From Pseudomonas sp. UYIF39 (lineage in GTDB: Bacteria > Pseudomonadota > Gammaproteobacteria > Pseudomonadales > Pseudomonadaceae): 64,000 bases of DNA. The stretch lies in NCBI RefSeq assembly GCF_029963765.1, contig NZ_JALBYU010000011.1, positions 1 through 64,000 on the forward strand, in the 5' to 3' direction. The notes under the pieces were generated by a model that made no database searches, was not told the DNA's origin, and saw nothing but the letters and a program-made list of their open reading frames with translations. Shown one piece after another: positions 1-64,000 of this stretch. Made by a program: the position numbers and the translations under genes. Within the stretch, counting starts at the first letter, position 1, and each line of letters begins with the position of its first letter.

Positions 1-79
1 AGGGCATGACATTCAACATCGATGTTGACTGGCAGACCGCTATCGTCGGAACGCCGCCCGGAGCAAGCTCGCTCCCACA
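1..79. repeat. REPIN-type palindromic repeat, left-truncated
   Basis: The segment ends in GAGCAAGCTCGCTCCCACA and is preceded by a spacer that resembles the spacers of the complete elements at 13708-13797 and 28961-29050 (shared words ACATTCA and TGTTGACTG). About 15 extra bases lie between spacer and palindrome compared with the other copies. The left arm lies outside the window. It sits just downstream of era. Confidence 0.8.
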
Positions 80-109
80 GGGGTTCTTCGGTGTAACAGG
101 AACCGGGTG

Positions 110-1012
110 TTACAGGTCGCCGTAACCCAGCGAACGCAAGGCGCGTTCGTCGTCGGACCAGCCGCCTTTCACCTTGACCCAGAGGTTGAGCATGATCTTG
201 GAGTCGAACAGCAACTCCATGTCCTTGCGTGCCTCGGTGCCGATGCGCTTGATCCGCTCGCCCTTGTCGCCAATGATGATTTTCTTCTGGCCGTCGCGCT
301 CGACGAGGATCAAGGCATGGATGTGCAGGGTTTTGCCCTGTTGCTTGAACTCTTCGATTTCGACGGTGATCTGGTACGGCAGCTCGGCGCCCATCTGGCG
401 CATGATTTTCTCACGTACCAGTTCAGCGGCGAGGAAGCGGCTGCTGCGATCAGTGATCTGGTCTTCCGGGAAGAAGTGATCGTTTTCCGGCAGGTAACCG
501 GCAATCACGCGCTCCAGCGTTTCGAGGTTATGCCCGTGCTGGGCCGAGATCGGCATGATCTGCGCGTTCGGCAACTGTTCCTGCAACCAGGTCAGGTGCG
601 GCATCAGCTCGGCTTTATCTTCGATGCGGTCAGTCTTGTTCAGCGCCACGATCAGCGGGCCGGTCACGTATTGAACGCGCTCGAGGACCATCTGGTCTTC
701 GTCGGTCCACTTGGTGCGGTCAACCACGAAGATCACCACGTCGACGTCTTTCAACGCCGCCGAAGCGGTCTTGTTCATGTAGCGGTTCAGGGCTTTCTCG
801 CCACCTTTATGCATGCCGGGGGTATCGACGTAGATCGCCTGCACGGCGCCTTCGGTCTTGATGCCGAGCATGTTGTGGCGAGTGGTCTGAGGCTTGCGCG
901 AGGTGATCGCCAGCTTCTGACCGAGGATGTGGTTCAGCAGCGTGGACTTGCCCACGTTGGGACGGCCGACGATGGCGACATAGCCACAGCGAGTTGCAGT
1001 TGAATCAGTCAT
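110..1012 (-). CDS. era: GTPase Era
   Basis: Era is a small essential GTPase that binds the 3' end of 16S rRNA and assists 30S maturation. The 300-residue protein has the G1 loop GRPNVGKS (residues 16-23), the DTPG switch motif, NKTD for guanine recognition, and a C-terminal KH RNA-binding domain with the GDKG loop near residue 250. I chose the ATG at 1012 because a GGAG lies 8 nt upstream; the ATG at 1018 is too close to it. The start overlaps the rnc stop by 8 nt, so the two are probably translationally coupled. It is the last gene of a lepA-lepB-rnc-era run; recO, its usual successor, would be outside the window. Confidence 0.97.
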
Positions 1013-1694
1013 GGCCATTCTCCACGCCCAGGGCAATCAGTGCTGCAGCGGCCGCTACCTGTTCGGCAATACGACGGCTCACACCCTGACCTCGGCTTTT
1101 TTCATTCAGTAAGGTGATTTCACATTCGACGAAGAACGTCCGGCAATGCGGCTCACCCTGGATATCCACCACTTCGTAACGCGGCAGTTCACAACCCCGC
1201 GACTGCAGGAACTCTTGCAGACGGGTTTTTGGATCTTTGTTGGTGTCGACCAGCGTCAGGCCTTCGAACTCCCCGGCCAGCCAGGCCAGCACGCGTTCGC
1301 GTGCCATGTCCATGCCGGCATCCAGGTAGATCGCACCGATCAGCGCTTCAAGGGCATCGGCCAGAATCGACTCGCGACGGAAACCGCCGCTTTTCAATTC
1401 ACCGGAACCCAGGCGCAGGTATTCGCCCAGATCGAAACCGCGAGCCAGTACGGCCAGGGTCTCGCCTTTCACCAGGCGTGCGCGCAAGCGCGACAACTGA
1501 CCTTCGCGGGCCAGCGGGAAGCGATCGAACAGCGCCTCGCCAGCGACAAAATTAAGGATGGCATCACCGAGGAATTCCAGGCGTTCGTTGTTTCGCCCGG
1601 CAAAGCTGCGGTGAGTCAGGGCCAGGACCATCAGTTCCTGATCCTTGAAGGTGTAGCCGAGCTGACGCTCGAGACGGCTTAAGGAGACGCTCAC
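1005..1694 (-). CDS. rnc: Ribonuclease III
   Basis: RNase III cuts double-stranded RNA, including the rRNA precursor and many mRNA hairpins. The 229-residue product has the family signature [11 protein letters not shown] (residues 37-47), the second acidic cluster in [13 protein letters not shown], and a C-terminal double-stranded RNA-binding domain starting near [12 protein letters not shown]. The start is GTG at 1694, and this GTG overlaps the TGA of a 39-codon ORF upstream. Length and N-terminus agree with Pseudomonas homologues. The era start overlaps its 3' end. Confidence 0.97.
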
Positions 1695-1810
1695 GGTTTA
1701 CCCACGCTGAGTTCGTGGTTGGGTTCCACCGCCATCGCCGTGATGCGGCGCAGGCTTGGGACAATTAACGCTGTGTTCAAAAATAACGTCCTGAATATCG
1801 TTGTTTTCAT
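1691..1810 (-). CDS. Possible 39-residue ORF upstream of rnc
   Basis: An ATG at 1808-1810 opens a 39-codon frame (begins [20 protein letters not shown]) whose TGA overlaps the GTG start of rnc (GTGA). The N-terminus is hydrophobic with basic residues, loosely like a signal or anchor segment. A GGAAG lies only 1 nt before the ATG, which is poor spacing for a ribosome site. In P. aeruginosa this slot, as I recall, holds a longer DUF4845 gene; no such protein is encoded here. The frame may be a leader that couples translation to rnc, a remnant, or chance. I recognise no homologue. Confidence 0.3.
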
Positions 1811-1848
1811 GCTTCCGGCGTCGATTATGCCGACTCCAGAAATGCATT

Positions 1849-1871
1849 CGGCGCTGTGTTCAACAGCGCCG
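1849..1871 (-). terminator. Hairpin downstream of lepB
   Basis: CGGCGCTGT and ACAGCGCCG form a 9-bp perfect stem around a 5-base loop a few bases after the lepB stop. On the minus strand no clear U tract follows, so it may be an RNA-stabilising or attenuating hairpin more than a full intrinsic terminator. Confidence 0.45.
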
Positions 1872-1878
1872 TGTGTGA

Positions 1879-2733
1879 TTACTTGATCAGGCCAACCCGC
1901 GAGAAATTCGGCAGGTGACTGAGTTTAGGTTCCGGCCAGCTCATCCAGACTGCGAAGGCCTTGCCGACGATATTCTTGTCGGGAACCATGCCCAGCAGAT
2001 CCTTGGGAATGCTCGGATCATCCCAGTAGCGACTGTCATTCGAGTTGTCGCGGTTGTCGCCCATCATGAAGTAGTGCCCGGCAGGCACGGTCCACGAATG
2101 GTCCGGCGTTGCGCGGTAACGGCTCATTTCCTTGCGGATCAGGTGCTCGGCGACGCCGAGTTTTTCCTTGTAGAGCTCGGCGCTACCCAACGTTCCCGGC
2201 TCGGAGCCGACCAGTTGTTCGGCAATTGACTCACCGTTGACGAACAGGCGCTTGTCGGCGGTGTAACGAATCTGGTCACCCGGCAGGCCCACCACACGTT
2301 TAATGTAGTTGACGTTCGGATCGCTCGGGTAGCGGAACACCATCACATCGCCGCGCTGTGGATCACCGACTTCGATGACTTTCTTGTCGATCACCGGCAA
2401 GCGGATCCCGTAAGAAAACTTGTTCACCAGGATGAAGTCGCCAACATCCAGGGTCGGTTTCATCGAGCCGGAAGGAATCTGGAACGGTTCCACCAGGAAC
2501 GAACGCAGTACCAGCACGATGAACAACACCGGGAAGAACGACTTGCCGTATTCGACCAGCAGCGGCTCTTTGTTCAGTTTCTCGACCACCACTCCGTCAG
2601 GCTGGCTGACGCTGCCCTGATAGGAGGCAATGGCGGCACGCCGACGCGGCGCCAGGAAAAGCAGATCGAGCAACGCCAACAGGCCGCAGACGAACACGGC
2701 GATGACCAGCAACAGCGGGAAATTTAGTGACAT
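1879..2733 (-). CDS. lepB: Signal peptidase I
   Basis: LepB is the inner-membrane leader peptidase that removes signal peptides from exported proteins. The 284-residue protein has an N-terminal membrane segment (about residues 5-27), a second one near 65-80, the catalytic serine in IPSGSM (Ser90) and the general-base lysine in YIKRVVGLPGD (Lys145), plus the GDNRDNSNDSRYW box. Both catalytic positions coincide with E. coli numbering. It starts 5 nt after the lepA stop, an operon arrangement conserved across gammaproteobacteria. Confidence 0.97.
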   Translation of the reverse strand: MSLNFPLLLVIAVFVCGLLALLDLLFLAPRRRAAIASYQGSVSQPDGVVVEKLNKEPLLVEYGKSFFPVLFIVLVLRSFLVEPFQIPSGSMKPTLDVGDFILVNKFSYGIRLPVIDKKVIEVGDPQRGDVMVFRYPSDPNVNYIKRVVGLPGDQIRYTADKRLFVNGESIAEQLVGSEPGTLGSAELYKEKLGVAEHLIRKEMSRYRATPDHSWTVPAGHYFMMGDNRDNSNDSRYWDDPSIPKDLLGMVPDKNIVGKAFAVWMSWPEPKLSHLPNFSRVGLIK

Positions 2734-2738
2734 AGGAC

Positions 2739-4538
2739 CTAACTATCCAACCTGAGCACTGCAAGGAAGGCTTCTTGTGGAATTTCCACGTTACCGACTT
2801 GCTTCATGCGTTTTTTACCGGCCTTTTGCTTTTCAAGCAGTTTCTTCTTACGGCTGACGTCACCGCCGTAGCATTTGGCCAATACGTTCTTTCTGAGTGC
2901 CTTGACGGAGGTCCGCGCAATAATCTGCCCGCCAATGGCGGCCTGGATCGCGACGTCGAACATCTGACGTGGAATCAGTTCTTTCATCTTCTCGGTCAAC
3001 TGGCGACCTTTGTAGTGCGCGTTATCCTTGTGCACGATCAGCGCCAGGGCGTCGACCTTGTCACCGTTGATCAGCACATCCAGTTTCACCAGATTAGCCG
3101 ATTGATAACGATCGAAATGGTAATCCAGCGATGCATAGCCACGGCTGGTGGATTTCAGACGGTCGAAGAAGTCCAGGACCACTTCGTTCATCGGTAAATC
3201 GTAGGTCACTTGAACCTGGGTACCGAGGAACAGCATGTCGTGCTGTACGCCACGCTTCTCGATGCACAGGGTAATGACGTTGCCCAGGTGCTCTTGCGGC
3301 ACAAGAATATTGGCCCGCACGATCGGTTCGCGCATGTCTTCGATCGAGGACAGGTCTGGCAGCTTCGACGGGTTGTCGACGTAAATCGTTTCACCGGTTT
3401 TCAGCAGCAGCTCGAAAATTACCGTCGGCGCCGTGGTGATCAGGTCCAGGTCGTACTCGCGCTCCAGGCGCTCCTGGATGATTTCCATGTGCAACATGCC
3501 GAGGAACCCGCAACGGAAGCCGAAGCCCAGGGCGTCGGAGCTTTCCGGGGTGTATTGCAGGGACGAGTCGTTGAGCGTGAGCTTTTGCAGGGCTTCACGG
3601 AAATCTTCGAAGTCGTCGGAGCTGACCGGGAACAGGCCGGCGTATACCTGCGGCTGAATGCGTTTGAAGCCTGGCAGCACGTCGACGTCCGGCGTAGAAC
3701 TCAAGGTCAGGGTGTCACCGACCGGTGCACCGTGAATGTCCTTGATGCCGGCGATGATGAAGCCCACTTCGCCGGCCTTCAGGTCAACGGTGGCGGTGTG
3801 TTTCGGGTTGAAGACACCGACGCTGTCCACGAGGTGGATCTTGCCGGTGGACTTGACCAGGATCTTGTCGCCCTTCTTCACACGACCGTGGCGCACGCGA
3901 ACCAGGGAAACAACGCCCAGGTAGTTGTCGAACCAGGAGTCGATGATCAACGCTTGCAGCGGATCTTCATAGTTGCCGGTCGGCGCAGGAATGGTCTTGA
4001 CCAGACGTTCTAGCACTTCGTCGACGCCCAGACCGGTCTTGGCACTGCACTCGACCGCGTCGGTGGCATCGATGCCGATGATTTTTTCGATTTCTTCTTT
4101 GACGCGGTCCGGATCGGCCTGAGGCAGGTCGATCTTGTTCAGGACCGGCATCACTTCCAGGCCCTGCTCAATCGCGGTGTAGCAGTTGGCTACCGACTGC
4201 GCTTCAACGCCCTGACCGGCATCGACCACCAGCAACGCGCCTTCACAGGCCGCCAGCGACCGGCTGACTTCGTAGGTGAAGTCAACGTGGCCCGGGGTGT
4301 CAATGAAGTTAAGCTGGTATTTGATGCCATCGCGTGCGGTGTAATACAGGGTGACGCTGTGGGCCTTGATGGTGATCCCGCGTTCACGTTCCAGGTCCAT
4401 GGAGTCCAGAACCTGGGCTTCCATTTCGCGCTCGGCAAGGCCGCCACACATCTGGATGAAGCGATCGGCCAGCGTCGACTTGCCATGGTCAATGTGGGCG
4501 ATGATGGAGAAATTGCGGATATGACTCAAATCACTCAC
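2739..4538 (-). CDS. lepA: Elongation factor 4 (LepA)
   Basis: LepA/EF4 is a ribosome-associated translational GTPase. The 599-residue product matches the family length. It has the G1 loop AHIDHGKS (residues 14-21), DTPGH and NKID motifs, EF-G-like domains II, III and V, and the LepA-specific C-terminal domain ending in a lysine-rich stretch ([16 protein letters not shown]). It is the first gene of the lepA-lepB-rnc-era set. The upstream neighbour here is the lptG 3' end; in P. aeruginosa PAO1 it is mucD, so a rearrangement boundary may lie in the gap. Confidence 0.98.
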
Positions 4539-4644
4539 GGATCAACACTCAAAAAGGCTGCAGGCATAGCCCGCCGAAAAATAGCCGGGAATTGTACCTG
4601 ATCCACGGCGCAAGCGTCACGTTCGCAGGTCAGACGGCGCCTAC

Positions 4645-4677
4645 AAAAACGCCCCGGTCTTGCGACAGGGGCGTTTT
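4645..4677 (-). terminator. Bidirectional-looking intrinsic terminator after lptG
   Basis: AAAACGCCCC and GGGGCGTTTT pair around a 12-base loop, flanked by an A run on the left and a T run on the right, so a U tract follows the stem on either strand. It lies 33 nt past the lptG stop and upstream of lepA. Confidence 0.85.
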
Positions 4678-4709
4678 GAGTGACCTGCAAGGTCAGGAGA
4701 AACCCTTGA

Positions 4710-5771
4710 TCAACCGGCCCTGCGCAACAACCAGACCCCGGCCAGGGCACAAACACCCGCCGGAATCAGTACCGCAAACAGCGGCGAGAAACCGAAGACC
4801 AGGCTCGAAGGACCGAGCAAATCCTGAACAATACGGAAGGTGAAGCCCACCAGCACGCCAGTGAACACCCGCTGACCGAGGGTCACCGAGCGCAACGGAC
4901 CGAAAATGAAGGAAATCGCCATCAGCACCAGCGCGGCGGTGACCAGCGGTTGCAACACCTTGACCCAAAATGCCAGCCAGTAACGACCATTGCTCAAGCC
5001 CTGGTCAGCCAGGTAGTGGATGTACCCCCACAGACCACTGATTGACAGCGAATCGGGCGACATCACCACGGTATCCAGCAGTTGCGGGCTCAACGCCACG
5101 TTCCAGCGCTCGATCGGAGCGGTCACCACTTCGGTGTTCTTGTCATGGAATAACGTGGTCGTGACATCGCTGAGCTGCCAGTGATCCTTGTCGAATTCGG
5201 CGCGCTTGGCGAAGCTTGAGGACAACATGTGGCGCTGATCGTCGAAGCGATAACGGGTCACGCCATACAGCAAACCGTTTGGCTGCACGGAGTTGACGTG
5301 AACGAACTCGTCCCCCTGACGGTGCCACAGGCCATGCTTGGCGCTTTGCGCATCGCCGCTGCCCTGGGCCAGCGAGCGATTGGCCTGAGCGGTGACTTCG
5401 GTGGCCGGCGCAACGTATTCGCCGATCAGCACACCCACCACCATCAGGATCAGCATTGGCTTCATGACCGCCCAGACGATGCGCCCGATCGACACGCCCG
5501 CAGCGCGCATGATGGTCAGCTCGCTGTGACTGGCCAGACTGCCGAGGCCTATCAGGCAACCGATCAGTGCAGCCATCGGCAACATGTCGTAAAGACGACG
5601 CGGCGCGGTCAGCAGGACATAACTCAACACGTCGACCAAGGTGTAGGTATCGCTGACCTCACTCATTTCATCGATGAACGCGAACAGCGTCGCCAGACCA
5701 AGAATGATCCCCAGTACCGCCAGAATTGCCACGAACACGCTGCTACCAATGTAGCGATCGAGCTTATCCAC
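4710..5771 (-). CDS. lptG: LPS export permease LptG
   Basis: LptG pairs with LptF in the inner-membrane LptB2FG transporter, which extracts lipopolysaccharide and drives it across the periplasm. The 353-residue protein has three N-terminal membrane helices, a periplasmic beta-jellyroll domain (about residues 135-260) and three C-terminal helices, the YjgP/YjgQ family layout. The N-terminus reads MDKLDRYIGSSVFVAILAVL. Its start overlaps the lptF stop by 8 nt. An intrinsic terminator follows. Confidence 0.95.
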   Translation of the reverse strand: MDKLDRYIGSSVFVAILAVLGIILGLATLFAFIDEMSEVSDTYTLVDVLSYVLLTAPRRLYDMLPMAALIGCLIGLGSLASHSELTIMRAAGVSIGRIVWAVMKPMLILMVVGVLIGEYVAPATEVTAQANRSLAQGSGDAQSAKHGLWHRQGDEFVHVNSVQPNGLLYGVTRYRFDDQRHMLSSSFAKRAEFDKDHWQLSDVTTTLFHDKNTEVVTAPIERWNVALSPQLLDTVVMSPDSLSISGLWGYIHYLADQGLSNGRYWLAFWVKVLQPLVTAALVLMAISFIFGPLRSVTLGQRVFTGVLVGFTFRIVQDLLGPSSLVFGFSPLFAVLIPAGVCALAGVWLLRRAG

Positions 5772-6891
5772 GAGCCACCTCCAGCGCGCTGCGACGACTC
5801 GCCAGCTTCAACTGAAGGGGTTCCCAATAGAGCAAGCCCAGGCCGATGACCAGGAAGATTGCATGCACCCACCACAACCCCAGAGTTGGCGGGATTTTGC
5901 CCTTTTCAAGGGCGCCGCGAGCGGCAATCAGGATGGACAGGTAAGCCATATATAGAAGAATCGCCGGCAACAGCTTGAGGAAGCGCCCCTGACGCGGATT
6001 GACCCGCGACAACGGCACCGCCATCAAGGTCACGATGAAGACCAGCAACGGCAAGGACAGACGCCATTGCAGCTCGGTACGCAAGCGGATGTCGTCACTG
6101 TCCAGCAAAAATCTGGTGGTCATTGCGTCGCGGTCGGTCACTTCGTCGCTGACATCCGGCTTGGGCAGCAATACGCCGTACTCCTCGTACTTGATCGCCC
6201 GGTAGTCGGCCTGCCCCGGATTGCCGTCATAGCGATAGCCGTTGTCGAGAATCAGGTAACGGTTACCGTCGGGGCGAATTTCCTGACGGCCCTTCTCGGC
6301 CACCAGCACGGAAATCCCGCGATCCTTGTTTTCGGAATTGACGTTCTTCTGCGAAATGAACACGCCGCCGAGGTTGATGCGGTCGTCCGACAGCGTTTCG
6401 GTGTAGGTCACCCGCGTTCCGTCACGCAGGGCCTGGAAGCGACCTGGCTCCAGGGTGTCGAACTCGGTCAGGGCATCCTGCTTGTTCAGCAGCAACTGGA
6501 ACTGATTGGCGCCTTGTGGCGCCAGGCTCAGGCTCAGCCACGCCACCACCACTGCAACCAGGGTGGCTGGAAAAAGGGTCATGGCAAGCAGACGCTGCTG
6601 GCTCATGCCGGTGGCAGACAGCACGGTCATTTCGCTTTCGAGGTACAGGCGGCCGTAGGCCAGCAGGATGCCGAGAAACAGGCCCAGAGGCAAAATCAAC
6701 TGCAGGAAACCCGGCAGACGAAAGCCCATGATCAGGAACAGCGAACCCGGATCCAGGAGGCCAGAGGCTGCCTGGGCGAGGTACTTGATGAAGCGACCGC
6801 TCATGATGATGACCAGCAGCACAGCGCTGACGGCGCTCAAGGTCAACATGACTTCGCGGGATAGATAACGGAAGACGATCAAACCAGACAC
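5764..6891 (-). CDS. lptF: LPS export permease LptF
   Basis: LptF is the partner of LptG in LPS export. The 375-residue product begins MSGLIVFRYLSREVMLTLSA, has membrane helices at both ends and a central periplasmic jellyroll. It is transcribed divergently from pepA and overlaps lptG. The pairing lptF-lptG next to pepA matches the P. putida and P. aeruginosa arrangement. Confidence 0.95.
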   Translation of the reverse strand: MSGLIVFRYLSREVMLTLSAVSAVLLVIIMSGRFIKYLAQAASGLLDPGSLFLIMGFRLPGFLQLILPLGLFLGILLAYGRLYLESEMTVLSATGMSQQRLLAMTLFPATLVAVVVAWLSLSLAPQGANQFQLLLNKQDALTEFDTLEPGRFQALRDGTRVTYTETLSDDRINLGGVFISQKNVNSENKDRGISVLVAEKGRQEIRPDGNRYLILDNGYRYDGNPGQADYRAIKYEEYGVLLPKPDVSDEVTDRDAMTTRFLLDSDDIRLRTELQWRLSLPLLVFIVTLMAVPLSRVNPRQGRFLKLLPAILLYMAYLSILIAARGALEKGKIPPTLGLWWVHAIFLVIGLGLLYWEPLQLKLASRRSALEVARG

Positions 6892-8679
<1,788 letters not shown>

Positions 8680-8695
8680 AACCGATGACTTCCGG

Positions 8696-8719
8696 TGGTG
8701 TCACTCTCGGGTGATGCCA
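8696..8719 (+). terminator. Intercistronic hairpin between pepA and holC
   Basis: TGGTGTCAC and GTGATGCCA form a 9-bp stem (two G-U wobbles) with a 6-base loop. There is no U tract, so it is more likely to affect mRNA processing or partial termination. Confidence 0.35.
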
Positions 8720-8739
8720 CTTGAAGCTCAGGAACCGCA

Positions 8740-9168
8740 ATGACCAAAGTCGACTTCTATGTCCTGCCCAGCGCCGATCCTTCAGCGCGGCTGGACTTTG
8801 CCTGCAAGCTCACCGAGAAAGCCTGGCGCATGGGCCACCGCATCTATCTGCATTGCAGCGATGCTGCCCAGCGTGATGACCTCGATGCGCGTTTGTGGGC
8901 CTTCAAGGGCGAAAGCTTCGTGCCCCACGGCCCCGCCGAAAGCGAGCCGGAGGGTTTCATTGTGTTGGGCCTTGGCGATGACTGCGGTCCGCATCAGGAC
9001 CTGTTGGTCAATCTCGCCCTGAAAGTCCCGGCATTCGCCAACAAGTTCGCCCGCGTGGCGGAAGTGGTGGTGGAAGATTCGACGATTCGTACGGCTGCGC
9101 GGGAGAGTTTCCGTTTCTACCGCGAACAGGGCTATCCTCTGCAAGATCACCGTTTACAGCGACTCTGA
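8740..9168 (+). CDS. holC: DNA polymerase III chi subunit
   Basis: HolC (chi) links the clamp-loader complex of DNA polymerase III to single-strand binding protein. The 142-residue product begins MTKVDFYVLPSADPSARLDF and has the alternating beta-alpha layout of the family. It sits 60 nt downstream of pepA and upstream of valS, the conserved pepA-holC-valS neighbourhood. Confidence 0.93.
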   Translation: MTKVDFYVLPSADPSARLDFACKLTEKAWRMGHRIYLHCSDAAQRDDLDARLWAFKGESFVPHGPAESEPEGFIVLGLGDDCGPHQDLLVNLALKVPAFANKFARVAEVVVEDSTIRTAARESFRFYREQGYPLQDHRLQRL

Positions 9169-9176
9169 GCATTCCG

Positions 9177-9572
9177 ATGGACACTCCAAAACCGCTGCAA
9201 AAGTCCGCGCATCTGCTGGACGACCTTGAGTCGATCCGCCAACTGCTCGGCGATGACAACCTGCAACCGCCCTTGCTCACCGACACGGTCGAGGACGATG
9301 ATCAGGAACAGATTCCAATGCTGTTCGATACGGTCGGCGCCAGCCCACCCATTCTCGAACCGGCGCCACTCGCCCCTGCCGCCCCTGCTGCCCAACCGGC
9401 GCCCGCCGCCAGCAAGAGCCCCGAGGACCTGCTGCACCTGGATGGCGAACTGCGCGCCGCCGCGCAATTGATCATGCAAGACGTAATCGACGACTTCGCC
9501 CCGCACATCGAAACCGAAATCAAACGCCGCCTCAGCGCGCGGATGGAACGGTTGTTGAGTCAGTACGAGTAA
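9177..9572 (+). CDS. Small conserved protein between holC and valS
   Basis: This 131-residue product starts 8 nt after holC, so it is co-transcribed and perhaps linked to chi function. An N-terminal acidic stretch (residues 11-45) is followed by an Ala/Pro-rich linker (about 55-80) and a C-terminal helical segment (LHLDGELRAAAQLIMQDVID and on to the end). The architecture of two short motifs joined by a flexible linker suggests a tether. I recognise no named family. P. putida has, as I recall, a gene in the same place. Confidence 0.8.
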   Translation: MDTPKPLQKSAHLLDDLESIRQLLGDDNLQPPLLTDTVEDDDQEQIPMLFDTVGASPPILEPAPLAPAAPAAQPAPAASKSPEDLLHLDGELRAAAQLIMQDVIDDFAPHIETEIKRRLSARMERLLSQYE

Positions 9573-9583
9573 CACCCATCTCC

Positions 9584-9611
9584 TGTGGGAGCAGGTTTGC
9601 CTGCTCCCACA
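9584..9611. repeat. REP-type palindrome
   Basis: TGTGGGAGCAGG and CCTGCTCCCACA form a perfect 12-bp stem with TTTG loop, 11 nt after the upstream gene. It resembles single REP sequences of the P. fluorescens group and may also protect or end the upstream transcript. A TATACT at 9662-9667 beyond it is a possible -10 for valS. Confidence 0.8.
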
Positions 9612-9710
9612 TTTGGCCTGCGCCCTGTCTGCACCCGCTCGCCCTGCGCCCCATGCCCCGCTATACTTGCCGGCTTTTCCTGAATAAATGCCAATAGGGT
9701 CCCGCCGCGC

Positions 9711-12557
9711 ATGGATAAGACCTACCAGCCGCACGCCATTGAAACTTCCTGGTACAACACCTGGGAGTCAGAGAATTACTTCGCCCCGCAAGGCGCGGGC
9801 GAGTCCTACACCATCATGATCCCGCCGCCGAACGTCACCGGCAGCCTGCACATGGGTCACGGCTTCAACAACGCGATCATGGACGCCCTGATCCGTTTCC
9901 GCCGCATGCAGGGTCGTAACACCCTGTGGCAGCCGGGTACCGACCACGCCGGTATCGCCACGCAAATGCTGGTGGAGCGTCAACTCGAAGCCCAGGGCCA
10001 GAATCGTCACGATCTGGGCCGTGAGAAATTCCTCGAAAAAGTCTGGGAATGGAAGGATCAGTCCGGCGGCAACATCAGCCGTCAGATCCGCCGCCTCGGC
10101 TCGTCCGTGGACTGGGGCCGCGAGCGCTTCACCATGGACGACGGCCTTTCGGAAGCCGTGAAAGAAGCCTTTGTGCGCCTGCACGAAGACGGCCTGATCT
10201 ACCGCGGCAAGCGCCTGGTCAACTGGGACACCAAGTTGCACACGGCGATTTCCGACCTCGAGGTGGAAAACCACGACGAGAAAGGTTTCCTGTGGAACCT
10301 GAAATACCCGCTGGCCGATGGCGCCAAGACCGCTGAAGGCAACGACTACCTGATCGTCGCGACCACCCGCCCGGAAACCATGCTCGGCGACTCCGCCGTA
10401 GCGGTTAACCCGAACGATGAACGCTACCAAGCCCTGATCGGCAAATTTGTCGAGCTGCCGCTGGTCGGCCGCCGCATTCCGATCATCGCCGATGATTACT
10501 GCGATCCTGAATTCGGCACCGGCTGCGTGAAAATCACCCCGGCCCACGATTTCAACGACTACGAAGTCGGCAAGCGCCACAACCTGCCGCTGCTGAACAT
10601 CTTCGACAAGAACGCCGCCGTACTGCCGGCCTGTCAGGTGTTCAACCTCGACGGCACGCTGAACGAAAGCATCGACGGCAAGATTCCGGCCGAATACGCC
10701 GGCCTCGACCGTTTCGAAGCGCGCAAGCAAATCGTTGCTGCATTCGACGCCGCTGGCCTGTTGGTCAGCGTTGATGATCACGCCCTGAAAGTGCCGAAAG
10801 GCGACCGTTCCGGCACCATCATTGAGCCGTGGCTGACCGACCAATGGTATGTGTCGACCAAGCCTTTGGCTGAGCCAGCCATCGCAGCTGTTGAAGACGG
10901 TCGCATCGCGTTCGTGCCGAAACAGTACGAAAACATGTACTTCTCGTGGATGCGCGACATCCAGGACTGGTGCATCAGCCGTCAGTTGTGGTGGGGCCAC
11001 CGGATTCCGGCCTGGTACGACGAGTCGGGCAAGGTCTACGTCGGTCGCGACGAAGCCGAAGTACGTGCCAAGCACAACCTCGGCCCGGACGTTGCGCTGC
11101 AACAGGACAACGACGTTCTCGACACCTGGTTCAGTTCGGGCCTGTGGACATTCTCGACGCTCGGCTGGCCTGAGCAGACCGAATTCCTGAAGAAATTCCA
11201 CTCCACCGACGTGCTGGTGACCGGCTTCGACATCATTTTCTTCTGGGTTGCCCGGATGATCATGCTCACCATGCACTTGGTGAAGAACGAAGACGGCACA
11301 CCGCAAGTTCCGTTCAAGACCGTTTATGTTCATGGCCTGGTGCGAGATGGCCAAGGCCAGAAGATGTCCAAGTCCAAGGGCAACGTCCTGGACCCGCTGG
11401 ACATCATCGACGGCATCGAGCTCGAAGACCTGGTGCAGAAACGCACCTCCGGCATGATGCAGCCGAAACTGGCGAAGAAGATCGAGAAGCAGACCCGCGA
11501 CGAGTTCGCCGACGGCATCGCCAGCTACGGCACCGACGCCCTGCGCTTCACCTTCTGCTCGCTGGCCTCCACCGGTCGCGACATCAAGTTCGACATGGGC
11601 CGCGTCGAAGGCTATCGCAACTTCTGCAACAAGATCTGGAACGCCGCGCGTTATGTTCTGGACAAGGGCGAAGACTGCGGCCAGAACGGCGAGGCTTACG
11701 AGCTGTCACTGGCGGATCGCTGGATCATCTCGCAGCTGCAGCGCACCGAAGCCGAAGTGACCCGTCAGCTCGACCAGTTCCGTTTCGACCTGGCCGCACA
11801 AGCCTTGTACGAGTTCATCTGGAACCAGTATTGCGACTGGTACCTGGAACTCTCCAAGCCTGTGCTGTGGGACGAAAACGCGCCGATCGAACGTCAGCGT
11901 GGCACCCGCCGCACGCTGGTTCGGGTATTGGAAGTCGCGCTGCGTCTGGCACATCCGTTCATGCCGTTCATCACCGAAGAAATCTGGCAGCGTATCGCGC
12001 CGCTGGCCGGTATCGAAGGCAAGACGATCATGCTGCAACCGTGGCCAGTGGCCAATGAAGAGCGCATCGATCCGGCCGCCGAGAACGACATCGAATGGCT
12101 CAAAGGCCTGATGCTCGGCACGCGTAACATCCGTGGCGAAATGAACATCGGTCCTGGCAAGCCGTTGAACCTGTTCCTGAAAAACGTCAGCGCCGAAGAT
12201 CAGCGTCGTCTCACCGAGAACGAAGCCCTGCTGAAGAAGCTGGCTCGCCTCGAATCGATCACCGTGTTGGCTGCTGGCGAAGAAGCACCGCTGTCCGCCA
12301 CCGCACTGGTTGGCGAGATGGAAGTGCTGGTGCCGATGGCCGGACTGATCGACAAAGACGCCGAACTGGCGCGTCTGGACAAGGAAATCCTGCGTCTACA
12401 GGGCGAAGTTCAGCGCGTGGGCGGCAAGCTGTCCAACGCCGGTTTCGTCGACAAGGCCCCGGCCGAAGTCATCGAGAAGGAACGCGCCAAACTGGCTGAA
12501 GCAGAACAGGCTTTGGGCAAGTTGGCCGAGCAGCATGCGCGGATTGCCAGCCTGTAA
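9711..12557 (+). CDS. valS: Valyl-tRNA synthetase
   Basis: ValRS charges tRNA-Val in the cytoplasm and edits mischarged threonine. The 948-residue class I enzyme has HMGH (residues 47-50, the HIGH motif), the CP1 editing domain with [22 protein letters not shown] (551-555), an anticodon-binding domain, and a C-terminal coiled-coil arm that starts near [20 protein letters not shown]. Length fits the family. A strong terminator follows. Confidence 0.98.
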
Positions 12558-12574
12558 CGGCAAATCGCAATGAA

Positions 12575-12607
12575 AACGGGAGGCCTGGTGGCCTCCCGTT
12601 TTTTTTT
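12575..12607 (+). terminator. Intrinsic terminator of valS
   Basis: An 11-bp GC-rich stem (AACGGGAGGCC pairing with GGCCTCCCGTT) with a TGGT loop is followed by a run of nine T. It lies 17 nt after the valS stop. Confidence 0.93.
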
Positions 12608-12677
12608 GCGCCGAGAATCCCCCGTAGATGTGGGACAATACCCGCCACTTTTAGCCATACCCGAATCGACCACGCCC

Positions 12678-13700
12678 ATGAACGCCCCCCGCACACCCCG
12701 CCCCGCGCGCAAGAAGCCTGACACCGCCACCCCGGCCAAAGCCGTGGAGCCCCGCGAGAAGGCCAGCCTGCATCCGCGCAACCGCCATCAGGGTCGTTAC
12801 GACTTCCCGGCGCTGATCAAAACCACGCCGGAACTGGCGAAGTTCGTGATCATCAATCCGTACGGCAAGGAAAGTATCGACTTCGCCAGCCCGGACGCAG
12901 TGCGGGTGTTCAACCGTGCGTTGCTCAAGTCGTTCTACGGCGTCGCCCATTGGGACATCCCGGCCGACTACCTCTGCCCACCGGTTCCGGGGCGTGCCGA
13001 CTACGTGCACTTCCTGGCCGACCTGCTGGCCAGCGTCAACGACGGCGAAATCCCACGTGGTGCACCGGTCAAGGTGCTCGATATCGGCATGGGCGCCAAC
13101 TGCGTCTATCCGTTGATCGGCTACAGCGACTACCGCTGGCACTTCCTCGGCTCGGAAATCGACCCGACGGCCGTGGCCGCCGCCAAAGCCATCGTGCAGT
13201 CCAACGGACTGAACAAAGCCATCCAGTTGCGCCAGCAAACTAATCCCAAGCACATTTTGTTGGGCCTGCTCGAACCCGGCGAACGCTTTGACCTGACCAT
13301 GTGCAACCCGCCGTTCCACGCCTCGATGGACGAAGCGACCAAAGGCAGCGAGCGTAAATGGCGCGCCCTGGGCCGTGCCGATCCAAAACGCAAACTGCCG
13401 GTGCTGAACTTTGGCGGCCAATCGGCAGAATTGTGGTGTGAAGGTGGCGAAGCACGATTTGTGACGCAACTGATCGCTGAGAGCGCGCATTTCCAACACA
13501 AAGTGCTTTGGTTCAGCACCCTGGTCTCGAAAGCCTCCAACCTGCCGGCGATCCAGACGGCGCTGAAAAAGGCCGGCGTACTGGAAAGCCAGGTTGTGGA
13601 AATGTCTCAGGGGCAGAAGCAAAGCCGCTTCGTCGCCTGGACCTTCCAGACCAAGTCCGAGCAGCAGGTCTGGCGCGAACGTTGGGCTCGCAAAAGCTGA
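12678..13700 (+). CDS. rlmF: 23S rRNA (adenine-1618-N6)-methyltransferase RlmF
   Basis: RlmF methylates A1618 of 23S rRNA with S-adenosylmethionine. The 340-residue protein has a basic Ala/Pro-rich N-terminus, the SAM motif [15 protein letters not shown] and the adenine-methylase motif NPPF at residues 210-213. I chose the ATG at 12678 ([14 protein letters not shown]) because the open frame further upstream runs through the valS terminator. Confidence 0.93.
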
Positions 13701-13707
13701 TTGACCC

Positions 13708-13797
13708 TGTGGGAGCGAGCTTGCTCGCGATGAGGCCATAACATTCAGCACAAGTGTTGACTGACAGGCCGCCATCGCGAGCAAGCTCGCTCCCACA
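13708..13797. repeat. Complete REPIN (90 bp)
   Basis: Two inverted REP arms (TGTGGGAGCGAGCTTGCTCG at the left, its reverse complement at the right) flank a spacer of about 40 bp. It closely matches the element at 28961-29050. Each arm is itself palindromic (GAGCAAGCTCGCTC). It lies between rlmF and the HU terminator. Confidence 0.92.
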
Positions 13798-13832
13798 TTG
13801 GTATAGCGGTGCTGGTGGTAAATCGCAGACAC

Positions 13833-13873
13833 AAAAAAGCCGTGCCCGGATCACTCCGGAGCACGGCTTTTTT
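13833..13873 (-). terminator. Bidirectional terminator after the HU gene
   Basis: AAAAAAGCCGTGC and GCACGGCTTTTTT pair perfectly; the intervening CCGG-ATCACT-CCGG extends the stem. There is a T run on both strands. It serves the minus-strand HU gene, which ends 10 nt away. Confidence 0.92.
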
Positions 13874-13882
13874 TACTGCGTC

Positions 13883-14164
13883 TTACTTGTTAACAGCGTC
13901 GGTCAGGCCTTTGGCCACAACCAGCTTGATAACTTTCTTGGCAGCGATTTCGATGGCAGCGCCAGTCGAAGGGTTGCGGCCAGTACGGGCAGGACGCTCA
14001 GTCACTTTCAGTTTGCCGATACCTGGCAGAGTGATTTCGCCGCCGTTTTCCAGCTGATCGGCAACGATTTGGCCCAGTTGGTCCAGAGCGTTACGCGCGG
14101 TGGTTTTTGGCGCGTCGATAGCTTCAGCGATGTCGGCGATCAGTTGGTCTTTAGTAAGAGCCAT
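13883..14164 (-). CDS. DNA-binding protein HU (HupN-like)
   Basis: This is a 93-residue histone-like nucleoid protein that bends DNA non-specifically as a dimer. It begins MALTKDQLIADIAEAIDAPK and carries the DNA-binding arm with TGRNPSTGAAI, including the intercalating proline. The start at 14164 has the AAGGAA-type ribosome site; the longer upstream frame has no HU homology. The neighbourhood (valS-rlmF side, next to yejK) corresponds to the HupN gene of P. putida, one of several HU paralogues in Pseudomonas. Confidence 0.95.
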   Translation of the reverse strand: MALTKDQLIADIAEAIDAPKTTARNALDQLGQIVADQLENGGEITLPGIGKLKVTERPARTGRNPSTGAAIEIAAKKVIKLVVAKGLTDAVNK

Positions 14165-14559
14165 GTAGTGTTCCTTCCCTATCAAATTCATATGGATTGC
14201 AGAGTGCAGTGTCAGCCATCGAGCCCGATCTTCTGGATCTGGCACCCTCGGCCATAACCGCGACGAGTCGGGGTTATAGATACCGAAATCAGGGTTTGGT
14301 TCGACCTGACAAATGCTGAATGCACGCTTAACGCAGTGACTTCGCGTAAGACCGGGCAAAACTAGCACAGAGACGGGGAAATATCCGCCTCTAGCTACCC
14401 ATTTGGTCAGGTTTATTGCTCTAAAACTGTAAAAAACAGCATAAGCGCAATCGGACACCTGCGAATTGCCCTTCGTGCCGCGCCAAAACCAGTGGTTGCG
14501 GTACACTGAGCGCTTTTTCGGGGAGCACGCCCTCCTCTCTTCAATCAGCCGAGAAGCCC
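14165..14559. other. Divergent HU/yejK intergenic region
   Basis: About 395 bases between two divergent nucleoid-protein genes. It should hold both promoters and an HU 5' leader. AT-rich tracts occur near 14400-14450 (TTTATTGCTC, ACTGTAAAAAACAG). I could not assign a well-spaced promoter and saw no ORF of note. Confidence 0.45.
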
Positions 14560-15564
14560 ATGCCGATCCGTCATTGCATCGTCCACCTGATCGACAAAAA
14601 ACCCGACGGCACACCTGCAGTTCTCCACGCTCGCGATTCTGAACTGGCCGAGTCGAGCGCCATCGAGTACATGCTTGCCGACCTCAATGAGAGCTACAAC
14701 GCCAAACAAGGCAAGGCCTGGGGTTTCTTCCATGCCGAGTCCGGGGCGCATCCGTTCAGCGGCTGGCTGAAGGAATACCTCGATGGCGGCAAGGACTTCA
14801 CAGCGTTCAGCCGGGTGGCGGTGGAACATCTGCAAAAGCTGATGGAGGAATCGAACCTCTCTGTGGGCGGCCACGTGCTGTTTGCGCATTATCAGCAAGG
14901 CATGACCGACTACCTGGCGATCGCCCTGCTACACCACAGTGAAGGCGTTGCAGTGACCGATCAACTGGACGTGACCCCGTCCCGGCACCTGGATCTGGGC
15001 CAACTGCACCTGGCGGCACGGATCAACGTGTCCGAGTGGCAGAACAACAAGCAGTCCAAGCAGTACATTTCGTTCATCAAAGGCAAGAACGGCAAAAAGG
15101 TTTCGGAGTATTTCCGCGACTTCATCGGCTGCCAGGAAGGCGTCGACGGCCCCGGCGAAACCCGCACCCTGCTCAAAGCCTTCAGTGACTTCGTCGAAAG
15201 CGAAGACCTGCCGGAAGAGTCCGCCCGCGAGAAGACCAAGACCCTGGTGGATTACGCCAGCAGCCAGGCAAAATTGGGCGAACCCATGGGTCTGGAAGAA
15301 CTCTCGGAGCTGATCGACGAAGAACGCCCGAAAGCCTTCTACGACCACATCCGCAACAAGGACTACGGCCTGTCGCCGGAGATCCCGGCAGATAAACGGA
15401 CCCTCAACCAGTTCCGTCGCTTCACCGGTCGCGCCGAAGGCCTGTCCATCAGCTTCGAAGCGCACCTGCTGGGCTCGAAGATCGAATACGACGAAGAAGC
15501 CGGCACGCTGATCATCAAAGGTCTGCCGACCCAACTCACCGATCAGCTCAAGCGACGTAACTGA
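14560..15564 (+). CDS. yejK: Nucleoid-associated protein YejK (NdpA)
   Basis: YejK/NdpA is a nucleoid-associated protein. The 334-residue product begins [19 protein letters not shown], typical of the family, with conserved [20 protein letters not shown] in the middle. It is divergent from the HU gene, so two nucleoid proteins share an intergenic region. Its TGA overlaps the ATG of the following glutaredoxin gene by one base. Confidence 0.93.
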
Positions 15565-15914
15565 TGCTCGGCGGCGTACTGAAGAAATGCCTGCTGATCC
15601 TGCTGGTGGTCGTGGTCTACCAGAACTGGGGCAAGATCGAGCGGGTGTTCCATCCGGCGCAGGGGGTGTCGGAGCAGACTCAGGCCAAGGCCAACGTCGT
15701 GCTCTACGCCACTGAATGGTGTGGTTACTGCAAACTGACTCGGCGCTTTCTCGATCAGAAGGGCATTCCCTATAAGGAGTTCGATATCGAGAAGGATGCC
15801 GAGGCGCGCAAGGCCTACGAGGCGCTAGGTGGCGGCGGGATTCCGATCATCGATGTGAACGGGACGTTGATTCGCGGGTATGACCCGGACAGCATTCTCG
15901 CCGCACTGAAGTAA
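15564..15914 (+). CDS. Membrane-anchored glutaredoxin-like protein
   Basis: This 116-residue protein has an N-terminal hydrophobic segment (residues 6-20, CLLILLVVVVY) that probably anchors or exports it, followed by a glutaredoxin fold from about residue 44. The redox site is CGYC (Cys53, Cys56) and the substrate-binding cis-proline lies in GGGGIPIID. It is a dithiol glutaredoxin type likely facing the periplasm or membrane. Translation is probably coupled to yejK (TGATG). Confidence 0.88.
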   Translation: MLGGVLKKCLLILLVVVVYQNWGKIERVFHPAQGVSEQTQAKANVVLYATEWCGYCKLTRRFLDQKGIPYKEFDIEKDAEARKAYEALGGGGIPIIDVNGTLIRGYDPDSILAALK

Positions 15915-15932
15915 TCCATCAGGGTTATCAAT

Positions 15933-16032
15933 ACCTGTGGCGATGGGATTTATCCCCGTTGGGCTGCGAAGCGGCCCCAAAGAAAAGGGACTGCTACGCA
16001 GTCCAACGGGGATAAATCCCCTCGCCACAGGT
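15933..16032. repeat. REPIN-like inverted repeat, GTGGCGA class
   Basis: ACCTGTGGCGA at the left pairs with TCGCCACAGGT at the right, and the homology continues through GGGATTTATCCCCGTTGG and its complement. The central loop contains GCTGCGAAGCGGCCCC. A different repeat family from the GAGCAAGCTC elements; related to the elements at 30985-31016 and 45352-45518. Confidence 0.85.
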
Positions 16033-16039
16033 GTTTGTG

Positions 16040-16975
16040 TCAGCGTTTTTCGATGCGGAACCCGAATCGCGGAAAGTGCACATGCACCACACCGCCCCGC
16101 TCGTCTTCACGACGCAGAATCAATTCTTCACTGCCCGCAAACAGCAACTCACCCGCCACCGGGTCAACGCCGTAATCGATGGCGGCAATGACCACCTGCT
16201 GTCCAATCTCAAAACCATTCGGCTCGTCGAATTGCTCATCCGGCAATGCGGCCGGTGTGGCATTGCGCGCAACCTCCAGCGCCTCCTCGGACGTCATCTC
16301 GCTGAACGCACCATGACCGAAGCCCAACACGCGACTCAGCCACGCCGAAACCGCCGGATAAGCATCGACCAACGGTGACGTGACGGGCGTAGCCTTGAGG
16401 AACCACAACGGATGGGCCAGGGCAAAGTCGGCAATCGACGGCTCGCCGAACAGGAAGTCGCCCTGTTCGCGCTGAAGCTGTTGCTCCAGACGCGCCATGA
16501 TCGTCGGCCACTGATGCCGGGCCTGTTCAGCCGACAACCGTGTGACGCTGCCACCGCTGAACAACTCTGTGCGATCGGCAATGAACGCCTTGATCGCTTC
16601 CGGTGGCATATGGCCAAAGCGCACGGCGACCGATTCCGGTTGAAACACCAGGCTGACCGCGTGCTGGAACACCACCGAATCCGCCCACGCGGCGAAGGTC
16701 GCAGCGATCATTTCCTGACCTTCCGGGAAGAACGCCGGCAAGGCTTTTTCCTGCTCCAGACGACGGGCGATCAACGACGTGTCGCAATAGATATCCGCGC
16801 CAATCTGCAATACCGGCGTTTTGCGGTAGCCGCCGGTCAGGGCGGTCAGGTCGGGTTTTGGCATCACCGGCGAGATCTTCACCGAGCGCCAGGACAGCCC
16901 CTTGAAGCCCAGCAGCAAGCGGGCCTTTTCAGCAAAAGGGGACGTCGGGTAATGATGAAGAATTAACTCTGACAT
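16040..16975 (-). CDS. Glutathione S-transferase family protein with C-terminal extension
   Basis: The 311-residue protein has an N-terminal thioredoxin-like GST domain (HHYPTSPFAEKARLLL, and the YRKTPVLQIG motif with cis-proline) and a helical GST C-domain to about residue 225. The remaining roughly 85 residues form an apparent beta-rich module (IGQQVVIAAIDYGVDP, VHVHFPRFGFRIEKR) beyond a standard GST, which is usually 200-230 residues. The substrate is unknown. It stands alone between two REP or gene boundaries and is not obviously in an operon. Confidence 0.88.
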   Translation of the reverse strand: MSELILHHYPTSPFAEKARLLLGFKGLSWRSVKISPVMPKPDLTALTGGYRKTPVLQIGADIYCDTSLIARRLEQEKALPAFFPEGQEMIAATFAAWADSVVFQHAVSLVFQPESVAVRFGHMPPEAIKAFIADRTELFSGGSVTRLSAEQARHQWPTIMARLEQQLQREQGDFLFGEPSIADFALAHPLWFLKATPVTSPLVDAYPAVSAWLSRVLGFGHGAFSEMTSEEALEVARNATPAALPDEQFDEPNGFEIGQQVVIAAIDYGVDPVAGELLFAGSEELILRREDERGGVVHVHFPRFGFRIEKR

Positions 16976-17063
16976 GCTCGGCTCCGCCGCACGGATAAGG
17001 AATCAGCAGCTTAACGCGCATTCCCTGAGCAGCACACCCATCTGCCTGATGGGAACTTATCAG

Positions 17064-17384
17064 TCAGATTGATAAGCCCGTAGCAGCGGTCGCCACCAAG
17101 CACTCCTTGGCGCTTTTCTTGAGTTTTTTGATCAGCCGTTCCTGCCGCAGCGCTTCGCTTTTATCGCGGCAGGCTTCGGTGTAAACCAATGCCACGGCAG
17201 GGCTGGAAAGAAAAAAGCGTGCGCCCTTGCCACTCTGGTGAGTGGCGAAGCGGCGCACGGGATCATCGCTGACCCCGCAGTAGAGCGAACCATTGGCCGC
17301 GCGAACGAGGTAGACGAACCAGGGTTTGCTGACAGGCAGCGTCGGCTCGGCGGCAATGACGGAAGATTCGCTGGCGGTGTTCAC
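17064..17384 (-). CDS. GIY-YIG nuclease family protein (YhbQ-like)
   Basis: The 106-residue protein has a single GIY-YIG domain: FVYLVR for GIY and LYCGVS for YIG, followed by the conserved RF-T-H-SGKGARF segment and a C-terminal KKLKKSAKE helix. It belongs to the UPF0213 group of stand-alone small GIY-YIG proteins, whose cellular role is poorly defined but linked to DNA cleavage or repair. Convergent or overlapping signals are absent. Confidence 0.9.
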
Positions 17385-17424
17385 GTGACGTTCAAGGCTT
17401 GAAAGGAAACAAGCCGCGATCTTA

Positions 17425-17895
17425 TCAGCGACTGGCCTGGAATGCCTTCAGCCCCTTCAAGGCTTGCGCACGCACGGCGTTTCTCACCGCCGGCGTCCAG
17501 CCCAACAACAGCCCCTTGAAACCTAGCGCCTGTCGAGACCAGGCCCACATGTCGAAGCTGTCGTGGTGTTCGCAGATCTTGCCGTCGCGAAAAACAAAAC
17601 GTGCCTGAATGTCGTTGACCACAGTGTTGCCGGTCTGGCTGAACAGGTACTTCGCCACCCAATGGGCGCCGCCCGTGCGCTCGTCGCTGCGCACGTTATC
17701 GAACGTCAGGGAAAAATCCTTGGCCCGGGTAGTGAGCATGCGCCACATGTCGCCGGCCTCTTGGCCGCGCAGTTCACCGAACGCCGGATCGCTGAACACC
17801 ACGTCGTCGGTATAGCAGGCGCTCATGGCCTCGGCATCCAGCCGCTGGAAGGCTTGGTAGAACTGGGTGATCAATGCGTTGTGGGCATCACTCAT
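17425..17895 (-). CDS. SnoaL-like (NTF2-fold) protein
   Basis: The 156-residue protein begins [20 protein letters not shown] and has the SnoaL_2 pattern: an N-terminal helix, [18 protein letters not shown], and a beta-sheet ending in [23 protein letters not shown]2-fold proteins of this type include polyketide cyclases and steroid isomerase-like enzymes, but the substrate cannot be inferred. The genes on both sides give no pathway clue. Confidence 0.85.
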
Positions 17896-17964
17896 GGACA
17901 GGCTCCCTGCGCTTGCAAAGTGGTTTCAAAAGATTGCCTGCACGATAGTCAACAAAGGCGCGAA

Positions 17965-18001
17965 ACACTATCGGCATTCGTGAGCCGAATACCGACAGTG
18001 T
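17965..18001 (-). terminator. Hairpin downstream of the MFS gene
   Basis: CACTATCGGCATTCG and CGAATACCGACAGTG pair over 15 positions with two wobbles and a TGAGC-type loop, 8 nt after the transporter stop on the minus strand. Only a short TTT follows, so termination is plausible but not certain. Confidence 0.55.
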
Positions 18002-18008
18002 GCGGATG

Positions 18009-19325
18009 TCAGACCTTTTCGCTTTCGACCTGGACGTACAGCGAACGTCCGGCGCCCAGGCCGGCGATGATCGCCCCGAGGCCGATGATGCCGAAAATCC
18101 AGCCCAAGGCGTTCCAGCCGCCGGTCCAGTCATGCACGATGCCGACCGCGAACGGCCCCATGGACGCCAAGGTGTAGCCGAAGCCCTGGGCCATGCTCGA
18201 CAGGTTCGCCGCGACATGGGCGTCCCGCGAACGCAGCACGATCAGGGTCAACGCCAGACTGAACGTACCGCCCTGCCCAAGACCCAGCAGGATCGCCCAG
18301 CCCCACAAGCCTTCGATCGGTGCGTAAAGACAACCGAACAGGCCGCCAAGGGTCAGCAGCATGACGATGACGATCGCCAGACGCTGATCCTTGCCACGCG
18401 TCGCCAGCCATGGCGCCGCCAGTGAACTCGCCAACTGAACGATGACCGAGCCTGACAGCACCAGACCCGCCTGGGTCGGCGTCAGACCGCGACCGATCAG
18501 GATCGACGGCAACCAGCCGAACACAATGTAGGCCAGAGAAGATTGCAGGCCCATGTAGAGCGTCACCTGCCAGGCCAGTGGATCACGCAACAGACCGCGA
18601 ACCCGATACGCGACGTTGTGCGCGCCGTGTTTCTGCCCGACTTGTGGCAACCAGAAAATCGCCGCGACCAATGCCGGAACCACCCAGAAGCCGAGCCCCA
18701 AGGCCCAGCTCTGGTCGAAATGCTCGCTCAACGGCACGGTCGCACCCGCAGCCATCGCCGCCCCCAGGCACAGGGCCATGGTGTAGACGCCGGTCATGGT
18801 GCCCGCGTGTTTCGCAAAGTCGCGTTTAACGATGCCGGGCAGCAATACGCCGATCACACCGATGCTCGCGCCAGCCAGCACGCTGCCGGCAAACAGGCCG
18901 ATCTCGCCGAACGAACTGCGCAGGATGATCCCGCCGGCCAACATCAAGAGAATGCCCAGCACCACTCGCTCGGCACCGAAACGTCGGGCCAGCACGGGCG
19001 CCAGCGGTGCAAACAAGCCGAGGCACAGCACCGGCAACGTCGTCAGCAAACCGGCCTGAGCTGCCGACAAACCGAGGGTTTTCGAAACCTCGCTGAGCAT
19101 CGGCGCCATGCTCGACAGCGCCGGGCGCAGGTTCAGCGCCACCAGAATCAGGCCCAGCAACAGCAGCCACGGCCGCCGCAGGATCGGGTGACTTTGTTGG
19201 ACCTGTTCGTCATCCGCCTCGGCGTCGATCAGCAGCTCTTCGAGCTCCGCCGTGCGCTTGGCGTGGGGGATGCTGCTTTTGTTGACCTGCTGGCTGGACA
19301 TGGGGGTCTCGGTCTCAAGGTTCAT
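18009..19325 (-). CDS. CynX/NimT-type MFS transporter
   Basis: The 438-residue protein has about 12 membrane helices after a hydrophilic acidic N-terminus (ELEELLIDAEADDEQ). The first helix segment reads PWLLLLGLILVALNLRPALS, characteristic of the CynX/NimT family (cyanate and 2-nitroimidazole-type transporters). The start at 19325 overlaps the upstream regulator by 11 nt; an ATG at 19301 is an alternative. It is co-transcribed with and probably controlled by the GntR regulator. Substrate unknown. Confidence 0.88.
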   Translation of the reverse strand: MNLETETPMSSQQVNKSSIPHAKRTAELEELLIDAEADDEQVQQSHPILRRPWLLLLGLILVALNLRPALSSMAPMLSEVSKTLGLSAAQAGLLTTLPVLCLGLFAPLAPVLARRFGAERVVLGILLMLAGGIILRSSFGEIGLFAGSVLAGASIGVIGVLLPGIVKRDFAKHAGTMTGVYTMALCLGAAMAAGATVPLSEHFDQSWALGLGFWVVPALVAAIFWLPQVGQKHGAHNVAYRVRGLLRDPLAWQVTLYMGLQSSLAYIVFGWLPSILIGRGLTPTQAGLVLSGSVIVQLASSLAAPWLATRGKDQRLAIVIVMLLTLGGLFGCLYAPIEGLWGWAILLGLGQGGTFSLALTLIVLRSRDAHVAANLSSMAQGFGYTLASMGPFAVGIVHDWTGGWNALGWIFGIIGLGAIIAGLGAGRSLYVQVESEKV

Positions 19326-19974
19326 TGATCAACTGCCTCGACAGGGCTTTGGCCCGTTCCGGGTCGCGTTGCTCGACGGCATCAATCAGTTCGATATGGA
19401 GGTCGAACACCTCTTGGCGTCGAGGAGAAATGTTCAGGGTCTCGCGCAACTGCGCACCGATGACGCTGGAAAAATAGCGATACAGCTCGCTGAGCGTCGG
19501 GTTATGCGCGGCGTCCACCAAACGCCGGTGGAACACCAGATCGCAGGCGATATACGTGTCGAGATCGCCGTGATAGTGACTGCCACTGACGCCCAACGCC
19601 TCGCGCAATGCCACCAGGTCTTCGTCGGTACGACGCAGCGCCGCCAGGCCGATGGCCTCGACTTCCAGAATGTGCCGAGTCTCCCGGGCCTGCTCGTGGG
19701 AACAGCGGGACAGCGCCTTCATGGTGTCGAGCGGATCGACCACCGCCCGCAGATAACTGCCGTCGCCCTGACGGATTTCGATCAACCCGGAAAACGCCAA
19801 TACGCGCATGGCTTCACGCACGGTGTTGCGGCTGATGCCCAACTCGGCGGACAGCTCGGGTTCGGTGGGTAAACGCTGGCCGACCGTCCAGACGCCTTCG
19901 GTAATGCGCAGGCGTAACTGGTCCAGGGCCTGATCGACCAGGGACCGCTTTATGAGTGGAGAAATTTCTGACAT
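19315..19974 (-). CDS. FadR-subfamily GntR transcriptional regulator
   Basis: The 219-residue protein has an N-terminal winged helix (LPTEPELSAELGISRNTVREAMRVLAFSGLIE) and an all-helical FCD effector domain with the metal-binding residue pattern (D-VFHRRLVDAAHN, and H in FDLHIELIDAV). I chose the ATG at 19974 (MSEISPLIKRS) because an AAGG precedes it and the alternative ATG at 19995 lies inside a perfect palindrome that is probably its operator. It precedes and overlaps an MFS transporter, so it probably controls uptake of that ligand. Confidence 0.9.
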   Translation of the reverse strand: MSEISPLIKRSLVDQALDQLRLRITEGVWTVGQRLPTEPELSAELGISRNTVREAMRVLAFSGLIEIRQGDGSYLRAVVDPLDTMKALSRCSHEQARETRHILEVEAIGLAALRRTDEDLVALREALGVSGSHYHGDLDTYIACDLVFHRRLVDAAHNPTLSELYRYFSSVIGAQLRETLNISPRRQEVFDLHIELIDAVEQRDPERAKALSRQLINEP

Positions 19975-19986
19975 TGGATTCGCCCT

Positions 19987-20007
19987 TTCATCCAATCATA
20001 GGATGAA
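19987..20007 (-). promoter_or_regulatory. Palindrome upstream of the GntR gene
   Basis: TTCATCC-AATCATA-GGATGAA is a perfect 7-bp inverted repeat just 12 nt upstream of the chosen start codon. Position and symmetry fit an autoregulatory operator of the GntR dimer. The regulator-site match is an inference. Confidence 0.55.
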
Positions 20008-20093
20008 TTTTCTCACATCTTAGTCAGCTATTTGTAGGACGGCAACCGCCTACGGTCAGGGAGTGGGAAATGGAGCGGGATTTTCGATTAGTC

Positions 20094-20118
20094 AAAATTA
20101 CCCTTTAAGGGTAATTTT
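20094..20118 (+). promoter_or_regulatory. Perfect palindrome upstream of mqsRA
   Basis: AAAATTACCCT-TTA-AGGGTAATTTT has 11-bp arms and lies 23 nt upstream of the mqsR start. MqsA of E. coli binds a palindrome with the same logic (AACCT-N3-AGGTT type arms), so this is the likely autoregulatory operator. Confidence 0.75.
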
Positions 20119-20141
20119 AGGGGCAGGTTTTTTGGTTTCTT

Positions 20142-20453
20142 ATGGAAAAGAGCACACCCCATTACGACTTGGCGGTGGTCAAGTCAGAGGTTGTCAGGTT
20201 AGGCAAAAAGGCGTTCACCCGACGGGCTCTGGAATCGGGCAATGACATGGGTTTGAACCTCTGCCAAATGATCCAGGCGATCAGCGCACTGGAGCGCCGA
20301 ATGCTCTTCAAATCCATGACCACCTATGTCGTCCACCGGGTCTGGCAAGACGTTTATCACACAACATTTCATGGAATGGAGATTTACATCAAAGTGTCTT
20401 ACCGCCCCGGTGGTGGGCATCCGGTAGTCTCCTTCAAGGAGAAAAACCTATGA
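20142..20453 (+). CDS. mqsR: MqsR-type mRNA interferase toxin
   Basis: MqsR is a ribosome-independent RelE/YoeB-fold toxin that cuts mRNA mostly at GCU. The 103-residue product begins MEKSTPHYDLAVVKSEV, close to E. coli MqsR (about 98 residues). It keeps the conserved FKSMTTY block (Lys57), WQDVY (Gln69), Tyr82 in IYIKVSY and the C-terminal VSFKEK. The toxin precedes the antitoxin, the unusual order of this family, and overlaps it by 4 nt (ATGA). The ribosome site is weak, which fits low toxin expression. Confidence 0.9.
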   Translation: MEKSTPHYDLAVVKSEVVRLGKKAFTRRALESGNDMGLNLCQMIQAISALERRMLFKSMTTYVVHRVWQDVYHTTFHGMEIYIKVSYRPGGGHPVVSFKEKNL

Positions 20454-20938
20454 GAACGCAGCAATGCGTCAACTGCGGCACTCACGATGGAATGGGGCAT
20501 TTCGAAGGACGTACCCTCTCCGTCAATTACAAACAGATGTCGCGACTTGTTTGCGATCTTGCGGGTTGGGAGTGCAGGGTTTGCGGTGAAATCGAATTCG
20601 ATCATGACACCGACAGCGCCGACCGCTATTCGGATGCCGGCGATCAATTGCTCAAGGACTGCCTGCAACTTATTGGCTCCGAGATAAAGCGTATCCGCCG
20701 CAAACTCCACCTTACGCAAAAAAACGCAGTGCAGTTGCTGTCCGGCGGTGGGAACAACGCCTTTTCGCGGTATGAACGTGGCGAGCTACCTGCGCCCAAA
20801 CCGTTATTCTCACTGATGCAGCTATTGGATCGTCATCCCTATTTGTTGGCTGAAATTCAGGTCTTGAACGAAGGTGCCGCCCTCAAACAACTATTGGCGG
20901 CCCGCCATCCGGAACTGGACGCGGCACTAACCTCCTGA
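20450..20938 (+). CDS. mqsA: MqsA-type zinc-finger HTH antitoxin
   Basis: MqsA binds and neutralises MqsR and represses the operon. The 162-residue product has an N-terminal zinc-binding pair of CxxC motifs (Cys6/Cys9 and Cys42/Cys45) and an XRE-type HTH with LTQKNAVQLLSGGGNNAFSRYERGE, matching the E. coli DNA-contact segment (N and R of NAFSRYE). It is about 30 residues longer than E. coli MqsA, mainly at the C-terminus. AAGGAG 7 nt before the ATG gives a strong start, in contrast with the toxin. Confidence 0.9.
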   Translation: MRTQQCVNCGTHDGMGHFEGRTLSVNYKQMSRLVCDLAGWECRVCGEIEFDHDTDSADRYSDAGDQLLKDCLQLIGSEIKRIRRKLHLTQKNAVQLLSGGGNNAFSRYERGELPAPKPLFSLMQLLDRHPYLLAEIQVLNEGAALKQLLAARHPELDAALTS

Positions 20939-20960
20939 CCTCAAACCCCAGGCAAAAATA

Positions 20961-20986
20961 AACCCGGATCAAGTCCGGGTTCATTT
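20961..20986 (-). terminator. Terminator of the aap operon
   Basis: AACCCGGA and TCCGGGTT pair around TCAAG. On the minus strand the stem is followed by TTTATTTTTG, so it ends the aapJQMP transcript; it also lies 22 nt after mqsA on the other strand. Confidence 0.8.
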
Positions 20987-21002
20987 CAACGTCTGCGCAG
21001 GA

Positions 21003-21767
21003 TCAATGCAAAATCTGGCTCAAGAACAGCTTGGTACGCTCATTCTGCGGATTATCGAAGAAGTCGTTTGGCGCAGCCTGCTCAACGATTTCACCCTTGT
21101 CCATGAAGATCACACGGTTGGCCACGGTACGGGCGAAGCCCATTTCGTGGGTTACGCAGAGCATGGTCATGCCGTCTTCGGCCAGGCCGATCATGGTGTC
21201 GAGAACCTCTTTCACCATTTCCGGGTCGAGTGCCGAGGTCGGCTCGTCGAACAGCATGATTTTCGGTTTCATGCACAGGGCACGGGCAATCGCCACACGC
21301 TGTTGCTGACCGCCGGACAGTTGCCCCGGGAATTTATGCGCCTGCTCCGGAATGCGGACGCGCTCCAGGTAATGCATGGCGATTTCTTCGGCCTTGCGCT
21401 TGGGCATCTTGCGCACCCACATCGGTGCCAGCGTGCAGTTCTGCAGGATGGTCAGGTGCGGGAACAGGTTGAAGTGCTGGAACACCATGCCGACTTCACG
21501 GCGAACCGATTCGATCTGCTTGAGGTCGTTGGTCAGCTCCACGCCATCGACCACGATGCGGCCCTGCTGGTGTTCTTCCAGACGGTTGAGGCAACGAATG
21601 GTGGTGGACTTGCCGGAACCAGACGGGCCACACAGGACGATTCGCTCGCCCTGTTTAACGTTCAGGTTGATGTCTTTCAATACGTGGAACTGGCCGTACC
21701 ACTTGTTCACGCCCTGCATCTGAATAATGCCTTCAGGGCTCACAGGCTTTTTGATTGCTTCGCTCAT
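21003..21767 (-). CDS. aapP: General L-amino acid ABC transporter, ATPase AapP
   Basis: AapP powers uptake of polar and general amino acids through AapQM. The 254-residue protein has the Walker A GPSGSGKS (residues 47-54), signature LSGGQQQR, Walker [15 protein letters not shown] and the H-loop VTHEMGF. I chose the ATG at 21767 ([13 protein letters not shown]), because the frame upstream runs into aapM. It starts 10 nt after the aapM stop and ends the operon at a terminator. Confidence 0.95.
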
Positions 21768-21777
21768 TACAGAACTC

Positions 21778-22875
21778 CTAACGCTTGTGGCCAGTGTCGA
21801 GCTTGCGTTCCAGATGCATGGAATAGCGCGACATACCAAAACAGAAAATCCAGAACACCAGGGCCGCGAACACATAGCCTTCGGTGGCCATGCCCAACCA
21901 TTTCGGGTCGGCGGCTGCTTGTTTGACGCTGTTGAGCAAGTCGAACAGGCCGATGATGATCACCAGGCTCGTGTCCTTGAACAGCGCAATGAAGGTGTTG
22001 ACGATGCCGGGGATCACCAGCTTCAGGGCTTGCGGCAGAATCACCAGGCCCATGCTGCGCCAGTAGCCGAGGCCCATCGCTGCAGCCGCTTCGTATTGAC
22101 CTTTGGGAATCGCTTGCAGACCACCGCGCACCACTTCGGCGACGTACGCCGACTGGAACAGGATCACGCCGATCAGTGCCCGCAGCAGCTTGTCGAAGCT
22201 CATGCCTTCCGGCAGGAACAACGGCAGCATCACCGACGACATGAACAGCACTGTAATCAACGGCACGCCACGCCAGAACTCGATGAAGGTCACGCAGACC
22301 ACGCGAATCGCCGGCATGTTCGAACGACGCCCCAGCGCCAGGACGATCCCCAGCGGCAAAGCGCCAGCGATACCGACGGTGGCGATCACCAGGGTCAGCA
22401 TCAAGCCGCCCCATTGGCTGGTCGCCACGCTGGTCAGGCCGAAGATGCCGCCATGCAGCAGGAAGTAGGCAATGATCGGGTAAAGCACCAGGAAGCTCAG
22501 GCCGTACACCGCTTTGCGGTGAAAGCGCGAGATGAACAAGGGTGCGATACCGATGACCGCCAGCCACACGGTCAGGTCGACACGCCAGCGCAGTTCCGGC
22601 GGGTAGTAGCCGTACATGAACTGGCCGAAACGCTGCTGGATGAACACCCAACAGGCGCCCTCCTTCGTGCAGTCAGCGCGCGTGGTGCCGACCCAGTTGG
22701 CGTCCAGGATCGCCCAATGCAGGATCGGCGGCACCACCAGGTAGATCAGGTAGAACGCAAACAGGGTCAGCAAGGTGTTAAGCCAGCTGGAGAACATGTT
22801 CGCGCGCATCCACGCCACGACACCAATACTGCGGTTCGGGGGCGGCATGTCAGGTTTGAAAGTATGAGTTGTCAT
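21778..22875 (-). CDS. aapM: General L-amino acid ABC transporter, permease AapM
   Basis: The 365-residue inner-membrane permease has an extended N-terminal segment with early helices, then a HisM/GlnP-type permease core with the EAA loop ([20 protein letters not shown]). AapM forms a heterodimer with AapQ. It lies 10 nt after aapQ and 10 nt before aapP. Confidence 0.95.
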
Positions 22876-22885
22876 GCGCTTTTCC

Positions 22886-24067
22886 TTACCGCTCGATCAG
22901 CGCAATGCGCTTGTTGTACCAGTTCATCAGCAGGGAAATGCTGATACTGATCGCCAGGTACACGCTCATGGTGATGGCAATCACTTCGATCGCTTGCCCG
23001 GTCTGGTTCAGCACCGTACCGGCAAACAACGAAACCATTTCCGGATAACCGATACCGGCCGCCAGCGAGGAGTTCTTCGCCAGGTTCAGGTATTGGCTGG
23101 TCAGCGGTGGAATGATCACGCGCAGGGCTTGCGGGATGATGACCTTGCGCAGGGTCGGACCGTTGCGCAATCCCAACGAGTGCGCCGCTTCCGTCTGGCC
23201 GTGGCTGACCGACTTGATGCCCGAACGCACGATCTCGGCGATAAACGCCGCGGTGTACACCGTCAGGGCCAGGGTCAGCGCCAGCAATTCCGGGATCAGC
23301 ACCCAGCCACCGACGAAGTTGAAGCCTTGCAGCTTCGGCATTTCCCAGTGCAGCGGCGCGCCGAAGATCAATGCGCACAGCGCAGGGATCACCAGGAACA
23401 GCGCCAGGCCCACCCAGAACTTGTGGAACGGTACGCCGGTCTCTTCGAAGCGTTTAGTGGCCCAGCGGCTCATCAGCACGATGGCGACAATGGCCACGAC
23501 GACGCTGACCACAAACGGCCAGAAACCATCCGCCGTCAACGCGGCCGGCATGTTCAGGCCGCGGCTGCTGACAAAGAAGGTGTCGCCGAAGTTATGGCTG
23601 TTGCGTGGCCCCGGCATGGTCAGGAACACCGCGAAGTACCAGAACAGAATTTGCAGCAGCGGCGGAATGTTGCGGAAGACTTCCACATAAACAGTCGCCA
23701 GCTTGCTGATGATCCAGTTCTTCGACAGCCGTGACACACCGACGATGAACCCGAGGATCGTCGCCAGGATCACGCCTATGACAGTCACCAGCAGCGTGTT
23801 GAGCAGGCCGATGACAAACACCCGGGCATAGCTGTCCGATTCGGTGTAGTCGATCAGGTGTTGAGCGATGCCGAAACCGGCACTGCGCTCCAGAAAACTG
23901 AAACCGGATGTAATACCCCGGTGTTGCAGGTTGGTCTGTGTGTTGTCGAACAGATACCAGCCCATCGAGACCACCGCCACAATGGTGATGATCTGAAACA
24001 GCCACGCACGCACTTTGGGATCGCTGAGGCTGAGCCTCTGCTTTGGTGCGCCGATTGAATTTTGCAT
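22886..24067 (-). CDS. aapQ: General L-amino acid ABC transporter, permease AapQ
   Basis: The 393-residue permease begins MQNSIGAPKQRLSLSDPKVR and has the large periplasmic insertion typical of AapQ (about residues 150-260) and the EAA loop (AAFIAEIVRSGIKSVSHGQT). It is separated from aapJ by a hairpin-containing 65-nt gap. Confidence 0.95.
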   Translation of the reverse strand: MQNSIGAPKQRLSLSDPKVRAWLFQIITIVAVVSMGWYLFDNTQTNLQHRGITSGFSFLERSAGFGIAQHLIDYTESDSYARVFVIGLLNTLLVTVIGVILATILGFIVGVSRLSKNWIISKLATVYVEVFRNIPPLLQILFWYFAVFLTMPGPRNSHNFGDTFFVSSRGLNMPAALTADGFWPFVVSVVVAIVAIVLMSRWATKRFEETGVPFHKFWVGLALFLVIPALCALIFGAPLHWEMPKLQGFNFVGGWVLIPELLALTLALTVYTAAFIAEIVRSGIKSVSHGQTEAAHSLGLRNGPTLRKVIIPQALRVIIPPLTSQYLNLAKNSSLAAGIGYPEMVSLFAGTVLNQTGQAIEVIAITMSVYLAISISISLLMNWYNKRIALIER

Positions 24068-24096
24068 GAAGTGCCCCGCAAAGAATGGAACAGAAC

Positions 24097-24125
24097 ATCA
24101 CCCGGTGGTTGGCCCACCGGGTGAT
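24097..24125 (-). terminator. Intercistronic hairpin between aapJ and aapQ
   Basis: ATCACCCGGTG and CACCGGGTGAT form an 11-bp stem around GTTGGCC, right after the aapJ stop, with no U tract. Such hairpins commonly stabilise the abundant binding-protein mRNA and lower downstream permease expression. Confidence 0.75.
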
Positions 24126-24132
24126 AGAACCA

Positions 24133-25164
24133 TCAGCGCACTGGTGGTGCGTATTGAATGCCGCCGTTGGTCCACAGGGCGTTCAAGCCACGATCGATTT
24201 CCAGCGGAGTGCTCTTGCCGAGGTTTTTCTCGAAGACTTCACCGTAGTTACCAACCTGACCGACGATCTTGACGACCCAGTCCTTCGGCAGTTTCAGGTC
24301 TTTGCCGTATTCGCCATCAGCACCCAGCAGACGGGCAACGTCCGGGTTCTTGGTGGACTTGGCTTGTTCAGCCACGTTTTTGGACGTCACGCCCGCCTCT
24401 TCGGCGTTGAGCATGGCGTAGCCAACCCAACGAACGATGGCCAGCCACTCGTCGTCGCCGTTACGCACGACAGGACCCAGAGGTTCTTTGGAAATGGTTT
24501 CCGGCAGAACGACGTAGTCTTTTGGCGAGGCCAGCTTACTGCGCTGTGCGTAGAGCTGGGACTTGTCGGAGGTCAGCACGTCGCAACGACCGGATTCCAG
24601 CGACTTGGCGCTTTCATCGGAGGTGTCGAAGGTGATCGGGGTGTATTTCAGGTTGTTGGAACGGAAGTAGTCGGACACGTTCAGCTCGGTGGTGGTACCG
24701 GCTTGAATACAGATGGTCGCGCCGTCCAGTTCCTTGGCACTTTTTACGCCCAGCTTGCTGTTGGCCAGGAAGCCTACGCCGTCGTAATACGTAATGAAGC
24801 CTGGAAACTTCAGGCCCATGCCCGCGTCACGGGAACTGGTCATGGTGGAGTTGCGCGACAGCATGTCGATTTCGCCGGATTGCAGCGCGGTGAAACGCTC
24901 TTTGGCGTTCAACTGGCTGAATTTGACCTTGGTCGCGTCGCCGAATACGGCAGCGGCCACAGCGCGGCAGACGTCGGCATCGATACCGATGATCTTGCCA
25001 GTCGAATCCGGTACCGAGAAGCCCGGCAGACCATCACTGACGCCGCACTGTACAAAACCTTTCTTCTGCACTGCATCCAGGGTTGCACCCGCCTGAGCGA
25101 ACCCACTGACACCGAGTACTGCGGCTGCAGTCACGATAGCCAGGGTGGATTTCAACATCTTCAT
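24133..25164 (-). CDS. aapJ: General L-amino acid-binding protein AapJ
   Basis: AapJ is the periplasmic receptor of the Aap system. The 343-residue precursor has a signal peptide (MKMLKSTLAIVTAAAVLGVS and cleavage after AQA near residue 25) and an SBP_bac_3 fold: LDAVQKKGFVQCGVSDGLPG, the SQLNAKERFTALQSGEIDML box, and two cysteines. It is first in the operon; its promoter lies in the 467-bp gap upstream. Confidence 0.96.
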   Translation of the reverse strand: MKMLKSTLAIVTAAAVLGVSGFAQAGATLDAVQKKGFVQCGVSDGLPGFSVPDSTGKIIGIDADVCRAVAAAVFGDATKVKFSQLNAKERFTALQSGEIDMLSRNSTMTSSRDAGMGLKFPGFITYYDGVGFLANSKLGVKSAKELDGATICIQAGTTTELNVSDYFRSNNLKYTPITFDTSDESAKSLESGRCDVLTSDKSQLYAQRSKLASPKDYVVLPETISKEPLGPVVRNGDDEWLAIVRWVGYAMLNAEEAGVTSKNVAEQAKSTKNPDVARLLGADGEYGKDLKLPKDWVVKIVGQVGNYGEVFEKNLGKSTPLEIDRGLNALWTNGGIQYAPPVR

Positions 25165-26288
<1,124 letters not shown>

Positions 26289-26386
26289 CTGTTTATGTGA
26301 AAAGCAGCCCATTGATCCATCCCACTACGCCGCGCCCGATTCTTGCATTACACTGGCCGGCGTATATTCCTTAACCAATTGATGAG

Positions 26387-27874
26387 ATGACCGTGCTCAA
26401 AGCACTCAAGAAAATGTTCGGTAAAAGCGAGACTGAGCAGCTCGCGCCAGTCTCCAACGCTCCGTCTCACCATCCCAGCCACCGCACCGACGGTAATCAG
26501 TCTGGCCGGACCGCAACCGTAGCGGTACCGAAGCACGAGCCGATGACCACACCGGCCGTCCAACCCGTTGAGGCTCAAGCCTCTGAAGAACCAAGCAGCG
26601 AAGCTGAAAAACCTGCCCGGCCGCGTCGTGAACCGAAGCCAAAAGCACCGGTTATCCCCTGGAAACTCGAAGACTTCGCCGTCGAACCCCAGGAAGGCAA
26701 AACCCGTTTCCACGATTTCAAACTCGCCCCCGAACTGATGCACGCCATCCAGGACCTGGGCTTCCCGTATTGCACGCCGATCCAGGCACAAGTCCTCGGC
26801 TTCACCCTGGCCGGCAAAGATGCCATTGGCCGCGCCCAGACCGGCACCGGCAAAACCGCAGCGTTCCTGATTTCGATCATCACCCAGTTGCTGGAAACCC
26901 CACCGCCGAAAGAGCGTTACATGGGCGAGCCGCGGGCGCTGATCATCGCGCCGACCCGTGAACTGGTGGTGCAGATCGCCAAGGACGCAGCCGACCTGAC
27001 CAAGTACACCGGCCTCAACGTCATGACGTTCGTTGGCGGCATGGACTTCGACAAGCAGCTCAAGCACCTCGAAGCCCGTCATTGCGACATCCTCGTGGCC
27101 ACCCCGGGCCGTCTGCTGGATTTTAACCAGCGCGGCGACGTGCACCTGGACATGGTCGAAGTCATGGTCCTGGACGAAGCCGACCGGATGCTCGACATGG
27201 GTTTCATCCCACAAGTGCGTCAGATCATTCGCCAGACTCCGCCGAAAAACGAGCGTCAGACGCTGCTGTTCTCCGCGACCTTCACCGAAGACGTGATGAA
27301 CCTGGCCAAGCAATGGACCACCGACCCGTCGATCGTCGAGATCGAGTCGCAGAACGTGGCCAGCGAAAACGTCGAGCAACACATCTACGCCGTGGCCGGT
27401 GCCGACAAATACAAACTGCTCTACAACCTGGTCACCGACAACGGTTGGGAGCGGGTGATGGTGTTCGCCAACCGCAAGGATGAAGTGCGGCGCATCGAAG
27501 AACGCCTGGTGCGTGACGGCGTCAACGCCGCGCAACTGTCCGGCGACGTGCCACAACACAAGCGCATCAAGACCCTGGAAGGTTTCCGCGAAGGCAAGAT
27601 CCGCGTCCTGGTCGCCACCGATGTGGCCGGTCGCGGCATTCACATCGACGGCATCAGCCACGTGATCAACTTCACCCTGCCGGAAGTCCCGGACGACTAC
27701 GTGCATCGCATCGGCCGTACCGGTCGTGCCGGCGCCGATGGCGTGTCCATCAGTTTTGCCGGTGAGGATGACTCCTACCAGCTACCGTCCATCGAGGCGC
27801 TGTTGGGTCGCAAGATCAGCTGCGAAACGCCACCGACGCATCTGCTGCGGGCGGTTGAGCGCAAGCGCCCGTAA
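26387..27874 (+). CDS. rhlB: DEAD-box RNA helicase RhlB
   Basis: RhlB is an ATP-dependent RNA helicase associated with RNA decay. The 495-residue protein has a low-complexity Pro/Glu/Lys N-terminal extension (about 1-95), then the Q motif (TPIQ), [16 protein letters not shown], the DEAD box in [14 protein letters not shown] and [10 protein letters not shown]. The position next to dauBAR equals PA3861-PA3864 in P. aeruginosa. A strong terminator follows. Confidence 0.93.
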
Positions 27875-27891
27875 CACGGGTCGCACTAAAA

Positions 27892-27925
27892 GAGGCGCAG
27901 CCGGAAACGGACTGCGCTTTTTTTT
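27892..27925 (+). terminator. Intrinsic terminator of rhlB
   Basis: GCGCAG and CTGCGC (with additional CCG/CGG pairing inside) form a stem followed by eight T. Confidence 0.88.
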
Positions 27926-27935
27926 CGTCCGGACA

Positions 27936-27967
27936 TTGATCGAGACAACTAAAAGTCCATAATGGAC
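27936..27967 (+). promoter_or_regulatory. dauB promoter with overlapping palindrome
   Basis: TTGATC (27936-27941) and CATAAT (27958-27963) are spaced by 16 nt, a plausible sigma-70 promoter. GTCCAT-A-ATGGAC (27955-27967) is a perfect 13-bp palindrome covering the -10. It is the best candidate operator for DauR, which represses dauBAR in P. aeruginosa; the assignment is inferred. Confidence 0.5.
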
Positions 27968-28000
27968 AAATTAGTTTACTTCCAGCTCCCGGAGCCGACC

Positions 28001-28948
28001 ATGTCCAGTACGCCTTACGTGATCACCCAAGCTCAGGCCAGCGAGTTGCTGGCGCAGGTCGACGTGCCGCAGATCCTGCGCAAACTGTTCCGCGACCTGG
28101 CCGCTGGGCAGGCCGTACAACCGGCGCAACAACTGGTGGAATTCCCGCAAGGCGCTGGCGACTTCATCAACTACCTGGGCGTGCTGGCCGAAGACGGCGT
28201 TTACGGGGTCAAGACCTCGCCGTACATCGTGCGCGAACAAGGCCCGCTGGTGACTGCCTGGACGCTGCTGATGTCGATGCAGACTGGCCAGCCGCTGTTG
28301 CTCTGCGATGCCGGTGAACTGACCACGGCACGCACCGCTGCAACAACTGCAGTAGCGGTCGACGCCCTCGCCCCGATGAAGGCCCGACGCTTGGCAATCA
28401 TCGGCAGCGGCAAGGTCGCCCAGGCGCACCTGCACTACGTCAAGGGTCTGCGCGACTGGCAAAGCATCAGCCTCTACTCGCCGAGCCTGAGCGACAAGAA
28501 TCCCGAAGTATTGGCACAGCTCCAAAGTCTCGATCCTCGGCTGACCATCGTCGACAGTCGTGAAGCAGCGGTTCAAGACGCCGACGTGATCATGTTGTGC
28601 ACCTCTTCCGCAGGCCCGGTGATCGACCCGTCAAGCTTGAGCAAACCGGCGCTGATCACCTCCATCAGCACCAACGCGCCGCGCGCCCATGAAGTACCGC
28701 CGCAGAGCCTCAATGACATGCAAGTGTTCTGCGATTATCGTCTGACCACCCCGGGCTCGGCCGGCGAGATGCTGATTGCCGGTGAACTACATGGCTGGGA
28801 CAAAAACGCGATCATCGGCGACCTGCCCGATCTGCTCAGCGAAAAAGTCCAGCGCCCCGACTACGACCGCCATGTGTTCTTCCGCTCCATTGGCCTGGGC
28901 CTGGAAGACATTGCACTGGCCAATGCCATCTACCGCCTACAGCACTAA
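28001..28948 (+). CDS. dauB: NAD(P)H-dependent anabolic L-arginine dehydrogenase
   Basis: DauB, an ornithine cyclodeaminase-family enzyme, reduces 2-ketoarginine to L-arginine and with DauA racemises D- to L-arginine. The 315-residue protein has the Rossmann motif AIIGSGKVAQAHL and the family block GELTTARTAATTAVAVDAL. I chose the ATG at 28001 (MSSTPYVITQAQ), which has GGAG upstream; an earlier in-frame ATG at 27962 lies within the operator. Gene order rhlB-dauB-dauA-dauR equals P. aeruginosa. Confidence 0.88.
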   Translation: MSSTPYVITQAQASELLAQVDVPQILRKLFRDLAAGQAVQPAQQLVEFPQGAGDFINYLGVLAEDGVYGVKTSPYIVREQGPLVTAWTLLMSMQTGQPLLLCDAGELTTARTAATTAVAVDALAPMKARRLAIIGSGKVAQAHLHYVKGLRDWQSISLYSPSLSDKNPEVLAQLQSLDPRLTIVDSREAAVQDADVIMLCTSSAGPVIDPSSLSKPALITSISTNAPRAHEVPPQSLNDMQVFCDYRLTTPGSAGEMLIAGELHGWDKNAIIGDLPDLLSEKVQRPDYDRHVFFRSIGLGLEDIALANAIYRLQH

Positions 28949-28960
28949 CACCACAAACCC

Positions 28961-29050
28961 TGTGGGAGCGAGCTTGCTCGCGATTGCGGCTTGTCATTCA
29001 GCAATGATGTTGACTGATACACCGCTATCGCGAGCAAGCTCGCTCCCACA
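28961..29050. repeat. Complete REPIN inside the dau gene set
   Basis: 90 bp with inverted arms TGTGGGAGCGAGCTTGCTCG and its complement, spacer of about 40 bp similar to that at 13708-13797. It separates dauB from dauA and may uncouple their expression or stabilise the dauB 3' end. Confidence 0.92.
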
Positions 29051-29070
29051 GGGGGTATCGATATCAATAG

Positions 29071-30231
<1,161 letters not shown>

Positions 30232-30275
30232 CTTTCGGACGCAGGTGACGTGTCGACACGATTGCGGCAAACTCC

Positions 30276-30301
30276 CAGCGCCCTTTTTTGACGGGGCGCT
30301 G
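30276..30301 (+). terminator. Hairpin between dauA and dauR
   Basis: CAGCGCCC and GGGCGCTG form a stem with a TTTTTTGACG loop. The T run sits in the loop, so it is not a standard terminator; it may dampen dauR readthrough. Confidence 0.4.
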
Positions 30302-30323
30302 ATGCTGTCTGGAGCTCCACTTT

Positions 30324-30980
30324 ATGAACGCCCAAGAACACGAACCGGCCGGTGATGACTCTGCATTGAGGAGCTCGCCGCTGGACAATTTCCGCGCGAT
30401 CGCCGATGCCATCGCCACATTGTTCTTTCCTCACGCCGAGGTGGTGCTGCACGACCTGCGTACCCAGAAGGTCGACTACATCGCCAACAACCTGTCCAAA
30501 CGGGAAATCGGTGACGACTCGGCGCTGGAGGACATGCTCAGCGAAGAGATCAGCGAACGAAACATCGGGCCGTACGAAAAGCTCAATTGGGATGGCCAGA
30601 AGATTCGCAGCCTGAGCAGCGTGCTGCGCGACAGCGAAGGTCATCCGCTGGCGGTGCTGTGCATCAATCTGAATATTTCGTTGTTCGAAAATGCCAAGGC
30701 CGCGCTGGATCTGTTCCTGTCACCGAGCAAGTTGATTCCGCAACCGGACTCGCTGTTTCGCGATGACTGGCAGGAGCGCATCAACACTTTCCTCCACGCC
30801 TGGCTACGCGAACGTCAGTTGAGCCTGAACCTGCTGACCCGTGACCATAAACGCGAACTGGTGCTGGCACTGCACGCCGAGGGCGCCTTCAAAGGCAAAA
30901 GCGCCTCCAACTATGTGGCGAACGTGCTGAACATGGGCCGAGCGACTGTGTACAAGCATTTGAAGGAATTGAAGGGCTGA
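30324..30980 (+). CDS. dauR: Transcriptional repressor DauR (YheO-like)
   Basis: The 218-residue protein has a YheO-like PAS domain (LFFPHAEVVLHDLRTQKVDY and SSVLRDSEGHPLAVLCINLN) and a C-terminal HTH of the YheO/DauR type (SASNYVANVLNMGRATVYKH). In P. aeruginosa DauR represses dauBAR and releases it with D- or L-arginine. It is the third gene of the set; dauA and dauR are 92 nt apart. Confidence 0.88.
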   Translation: MNAQEHEPAGDDSALRSSPLDNFRAIADAIATLFFPHAEVVLHDLRTQKVDYIANNLSKREIGDDSALEDMLSEEISERNIGPYEKLNWDGQKIRSLSSVLRDSEGHPLAVLCINLNISLFENAKAALDLFLSPSKLIPQPDSLFRDDWQERINTFLHAWLRERQLSLNLLTRDHKRELVLALHAEGAFKGKSASNYVANVLNMGRATVYKHLKELKG

Positions 30981-30984
30981 AAAC

Positions 30985-31016
30985 CTGTGGCGAGGGTGCT
31001 TGCTCCCTCGCCACAG
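30985..31016. repeat. REP-type palindrome, GTGGCGAGGG class
   Basis: TGTGGCGAGGG-TGCTTGC-TCCCTCGCCACA type single palindrome (an 11-bp outer arm) between dauR and the convergent hmp gene. It probably serves both transcripts as 3' hairpin. Confidence 0.85.
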
Positions 31017-31033
31017 AGTACCCGGCGTTAGCG

Positions 31034-32215
31034 TTATTCCAGCGCCGAAGCCGGCCCGAAGAACTCGTAACGGCTTTGCTTCTCCGGCACACCCAAGGCT
31101 TTGAGGTGGCGCTTGACCGCCGCCATGAAGCCTTTAGGACCGAGGAAGTACGCGTCCAGATCGCGCTGCTGCGGCAACCACTCGCCCAGTTGCTCCTGGC
31201 TCAACAGGCCAACCTTGTGCGCCGCCGGGCTCACGCCATCATCTTCGTCGTAGCAATAGAAGCGTTTGAGTTGAGGGTGACGCTCGGCCAAGCCATCAAT
31301 CCAGTCACGGAAGGCGTGAACGCTACCGTTACGCGCGCAGTGGATAAAGTGCACCGGCCGTTCAGTCGCCAGCGCCGCTTCGAGCATCGCAAGGGTCGGG
31401 GTGATGCCGACGCCACCGCTGATCAGCACCAACGGTTTGTCGCTTTCGGTCAGGGTGAACTCGCCCGATGGCGGGAACAGCTGGATGCTGGCGCCCACGT
31501 GCAATTGATCGTGAAGATGGTTGGAGGCGCGACCACCGGTTTCACGTTTGACGCTTATCCGGTACTGGCCTTTGTTCGCCAGGGCCGACAGCGAATAGTT
31601 ACGACGAATCTCTTCTCCATCGAGGATCAGTTTCATACCGATGTACTGGCCGGGTTCTGCCGCCAGAATCGGGCCTTTGTCCGCCGGTTCGAAGTAGAAC
31701 GAGATGATTTCCGCGCTCTCCTCGACCTTGCCCACCACGATGAATTCCCGCGCCCCGCGCCAGCCGCCCGGTGCCTGTTCTTTCTGGTCGTAGATGCTGG
31801 TTTCGGCGCCGATCAGGATGTCGGCCAATTGACCATAAGCAGCCCCCCAGGCGGCCATCACTTCAGGCGTGGCGATCTCGTCGCCCAGCACTTCAGAGAT
31901 GGCTCGCAGCAGGCAGGCGCCGACAATCGGGTAGTGTTCCGGGAGGATTTGCAGGGCCACGTGCTTGTTGATGATCTTGGCCACCAGGTCGCCCAACTGG
32001 TCGAGTTGGTCGATGTGCCGCGCATACATCAAGACACCGTTTGCCAGGGCGCGCGGCTGATCACCGCTGGCCTGGTGGGCCTGGTTGAACAGCGGGCGGA
32101 CTTCCGGGTACTCGGAGAGCATCATGCGGTAGAAATGAGTGATCAATGCTTCGCCACCGCTTTCCAGCAAGGGCACGGTGGATTTGACGATTGCACGGTC
32201 TTGAACGCTAAGCAT
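31034..32215 (-). CDS. hmp: Flavohemoglobin (nitric oxide dioxygenase)
   Basis: Hmp converts NO plus O2 to nitrate using NAD(P)H. The 393-residue protein has an N-terminal globin (MLSVQDRAIVKSTVPLLESG, proximal His in NKHVALQI), an FAD-binding domain (RNYSLS) and a NAD-binding domain (ISGGVGITPTLAML, YEFFGPA). CAGGAG precedes the ATG. It is divergent from norR, and its upstream region carries a sigma-54-like promoter with NorR sites. Confidence 0.97.
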   Translation of the reverse strand: MLSVQDRAIVKSTVPLLESGGEALITHFYRMMLSEYPEVRPLFNQAHQASGDQPRALANGVLMYARHIDQLDQLGDLVAKIINKHVALQILPEHYPIVGACLLRAISEVLGDEIATPEVMAAWGAAYGQLADILIGAETSIYDQKEQAPGGWRGAREFIVVGKVEESAEIISFYFEPADKGPILAAEPGQYIGMKLILDGEEIRRNYSLSALANKGQYRISVKRETGGRASNHLHDQLHVGASIQLFPPSGEFTLTESDKPLVLISGGVGITPTLAMLEAALATERPVHFIHCARNGSVHAFRDWIDGLAERHPQLKRFYCYDEDDGVSPAAHKVGLLSQEQLGEWLPQQRDLDAYFLGPKGFMAAVKRHLKALGVPEKQSRYEFFGPASALE

Positions 32216-32263
32216 AAGGCGACTCCTGATCTACTTGGATTGCTAACTGACTGCCTTGTACTT

Positions 32264-32279
32264 ATCAGTTTCCGTGCCA
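32264..32279 (-). promoter_or_regulatory. Sigma-54-like promoter of hmp
   Basis: TGGCACG-GAAA-CTGAT on the minus strand matches the -24 element exactly; the -12 element has GA instead of GC, so it is imperfect. Spacing is canonical. Support comes from the IHF site and NorR-type sites upstream. Confidence 0.6.
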
Positions 32280-32296
32280 GAAAATAAAACCTTATA

Positions 32297-32309
32297 AATC
32301 AATTAGTTA
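32297..32309. promoter_or_regulatory. IHF-type site between hmp and norR
   Basis: AATCAATTAGTTA fits the IHF consensus WATCAANNNNTTR at every defined position. It lies between the -24 element and the NorR sites, where IHF bends DNA in sigma-54 systems. Confidence 0.6.
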
Positions 32310-32320
32310 AAATCTTTATA

Positions 32321-32376
32321 GTCATATCGACACAGGCTGACTTATAGTCATACCGACTACATGGAGTCACTATGAC
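32321..32376. promoter_or_regulatory. Three NorR-type sites (GT-N7-AC)
   Basis: GTCATATCGAC (32321-32331), GTCATACCGAC (32347-32357) and GTCACTATGAC (32366-32376) each fit GT-N7-AC, the core reported for E. coli NorR, and share GTC-N5-GAC. The last overlaps the norR start codon. Centres lie about 73, 99 and 118 nt upstream of the inferred hmp start site. The first two sites sit in a 15-nt near-identical repeat. Confidence 0.7.
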
Positions 32377-33922
32377 TGCAAAATCCCTGCTTACCGCCCT
32401 GCTGCCACTGGTCTCCGACCTGTCCCGCGAACTCCCCGAAGGCGAGCGCTACCGGCGCCTGCTCGAAGCCATGCGCGCCTTGCTCCCGTGCGATGCTGCC
32501 GCGCTGCTGCGCCTTGATGGCGAATGGCTGGTGCCGCTGGCCGTCGACGGGTTGAGCACCGACACCCTCGGCCGACGCTTCAAAGTCAGCGAACACCCGC
32601 GCTTCGAAGCGCTGCTCAGCAGCCACGGCCCGACCCGTTTCGCCGCCGACAGCGACTTGCCCGACCCCTACGACGGACTGGTCGATGGCCTCGATGAGCA
32701 TCTGGAAGTCCACGACTGCATGGGTTGCCCGCTGTTTATCGACGAGCGTCCGTGGGGTTTGCTGACCCTCGACGCACTCGATCCGGAGCGCTTCGAACCG
32801 ATCGAACTGGACGCCCTGGAAGCCTTCGCCAGCCTCGCCGCCGCCACGGTCAACGCCGCCGAGCGCATCGAACGCCTGGCCAATCGTGTCGAAGACGAAC
32901 ACCAGCGTGCCGAGGTTTACCGACAAGCCAGCGGCCAGCAGAACCGCGAGATGATTGGCCAGAGCAAGGCCCACAAACGGCTGGTGGAAGAAATCAACCT
33001 GGTGGGCGGCAGCGATCTGACCGTGCTGATCACCGGCGAAACCGGGGTCGGCAAGGAACTGGTCGCCCAAGCCATCCACGCCGCATCGCCTCGGGCCGAC
33101 AAGCCGATCATCAGCCTCAACTGTGCCGCGCTACCGGACACGCTGGTGGAGAGCGAATTGTTCGGCCATGTCCGCGGCGCCTTCACCGGCGCAATGAACG
33201 ATCGGCGCGGCAAGTTTGAACTGGCCAATGGCGGCACGCTGTTTCTCGATGAGGTCGGTGAACTGTCCCTGACCGTCCAGGCCAAATTGCTGCGAGTCCT
33301 GCAAAGTGGTCAGCTGCAGCGATTGGGCTCGGATAAAGAACATCAGGTGGACGTACGTCTGATCGCCGCGACCAATCGCGACCTGGCGGAGGAAGTGCGC
33401 AGCGGCCGCTACCGTGCCGACTTCTATCACCGCCTGAGCGTTTATCCGTTGCTGGTACCCGCACTGCGTGATCGTGGGCGGGATGTGCTGCTGCTCAGCG
33501 GCTATTTCCTCGAGCAGAACCGTTCACGCATGGGCCTCAACAGCCTGCGCCTGAACAGCGATGCGCAGGCAGCATTGCTGGCGTATGCATGGCCGGGCAA
33601 TGTGCGGGAGCTGGAGCACTTGATTGGCCGCAGTGCCTTGAAGGCGCTGGGTAACTGCAAGGAGCGGCCGAAGATTCTGAGTTTGAGCGCGGCGGATCTG
33701 GATTTGCCCAATGGCAGCGTTGCGCTTGCCACCGAGCCAGTCCCTGCCAGCCCTGCTGCTTTGGTCTCGGGAGACTTGCGGGCGGCGACCGAGGATTATC
33801 AGCGTCGACTGATCAACGCCTGTCTGGAACGGCACCATAACAATTGGGCGAGTGCGGCGCGTGAGCTAGGCTTGGATCGGGCGAATCTTGGAAGAATGGC
33901 CAAAAGATTGGGCATGAAATAA
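32372..33922 (+). CDS. norR: Nitric oxide-responsive sigma-54 activator NorR (FhpR)
   Basis: NorR senses NO through iron in its GAF domain and activates a sigma-54 promoter, here that of hmp. The 516-residue protein has the GAF domain (about 20-165) with [10 protein letters not shown] containing the conserved His and Cys, the AAA+ domain with GETGVGKE (222-229) and GAFTGA (269-274), and a Fis-type HTH at the C-terminus ([19 protein letters not shown]). It is equivalent to FhpR of P. aeruginosa, divergent from fhp. Confidence 0.93.
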
Positions 33923-33932
33923 CGCGATCCCT

Positions 33933-34080
33933 TGTAGCAGCTGCCGAAGGCTGCGTTCGAGCCGGGGTCGCGCTCGACCGCAGTCCTCGCCAAACCATTC
34001 ACCGTGCTGTATCTGGTGCACCGAGGGCTCGGGATTTACGACTGCTACGCAGCCGGACGCAGCCTTCGGCAGCTGCTACA
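33933..34080. repeat. REPIN-like element, TGTAGCAGCTGCCG class
   Basis: The 23-bp arm starting TGTAGCAGCTGCCGAAGG at 33933-33955 is a perfect inverted copy of 34058-34080; the flanks GCGATCCC/GGGATCGC extend the symmetry. The spacer is about 100 bp. It fills most of the 286-bp norR-cheV gap. A partial relative of the arm lies near 38885. Confidence 0.85.
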
Positions 34081-34208
34081 GGGATCGCACTGACCGGGCC
34101 GGCGACGGAATAAGCCTAAAGCCTGCCCGCAACAAGTCGATAACCCGGCATCGATAGCTGTTGGCGATCCTCGCGGTCGCCCATCACCTTTTTCCACAGA
34201 AGGTTTTT

Positions 34209-35111
34209 ATGTCTTCAAACAAAGCCCGCGCAGATTCACTTTCGCTTCTGCTGTTTACCTTGCGCAGCGGCAAGCTGATGGCGATCAACCTGCTGAAAGT
34301 CAGTGAAATCATTCCCTGCCCGCCGCTGACCAAGCTGCCGGAGTCGCATCCCCACGTCAAAGGCATCGCCACCCTGCGCGGTGCCTCGTTGTCGGTGATC
34401 GACCTCAGCCGTGCCATCGGCGAACGACCACTGGAAGACCCGAACGGTGGCTGCCTGATCGTCACCGATGTCAGCCGTTCCAAGCAGGGTTTGCACGTTC
34501 AAGCGGTGAGCAAGATCGTCCACTGCCTGACCACCGACATCCGTCCGCCGCCCTTTGGCTCTGGCGGCGTGCGTTCGTACATCACTGGCGTGACCTCGGT
34601 AGACGGCACGTTGGTACAGGTGCTGGACATCGAAAAAGTGATCCATGGCATCGCCCCGGCACAGATCGAAACGGCCCCGACCGAATTGAGCATGGAAGAC
34701 GCCGAAGTACTCGGCAACGCGCGGATTCTGGTGGTCGATGACAGTCAGGTGGCGTTGCAGCAATCGGTTCACACCTTGCGCAACCTCGGCCTGCAATGCC
34801 ATACAGCCCGCAGTGCCAAGGAAGCCATCGACTGCCTGCTGGACCTGCAAGGCACGGCCCAGCAGATCAACCTGATCGTCTCGGACATCGAAATGTCCGA
34901 AATGGACGGCTACGCCTTCACCCGCACCTTGCGTGAAACCCCGGATTTCTCGCACCTCTATGTGCTGCTGCACACCTCTCTGGACAGTGCGATGAACAGC
35001 GAAAAGGCCCGTCTTGCCGGCGCGAACGCGGTATTGACCAAGTTCTCCTCTCCGGAACTGACCAAGTGCCTGATCGAAGCAGCCAAGGCTGTCGCTGAAC
35101 AAGGTCATTGA
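34209..35111 (+). CDS. cheV: Chemotaxis coupling protein CheV
   Basis: CheV links chemoreceptors to CheA and carries a receiver domain for adaptation. The 300-residue protein has an N-terminal CheW-like domain (about 10-155) and a C-terminal receiver domain with ILVVDDSQ and the phosphoacceptor region SDIEMSEMDG. The ATG at 34209 (MSSNKARADS) has AGAAGG upstream. It stands apart from the main che cluster; a GNAT gene follows after 3 nt. Confidence 0.93.
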   Translation: MSSNKARADSLSLLLFTLRSGKLMAINLLKVSEIIPCPPLTKLPESHPHVKGIATLRGASLSVIDLSRAIGERPLEDPNGGCLIVTDVSRSKQGLHVQAVSKIVHCLTTDIRPPPFGSGGVRSYITGVTSVDGTLVQVLDIEKVIHGIAPAQIETAPTELSMEDAEVLGNARILVVDDSQVALQQSVHTLRNLGLQCHTARSAKEAIDCLLDLQGTAQQINLIVSDIEMSEMDGYAFTRTLRETPDFSHLYVLLHTSLDSAMNSEKARLAGANAVLTKFSSPELTKCLIEAAKAVAEQGH

Positions 35112-35114
35112 GTC

Positions 35115-35597
35115 TTGAGCAAGGACTTCTGCTTTCTGATGCGGCGCAACCTCGCTGAAGGTGTGCCGGCGATCGCTTGGCCTCAGGGAATCGTCCTCAG
35201 TGAATACCGCCCCGAACTGGCAGAAGCTATTCATCGTTTGATGGAACTGGGTTATCAGCAAGGTGGCGGTCGCGTGCCGGCACTGGACGTCTGGCAGCAG
35301 CGATTTGAAACCGATCCGGAATACGATCCGAGCCTGTGCTTCATCGCTCTGGATGCCGAAGGTATTGTGGGTGTTTGCCAGTGCTGGACCAGCGCCTACA
35401 TCAAGAACCTGGTGGTGCATCCGCGAGTTCAGGGGCAAGGACTAGGACGCGCGTTGCTGCTACATGCTTTCAACATATTTCAGCAGCGGCGCGAAGGTTT
35501 TGTGGATTTGAAGGTGCTGGAAGACAACCTTCGGGCGCAGCGGCTGTATGAAAGCGCCGGGATGCGTGTGATCCGCCGGGAACCGGTTCCGGCCTGA
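35115..35597 (+). CDS. GNAT-family N-acetyltransferase
   Basis: The 160-residue protein has the acetyl-CoA binding motif VHPRVQGQGLGRALL and the C-terminal LYESAGM motif of GNAT enzymes. The likely start is TTG at 35115, since the residues before the next ATG (35139) look coding and a weak AAGG precedes; the ATG at 35139 remains possible. The acceptor substrate is unknown. It is 3 nt after cheV and probably in the same transcript. Confidence 0.85.
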   Translation: MSKDFCFLMRRNLAEGVPAIAWPQGIVLSEYRPELAEAIHRLMELGYQQGGGRVPALDVWQQRFETDPEYDPSLCFIALDAEGIVGVCQCWTSAYIKNLVVHPRVQGQGLGRALLLHAFNIFQQRREGFVDLKVLEDNLRAQRLYESAGMRVIRREPVPA

Positions 35598-35639
35598 CAT
35601 ACTCAGACCTTGGTCAATACCCGCCCAAGGATGCCGAAC

Positions 35640-35966
35640 ATGAAAGCCTCAACCCTGACCCTCCTCTGCCTCACCGCTCTCGCCTCCCAGGCTCAGGCTT
35701 CCAGCCCCGACGCCTGGGCCGCCTACGACAAAGCCGTGCTCGCCAGTTGTACCCAGGCCAGCGGCTTGAAGAATGCCAAACCCGTGGGCAACGCCGCCCA
35801 GTTCGATGACCGGGTTGGCTACACCGCGCTGCTGTTGCAAGGCCAATACCCGCAAAAACACATGAAAGGCCAGCAAGGCACCGAACTGTGTCTCTACAAC
35901 AAGAAAAGCAAAACCGCTTACGTCACCGAATGGGACTCCATCCGCCCCACCACCAAGGCGCAGTGA
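35640..35966 (+). CDS. Small periplasmic protein
   Basis: The 108-residue precursor has a clear signal peptide (MKASTLTLLCLTALASQAQA, cleavage at about residue 20) and a mature part of about 88 residues with two cysteines (ASCTQ and ELCLYN) that could form a disulfide. It ends YVTEWDSIRPTTKAQ. No family recognised by name; homologues are expected in other Pseudomonas. Confidence 0.75.
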   Translation: MKASTLTLLCLTALASQAQASSPDAWAAYDKAVLASCTQASGLKNAKPVGNAAQFDDRVGYTALLLQGQYPQKHMKGQQGTELCLYNKKSKTAYVTEWDSIRPTTKAQ

Positions 35967-36049
35967 CTGGCGTATAACTTGCTTTGATAGCGGCCCTTGC
36001 GTCGGCATTCTGTCGCCGCTTCATGTCCTTTTATGCGACTGGCCGTTCA

Positions 36050-36799
36050 ATGAATACGACGTTTTCCTGCGTAGGCTGTGGCAAATGCTGCAACGACCAC
36101 CACGTACCCCTGACCCTGCCTGAAGCCCGGATGTGGGCGGCTGATGGTGGTCAGGTGATCGTGCTGGTGGAAGGTTTCCTGGGCAATGGCCTGGGCCTGC
36201 CAGTGCAGCAACGCGAACACGCCGAACGCCGTTCGGTGAGGGTTCGAAGCGGCGCATCCGAGGCATACATCGCCATCACCTTTGCCGCCTACAACGTCGG
36301 TCCTTGCCGGAATCTTGACGAAGACAACCTCTGCCGCATCTACGAACGCCGGCCGCTGGTGTGCCGCATCTACCCGATGGAAATCAATCCGCACATCCCC
36401 CTGAACATTGCCGTGAAGGAATGTCCTCCCGAGTCGTGGGAAAAGGGAGCGGATCTGATTGTGGGCGGTGAGTTGGTGGATCAGGAACTGGTCGGATTAA
36501 TCCAGCGCTCCCGTCAGGCGGATCGCGATGACATTCGGACCAAGGATGCGATTTGCGCGTTGCTGGGGATTCGGACTACAGCACTGAAGGGCGATGGGTT
36601 TACTGCTTATCTGCCGGACATGACGGCGTTTGCGAGGGTCATCGATCAGGTTGCGGCGCAGCCATTGGCTGAGTCTGACGCTGACTGGTTGTTTCATGTG
36701 TCGGGTGAGGACATTGCCGGGCAAGTGCAGGCGGCCGGGGCGCACGTGGCGACTGATGCTCCCGAGAATTACGCGTTCATTTCGTTGCGGGCAGCCTAA
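36050..36799 (+). CDS. YkgJ-family cysteine-cluster protein
   Basis: The 249-residue protein begins MNTTFSCVGCGKCCNDHHVP and has a second cysteine set (GPCRNLDEDNLCRIYERRPL and CRIYPMEI), the putative zinc- or iron-chelating arrangement of the YkgJ/UPF0153 family. The ATG at 36050 was chosen because the cluster starts right after it. The C-terminal half is helical and unassigned. No biochemical role is established. Confidence 0.85.
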   Translation: MNTTFSCVGCGKCCNDHHVPLTLPEARMWAADGGQVIVLVEGFLGNGLGLPVQQREHAERRSVRVRSGASEAYIAITFAAYNVGPCRNLDEDNLCRIYERRPLVCRIYPMEINPHIPLNIAVKECPPESWEKGADLIVGGELVDQELVGLIQRSRQADRDDIRTKDAICALLGIRTTALKGDGFTAYLPDMTAFARVIDQVAAQPLAESDADWLFHVSGEDIAGQVQAAGAHVATDAPENYAFISLRAA

Positions 36800-36859
36800 G
36801 ACGCAAGACTTCGGAACCATTGCGCAATCCCGTTGCGCAGTGGCCCGTCGTCAAAAAAA

Positions 36860-37999
36860 TCAGCTGGCCGTCACCGCCAGACATTCCACTTCTACCCGCG
36901 CGTTCTCGACCAACTTGCCGGCAAACGTCGTACGTGCGGGCAAACGATCCGCCGGAAAGAAACTGCGATACACAGCACTCATGGCGGAAAAATCCCTTAT
37001 GTCGTCAAGGATGACCGTGCATTTGGCTACATGAGCCAGGGACGAACCGTTGCGTTGCAGCGCGGTACGCAAGTTCTCCATGGCCTGGGTCGTCTGCGGG
37101 CCGATGCCGCCCTTCACCAGTTCACCATCAGCCCCGAGGCCGATCATCCCGGAAAAGTAAAGGGTCTCGCCGACCTGCACCGCATCGGAGAATGGCAGAC
37201 CTTCCTCATTCGGAAAGTAGCGTGGCGAGTCTGGTGCTGCGGGTGGCAAATAACGCTGGGTAATCGCCTGGTACTGGCCATTTTGCTTAAGACGCTCAAG
37301 CGCCGCATTCAGGTTATCGCGCAGCAGGGTGTCGGTTTTTCGCACAGCCATGGCCACGCCACTGCCCAGCATGGGGTCCTTGAGCGCCGGACCGACAAAA
37401 TCAAAACCTTGCCCCTGAGGCTGACTTAAAAGCGCCTGGGTGATTTCAATCGAGTCTTGCAGGGTCGCGTCGAGCTCACCCGCCAGCAAGCCGGCGATCA
37501 ATTGATTGTTGAGAGCAAAACTGCGAATTGTCACTCCGGCCGGGGCCCAGCGGGACTTGGCGAACGCTTCGCGGCTGGTGCCTGTCAGGACGCCGACACG
37601 CTTGCCCTTGAGCGATCGCACATCCGGTTGAAGATTCGCCCCTTTGCGCGCCACCAGACGGCTGCTCAGGGGGTAAAGATCATCGGTGAAATCGACCCGT
37701 TCTCGACGCGCCGATGTTGCCGTCATCGGCATGATCACGTCGAAAAGGTTGGATTCGAGGGCATGAATGTTGGTCGCGTAATCCTGATCAACCCAGACAC
37801 AGCGGGATTTGAGTTCGGCACACAGTGCATTGCCCAACTCGATATTCAATCCGACCAGCTCACCCTTGTCGTTACGACTCTCGAACGGTGGAACCAGGGC
37901 TTCGACACCGAAACGGATCTGCGGATCGGGCACAACCGACATGCAGCCGGTGACCAGGGCCACTAGCGAAAGGAGAGAGAGGGTTTTTACAAGAGACAT
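36860..37999 (-). CDS. Lipoprotein with solute-binding domain fused to a Rid (YjgF) domain
   Basis: The 379-residue precursor has a lipoprotein signal with lipobox VTGC (Cys19), an SBP_bac_3 domain (about residues 27-245, QIRFGVEALVPPFESRNDKG and the LGSGVAMAV segment), and a C-terminal Rid/YjgF/UK114 domain of about 120 residues (VQVGETLYFSGMIGLGADGE, and the PARTTF motif with the arginine that deaminates imines in RidA). The start at 37999 has GAAGG 8 nt upstream. No ABC permease or ATPase lies next to it. The fusion implies a lipid-anchored sensor or imine-handling protein in the periplasm; its function is not known. Confidence 0.85.
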   Translation of the reverse strand: MSLVKTLSLLSLVALVTGCMSVVPDPQIRFGVEALVPPFESRNDKGELVGLNIELGNALCAELKSRCVWVDQDYATNIHALESNLFDVIMPMTATSARRERVDFTDDLYPLSSRLVARKGANLQPDVRSLKGKRVGVLTGTSREAFAKSRWAPAGVTIRSFALNNQLIAGLLAGELDATLQDSIEITQALLSQPQGQGFDFVGPALKDPMLGSGVAMAVRKTDTLLRDNLNAALERLKQNGQYQAITQRYLPPAAPDSPRYFPNEEGLPFSDAVQVGETLYFSGMIGLGADGELVKGGIGPQTTQAMENLRTALQRNGSSLAHVAKCTVILDDIRDFSAMSAVYRSFFPADRLPARTTFAGKLVENARVEVECLAVTAS

Positions 38000-38141
38000 T
38001 TTGGCGGCCTTCATCAAAAATTCAGGGGTATGAATCTTTGACGAGTGGCCGCCGACTTTCCCAGAGGACGAATCGCTCATCCTTGTGGGAACGGTCTCAA
38101 TTACAGGAAGAGCAATTACCGCTCAACAAAATGCCTGACAG

Positions 38142-38399
38142 TCAGCGTTTACCCATGGAGCGACGAGTGCCAGGAGGCGCCGCACCCGGCGTCTTGGTAT
38201 GGCCATTCTTGGCGCCATTTTTGTACCAAGGCTGGCTGGCGTTCTTGGCCGCGGCCAGGTCGCCGGGTTTGAACGGGAACTTGAACGCGGGGACCGCGGC
38301 TTTGGTTTCGCTGTCTGCGCTGGAGTCGACGCTGTCTGGCAGGTCTGCCTGGTCGTCGCTCAAAGCGTCGGCAACCGGCGGTTGTGTCGGGGAAGTCAT
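38142..38399 (-). CDS. Small hypothetical protein
   Basis: The 85-residue product (from MTSPTQPPVADALSDDQADL) has a Ser/Asp-rich N-terminal half and a basic C-terminal half (FKPGDLAAAKNASQPWYKNG, then KTPGAAPPGTRRSMGKR). There is no signal peptide or membrane segment. Its composition suggests an intrinsically disordered protein. No family recognised. Confidence 0.55.
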   Translation of the reverse strand: MTSPTQPPVADALSDDQADLPDSVDSSADSETKAAVPAFKFPFKPGDLAAAKNASQPWYKNGAKNGHTKTPGAAPPGTRRSMGKR

Positions 38400-38559
38400 G
38401 AAAGCTCCGGGTGATGCAATAGAGTCGGGCCCGATCAGCGAGCCGCGAAAGGCGGCAGTATACCTGTGTCGGGAGCCGCAAGCTTCACGCCGCAAGCGAG
38501 TCCGTCGGGTTTTGTAGTGACTGACCTGACGCCTTCACGCCCTGAGCTTTTCCGTCAAC

Positions 38560-38905
38560 ACGGTTTTGCTGTGTCCGGCTCGCTGATCAGAGGCGCGCAG
38601 CGCCGTTCGACGCAGTCGAACACGCGGCATGTAGGTCGTCGCGAAGCAGACCGGAGGGCAGTGTCCCCGGATGGATACCGGAACGAAGGAACGCCGAGCC
38701 TAAGCGAGGGGCCGGACGCTTGGGGCGAGCGTTTTTTTGCTTACTTTTTTTAGGCGCTTGTAAAAAAAGTGAGTCGCCGTAAGGGCGAAACCCTCAGCGG
38801 CCGTTACCGCAGGAATGGATATGTACTCGGTCCACAAGAGCTTGATCGGCTACCTGGCCGCCAAGATCAAAAGATCGCAGCCTCCGGCAGCTCCTACAGG
38901 GGGGC
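38560..38905. repeat. Dispersed-repeat-like segment with AT hairpin
   Basis: The 38400-39039 gap holds no convincing gene. It has a GC-rich stretch (CGGATGGATACCGGAACGAA onward) that resembles a repeat common in P. fluorescens-group genomes, then a perfect inverted repeat ACTTTTTTTA-N8-TAAAAAAAGT (38743-38770) and a partial TGTAGCAGCTGCCG-class arm near 38880. I recognise the style from memory only; copy number in this genome was not checked. Confidence 0.5.
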
Positions 38906-38973
38906 CGGCGTCGATCCGCAGAGGTCCAAACTGACAGCGCCGTCAGTTAGCAGTCACCTTCCTGACGGGAGAA

Positions 38974-39001
38974 CAGGTTTATAAAGGAAGGTATAAACCT
39001 G
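38974..39001 (+). promoter_or_regulatory. Palindrome upstream of the RND operon
   Basis: CAGGTTTATA-N8-TATAAACCTG is a perfect 10-bp inverted repeat 38 nt upstream of the adaptor start codon. It is the likely operator or transcription start region of the RND operon. The binding protein is unknown; the OmpR-type regulator encoded downstream is a candidate but usually binds direct repeats. Confidence 0.55.
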
Positions 39002-39039
39002 AAAAAATTCCGACCACCCAGACTCGGCGCCCCACTCGC

Positions 39040-40200
39040 ATGCGAATTCAGAAAATACCCACCTTGCTCGCAGCCCTTCTGATCGTTCTGGCAGCGCTGG
39101 GCCTGTGGTACGCCATCAAGCCCGCTACCACCAAACTGACCGCGCCCTCTGCGATCCCCGTTCGGGTAGTGAACGTCACCGAAAAAGACGTCCCCCGCTA
39201 CGTCAGCGGCATCGGCTCAGTGCTGTCGCTGCACAGCGTGGTAGTGCGCCCGCAAATCGACGGTATCCTCACCAGAATCCTGGTCAAGGAAGGCCAACTG
39301 GTGAACAAAGGCGACCTGCTCGCCACCATCGACGACCGCTCGATCCGCGCCAGCCTCGATCAGGCCCGAGCGCAACTCGGCGAAAGTCAGGCGCAATTGC
39401 AAGTCGCACTGGTCAACCTCAAGCGCTACAAGCTATTGAGCGTGGACGACGGCGTTTCCAAACAGACTTATGACCAGCAACAGGCGCTGGTCAACCAACT
39501 CAAAGCTACCGCCCAAGGTAACCAGGCCTCGATCGACGCCGCTCAAGTGCAGCTTTCCTACACACAGATTCGCTCTCCAGTCACCGGCCGCGTCGGTATT
39601 CGCACGGTAGACGAAGGCAACTTCCTGCGCATGACCGACGCTCAAGGCCTGTTCACGGTGACCCAGATCGACCCGATCGCCGTGGAGTTCTCCCTGCCAC
39701 AGCAAATGCTGCCGACCCTGCAGGGGCTGATCAACGATCCGGAACATGCTCAGGTGAAGGCCTACATCGGCGCCGACACTGACGGCGAAACCGGCAATCT
39801 GCTGGGCGAAGGTCATTTGACCCTGATCGACAACCAGATCAACGCCAACACCGGGACCATTCGCGCCAAAGCTGAATTCAACAACCCCGGGCAGAAATTC
39901 TGGCCGGGCCTGCTGGTGACGGTAAAAATTCAGACAGCACTGGATAAAGCTGCGCTGGTGGTGCCGCCCACCGTCGTACAACGCGGTCTCGATCAACATT
40001 TCGTATACCGGGTCAACGGCGACAAGGTCGAAACCGTCACCGTACAAATGGTCTATCAAGGCAGCGGTCAGGACATCATCAAAGGCGTTAAACCGGGCGA
40101 TGTGCTGGTCAGCGACGGCCAGTCGCGACTCAAGCCCGGCTCGACGGTGCATGTAGTGACTGACCCGCCGCAAGTGGTCCAATCGGAGCCGAAACCATGA
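39040..40200 (+). CDS. RND efflux periplasmic adaptor (MdtA-like)
   Basis: The 386-residue membrane-fusion protein has an N-terminal membrane anchor (residues 8-25), a lipoyl/barrel-sandwich domain (VVRPQIDGILTRILVKEGQL), an alpha-hairpin (SLDQARAQLGESQAQLQVAL), and beta-barrel and membrane-proximal domains. Its stop overlaps the pump start by 4 nt. It resembles MdtA/MuxA-type adaptors. Confidence 0.93.
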   Translation: MRIQKIPTLLAALLIVLAALGLWYAIKPATTKLTAPSAIPVRVVNVTEKDVPRYVSGIGSVLSLHSVVVRPQIDGILTRILVKEGQLVNKGDLLATIDDRSIRASLDQARAQLGESQAQLQVALVNLKRYKLLSVDDGVSKQTYDQQQALVNQLKATAQGNQASIDAAQVQLSYTQIRSPVTGRVGIRTVDEGNFLRMTDAQGLFTVTQIDPIAVEFSLPQQMLPTLQGLINDPEHAQVKAYIGADTDGETGNLLGEGHLTLIDNQINANTGTIRAKAEFNNPGQKFWPGLLVTVKIQTALDKAALVVPPTVVQRGLDQHFVYRVNGDKVETVTVQMVYQGSGQDIIKGVKPGDVLVSDGQSRLKPGSTVHVVTDPPQVVQSEPKP

Positions 40201-43200
40201 AGGGCCATGGCTCGATCTCTGCCTGGTGCATCGACCATCCGGTTGCAACGATTCTGCTGACCTTTGCACTGGTGCTGCTCGGTGTCATCGCTTTCCCGCG
40301 CCTGCCCATCGCGCCATTGCCGGAAGCCGAATTCCCCACCATCCAAGTCGCCGCGCAATTGCCCGGTGCCAGCCCGGAGACCATGGCGTCATCGGTGGCC
40401 ACGCCGCTTGAAGTGCAATTCAGCGCCATCCCTGGCGTGACCCAAATGACCTCGAGCAGCGCACTGGGCTCGACCAACCTGACCCTGCAATTCACCCTCG
40501 ACAAAAGCATCGACACCGCTGCTCAGGAAGTACAGGCCGCGATCAACACCGCCGCCGGCAAACTGCCCAAAGACATGCCGACCTTGCCGACCTGGAGGAA
40601 GGTCAACCCGGCCGACAGCCCGGTGCTGATCCTCAGCGTCAACTCGACCCAAATGCCCGGCACCGAACTCAGCGACTTGGTGGAAACCTTGCTCGCCCGT
40701 CAGATCAGCCAGATCGACGGTGTAGGCCAAATCAACATCACCGGTCAGCAACGTCCGGCGATCCGCGTACAGGCCTCGGCCGACAAACTCGCGGCCATCG
40801 GCCTGACACTGGCGGACATTCGTCTGGCCATCCAGAACACCAGCCTCAACCTGGCCAAAGGTGCTTTGTACGGCGAGTCGAGCATTTCGACGCTGTCGAC
40901 CAACGACCAGTTGTTCCATCCTGAGGAATACAGCCAACTCATCGTTTCCTACAAGGACGGTGCCCCGGTTCACCTCAAGGATGTGGCCAAAGTCGTCAAC
41001 GGTTCGGAAGATGCCTACGTGCAAGCCTGGGCCGGTGACAAGCCTGGGGTGAACCTGGTGATTTCCCGGCAACCGGGCGCCAACATCGTCGAAACCGTGG
41101 ATCGCATTCAGGCTGCCTTGCCCGGTCTCGAAGCCATGTTGCCGGCATCGGTGCAGGTCAAGGTGCTGGTCGACCGCACCCAGACCATCCGCGCCTCGCT
41201 GCACGAAGTGGAAGTCACCCTGCTGATAGCGATCATGCTGGTAGTGGCGGTGATGGCGCTGTTCCTGCGCCAATGGTCGGCGACGATGATTGTGTCGGCG
41301 GTGCTGGGTGTTTCGCTGATCACCAGTTTCGCCCTGATGTACATCATGGGTTTCAGCCTGAACAACCTGACGCTGGTGGCGATCGTGGTGGCCGTGGGGT
41401 TTGTGGTCGACGATGCGATTGTGGTGGTGGAGAACATTCACCGTCACCTTGAGGCTGGCGACGGCATGCGCGAGGCGGCGATCAAAGGTGCCGGCGAGAT
41501 TGGTTTCACCGTGGTCTCCATCAGCTTTTCGCTGGTGGCGGCGTTCATTCCGTTGCTGTTCATGGGCGGCGTGGTCGGGCGGCTGTTCAAGGAATTCGCT
41601 CTGACCGCCACTTCGACCATCATGATTTCGGTGGTGGTCTCACTCACGTTGGCGCCGACGCTGGCCGCGCTGTTCATGCGCGCGCCGGTGCATCACGCCC
41701 ACAGCAAACCTACGTTTGGCGAACGCTTGCTGACAGGCTATGAAAAACTTCTGCGCCGCGCCCTCGCCCACCAGAAGCTGATGATCGGGGTGTTCTTCCT
41801 GTCTCTGTGCCTGGCGATTGCCGGTTACATCTTTATCCCCAAGGTTTTTTTTCCGGTGCAAGACACCGGTTTTGTCCTCGGCACCACCGAAGCCGCCGCG
41901 GATATCTCCTACGGCGACATGGTAAAAAAACACCTGGCAATGGCCGAAATCGTCGCCGCGGATCCGGCGGTCGCGGCGTTTTCCCACTCGGTCGGCGTTT
42001 CTGGCAGCAACCAGACCATCGCCAACGGTCGCTTCTGGATCTCCCTGAAAAAACGCGGCGACCGCGACGTCTCCGCCAGCCAGTTCATTGACCGGATTCG
42101 TCCGCAACTGATGAAAGTCCCGGGCATCGTGCTGTACCTGCGCGCCGGCCAAGACATCAACCTCAGTTCCGGCCCGAGCCGCGCCCAGTACCAATACGTG
42201 CTCAAGAGCAACGACGGTGCAGTCCTCAGCACCTGGACCCAGCGCCTCACGGAAAAACTGCGCAGTAACCCGGCGTTCCGTGACATTTCCAATGACCTGC
42301 AACTGGGCGGCAGCATCACCCACATCAACATCGACCGCAGCGCCGCGGCCCGATTCGGCCTGACCGCCAGTGATGTCGATGAAGCGCTGTACGACGCCTT
42401 CGGCCAGCGGCAGATCAACGAGTTCCAGACGCAGATCAACCAGTACAACGTGATTCTGGAACTGGATACCAAGCAGCGCGGCAAGGCCGAAAGCCTCAAC
42501 TATTTCTACCTGCGCTCGCCCCTGAGCGGGGAAATGGTGCCGCTGTCAGCGCTGGCGAAATTCGATGCGCCGACCGTGGGTCCGCTGTCCATTGCCCATG
42601 ACGGCATGTTCCCGGCCGCCAACCTGTCGTTCAATCTGGCGCCCGGTGTGGCGCTGGGCGATGCGGTGATCATGCTCAACCAGGCCAAGGCTGAAATCGG
42701 CATGCCGGCCGCCATGAGCGGCAACTTCCAGGGCGCGGCCCAGGCGTTCCAGAGCTCGCTGGCCAGCCAACCGTGGTTGATCCTGGCGGCGCTGGTGGCG
42801 GTGTATATCATTCTCGGCGTGCTTTACGAGAGCTTCGTGCATCCGCTGACCATCATCTCGACGCTGCCGTCGGCGGGACTCGGCGCGGTGATCATGTTGT
42901 GGATTTGCGGCCAGGACTTTTCGATCATGGCGCTGATCGGGCTGGTGCTGCTGATCGGGATCGTGAAGAAGAACGGCATCCTGATGACCGACTTCGCGCT
43001 CGAAGCGCAACGCAAGGGCGGGCTGCCGCCGGAAGAAGCGATCTACCAGGCCTGTATCACACGGTTCCGGCCGATCATCATGACCACCCTCGCCGCCCTG
43101 CTCGGCGCGCTGCCATTGATGCTCGGTTACGGCACCGGCGCCGAACTGCGCCAGCCCTTGGGGATCGCGGTGGTCGGCGGCTTGCTGGTGAGCCAGGCGC

Positions 43201-43298
43201 TGACGTTGTTCACCACTCCGGTCATATACTTGTGGCTTGAGCGGCTTTTCCATAAGCCCAAACCCGCACCGATGCCGGCGCTGGCAACCACAGACTGA
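40197..43298 (+). CDS. RND efflux pump permease (MdtB/MdtC-like)
   Basis: The 1033-residue inner-membrane pump has 12 predicted helices and two large periplasmic loops. The proton-relay aspartates are in VVDDAIVVVENI (Asp405 and Asp406), with a lysine in LLIGIVKKNGILMTDF. It resembles MdtB/MdtC/MuxB more than AcrB. Only one permease gene is present, unlike the paired MdtBC or MuxBC systems, and no outer-membrane channel gene adjoins. The substrate is unknown. Confidence 0.93.
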   Translation: MKGHGSISAWCIDHPVATILLTFALVLLGVIAFPRLPIAPLPEAEFPTIQVAAQLPGASPETMASSVATPLEVQFSAIPGVTQMTSSSALGSTNLTLQFTLDKSIDTAAQEVQAAINTAAGKLPKDMPTLPTWRKVNPADSPVLILSVNSTQMPGTELSDLVETLLARQISQIDGVGQINITGQQRPAIRVQASADKLAAIGLTLADIRLAIQNTSLNLAKGALYGESSISTLSTNDQLFHPEEYSQLIVSYKDGAPVHLKDVAKVVNGSEDAYVQAWAGDKPGVNLVISRQPGANIVETVDRIQAALPGLEAMLPASVQVKVLVDRTQTIRASLHEVEVTLLIAIMLVVAVMALFLRQWSATMIVSAVLGVSLITSFALMYIMGFSLNNLTLVAIVVAVGFVVDDAIVVVENIHRHLEAGDGMREAAIKGAGEIGFTVVSISFSLVAAFIPLLFMGGVVGRLFKEFALTATSTIMISVVVSLTLAPTLAALFMRAPVHHAHSKPTFGERLLTGYEKLLRRALAHQKLMIGVFFLSLCLAIAGYIFIPKVFFPVQDTGFVLGTTEAAADISYGDMVKKHLAMAEIVAADPAVAAFSHSVGVSGSNQTIANGRFWISLKKRGDRDVSASQFIDRIRPQLMKVPGIVLYLRAGQDINLSSGPSRAQYQYVLKSNDGAVLSTWTQRLTEKLRSNPAFRDISNDLQLGGSITHINIDRSAAARFGLTASDVDEALYDAFGQRQINEFQTQINQYNVILELDTKQRGKAESLNYFYLRSPLSGEMVPLSALAKFDAPTVGPLSIAHDGMFPAANLSFNLAPGVALGDAVIMLNQAKAEIGMPAAMSGNFQGAAQAFQSSLASQPWLILAALVAVYIILGVLYESFVHPLTIISTLPSAGLGAVIMLWICGQDFSIMALIGLVLLIGIVKKNGILMTDFALEAQRKGGLPPEEAIYQACITRFRPIIMTTLAALLGALPLMLGYGTGAELRQPLGIAVVGGLLVSQALTLFTTPVIYLWLERLFHKPKPAPMPALATTD

Positions 43299-43307
43299 GG
43301 CGGGGTC

Positions 43308-43985
43308 ATGCGCGTTCTGATTATCGAAGACGAGGAAAAAACCGCGGATTATCTGCACCGCGGTCTGACGGAACAGGGTTACACCGTGGACCTGGCGCGC
43401 GACGGCGTTGAAGGCCTGCACCTGGCGCTGGAAAGCGACTACGCGGTGATCGTCCTCGACGTCATGCTGCCGGGCCTCGACGGCTTCGGCGTTTTGCGCG
43501 CGTTGCGTGCGCGCAAGCAAACCCCGGTGATCATGCTCACCGCCCGCGAGCGTGTGGAAGATCGCATCAAAGGCCTGCGCGACGGTGCCGACGATTACCT
43601 TGGCAAACCGTTTTCCTTTCTGGAACTGGTGGCGCGCCTTCAGGCGTTGACGCGTCGCAGCGGTGGCCACGAACCGGTGCAGGTGAGCATCGCCGACCTG
43701 TGGATAGATTTGATCAGCCGCAAAGCCACCCGCGCCGGCACGCGCCTGGACCTGACCGCCAAGGAGTTCTCGCTATTGAGCGTGCTGGCCCGCCGTCAGG
43801 GTGAAATCCTGTCGAAAACCGCCATCGCCGAAATGGTTTGGGACATCAATTTCGACAGCGACGCGAATGTCGTCGAAGTTGCGATCAAACGCCTGCGCGC
43901 CAAGCTCGACGGGCCGTTCGACGAGAAACTGCTGCACACGATTCGTGGCATGGGTTATGTGCTGGAGAGCCGTGGTGTCCAGTAA
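43308..43985 (+). CDS. OmpR-family response regulator
   Basis: The 225-residue protein has a receiver domain (acidic pair in LIIEDEE, phosphoacceptor Asp51 in VLDVMLPGLDG, Lys in GKPFSF) and a winged-helix C-domain (SLLSVLARRQGEILSKTAIA). It resembles the CusR/CopR/IrlR class, which often control metal or drug efflux. It follows the RND pump by 9 nt and overlaps the sensor gene, so it likely regulates the operon. Confidence 0.95.
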   Translation: MRVLIIEDEEKTADYLHRGLTEQGYTVDLARDGVEGLHLALESDYAVIVLDVMLPGLDGFGVLRALRARKQTPVIMLTARERVEDRIKGLRDGADDYLGKPFSFLELVARLQALTRRSGGHEPVQVSIADLWIDLISRKATRAGTRLDLTAKEFSLLSVLARRQGEILSKTAIAEMVWDINFDSDANVVEVAIKRLRAKLDGPFDEKLLHTIRGMGYVLESRGVQ

Positions 43986-45339
43986 TTCGATTGCCCTGCG
44001 CCTCAGTGGGATGTTCACGCTGGTGGCGCTTTTGGTGTTTCTATTGATCGGCTGGGCGCTGTATCAACAGGTCGATAAAGGCCTGGGTTTGCTGCCCGAG
44101 GCTGAACTGGACGCGCGCTACAGCGTGCTCGAGTCCACCGTCGGCCGTTATGGCACGCCCGAGCATTGGGTGAAGATCAACAACAAGCTCAAACTGCTCG
44201 GCGAAGAAGACAAGCGCATCAGCTTCTGGATCATCAGCGGTGATCCGCACTACGAATACGGCAACCTGACGCCGCAGGTCCGCGCCTTTGCCGAAGGGCC
44301 GCTGGGCATGCGCGACTTGAATCTGCCAAATCAGCCTTATCCGCTGAAAGTGCTAGTCAGCCAGTTCCCGGCCAAGGACCAGCGCCCGCCGTTGCGCTTC
44401 ATGATCGGCATCGACACCGAGACGTTTTTGCAGACTCAACATCATCTGCTGATTGCCCTGATCAGCCTGGCGATCATCGGCGTGTTGCTGGCGTCGGCCC
44501 TCGGTTATTGGGTGGCGCGGATCGGCCTCAAGCCGCTGATCAAGTTGTCCCAGGAAGCCCAGCGGCTGGCACCGCCGTTGTTGTCCGGTCGCCTGCAATT
44601 ATCGCCGCTGCCGCCGGAACTGAATCAGTTCGTCAATTCGTTTAACTCGACACTGGAGCGGGTCGAAGAGGCTTACTCGCGCCTTGAGTCGTTCAACGCG
44701 GACGTGGCCCATGAACTGCGCTCGCCCCTTACCAATCTGATCGGCCAGACCCAAGTTGCGCTGACCCGCGGGCGATCCGCCGAACACTACTTTGAAGTAC
44801 TGCAATCGAACCTTGAAGAGCTTGAGCGGCTGCGTTCGATCATCAACGACATGCTGTTTCTCGCCAGCGCGGATCAGGGCAGCAAAGCCACCAAACTGAC
44901 GTCCACCTCACTGGCCGACGAGGTGGCGACGACGCTGGAATATCTGGATTTCATTCTTGAAGACGCGCAGGTTCAGGTGCGGGTCAGTGGTGATGCCCAA
45001 GTGCGGATCGAGATTGCTCATCTGCGCCGGGCGTTGATTAATCTGCTGAGCAATGCGGTGCAGCACACCGAGCCTGGGCAGGTGATTGAGGTGCGGATCG
45101 AGGTTGAGGAGCATCAGGTCAGCATCGGGGTTGCGAACCCTGGGTCGCCGATTGCCAGCGAACATTTGCCGCGGTTGTTTGAGCGCTTTTATCGGGTGGA
45201 TGCGTCGCGCAGCAACAGTGGCAACAACCATGGGTTGGGGTTGGCGATCGTCAAGGCGATTGCGCTGATGCACGGCGGAGATGTGTTTGTGCGCAGTGAT
45301 CACGGTATGAATACCTTCGGAATTCACCTCCCTGTCTGA
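43975..45339 (+). CDS. CusS-like sensor histidine kinase
   Basis: The 454-residue protein has two membrane helices (about residues 10-30 and 160-180), a periplasmic sensor loop, HAMP, the H-box AHELRSPLTN with His246, and a HATPase domain ending in GLGLAIVKAIALMHGG. The start is GTG at 43975 (an adjacent GTG at 43972 is possible), overlapping the regulator by 11 nt. It belongs to the heavy-metal sensor kinase family, but the signal is not proven. Confidence 0.92.
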   Translation: MSSNSIALRLSGMFTLVALLVFLLIGWALYQQVDKGLGLLPEAELDARYSVLESTVGRYGTPEHWVKINNKLKLLGEEDKRISFWIISGDPHYEYGNLTPQVRAFAEGPLGMRDLNLPNQPYPLKVLVSQFPAKDQRPPLRFMIGIDTETFLQTQHHLLIALISLAIIGVLLASALGYWVARIGLKPLIKLSQEAQRLAPPLLSGRLQLSPLPPELNQFVNSFNSTLERVEEAYSRLESFNADVAHELRSPLTNLIGQTQVALTRGRSAEHYFEVLQSNLEELERLRSIINDMLFLASADQGSKATKLTSTSLADEVATTLEYLDFILEDAQVQVRVSGDAQVRIEIAHLRRALINLLSNAVQHTEPGQVIEVRIEVEEHQVSIGVANPGSPIASEHLPRLFERFYRVDASRSNSGNNHGLGLAIVKAIALMHGGDVFVRSDHGMNTFGIHLPV

Positions 45340-45351
45340 TCCAATCCGACC

Positions 45352-45518
45352 CTCTGTGGCAAGGGGACTCTGTGGTGAAAGGGCTTCTGTGGCGAGGGGA
45401 CTTGTCCCCGTTGGGCTGCGGAGCGGCCCCAAAAATCTATAGCGTTACCGAAATCCTGCCAGCGCTGCGCACTGAAACGGGGACAAGCCCCCTCGCCACA
45501 GAGTCCCCTCGCCACAGG
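45352..45518. repeat. Long REPIN-like element, GTGGCGAGGGG class
   Basis: CTCTGTGGCAAGGGGACTC and related words repeat in tandem at the left; GGGACAAGCCCCCTCGCCAC and CCCCTCGCCACAGG repeat at the right, giving nested inverted arms across about 165 bp, with a central GCTGCGGAGCGGCCCC loop shared with 15933-16032. It fills most of the 313-bp gap after the kinase gene. Confidence 0.8.
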
Positions 45519-45652
45519 ATTTTGTTCACTCCGGCTATCTACTGTTGCTTTAAGCGCAACAGTCCTTTCATGAATCCGCTCTTTTTCCCCTCTCCAATCC
45601 CCCTTATCTTTGCCGCACCAAACAGCACTTGCCAAGCAAGAAGGTTTTAAAG

Positions 45653-45877
45653 ATGTCCAACACTATGGGTATTGCCAGCGCTTTCGTTTTGTCCTCTTTG
45701 TTTATGTCTCCGTTCGCCATCGCTGAAGAGTCGCAGACGTTCGTCGCGCAAAAATCCGCACGCGCTGCTGCATTCGAACAGTATCAGAGCGAAATGACGG
45801 CCAAGGCTCATGGAGCTGCGCAAACCCCTCAAGCGTCGGCCATTCAGGCCAAGCCAACGGTTGAGAAAGACAGCTGA
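45653..45877 (+). CDS. Small exported protein downstream of the two-component system
   Basis: The 74-residue precursor begins MSNTMGIASAFVLSSLFMSP and has a signal peptide with probable cleavage at FAIA (about residue 24). The mature part, about 50 residues, is Ala/Gln-rich and hydrophilic. AGAAGG 9-10 nt upstream supports the start. A terminator follows. The family is not recognised; small secreted proteins of this type are often found near Pseudomonas sensor kinase genes. Confidence 0.7.
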   Translation: MSNTMGIASAFVLSSLFMSPFAIAEESQTFVAQKSARAAAFEQYQSEMTAKAHGAAQTPQASAIQAKPTVEKDS

Positions 45878-45943
45878 TTGCCCAGTATCACTCTGTTTTC
45901 CTCGACACTTTTCATCGGCTCTTCCCTTTGAAAAGTTGTCTTC

Positions 45944-45972
45944 AAAGCCGCTGCCATCAGCGGCTTTTTTTC
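45944..45972 (+). terminator. Intrinsic terminator
   Basis: AAAGCCGCTG and CAGCGGCTTT with a CCAT loop are followed by a T run, 66 nt after the small exported gene. Confidence 0.92.
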
Positions 45973-46072
45973 GTTATGGTTTTAAACAGCCTTAGTTCAT
46001 ATCCCCTAACAACAAACATCCTGAGTTTCAAAACAATGAGGTTCTTAGTTGACCAAATGAGCTTTACCGTTA

Positions 46073-46367
46073 GTGCGACCCCCTCTTAGATTCAGTCCGT
46101 CATTCATTGCAATTACTGCAACGGTGGCGCTTGCTGCTCACGCCGCAGATGACTCTAGCGCTCGGCAATTCCCAGCAATATTCGGACTTCAACGGCCCGA
46201 ACGAACGCTCATGGAAACTCAAGTATGTGGTTCAGGACGGCAAGGCCAAAAACCTGGCGCTGCGCCTGCAATGGGCGAGCAACCGTGGCGGCAATGGCCA
46301 CGGCGCGGTGGATCAGGACACCGATGAATATCGGGTGATCGTCGACTACCCGCGCAATGTCTTCTAA
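46073..46367 (+). pseudogene. OprD-family porin remnant with internal deletion
   Basis: In one frame from about 46073 a signal-peptide-like stretch reads FIAITATVALAAHAADDSSA. In another frame from about 46160, the sequence reads NSQQYSDFNGPNERSWKLKY and continues to DEYRVIVDYPRNVF and a stop, the hallmark C-terminal strands of OprD-type porins. The roughly 1.2 kb that would encode the barrel is missing and the two parts are out of frame. It is a decayed gene, formed by one deletion or several. Confidence 0.75.
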
Positions 46368-46379
46368 GCTTCAATAAGT

Positions 46380-46412
46380 AAAAGGCCAGCATGTTTTGCT
46401 GGCCTTTTTTTT
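46380..46412 (+). terminator. Intrinsic terminator after the porin remnant
   Basis: AAAGGCCAGCA and TGCTGGCCTTT pair with a short TGTTT loop and are followed by a long T run. It fits the expected end of an oprD transcript and survives although the gene is decayed. The following 100 bases to the next gene show nothing further. Confidence 0.92.
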
Positions 46413-46514
46413 ATCCGGGATTTATACAGGCGCTCCGAACGCAAACGGTTTCTGGGATTCTGCCTGAGTCTTGCAAAACACTTTCATAACGCCGCATTAG
46501 CAGAAGTCAGAACC

Positions 46515-48011
46515 ATGAGTGTGAGCAGTGCAACATCTCACCATCCGATCCGGTCGACGCGATCGGAACGGCTTCTGGTTCTCGGCAGTTTGCTGCTGGT
46601 GATTGCGATATTGAGCATCGTGGCGTTCCTGCTCATTCGCGAACGCGCCAATGCTGAACAGTCTGCCACTCGCGCAGCAACCAATATCGTGCAATTGATC
46701 GACGCCGATGTGCTGCGCAATGTCGAACTCTATGACCTGTCCTTGCTCGGCTTGATCGCTGCCTCCCAGCGTGAAGACCTCAAGAACGTTTCCCCTGCCA
46801 TCCGCCATCTGGCCTTGTTTGACCGTGCCGCTGCCGCGCCGTACAAGGGCGACATTTTGTTGCTGGACAACAAGGGCGACGTGATCGCCGACTCGGCCTC
46901 GGTAGAGCCCAGAAAGGGCAATTTTGCTGACCGCGAATACTTTCAGTCGCACGTGAACAATCGCGACCCGAGCATGCTCATCAGCCGTCCCTTCCGTTCC
47001 AGACAGGCTGAACATGAATGGCGAATCAGCTTCAGTCGCCGGGTCAGCGGCTCACAGGGCGAATTTCTTGGCGTGGCCGAAGCCGCCATGCGCTTGAGTT
47101 ATTTCGATCAGCTGTTCAACAGCTTGAGCATCGGTCGTGACAGTTCGGTCAACCTGATCAGCTCGGACGGGATTCTTCTGGCCCAGGAGCCCCGCTTGGC
47201 CGAAGAGTTGATTGGCAAGGACTTCAGCAGCCGTCCCAACTTTCAGCGCATCGTCAAAGAAGGCAACGGCAGCTTCACCAGTGTTTCAAGCCAGTACAAG
47301 GACAAACGCCTGTATACGTTCTCCAAGGTGGGAAACTTGCCGTTGATCGTTATCGCTGCACTGTCCAGTGATGAAGTGTTTGCCTCGTGGAAGCGCACGG
47401 CGGTAGTGGTTAGCGTGGCGACTATTGCGCTGTGCATCAGCTTGCTCTGGCTGACTTGGCTGCTCAGCCGGGAACTGCGCCTGCGCCACAACGCCGAACA
47501 GGAACTGGCGCAACTGGCGGCCACCGATGCCTTGACCGGCCTGGCCAACCGCCGAACGCTGGATCAGGTCCTGCGTCATGAGTGGTTCCGCGCTCAACGT
47601 TCCGGCCAGCCATTGTCGCTGCTGATGATTGATGCCGACCACTTCAAGGCGTTCAACGATCGACATGGGCATCAGGGTGGCGATGATGCCTTGCGCTCGG
47701 TGGCCAAGGTGATCTCCGACAATGTGAGGCGACCAGCGGATTTGGTCGCCCGTTACGGCGGCGAAGAGTTCTCGGTGATTCTCGCGGAAACCGACAGCCA
47801 GGGTGCGCAACAGATTGCCGAACACATCCGAGCGACAGTGGAGCAGTTGCCGCTGGTGCCAGGTGCCGAGTCGCCGATTACTGTCAGTATCGGTATCAGT
47901 ACCTGGACCACTTCCTTCGAGATAAGTCTGGAACAGCTACTGTTCGCAGCGGACAAGGCGCTGTATCAGGCCAAGGAAAGTGGGCGTAACCGGGTGGTTG
48001 CTGCGGATTGA
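46515..48011 (+). CDS. Membrane diguanylate cyclase with Cache-type sensor
   Basis: The 498-residue protein makes cyclic di-GMP. It has an N-terminal membrane helix (about 19-42), a periplasmic dCache/PDC-type sensor domain (about 50-285), a second helix (about 290-320), and a GGDEF domain with active site GGEEF (415-419). An inhibitory I-site RxxD (RPAD, 406-409) is intact, five residues upstream. No EAL domain is present. The ligand is unknown. Converges on lpxC at a shared terminator. Confidence 0.93.
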   Translation: MSVSSATSHHPIRSTRSERLLVLGSLLLVIAILSIVAFLLIRERANAEQSATRAATNIVQLIDADVLRNVELYDLSLLGLIAASQREDLKNVSPAIRHLALFDRAAAAPYKGDILLLDNKGDVIADSASVEPRKGNFADREYFQSHVNNRDPSMLISRPFRSRQAEHEWRISFSRRVSGSQGEFLGVAEAAMRLSYFDQLFNSLSIGRDSSVNLISSDGILLAQEPRLAEELIGKDFSSRPNFQRIVKEGNGSFTSVSSQYKDKRLYTFSKVGNLPLIVIAALSSDEVFASWKRTAVVVSVATIALCISLLWLTWLLSRELRLRHNAEQELAQLAATDALTGLANRRTLDQVLRHEWFRAQRSGQPLSLLMIDADHFKAFNDRHGHQGGDDALRSVAKVISDNVRRPADLVARYGGEEFSVILAETDSQGAQQIAEHIRATVEQLPLVPGAESPITVSIGISTWTTSFEISLEQLLFAADKALYQAKESGRNRVVAAD

Positions 48012-48025
48012 GGCCTTTCCCGCAG

Positions 48026-48062
48026 GCATAAAAAAAGGCCACCCGAAGGCAGCCTTTAAAAA
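48026..48062. terminator. Shared terminator between the DGC gene and lpxC
   Basis: On the minus strand AAAGGCTGCC-TTCG-GGTGGCCTTT forms a 10-bp stem with a stable TTCG loop, followed by a T run. A run of A/T on the other side gives a U tract for the plus strand as well. Confidence 0.9.
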
Positions 48063-48080
48063 ACTAGAGAGGTTTTTTAC

Positions 48081-49028
<948 letters not shown>

Positions 49029-49104
49029 TCAACAAAGGCTGGCGATGATAGCAGACCAGACCTTTGCTGAACACCAATCACCTTCATAGCCCTGATACAT
49101 TCCA

Positions 49105-50298
49105 TTAATCGGCCTGACGACGAAGGAAAGCCGGGATATCCAGGTAGTCCAGATCATCTTGCGGATTCATCTTCGCGGCAGTCGCAGCACCGGCCTGAGC
49201 CTGGTTGCGCATGACGGTCGGACGGTCCAGGTCACGGTAGTTCACAGCCGGCGCTTCCTGACGGGAAGGCGCTTGTTGCTGCGGCTGCGATGCCACGGAC
49301 GTGTGCATGGTGTTGTCGATAACCTTCACAGGCTTCTCGATTTTCGCGCCCAGACCGGTGGCAACCACGGTCACGTGCAGCTCGTCGCGCATGTCCGGAT
49401 CGATAACGGTACCGACCTTGACCATCGCGTGCTCCGAAGCGAAAGCTTCGATGATGCTACCCACGTCGGAGTACTCACCCAGGGACAGGTCAGGACCGGC
49501 GGTGATGTTCACCAGGATGCCGCGTGCACCTTGCAGGTTCACGTCTTCCAGCAATGGGTTGCGAATGGCCGCTTCGGTGGCCTCACGTGCACGGTTCGGA
49601 CCGCTGGCGCAGCCAGTGCCCATCATCGCCATGCCCATTTCGCTCATCACGGTCCGTACGTCGGCAAAGTCGACGTTGATCATGCCCGGACGCTTGATGA
49701 TGTCGGAGATACCGCGAACGGCACCGGCCAGTACATCGTCGGCCTTGGCGAATGCGGACAGCAGGCTTGCGTCCTTGCCAAGGATGGTCAGCAGCTTCTC
49801 GTTGGGAATGGTGATCAACGAGTCGACGCTTTCAGACAGCAGACGGATGCCTTCATCGGCGATCTGCATGCGCTTGCGGCCTTCGAACGGGAACGGACGA
49901 GTCACCACCGCAACGGTGAGGATCCCCATTTCCTTGGCCACTTCAGCAATGATCGGCGCAGCACCGGTACCGGTACCACCGCCCATGCCAGTGGTGATGA
50001 ACACCATATTGGTGCCCTGCAGGACTTCGGCAATGCGCTCACGATCTTCGAGAGCGGCCTGACGACCTACTTCAGGGTTGGCGCCAGCGCCGAGACCTTT
50101 GGTCACGCCGGTGCCCAGTTGCAAGATGGTCCGCGCGCCGATGCTTTTCAGCGCTTGGGCATCAGTGTTGGCGCAGATAAATTCAACGCCTTCAATGTTG
50201 CTCTTGACCATGTGGTTGACGGCGTTGCCGCCGCCTCCGCCAACACCGATAACTTTAATAACCGGGCTTGCGGGGATGTTGTCTACGAGTTCGAACAT
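49105..50298 (-). CDS. ftsZ: Cell division protein FtsZ
   Basis: FtsZ is the tubulin-like GTPase that builds the division ring. The 397-residue protein has the tubulin signature GGGTGTG in TGMGGGTGTGAAPI, the T7 loop region NVDFADVRTVMSEMG, a Gln/Pro-rich linker (SQPQQQAPSRQE) and the conserved C-terminal tail LDYLDIPAFLRRQAD that binds FtsA and ZipA. The start has AGGAGAGGG-type ribosome site. It lies 68 nt after ftsA. Confidence 0.98.
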   Translation of the reverse strand: MFELVDNIPASPVIKVIGVGGGGGNAVNHMVKSNIEGVEFICANTDAQALKSIGARTILQLGTGVTKGLGAGANPEVGRQAALEDRERIAEVLQGTNMVFITTGMGGGTGTGAAPIIAEVAKEMGILTVAVVTRPFPFEGRKRMQIADEGIRLLSESVDSLITIPNEKLLTILGKDASLLSAFAKADDVLAGAVRGISDIIKRPGMINVDFADVRTVMSEMGMAMMGTGCASGPNRAREATEAAIRNPLLEDVNLQGARGILVNITAGPDLSLGEYSDVGSIIEAFASEHAMVKVGTVIDPDMRDELHVTVVATGLGAKIEKPVKVIDNTMHTSVASQPQQQAPSRQEAPAVNYRDLDRPTVMRNQAQAGAATAAKMNPQDDLDYLDIPAFLRRQAD

Positions 50299-50366
50299 TT
50301 TCCCTCTCCTTTACGTTCTCTAGTTTTTTCGCCTACTGCTTTTTGCTGCGGTGCTGCGGTAAATCT

Positions 50367-51626
50367 TTAGAAATTGCCTTGTACCCAGCTCTTGAAGCGA
50401 TCGAGCAAGGCGACTTTCGGTTCTTCATTGCTGTAGCTGTCGCGGCTGCTGATGCCCGAGAACGAAATCCCGTCGGACTGCTTTTGCAGGCCGTACATCA
50501 ACAGGCCAACGCCAGTGGAATAAATCGGGTTACGGACCACATCGTCCAGGCCCTTGACGCCATGCGGCACGCCCAGGCGGACCGGCATGTGGAAGATTTC
50601 TTCGGCCAATTCGACTGCGCCTTCCATCTTCGACGTACCACCGGTCAGCACGATGCCGGCCGGGATCAGGTCTTCGTAGCCGCTGCGACGCAGTTCGGCC
50701 TGAATCAGCGTGAACAGTTCGTCGTAGCGAGGCTCGACCACTTCGGCCAGGGCCTGACGAGACAGCTCGCGCGGTGGACGGTCGCCGACACTTGGGACCT
50801 TGATGGTTTCACCGGCACCGGCCAGTTTGGCCAGGGCGCAGGCGTAGCGAATCTTGATTTCTTCGGCGTACTGGGTCGGGGTGCGCAACGCCATGGCGAT
50901 GTCGTTGGTCACCTGATCGCCCGCAATCGGGATCACCGCGGTGTGACGGATCGCACCTTCGGTGAAGATCGCGATGTCGGTGGTGCCGCCGCCGATGTCT
51001 ACCAGGCACACGCCCAGTTCTTTCTCGTCGTCGGTCAGGACCGAGTAGGCCGAAGCCAGTTGCTCGAGAATGATGTCGTCGATTTCCAGGCCGCAGCGAC
51101 GCACGCATTTTTCAATGTTCTGTGCGGCGTTGACGGCGCAGGTGACCACGTGGACCTTGGCTTCCAGCCGTACGCCCGACATGCCCAGGGGCTCGCGAAC
51201 GCCTTCCTGGTTATCGATCACGTAATCTTGCGGCAGGGTGTGCAGCACGCGCTGGTCAGCCGGGATTGCCACGGCCTGGGCGGCGTCCAGAACTCGCTCG
51301 AGGTCGGCGGAGCTGACTTCGCGATCACGGATCGCCACGATGCCGTGAGAGTTCAGGCTGCGGATGTGATTGCCGGCCACGCCGACAAACGCCGAGTGGA
51401 TGCGGCAACCCGCCATCAGCTGCGCTTCTTCGATCGCGCGCTGAATCGACTGCACGGTGGACTCGATGTTCACCACCACGCCTTTTTTCAGGCCACGGGA
51501 CGGATGGGTACCGATCCCGACGATTTCCAGCGTGCCGTCGTCCGAGACCTCGCCGACCAGCGCCACCACCTTGGAGGTGCCGATATCGAGACCGACGATC
51601 ATTTTGCCGCTTTGCACGTTTGCCAT
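50367..51626 (-). CDS. ftsA: Cell division protein FtsA
   Basis: FtsA is the actin-like membrane tether of the Z ring. The 419-residue protein has ATPase motifs GLDIGTSKVVALVGE and DIGGGTTDIAIF, a 1C subdomain, and a C-terminal amphipathic helix (LLDRFKSWVQGNF). It follows ftsQ by 15 nt. Confidence 0.97.
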   Translation of the reverse strand: MANVQSGKMIVGLDIGTSKVVALVGEVSDDGTLEIVGIGTHPSRGLKKGVVVNIESTVQSIQRAIEEAQLMAGCRIHSAFVGVAGNHIRSLNSHGIVAIRDREVSSADLERVLDAAQAVAIPADQRVLHTLPQDYVIDNQEGVREPLGMSGVRLEAKVHVVTCAVNAAQNIEKCVRRCGLEIDDIILEQLASAYSVLTDDEKELGVCLVDIGGGTTDIAIFTEGAIRHTAVIPIAGDQVTNDIAMALRTPTQYAEEIKIRYACALAKLAGAGETIKVPSVGDRPPRELSRQALAEVVEPRYDELFTLIQAELRRSGYEDLIPAGIVLTGGTSKMEGAVELAEEIFHMPVRLGVPHGVKGLDDVVRNPIYSTGVGLLMYGLQKQSDGISFSGISSRDSYSNEEPKVALLDRFKSWVQGNF

Positions 51627-51641
51627 GGGTCCTGCCTCTTC

Positions 51642-52511
51642 TTAATTCTTCGCGACAGCGGGTTGGGCTATCGTGGGCGCTACAGGTTCCCGCCAGCCAA
51701 CAGCGAGGCCGTTGGCGTAGCGCAGATCGATGCGCGCAATGTTCGTAATCTGTTCTTTAAGCGTCTTGTCATAGATGGCAATGAAGCGGCGCATCTTTTC
51801 CAGCAGGTTTCCGCGTCCCAGCAACAGTTCGATTCCCGGGCCCGCACTGCCGGCGCCGGTGGTCAGGAACCAGCTGCCTCGATCACGCAACTCCAGGCGC
51901 GCAATCGAGAAGCCCAACGGCCTGAGCATCTGGCTCAGCACCTGGTATTGCTGCATCACTTGCTGTTGGGCCCGTTGTGGGCCGAACAGCTGTGGCAAGT
52001 GTTCGTAATTCGCCAGCTCACGCGGGGTGAACGCCTGACCCTGGTTGTTCAACAGCGACTCATCGCCCCAACGGGCCACCGGCAGTTGTTCTTCCAGGCG
52101 GATCACCACTTGATCCGGCCACACCCGACGCACTTCGGCGTGGGCAATCCATGGCATTGTTTCAAGCTCGGTGCGCATGCTCGCAAGATCGATGGTGAAG
52201 AAGCTCGACGCCACGTACGGGGCGATCCGCTGCTGCACCGCTTGCTGGCTGATGTAACTCAAGTCGCCCTGCACGTTGATCTTGGTGATCGGCCGGTCGG
52301 CGTACGGCAACAAACGCTGCGCGCCTTCGTAAGTGCCGAAACCCAGTGCAACCAACAGCACCGGCCAGAACAAGGATTTCAGAAAACCAAAATTGGCTTT
52401 CGGCAGGCGCGCAGACATCGGCTCTTTGGCCACCATTCGGCTGGCACCCCGAGGTACCGGCTTGCGGCCGGTCGGTGCGGGGGGCTGATGTCTCAGCTGT
52501 GCGCCTTGCAT
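51642..52511 (-). CDS. ftsQ: Cell division protein FtsQ
   Basis: FtsQ is the bitopic scaffold of the FtsQLB divisome complex. The 289-residue protein has a long cytoplasmic N-terminus with Pro and Arg, one membrane segment (about 52-70, [14 protein letters not shown]), a POTRA domain ([20 protein letters not shown]) and a beta domain. The ATG at 52511 ([13 protein letters not shown]) is 4 nt after the ddlB stop; an earlier in-frame start would lie inside ddlB. Confidence 0.95.
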
Positions 52512-52515
52512 GCTC

Positions 52516-54921
<2,406 letters not shown>

Positions 54922-54929
<8 letters not shown>

Positions 54930-55992
54930 GGGCCACCTCCAGGCAGGTATCGACCACGTTACGGGTTGCATCGGGTTTGGCCAGGCGGCGTGCCGCGGTG
55001 GCCATGTCGGTCAGTCGTTGTGGTTGCATCAGGACCTCTGTCAGGCGTGCGGCAAGATCCGCTGCGCCAGTCGTTCTTTGCGGCATCAGGAAGGCAGCGC
55101 CTTCACGGGCCAAATAATCGGCGTTGCGGGTCTGGTGATCGTCGATCGCGTGGGGCAAAGGCACCAGCATCGAGGGCAGACCGGCGGCGGCCAGTTCACT
55201 GATGGTCAACGCGCCTGCACGGCACACCACCAGGTCGGCCCAGCCATAGGCTTGGGCCATGTCTTTGATGAAAGGCTGCACTTGCGCCTCGACGCCAGCC
55301 GCGCGATAGCGCTGCGCAGTCACTTCATCGTGGTTTTTGCCGGCCTGATGAAACACCTCCGGGCGCAGGTCGGGGGCGACTTGCGACAGGGCTTCAGGCA
55401 GCAACTTGTTCAACGGTTCTGCGCCCAGGCTTCCACCCAGGATCAGCAAACGCGCCTTGCGACCGGCCAGAGCCTGTCGCGGTGTTTCGAGGAACAGCTC
55501 GGTGCGCACCGGGTTACCGGTGGTTCGACGGCTGCCCGACAGGGTAAAGGTGTCGGGGAACGCTTCACAGACTCGGGCGGCCAACGGCACCAGCAACCGA
55601 TTGGCGGTACCGGCCACGGCGTTCTGCTCGTGAACGATTACCGGCACGCCGGCCAGTTTGGCGGCAACGCCACCAGGACCGGTCACATAACCACCAAAGC
55701 CGACCACACACACCGGCCGCAGCTGGCGAATGATCGCCCGCGCCTGCCAGATCGACTTGAGCAACATGAACGGCGCCTTGAGCAGGGACAATTTGCCCTT
55801 GCCACGCAATCCGCTGGCATTGATCCGATGCAGTTCGATACCGGCCACCGGGACCAGATCGTTCTCGATGCCACGCGGTGTCCCGAGCCAATGCACGGTG
55901 TAACCGCGGGCCTGGAATTCACGAGCACAGGCCAGCGCCGGGAACACGTGGCCACCGGTACCGCCCGCCATGATCAGCACGTTAGCGCCCAT
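54922..55992 (-). CDS. murG: Lipid II-forming glycosyltransferase MurG
   Basis: MurG transfers GlcNAc to lipid I on the inner face of the membrane. The 356-residue GT-B enzyme begins [20 protein letters not shown] (G loop 1), has [12 protein letters not shown] and [13 protein letters not shown], and the C-domain SLGAEPLN and RAGALTISE. Chosen start 55992; it overlaps ftsW by 11 nt. Confidence 0.96.
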
Positions 55993-57199
55993 GGGTTGAC
56001 TCCTCGGCGAAGTCGCTCTCATGGAACTCCGTCTCTTCACTGCCCAGGTGGGTTCGACTCTCCCACTCGATGCGCAGCAACAAGCCGAGACAGGCACCGC
56101 AGATCACCAACGAACTGCCGCCATAACTGAGGAACGGCAGGGTCAGACCTTTGGTTGGCAGCAGGCCGACGTTTACCCCGATGTTGATCAGGAACTGACC
56201 AATCCACAGGAACGACAGGCCGTACGCGATGTAGGCGGCGAAGAATTGCTTGGCCTTCTCGGCCCAGTAACCGATGTACATGCCACGAATACAGACAAAG
56301 ACGAACAGCGCCACCGTGCACAAAGAACCCACGGCACCCAGTTCTTCGGCCAGGACCGAGAACACGAAGTCAGTGTGGGCTTCCGGCAGGTAGAACTGTT
56401 TCTGCACGCTGTTGCCCAGGCCAACGCCCAGCCATTCACCGCGACCAAAAGCGATCAACGCTTGAGACAACTGATAGCCGGCACCGAACTGGTCGGCCCA
56501 CGGATCCGCAAAGTTGGTCAGGCGCGCCATTCGATACGGCTGCACTTGAATCAACAACACCACCGCCGCGACCGCCAGGACAACCATCAAGGAAAAACGG
56601 AACAGCCCGACCCCGCCGAGGAACAGCATCGCCGCAGCAGCCCCCATCATCACGACGGTGGCACCGAAGTCCGGCTCCATCAGCAACAGACCCGCCATCG
56701 GCAGCAGAACGATGAACGGCTTGAAGAAGCCCATCCAGCTTTCACGCACTTCTTTCTGGCGACGCACCAGATAACCGGCGAGGTAGATCACCACGAACAC
56801 CTTGGCGATCTCGGAAGGCTGAACGTTAAAGAAACTGAAGCCGATCCAGCGCATCGAACCGTTCACTTCACGGCCGATCCCCGGAATGATCACCATCACC
56901 AGCAAACCGAACGCACCAATCAGCATCAGCCAGCCCAGGCGTTGCCAGGTGGCGATCGGAATCATCATGGTGACGATGCAGGCACCCAGGCCCAGCACGA
57001 TGTAGATAAGGTGGCGAATCATGTAATACAGGGCGCTGCCCGACTGCACCGCAGCCACCTCGGTCGATGCCGATGCAATCATGACCAGCCCGAGGCCGAT
57101 CAATGCCAGGCAGCCGGCGAGCATCGGGAAGTCGAGGTCGATGCCGCGCCCGGTGATGATCGGCGACGGATAGGGCTTGATGATGTTCAACAGGCTCAT
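55982..57199 (-). CDS. ftsW: SEDS peptidoglycan glycosyltransferase FtsW
   Basis: FtsW polymerises septal peptidoglycan with FtsI. The 405-residue protein has about ten membrane helices, the SEDS signature region NIGVNVGLLPTKGLTLPFLS and the conserved GRGEWLGVGLGNSVQK loop. I chose ATG 57199 (MSLLNIIKPYPS), which overlaps murD by 4 nt. Confidence 0.96.
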   Translation of the reverse strand: MSLLNIIKPYPSPIITGRGIDLDFPMLAGCLALIGLGLVMIASASTEVAAVQSGSALYYMIRHLIYIVLGLGACIVTMMIPIATWQRLGWLMLIGAFGLLVMVIIPGIGREVNGSMRWIGFSFFNVQPSEIAKVFVVIYLAGYLVRRQKEVRESWMGFFKPFIVLLPMAGLLLMEPDFGATVVMMGAAAAMLFLGGVGLFRFSLMVVLAVAAVVLLIQVQPYRMARLTNFADPWADQFGAGYQLSQALIAFGRGEWLGVGLGNSVQKQFYLPEAHTDFVFSVLAEELGAVGSLCTVALFVFVCIRGMYIGYWAEKAKQFFAAYIAYGLSFLWIGQFLINIGVNVGLLPTKGLTLPFLSYGGSSLVICGACLGLLLRIEWESRTHLGSEETEFHESDFAEESTHGR

Positions 57200-58542
57200 A
57201 CCAGATCCTCCACAGCGCGGACGAACTGGTGACCACGATCTTCGTAATTCTTGAACATGTCGAAACTGGCGCAGGCGGGCGACAGCAGCACGACGTCGCC
57301 CGGTTGCGCAGCGGCGCGGCATTGCTCGACTGCTTCGATCAGCGAAGCGGCGCGGATCAGCGGCACGGCATCGCCAATAGCCTCACCGATCTTGTCGGAG
57401 TCGCGGCCCATCAGGATCACGGCGCGGCAGTTAGCCGCCACCGGATCACGCAGATCATTGAACTCGGCGCCCTTGCCATCGCCACCGGCGATCAGCACGA
57501 CCTTGCCGTCGATGTCCGCACCCAGGCCTTCGATGGCCGCCAGGGCGGCGCCGACGTTGGTGGCTTTGGAATCGTTGTAGTAGCTCACGCCATTCAAATC
57601 GCGGATCCATTGGCAGCGATGCTCAAGCCCGGCGAAAGTGCGCAGGCTCGACAGCATGGCGTCGAATGGCAGGCCGACCGCGTGGCCCAAAGCCAATGCT
57701 GCCAGGGCGTTGGACTGGTTGTGGGCGCCGCGAATTTTCAACTCGCGCACCGGCATCAGGTTCTGGAATTCGAAGGCCAGGTACTTCTCGCCGTCTTCTT
57801 CGCGGATACCGAATGCCTTGAAATCAGGTTTGCTCAAACCGAAGGTCCAGCATGGCTGACCTTCGCCAATCAGCGGACGGCTCAGGGCATCCTGACGGTT
57901 GACCACAAACTGCTTGGCACCTCGGAAGATCCGATGCTTGGCCAAGTGATAGGCCGGCAGACCGCTGTAGCGGTCCATGTGGTCTTCGCTGACGTTGAGC
58001 ACGGTCGCCACTTCGGCGTTGAGTTGATCGGTGGTTTCGAGCTGGAAGCTCGACAGTTCCATCACGTACAGCTCGACGTCATCGCTGAGCAGGTCCAGCG
58101 CCGGCGTACCGAGGTTGCCACCGACGGCGACACGCTTGCCGGCCGCCGCAGCCATCTCGCCGACCAGCGTGGTGACGGTGCTTTTCGCGTTGGAGCCGCT
58201 GATGGCGACGATCGGCGCCTTCGCGTTACGCGCGAACAGCTCGATGTCGCCGGACAATTTCACGCCACGGGCGGCGGCAGCCTGCAGGGCCGGGGTCGCC
58301 AGCGCCAGCCCGGGGCTCACGTAGAGCTCGTCGGCGCGGCACAGGAATTCGACGTCCAGCTCGCCACAACGCACTTCCACGTGCGGATAGTCACGCTTGA
58401 GCGTGGCCAGTTCCGGTGGATTTTCCCGCGTATCGGCGACAGCAAACGACGTGCCCCGGTTCGCCAGGAAGCGAACCAGGGACATGCCGCTCTTGCCGAG
58501 GCCGACAACGATGCGGAAGTGGTCAGAAGCGATCAGAGACAC
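57196..58542 (-). CDS. murD: UDP-N-acetylmuramoylalanine--D-glutamate ligase MurD
   Basis: MurD adds D-glutamate to the peptidoglycan precursor. The 448-residue protein begins MSLIASDHFRIVVGLGKSGM and has the ATP loop ISGSNAKSTVTTLVGEM, NVSEDHMDRY, and YNDSKATNVGAALAA. The ATP loop reads SNAKST rather than the commoner TNGKST form, a variant also known in Pseudomonas MurD. It starts 5 nt after mraY. Confidence 0.95.
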   Translation of the reverse strand: MSLIASDHFRIVVGLGKSGMSLVRFLANRGTSFAVADTRENPPELATLKRDYPHVEVRCGELDVEFLCRADELYVSPGLALATPALQAAAARGVKLSGDIELFARNAKAPIVAISGSNAKSTVTTLVGEMAAAAGKRVAVGGNLGTPALDLLSDDVELYVMELSSFQLETTDQLNAEVATVLNVSEDHMDRYSGLPAYHLAKHRIFRGAKQFVVNRQDALSRPLIGEGQPCWTFGLSKPDFKAFGIREEDGEKYLAFEFQNLMPVRELKIRGAHNQSNALAALALGHAVGLPFDAMLSSLRTFAGLEHRCQWIRDLNGVSYYNDSKATNVGAALAAIEGLGADIDGKVVLIAGGDGKGAEFNDLRDPVAANCRAVILMGRDSDKIGEAIGDAVPLIRAASLIEAVEQCRAAAQPGDVVLLSPACASFDMFKNYEDRGHQFVRAVEDLV

Positions 58543-58547
58543 TCGTT

Positions 58548-59630
58548 CTACCTCAGCTTCAGGGTGGCAAGGCCAACCAGCACGAGAATCACGGTGATGA
58601 TCCAGAAACGGACGATCACGCGTGGCTCGGGCCAGCCCTTGAGTTCAAAGTGGTGGTGAATCGGCGCCATGCGGAACACACGGCGACCGGTTAGCTTGAA
58701 GGAAGCAACCTGAATGACGACTGACAGGGTCTCCATCACGAACACGCCGCCCATGATGAACAGGACGATTTCCTGACGGACGATCACCGCGATGGTGCCC
58801 AGTGCCGCGCCCAGCGCCAGTGCGCCGACGTCGCCCATGAACACCTGAGCCGGATACGTGTTGAACCAGAGAAACCCGAGGCCCGCGCCGATCAAGGCGC
58901 CGCAGAACACAATCAACTCGCCTGCACCCGGCACATACGGAATCAACAGGTATTCAGCGAATTTCACGTTACCCGACAGGTAGCAGAAAATGCCCAACCC
59001 GCCGCCGACCATTACGGTGGGCATGATCGCCAGACCGTCGAGGCCATCAGTCAGGTTGACCGCGTTGCTCGAGCCGACAATCACGAAGTAAGTCAGGACA
59101 ATGAAACCAACGCCCAGCGGAATGCTGTGGTCCTTGAGCATCGGCAAAATCAGGGTGGTTTCCACCGGTGTCGCGGCGGTCATATAAAGGAAGATCGCCG
59201 CGCCCAGGCCGAACACCGATTGCCAGAAGTACTTCCAGCGGCTCGGCAAGCCACGGGAGTTCTTCTCGATCACTTTGCGGTAATCGTCGACCCAGCCGAT
59301 GGCCCCGAACAACAAGGTCACCAGCAGCACGGTCCATACATAACGGTTGGTCAGGTCAGCCCACAGCAAAGTACTGACGCCGATGGACGACAGTATCAGC
59401 GCGCCGCCCATGGTCGGGGTGCCGGACTTGGACAGGTGCGATTGTGGACCGTCGTTACGAACGGATTGACCGATCTGACGGTTCTGTAAAGTGCGGATCA
59501 TCCACGGGCCATAGCACAGCGACAAAACCAGCGCGGTCAGCACACCGAGAATCCCGCGCAGGGTCAGGTACTGAAAGACCGCGAAGCCTTTGTAGAACTG
59601 TTGCAGGTACTCCGCTAGCAGCAGCAGCAT
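58548..59630 (-). CDS. mraY: Phospho-N-acetylmuramoyl-pentapeptide transferase MraY
   Basis: MraY makes lipid I on undecaprenyl phosphate. The 360-residue protein has ten predicted membrane helices and motifs [32 protein letters not shown] and the [11 protein letters not shown] loop. ATG 59630 ([12 protein letters not shown]) overlaps the murF stop by one base (TAATG). Confidence 0.97.
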
Positions 59631-60997
59631 TAATGTTTCTCCAGGCTGGTCCCGCACAAAGCGGCGACGATGTTTTCCATCGCAGCGCTGCGCGAGCCCT
59701 TGATCAAAATGGTGGTGTTTGTATCTTGCTCGGCGCCCAGGGCCTTGATCAGTTCAGCTTGAGTGCTGAAGTGAAAGGCCTGTGCACCGAAAGCGCTCAC
59801 GGCGTGAGCCATCATTGGCCCGACAGCGTAAAGCGCGGAAACCTTGTCGCGGGCGTACTCGCCCACATCGCGGTGCCCCTGCTCCGCCCAATCGCCCAAC
59901 TCGCCGATATCTCCGAGCACCAGAACGGTGCGGCCGGAAAAGCCGGCGAGTATATCAACGGCGGCGCACATGGAGGTGGGGTTCGCGTTGTACGTGTCAT
60001 CGATCACGCGCATGCCATTGCTGGCCAGTTGCGCGACGGTGCGGCCCTTGACCGGTTGCACCGCGCCGAGGCCGGTGGCGATGCCGAACAGCGAAACGCC
60101 CAGCGCATGGGCGGCGGCGGCGGCGGCCATGGCATTGGCGACGTTATGGGTGCCGAGCAGGTTCAGTTGAACGCGCTCCATACCTTCAGGAGTGTGCAGG
60201 TTGAACGCCGGGCAACCGCGAGCGTCACGGCCCAGATCGCTGGCGTAGAAATCGGCGCTGACATTGCTCAGGGCGAAGGTCAGCACTTTGCGACCGGCAG
60301 CACGGATCTTCCAGATGTCGAACGCCTTGTCGTCAAGATTGAGAACGGCGACGCCATCGGCATCCAGTCCTTCAATAATCTCGCCCTTGGCTTCAACGAT
60401 TTTTTCCGGGCCGCCGAACTCGCCAACATGGGCGGTCCCGGCGTTGTTGAGCACGGCCACATGAGGCTTGGTCATGCCGACGGTGTAGGCAATCTCGCCG
60501 AGACGCGAAGCACCCAGTTCGATCACCGCCGCGGTATGTTCCGGTGCGAGCTCGAGCAAGGTCAGCGGAACGCCGAGATCATTGTTCAGGTTGCCACGGG
60601 TCGCCAACACCGGACCGCGCGTGCGTAGGATGCTGGCGAGCATTTCCTTGACCGTGGTCTTGCCGCTGGAACCGGTGATCGCTGCGACAGGATGGGTGTA
60701 AGCAGCACGGTTCAACGCGCCGAGTTGCCCCAGCGCCTGACGGGTATCTTTCACCAGCAACTGCGGCAGTGCGCTGTCGGCGACTTCGCGCTCGACCAAC
60801 GCCGCTACGGCGCCTTTTGCGGCGACGTCATTGAGATAGTCATGCCCATCGAAACGCGGGCCGGTCAGGGCAATAAAGAGTTGGCCTGGTTTGATCGCGC
60901 GGCTGTCGATGCTGACGCCGTCGAAGCTGGCATCGGCAGTGACCAAGCGGGCATTCAGCGCGCCGGTCAGTTCGCTCAGTTTCAAGGCCTTAAGCAT
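59630..60997 (-). CDS. murF: UDP-MurNAc-tripeptide--D-Ala-D-Ala ligase MurF
   Basis: MurF adds D-Ala-D-Ala, completing the pentapeptide. The 455-residue ligase has the ATP loop [14 protein letters not shown], the [15 protein letters not shown] motif and YNANPTSM. It overlaps murE by 8 nt. The N-terminal domain ([20 protein letters not shown]) is typical. Confidence 0.96.
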
Positions 60998-62452
60998 GAG
61001 CCACCTCCCACGCGGTCAAGGCGTGATCGGCCTCGACCAGATCGGAGAAAGCGTGACGCTGGCCGTTGATTTCCTGATAGTCCTCGTGACCTTTACCGGC
61101 CAGGACAATCACGTCATCTGCCGAAGCGCTGGCGATCAATTGTGCAATCGCCCGGCCACGGCCAGCGACGAAGGTGACTTTATCCACAGCGGTAAAACCG
61201 GCGCGGATGTCGTCGAAGATCACTGCAGGGTCTTCGGTGCGCGGGTTGTCATCGGTCACCAGCACGCCGTCAGCCAGACGCTCGACCACTTCTGCCATGA
61301 GCGGACGCTTGCCGCGATCGCGATCACCACCACAACCGAACAGGCACAGCAAACGGCCTTTCGCGTGAGGACGCAGGGCCATCAAGACTTTTTCCAGCGC
61401 ATCCGGTGTGTGGGCGTAATCGACCACTACCAGCGGCTGAGTACCGCCGCCGAGGCGCTGCATGCGTCCGGCCGGGCCTTCGAGTTTTGGCAGCACGTTG
61501 AGGATTTCGTCCAGTGCGTAGTCCAGGCCCAGCAAGGCGCCGACCGCGGCCAGCACGTTGCTCAGGTTGAAACGACCGAGCAAGGTGCTGCGCAGATGAT
61601 GCTCACCCTGCGGCGTGACCAACGTGGCGCGCACACCTTCGTCATCGAACTGCGCTTCACGGCAATAAAGGTAGGCACTGGAGTCTTCCAGGCTGTAGGT
61701 GATCAAGCGCGACTCGCGTTTATCGGCTGCCAGTTCGCGGCCGAATTCGTCGTCGAGGTTAACCACCCGGCACTTCAAATCGTTCCAGGCAAACAGCTTG
61801 GCCTTGGCTTCACCGTAGGCTTGCATGGTGCCGTGGTAATCCAGGTGATCGCGGGACAGGTTGGTCATCACCGCCACATCGAACGCCAGTGCGGTCACGC
61901 GGCCCTGGTCCAGACCGTGGGAAGAAACTTCCATGGCTACGGCTTTGGCACCAGCCTTTTTCAGGTCGGCGAGGGTTGCCTGCACGGCGATCGGGTTCGG
62001 CGTGGTGTGCAAGCCGCTTTCGAGCGCGCCGTAAAAACCGGTACCCAACGTGCCGACGATGCCGCAGTGCTGACCAAGCAAATCCAATGCTTGCGCAACC
62101 AACTGCGTCACGCTGGTTTTGCCGTTGGTGCCGGTCACGCCGACCAGGTTCAGGTGACGACTCGGGTCACCGTAAAAACGCCCGGCGATGTCCGACAGCT
62201 GCGCCGCCAGGCCTTTGACTGGAATCAGCGGTACATCGGTAATCGGCAATACGGTCGCGCCTTCGACTTCATACGCCACAGCGGCAGCGCCGCGTTGCAG
62301 GGCGTCTGCAATGTGCGCGCGACCGTCGAACTTGCCGCCAGGGACGGCGAGAAACAGGTCGCCAGCCCGCACGTTGCGGCTGTCCAGGGTCAGTTCGCGG
62401 ATCAACAGATCGCGGCCGGCGTGGGCAAAAATCTTGTTCAGACTCAGAGACA

Positions 62453-62453
<1 letters not shown>
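60990..62453 (-). CDS. murE: UDP-MurNAc-L-Ala-D-Glu--meso-DAP ligase MurE
   Basis: MurE adds the third residue of the stem peptide. The 487-residue ligase has VTGTNGKTSVTQLVAQAL and the DNPRTEDP motif, whose DNPR sequence marks the meso-diaminopimelate-adding type. Its ATG overlaps the ftsI stop by one base. Confidence 0.96.

Positions 62454-64000
<1,547 letters not shown>

Follow-up and report, generated by a model that had tools for sequence, protein, structure and literature searches.

Deaminase activity in the Rid family (PF01042) is decided by an arginine equivalent to R356 of the protein described below, according to passages of PMC4433059 and PMC5619798. In AtRidA, replacement of this residue (R165A) left 2.2% of the activity, and the trimer is supported by a salt bridge between K136 and E182, as stated in sections of PMC4960622. 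Covalent Rid fusions have been described: 3x-RidA and other multi-Rid proteins join Rid to Rid, as set out in parts of PMC4433059, whose methods state that fusions with other families were looked for and detected. In addition, exported fusions of chorismate mutase and cyclohexadienyl dehydratase (CM-CDT) join an exported enzyme to a domain related to SBP_bac_3 in Proteobacteria; according to PMC10520331 they are reported from only nine species, and the SBP-related domain is itself catalytic. Both domain families, multi-Rid fusions and exported fusions of an enzyme with an SBP-related domain are, in short, known already. A search of the open-licence literature, which lacks most subscription journals, brought up neither an SBP-Rid fusion nor an exported Rid group. 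The terms 'periplasm' and 'signal' led to no passage on exported Rids in the main text of PMC4433059 and PMC5619798, and PMC4921024, on gene fusions, names Rid only in its reference list. The SBP-Rid type may nevertheless be listed among the fusions of PMC4433059.

The gene analyzed here lies in a stretch of 64,000 nucleotides of Pseudomonas DNA (referred to as the window) and encodes a solute-binding protein (SBP) with a Rid domain at its C-terminal end. It resembles 3x-RidA in being a covalent Rid fusion, but joins Rid to a binding protein, and it resembles the CM-CDT fusions in host phylum and general layout, with a different enzyme; structures of CDT also match the SBP domain of the window protein. 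The fused Rid shares family, PAR arginine, and cleft and trimer-contact residues with the arginine-bearing group (RidA and Rid1-Rid3). Unlike these, it has an export-type N-terminus, a position behind an SBP, an extra invariant cysteine (C327) and Phe at the position of Tyr17. The SBP half has the domain, the predicted fold, the Arg77 and Asp161 positions (R98 and D182) and Cys60/Cys67 in common with LAO/ArgT and HisJ, but, unlike them, no adjoining transporter genes. The same genome also encodes a 439-aa protein with three Rid domains (G000:C25:62714-63892, locus L096), similar to 3x-RidA as described in parts of PMC4433059. The GC content at this locus is 43%, compared to 59.5% in the window, which hints at a recent arrival of the three-Rid gene.

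The fused gene and its distribution in Pseudomonas

The initial annotation had assigned one continuous frame of 379 residues to positions 36860-37999. This assignment holds, and the gene resides on the minus strand: ORF translation gives a single frame from an ATG at 37999 to a stop codon at 36862-36860, and stops are present in the plus-strand reading from 36860. The features of the gene are listed in Table 1. Terminator-like sites occurred five times in the stretch, compared to 2.7 +/- 2.0 in shuffled sequences, which is a weak signal.

Table 1. Features of the SBP-Rid fusion gene and the region upstream (positions in the window).
Feature	Position	Strand	Basis or remark
SBP-Rid fusion gene, 379 aa	36860..37999	-	ORF, Pfam, homologues
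Signal peptide, residues 1-19, ending in lipobox LVTGC	37943..37999	-	translation and pattern match only; near relatives alike
Alternative upstream in-frame ATG of the fusion gene	38014	-	adds 5 residues
SBP_bac_3 domain, residues 27-250, LAO/HisJ-like; pocket residues E33, R98, D182	37250..37921	-	Pfam, sequence and fold comparison
Linker, residues 251-267, fast-evolving	37199..37249	-	dN/dS and lower pLDDT
Rid (YjgF/UK114) domain, residues 268-375	36875..37198	-	Pfam; UK114/RidA structures, best E 9e-20
R356 codon, equivalent to RidA Arg105 and AtRidA R165	36932..36934	-	42/42 fusions
C327 codon, Cys after K326, first of KC...EC pair	37019..37021	-	invariant, 42/42
C373 codon, Cys after E372, second of KC...EC pair	36881..36883	-	invariant, 42/42
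E370 codon, equivalent to AtRidA E180	36890..36892	-	Ala in six-member decaying clade
Terminator-like hairpin with T run, overlapping gene end and stop	36864..36880	-	weak
Short co-directional ORF (F10) upstream of the fusion gene	38142..38399	-	16 members among 41 stretches

Both domains had been described as complete, which is borne out by Pfam matches far above the cut-off and over nearly the full profile length. Residues 27-250 matched SBP_bac_3 (PF00497) at an E value of 8.2e-29 (100.5 bits, cut-off 26.4; profile positions 1-130 of 132), and residues 268-375 matched Ribonuc_L-PSP (Rid, PF01042) at 1.9e-24 (86.4 bits, cut-off 27.3; profile positions 10-120 of 121). Against TIGR00004, the Rid domain scored 80.6 and thus below the cut-off of 106.25. 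An AlphaFold2 monomer model based on 25 aligned homologues reached a mean pLDDT of 88.2 and a pTM of 0.62, with a disordered signal and a weaker linker (mean pLDDT 66 for residues 251-260 and 72 for residues 261-270). The structure comparison of this model by VIA-align listed SBP-type chains only, and the Rid fold therefore rests on sequence matches.

The fusion was present in 30 of 298 sampled Pseudomonas genomes, including that of the window, with both domains matched at 53-100% identity and without internal stops. A scan of named genomes yielded 25 loci, comprising 19 full-length Pseudomonas fusions, one broken copy and five partial matches in other genera. No fusion was detected outside Pseudomonas in 390 genomes of the order at E <= 1e-64 or in 369 genomes of the class at E <= 1e-58; both samples include the genome of the window, the order sample also other Pseudomonas, and more diverged fusions would escape these cut-offs. 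Likewise, no SBP-Rid frame outside the genus was seen by eye among the matches listed in Rid-profile searches at strict cut-offs of 1e-27 and 1e-29. Spread by plasmids was rejected, as 254 plasmid records gave a match but in none did it extend over 80% of the query.

For further comparison, 42 distinct uninterrupted fusions from Pseudomonas were aligned after removal of duplicates; these had been gathered as full-length fusions, the fused state being the criterion of selection. Full-length homologues share 51-96% identity, and the single-contig genomes that carry an intact fusion include G046, G213 and G206. That two genes were joined merely by a sequencing or assembly error, as the initial annotation had wished to see excluded, has practically no chance of being true, and a chance join is rejected likewise. 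A frame break near the junction does occur in one relative, P. frederiksbergensis 36C6 (L057:5001-5613), whose decayed copy has suffered two deletions, one within the SBP part and one at the junction, and was excluded from the alignments as broken; the artefact is refuted by the 42 uninterrupted homologues from many assemblies, among them single-contig genomes. In the six stretches with an unfused SBP gene that were searched (L077-L080, L083, L084), no Rid remnant or free Rid gene was found behind that gene at better than E 2. We concluded that the join is real and old and that selection maintains it in some members of Pseudomonas.

Ligand pocket, Rid active site and their evolution

HisJ (E 3.5e-53) and LAO are the nearest solved relatives of the SBP part, and comparison of the model with LAO (5owf, 1lst) gave a Z score of 33.3 and an rmsd of 1.4-1.6 A at 37% identity. 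The domain is not classed as HisJ, ArgT or LAO because its scores are under the curated NCBIfam cut-offs (TIGR01096, 192.4 vs 256.35; NF011965, 197.7 vs 459; NF011586, 185.6 vs 440). The window protein has R98 and D182 at the positions of LAO Arg77 and Asp161, which we take to be the residues binding the alpha-carboxyl and alpha-amino groups. Other positions differ from LAO, with Tyr14 replaced by Val, Ser70 by Pro and Asp11 by Glu, and Ser69 deleted. In the 36 fusions outside a clade with a decaying Rid domain (see below), E33, V36, Y74, P91 and R98 occur in 36/36, and D182 occurs in 31/36 with Asn in the other 5. The retention of R98 and D182 suggests an alpha-amino acid as ligand, and E33 in place of LAO Asp11, together with the similarity to LAO and HisJ, suggests a cationic one. 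The predicted ligand is, thus, probably a cationic amino acid.

The PAR arginine of the Rid domain had been noted as retained, and R356 is indeed found in 42/42 distinct fusions; S283, F270, P354, C327 and C373 are equally invariant. Less strict positions are K326 (38 of 42), E372 (40), E370 (36) and N341 (36), so that the equivalents of the trimer contacts, K326, S283 and E372, are largely retained. G284 and E370 occur in 36/36 fusions outside the decaying clade, and when tested for active-site glutamates the window protein had Glu at both E370 and E372. The position of RidA Tyr17 is occupied by Phe in the fused Rids, and that of Asn88 by Ser in the window protein and by Asn in 36/42. We propose that C327 and C373 may form a disulfide within the Rid domain.

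The median dN/dS, determined on 23 hand-chosen pairs, was 0.10 for the SBP and 0.15 for the Rid domain (range for Rid 0.05-0.73, with the top value from a pair with a dS of only 0.08), and 0.24 for the linker in the 20 usable of these pairs. For the 36 fusions left after removal of the decaying clade, all pairs with an SBP dN of 0.02-0.15, which are non-independent, gave about equal medians (Rid 0.119, SBP 0.116). Judged by these ratios, purifying selection acts on both domains and constrains the linker less, matching the expectation for one functional two-domain protein.

A tree of the SBP part was calculated from 66 sequences (42 fusions, 13 unfused proteins and 11 paralogues) and rooted on the paralogues. 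The 13 unfused proteins are the distinct sequences used from 37 unfused copies at 53-59% identity, 8 of which come from genomes with a fused copy as well; at eight loci, unfused and fused copies are located close together. The fused proteins are basal in this tree, and the 13 unfused ones form one nested clade (support 100/99). With the outgroup, the fusion state must have changed twice, for which a single gain and a single loss are the simplest account. According to this topology, the fusion is the ancestral state, and the unfused copies are derived within it.

The sister group of the unfused clade consists of six fused proteins (L073-L076, L035, L037; support 98/79). In their Rid domains, E370 is replaced by Ala, G284 by Ser, Thr, Asn or Asp, T358 by Val and F337 by Leu, while R356, K326 and S283 are retained in all six. 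In the pocket of the same proteins, E33 is changed to Ser or Ala, V36 to Phe, T93 to Ala and D182 to Gly. When the six fusions and the 13 unfused proteins are taken together, the changes at LAO positions are Glu to Ser, Ala or Val at D11, Val to Phe at Y14, Pro to Gly at S70, Thr or Ser to Ala at S72, and Asp or Asn to Gly at D161; R98 is retained in all 66 rows. The median ratio of Rid dN to SBP dN was 2.15 in the six (14 pairs) compared to 1.41 over 186 non-independent pairs of the remaining fusions. As the pocket and the Rid site changed together beside the loss of Rid, this pattern suggests that the amino-acid pocket and the catalytic site of Rid have a common function and were abandoned jointly, although it represents one evolutionary event and coincidence is possible.

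Export signals and Rid proteins with two cysteines

The N-terminus of the window protein, MSLVKTLSLLSLVALVTGC, reads as a signal peptide and lipobox by pattern match, with LVTGC as residues 15-19 and Cys19 as the lipobox cysteine. By a simple hydropathy rule, 41/42 fusions possess a hydrophobic N-terminal signal, and the remaining one (L043) falls just under the rule (1.79 vs 1.9). The lipid anchor proposed initially is thus supported for the window protein; it is not a family-defining trait, because a clear lipobox pattern occurs only in 22/42 fusions. Lipoproteins without Asp after the lipobox cysteine are sorted to the outer membrane, and the absence of this residue in the subclade of the window protein suggests an outer-membrane anchor.

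Free Rids were gathered by Rid-profile search of 369 genomes of the class and 359 genomes of the phylum; loci L098 and L100 were dropped as encoding the same protein as L096. The KC...EC cysteine pair was found in 17 of the 40 non-SBP Rids compared, those of the window's own genome included. These 17 comprise 12 free proteins with a signal-like N-terminus (L088, equal to L110; L089, equal to L111; L090, L115-L121, L123 and L125), two fusions to an amidohydrolase and three proteins without a signal. Of the free Rids, 11 were picked out by the signal script; inspection by eye added L117 (1.82, rule 1.9) and the Cys pair of L120, and L122 and L124, which failed the script with an N-terminus far upstream, were judged by eye on their amidohydrolase N-termini. 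None of the 23 Rids without the KC cysteine passed the signal rule or has an equivalent of C327. The second cysteine (C373 position) occurs alone in 4 of these 23, and also in AtRidA as read from primer text in a section of PMC4960622.

In a Rid tree of 61 rows, which covers 21 of the 42 fused Rids and, having few columns, is unsure in its deep forks, the Cys-pair Rids form one clade of 38 rows (support 83/69), and the SBP-fused Rids form one clade inside it (99/94). Because the fused Rid is nested in a mostly signal-bearing clade, the Rid half of the fusion most likely descended from an exported Rid. The initial view that Rids are normally cytoplasmic and that the domain was moved out in this protein accordingly needs correcting with respect to its nearest free relatives, which mostly bear export signals, with three lacking them. 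Possibly, the twelve signal-bearing free Rids with two cysteines constitute an exported Rid subfamily.

The amidohydrolase-Rid fusions are encoded in two other gammaproteobacterial genomes (minus strand, L145:8833-10461 and L146:8414-10027, plus a few codons upstream) and consist of Amidohydro_1 (PF01979) and a C-terminal two-Cys Rid; a gene for a membrane dipeptidase (M19) follows in L145. They share the Rid clade, the Cys pair, the signal-like N-terminus and the C-terminal position of Rid with the SBP-Rid proteins, but the partner is an enzyme instead of a binding protein. One signal-less Rid of the same clade (L148:7740-8126, minus strand) is located near genes resembling, by eye, a sarcosine oxidase operon (997, 433, 195 and 100 aa). 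No common partner was noticed by eye, using gene starts, among the stretches listed of 15 neighbourhoods of free two-Cys Rids.

Genomic neighbourhood and proposed function

For comparison of the fusion loci, as for the free-Rid neighbourhoods, genes were called by a simple purpose-made script. In most loci, the fusion is embedded in a conserved block with the gene of an RND adaptor (F4) on one side and F3-F1-F2 on the other. Among 41 stretches, the window included, F4 has 33 members, F3 has 35, and F2, a CheW-receiver (CheV-like) gene, has 35. In the window, the fusion gene lies opposite an operon encoding an RND pump and a two-component system (39040-45339) and adjoins a gene for a CxxCxxCC protein (36131-36799). 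The longer frame of F10 (38142-38495) gave no Pfam match. A PAS-MCP chemoreceptor gene (F15) adjoins the fusion in 8/41 stretches (L064:6259-7833, L049, L050, L066, L071 and L074-L076).

The absence of adjoining ABC transporter genes, stated initially, was confirmed for the flanking genes tested (29.1-45.3 kb): neither among these nor, as far as recognised, in the conserved block are there cognate permease or ATPase genes, and the amino-acid ABC genes of the window are located at 21006-25164. A region starting about 3 kb downstream in L052-L054 contains an SBP gene together with two genes that appear permease-like by eye.

Approximately 6-10 kb from the fusion gene, the window contains an ornithine-cyclodeaminase-family gene, an FAD amine oxidase gene and a regulator-like ORF (27962-30980), presumably a dauBAR-type D-arginine cluster. 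The FAD amine oxidase (29104-30231), for which NCBIfam returned distant families only, we take to be DauA (D-arginine dehydrogenase). The dauA gene is located within 10 kb of the fusion in the genome of the window, as well as in 4 of the 29 further genomes with the fusion, at 38-49 kb in 5 more, and far away or on another contig in 15; the remaining 5 had no match at E <= 1e-100. With close linkage in only 4/29 other fusion genomes, DauA was rejected as a conserved functional partner, and no gene for an imine-forming enzyme is conserved as a neighbour of the fusion. A periplasmic PLP racemase, as known in P. putida (PMC6034422), is unsupported as imine source in this genome, where the sole Ala_racemase_C match lacks a signal peptide.

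With a chance somewhat short of even, the protein is an exported, probably periplasmic deaminase of the Rid type that acts on imines or enamines and carries its own LAO/HisJ-like amino-acid-binding domain. In favour of this reading are the retained R356 and other Rid positions, the low dN/dS of the Rid domain, the LAO-like fold and pocket of the SBP model, the joint change of pocket and Rid site in the SBP tree, and the place of the fused Rids among mostly signal-bearing relatives in the Rid tree. The Rid domains would assemble as a trimer with the active clefts between subunits, where R356 would serve to hydrolyse an alpha-imino or an enamino acid, while the attached binding domains would capture, close to these clefts, either the parent amino acid, probably a cationic one, or the corresponding imino acid. 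A cationic amino acid would fit the in vitro action of Rid2 and Rid3 on iminoarginine made by DauA, described in passages of PMC5619798, yet dauA is no conserved close neighbour. Further points against a deaminase are Phe and Ser at the Tyr17 and Asn88 positions, the lack of a conserved imine-forming neighbour, the three signal-less members of the Rid clade, the support of only 83/69 for that clade, and the retention of R356 in the decaying clade. On a wider scale, we tentatively picture, with some doubt, an extracytoplasmic Rid branch in Proteobacteria, possibly disulfide-stabilised through C327 and C373, that would handle reactive imino acids in the envelope. In Pseudomonas it would have been joined to a cationic-amino-acid-binding domain, combining capture and imine hydrolysis in one trimeric machine, and where the ligand of the pocket changed, the Rid site would have decayed and then been lost.

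Instead of an enzyme, the protein might be a periplasmic sensor in which SBP and Rid clefts bind small amino, keto or imino acids and signal to a membrane receptor. We regard this as rather unlikely, even though it would agree with the CheV-like gene in the conserved block, with the PAS-MCP gene beside some fusions and with the lack of adjoining ABC genes; moreover, Rid clefts hold 2-oxoacids in crystals, according to sections of PMC4960622, and a signalling role was likewise proposed for the exported CM-CDT fusions in PMC10520331. However, for the PAS-MCP protein tested Pfam reported nothing other than PAS and MCP signalling domains, its gene is absent from 33/41 stretches, and the full conservation of catalytic positions exceeds the needs of simple binding. 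The same conservation, seen in all 36 fusions that do not belong to the decaying clade, speaks against a Rid domain that merely trimerises and clusters three SBP domains with catalysis being irrelevant, as do the similar median dN/dS values of both domains in these fusions and the derivation of the fused Rid from a clade of free Rids, which is no known structural module. Such a role would explain why trimer-contact positions are retained and why the decaying clade keeps R356, K326 and S283 but loses E370 and G284; we consider it distinctly unlikely.

It appears improbable that the exported Rid acts as an envelope stress chaperone, becoming a holdase as RidA does after N-chlorination or meeting reactive chlorine species outside the cytoplasm. 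RidA has a chlorination-dependent chaperone activity. A review and a paper on YabJ reportedly deal with chlorination (PMC7464077 and PMC6435465). A chaperone, however, would require neither a LAO-type pocket nor the retained deaminase arginine, and no linkage to stress genes was recognised beyond the divergent genes for the RND pump and the two-component system.

A signal-bearing Rid clade, together with a selectively maintained fusion of its Rid to an amino-acid-binding domain, would imply that the cell envelope, too, is a place of imine damage control or imine sensing. Proteins from the branch in which pocket and Rid site changed jointly, beside the loss of Rid, offer natural variants for testing whether the two domains cooperate.
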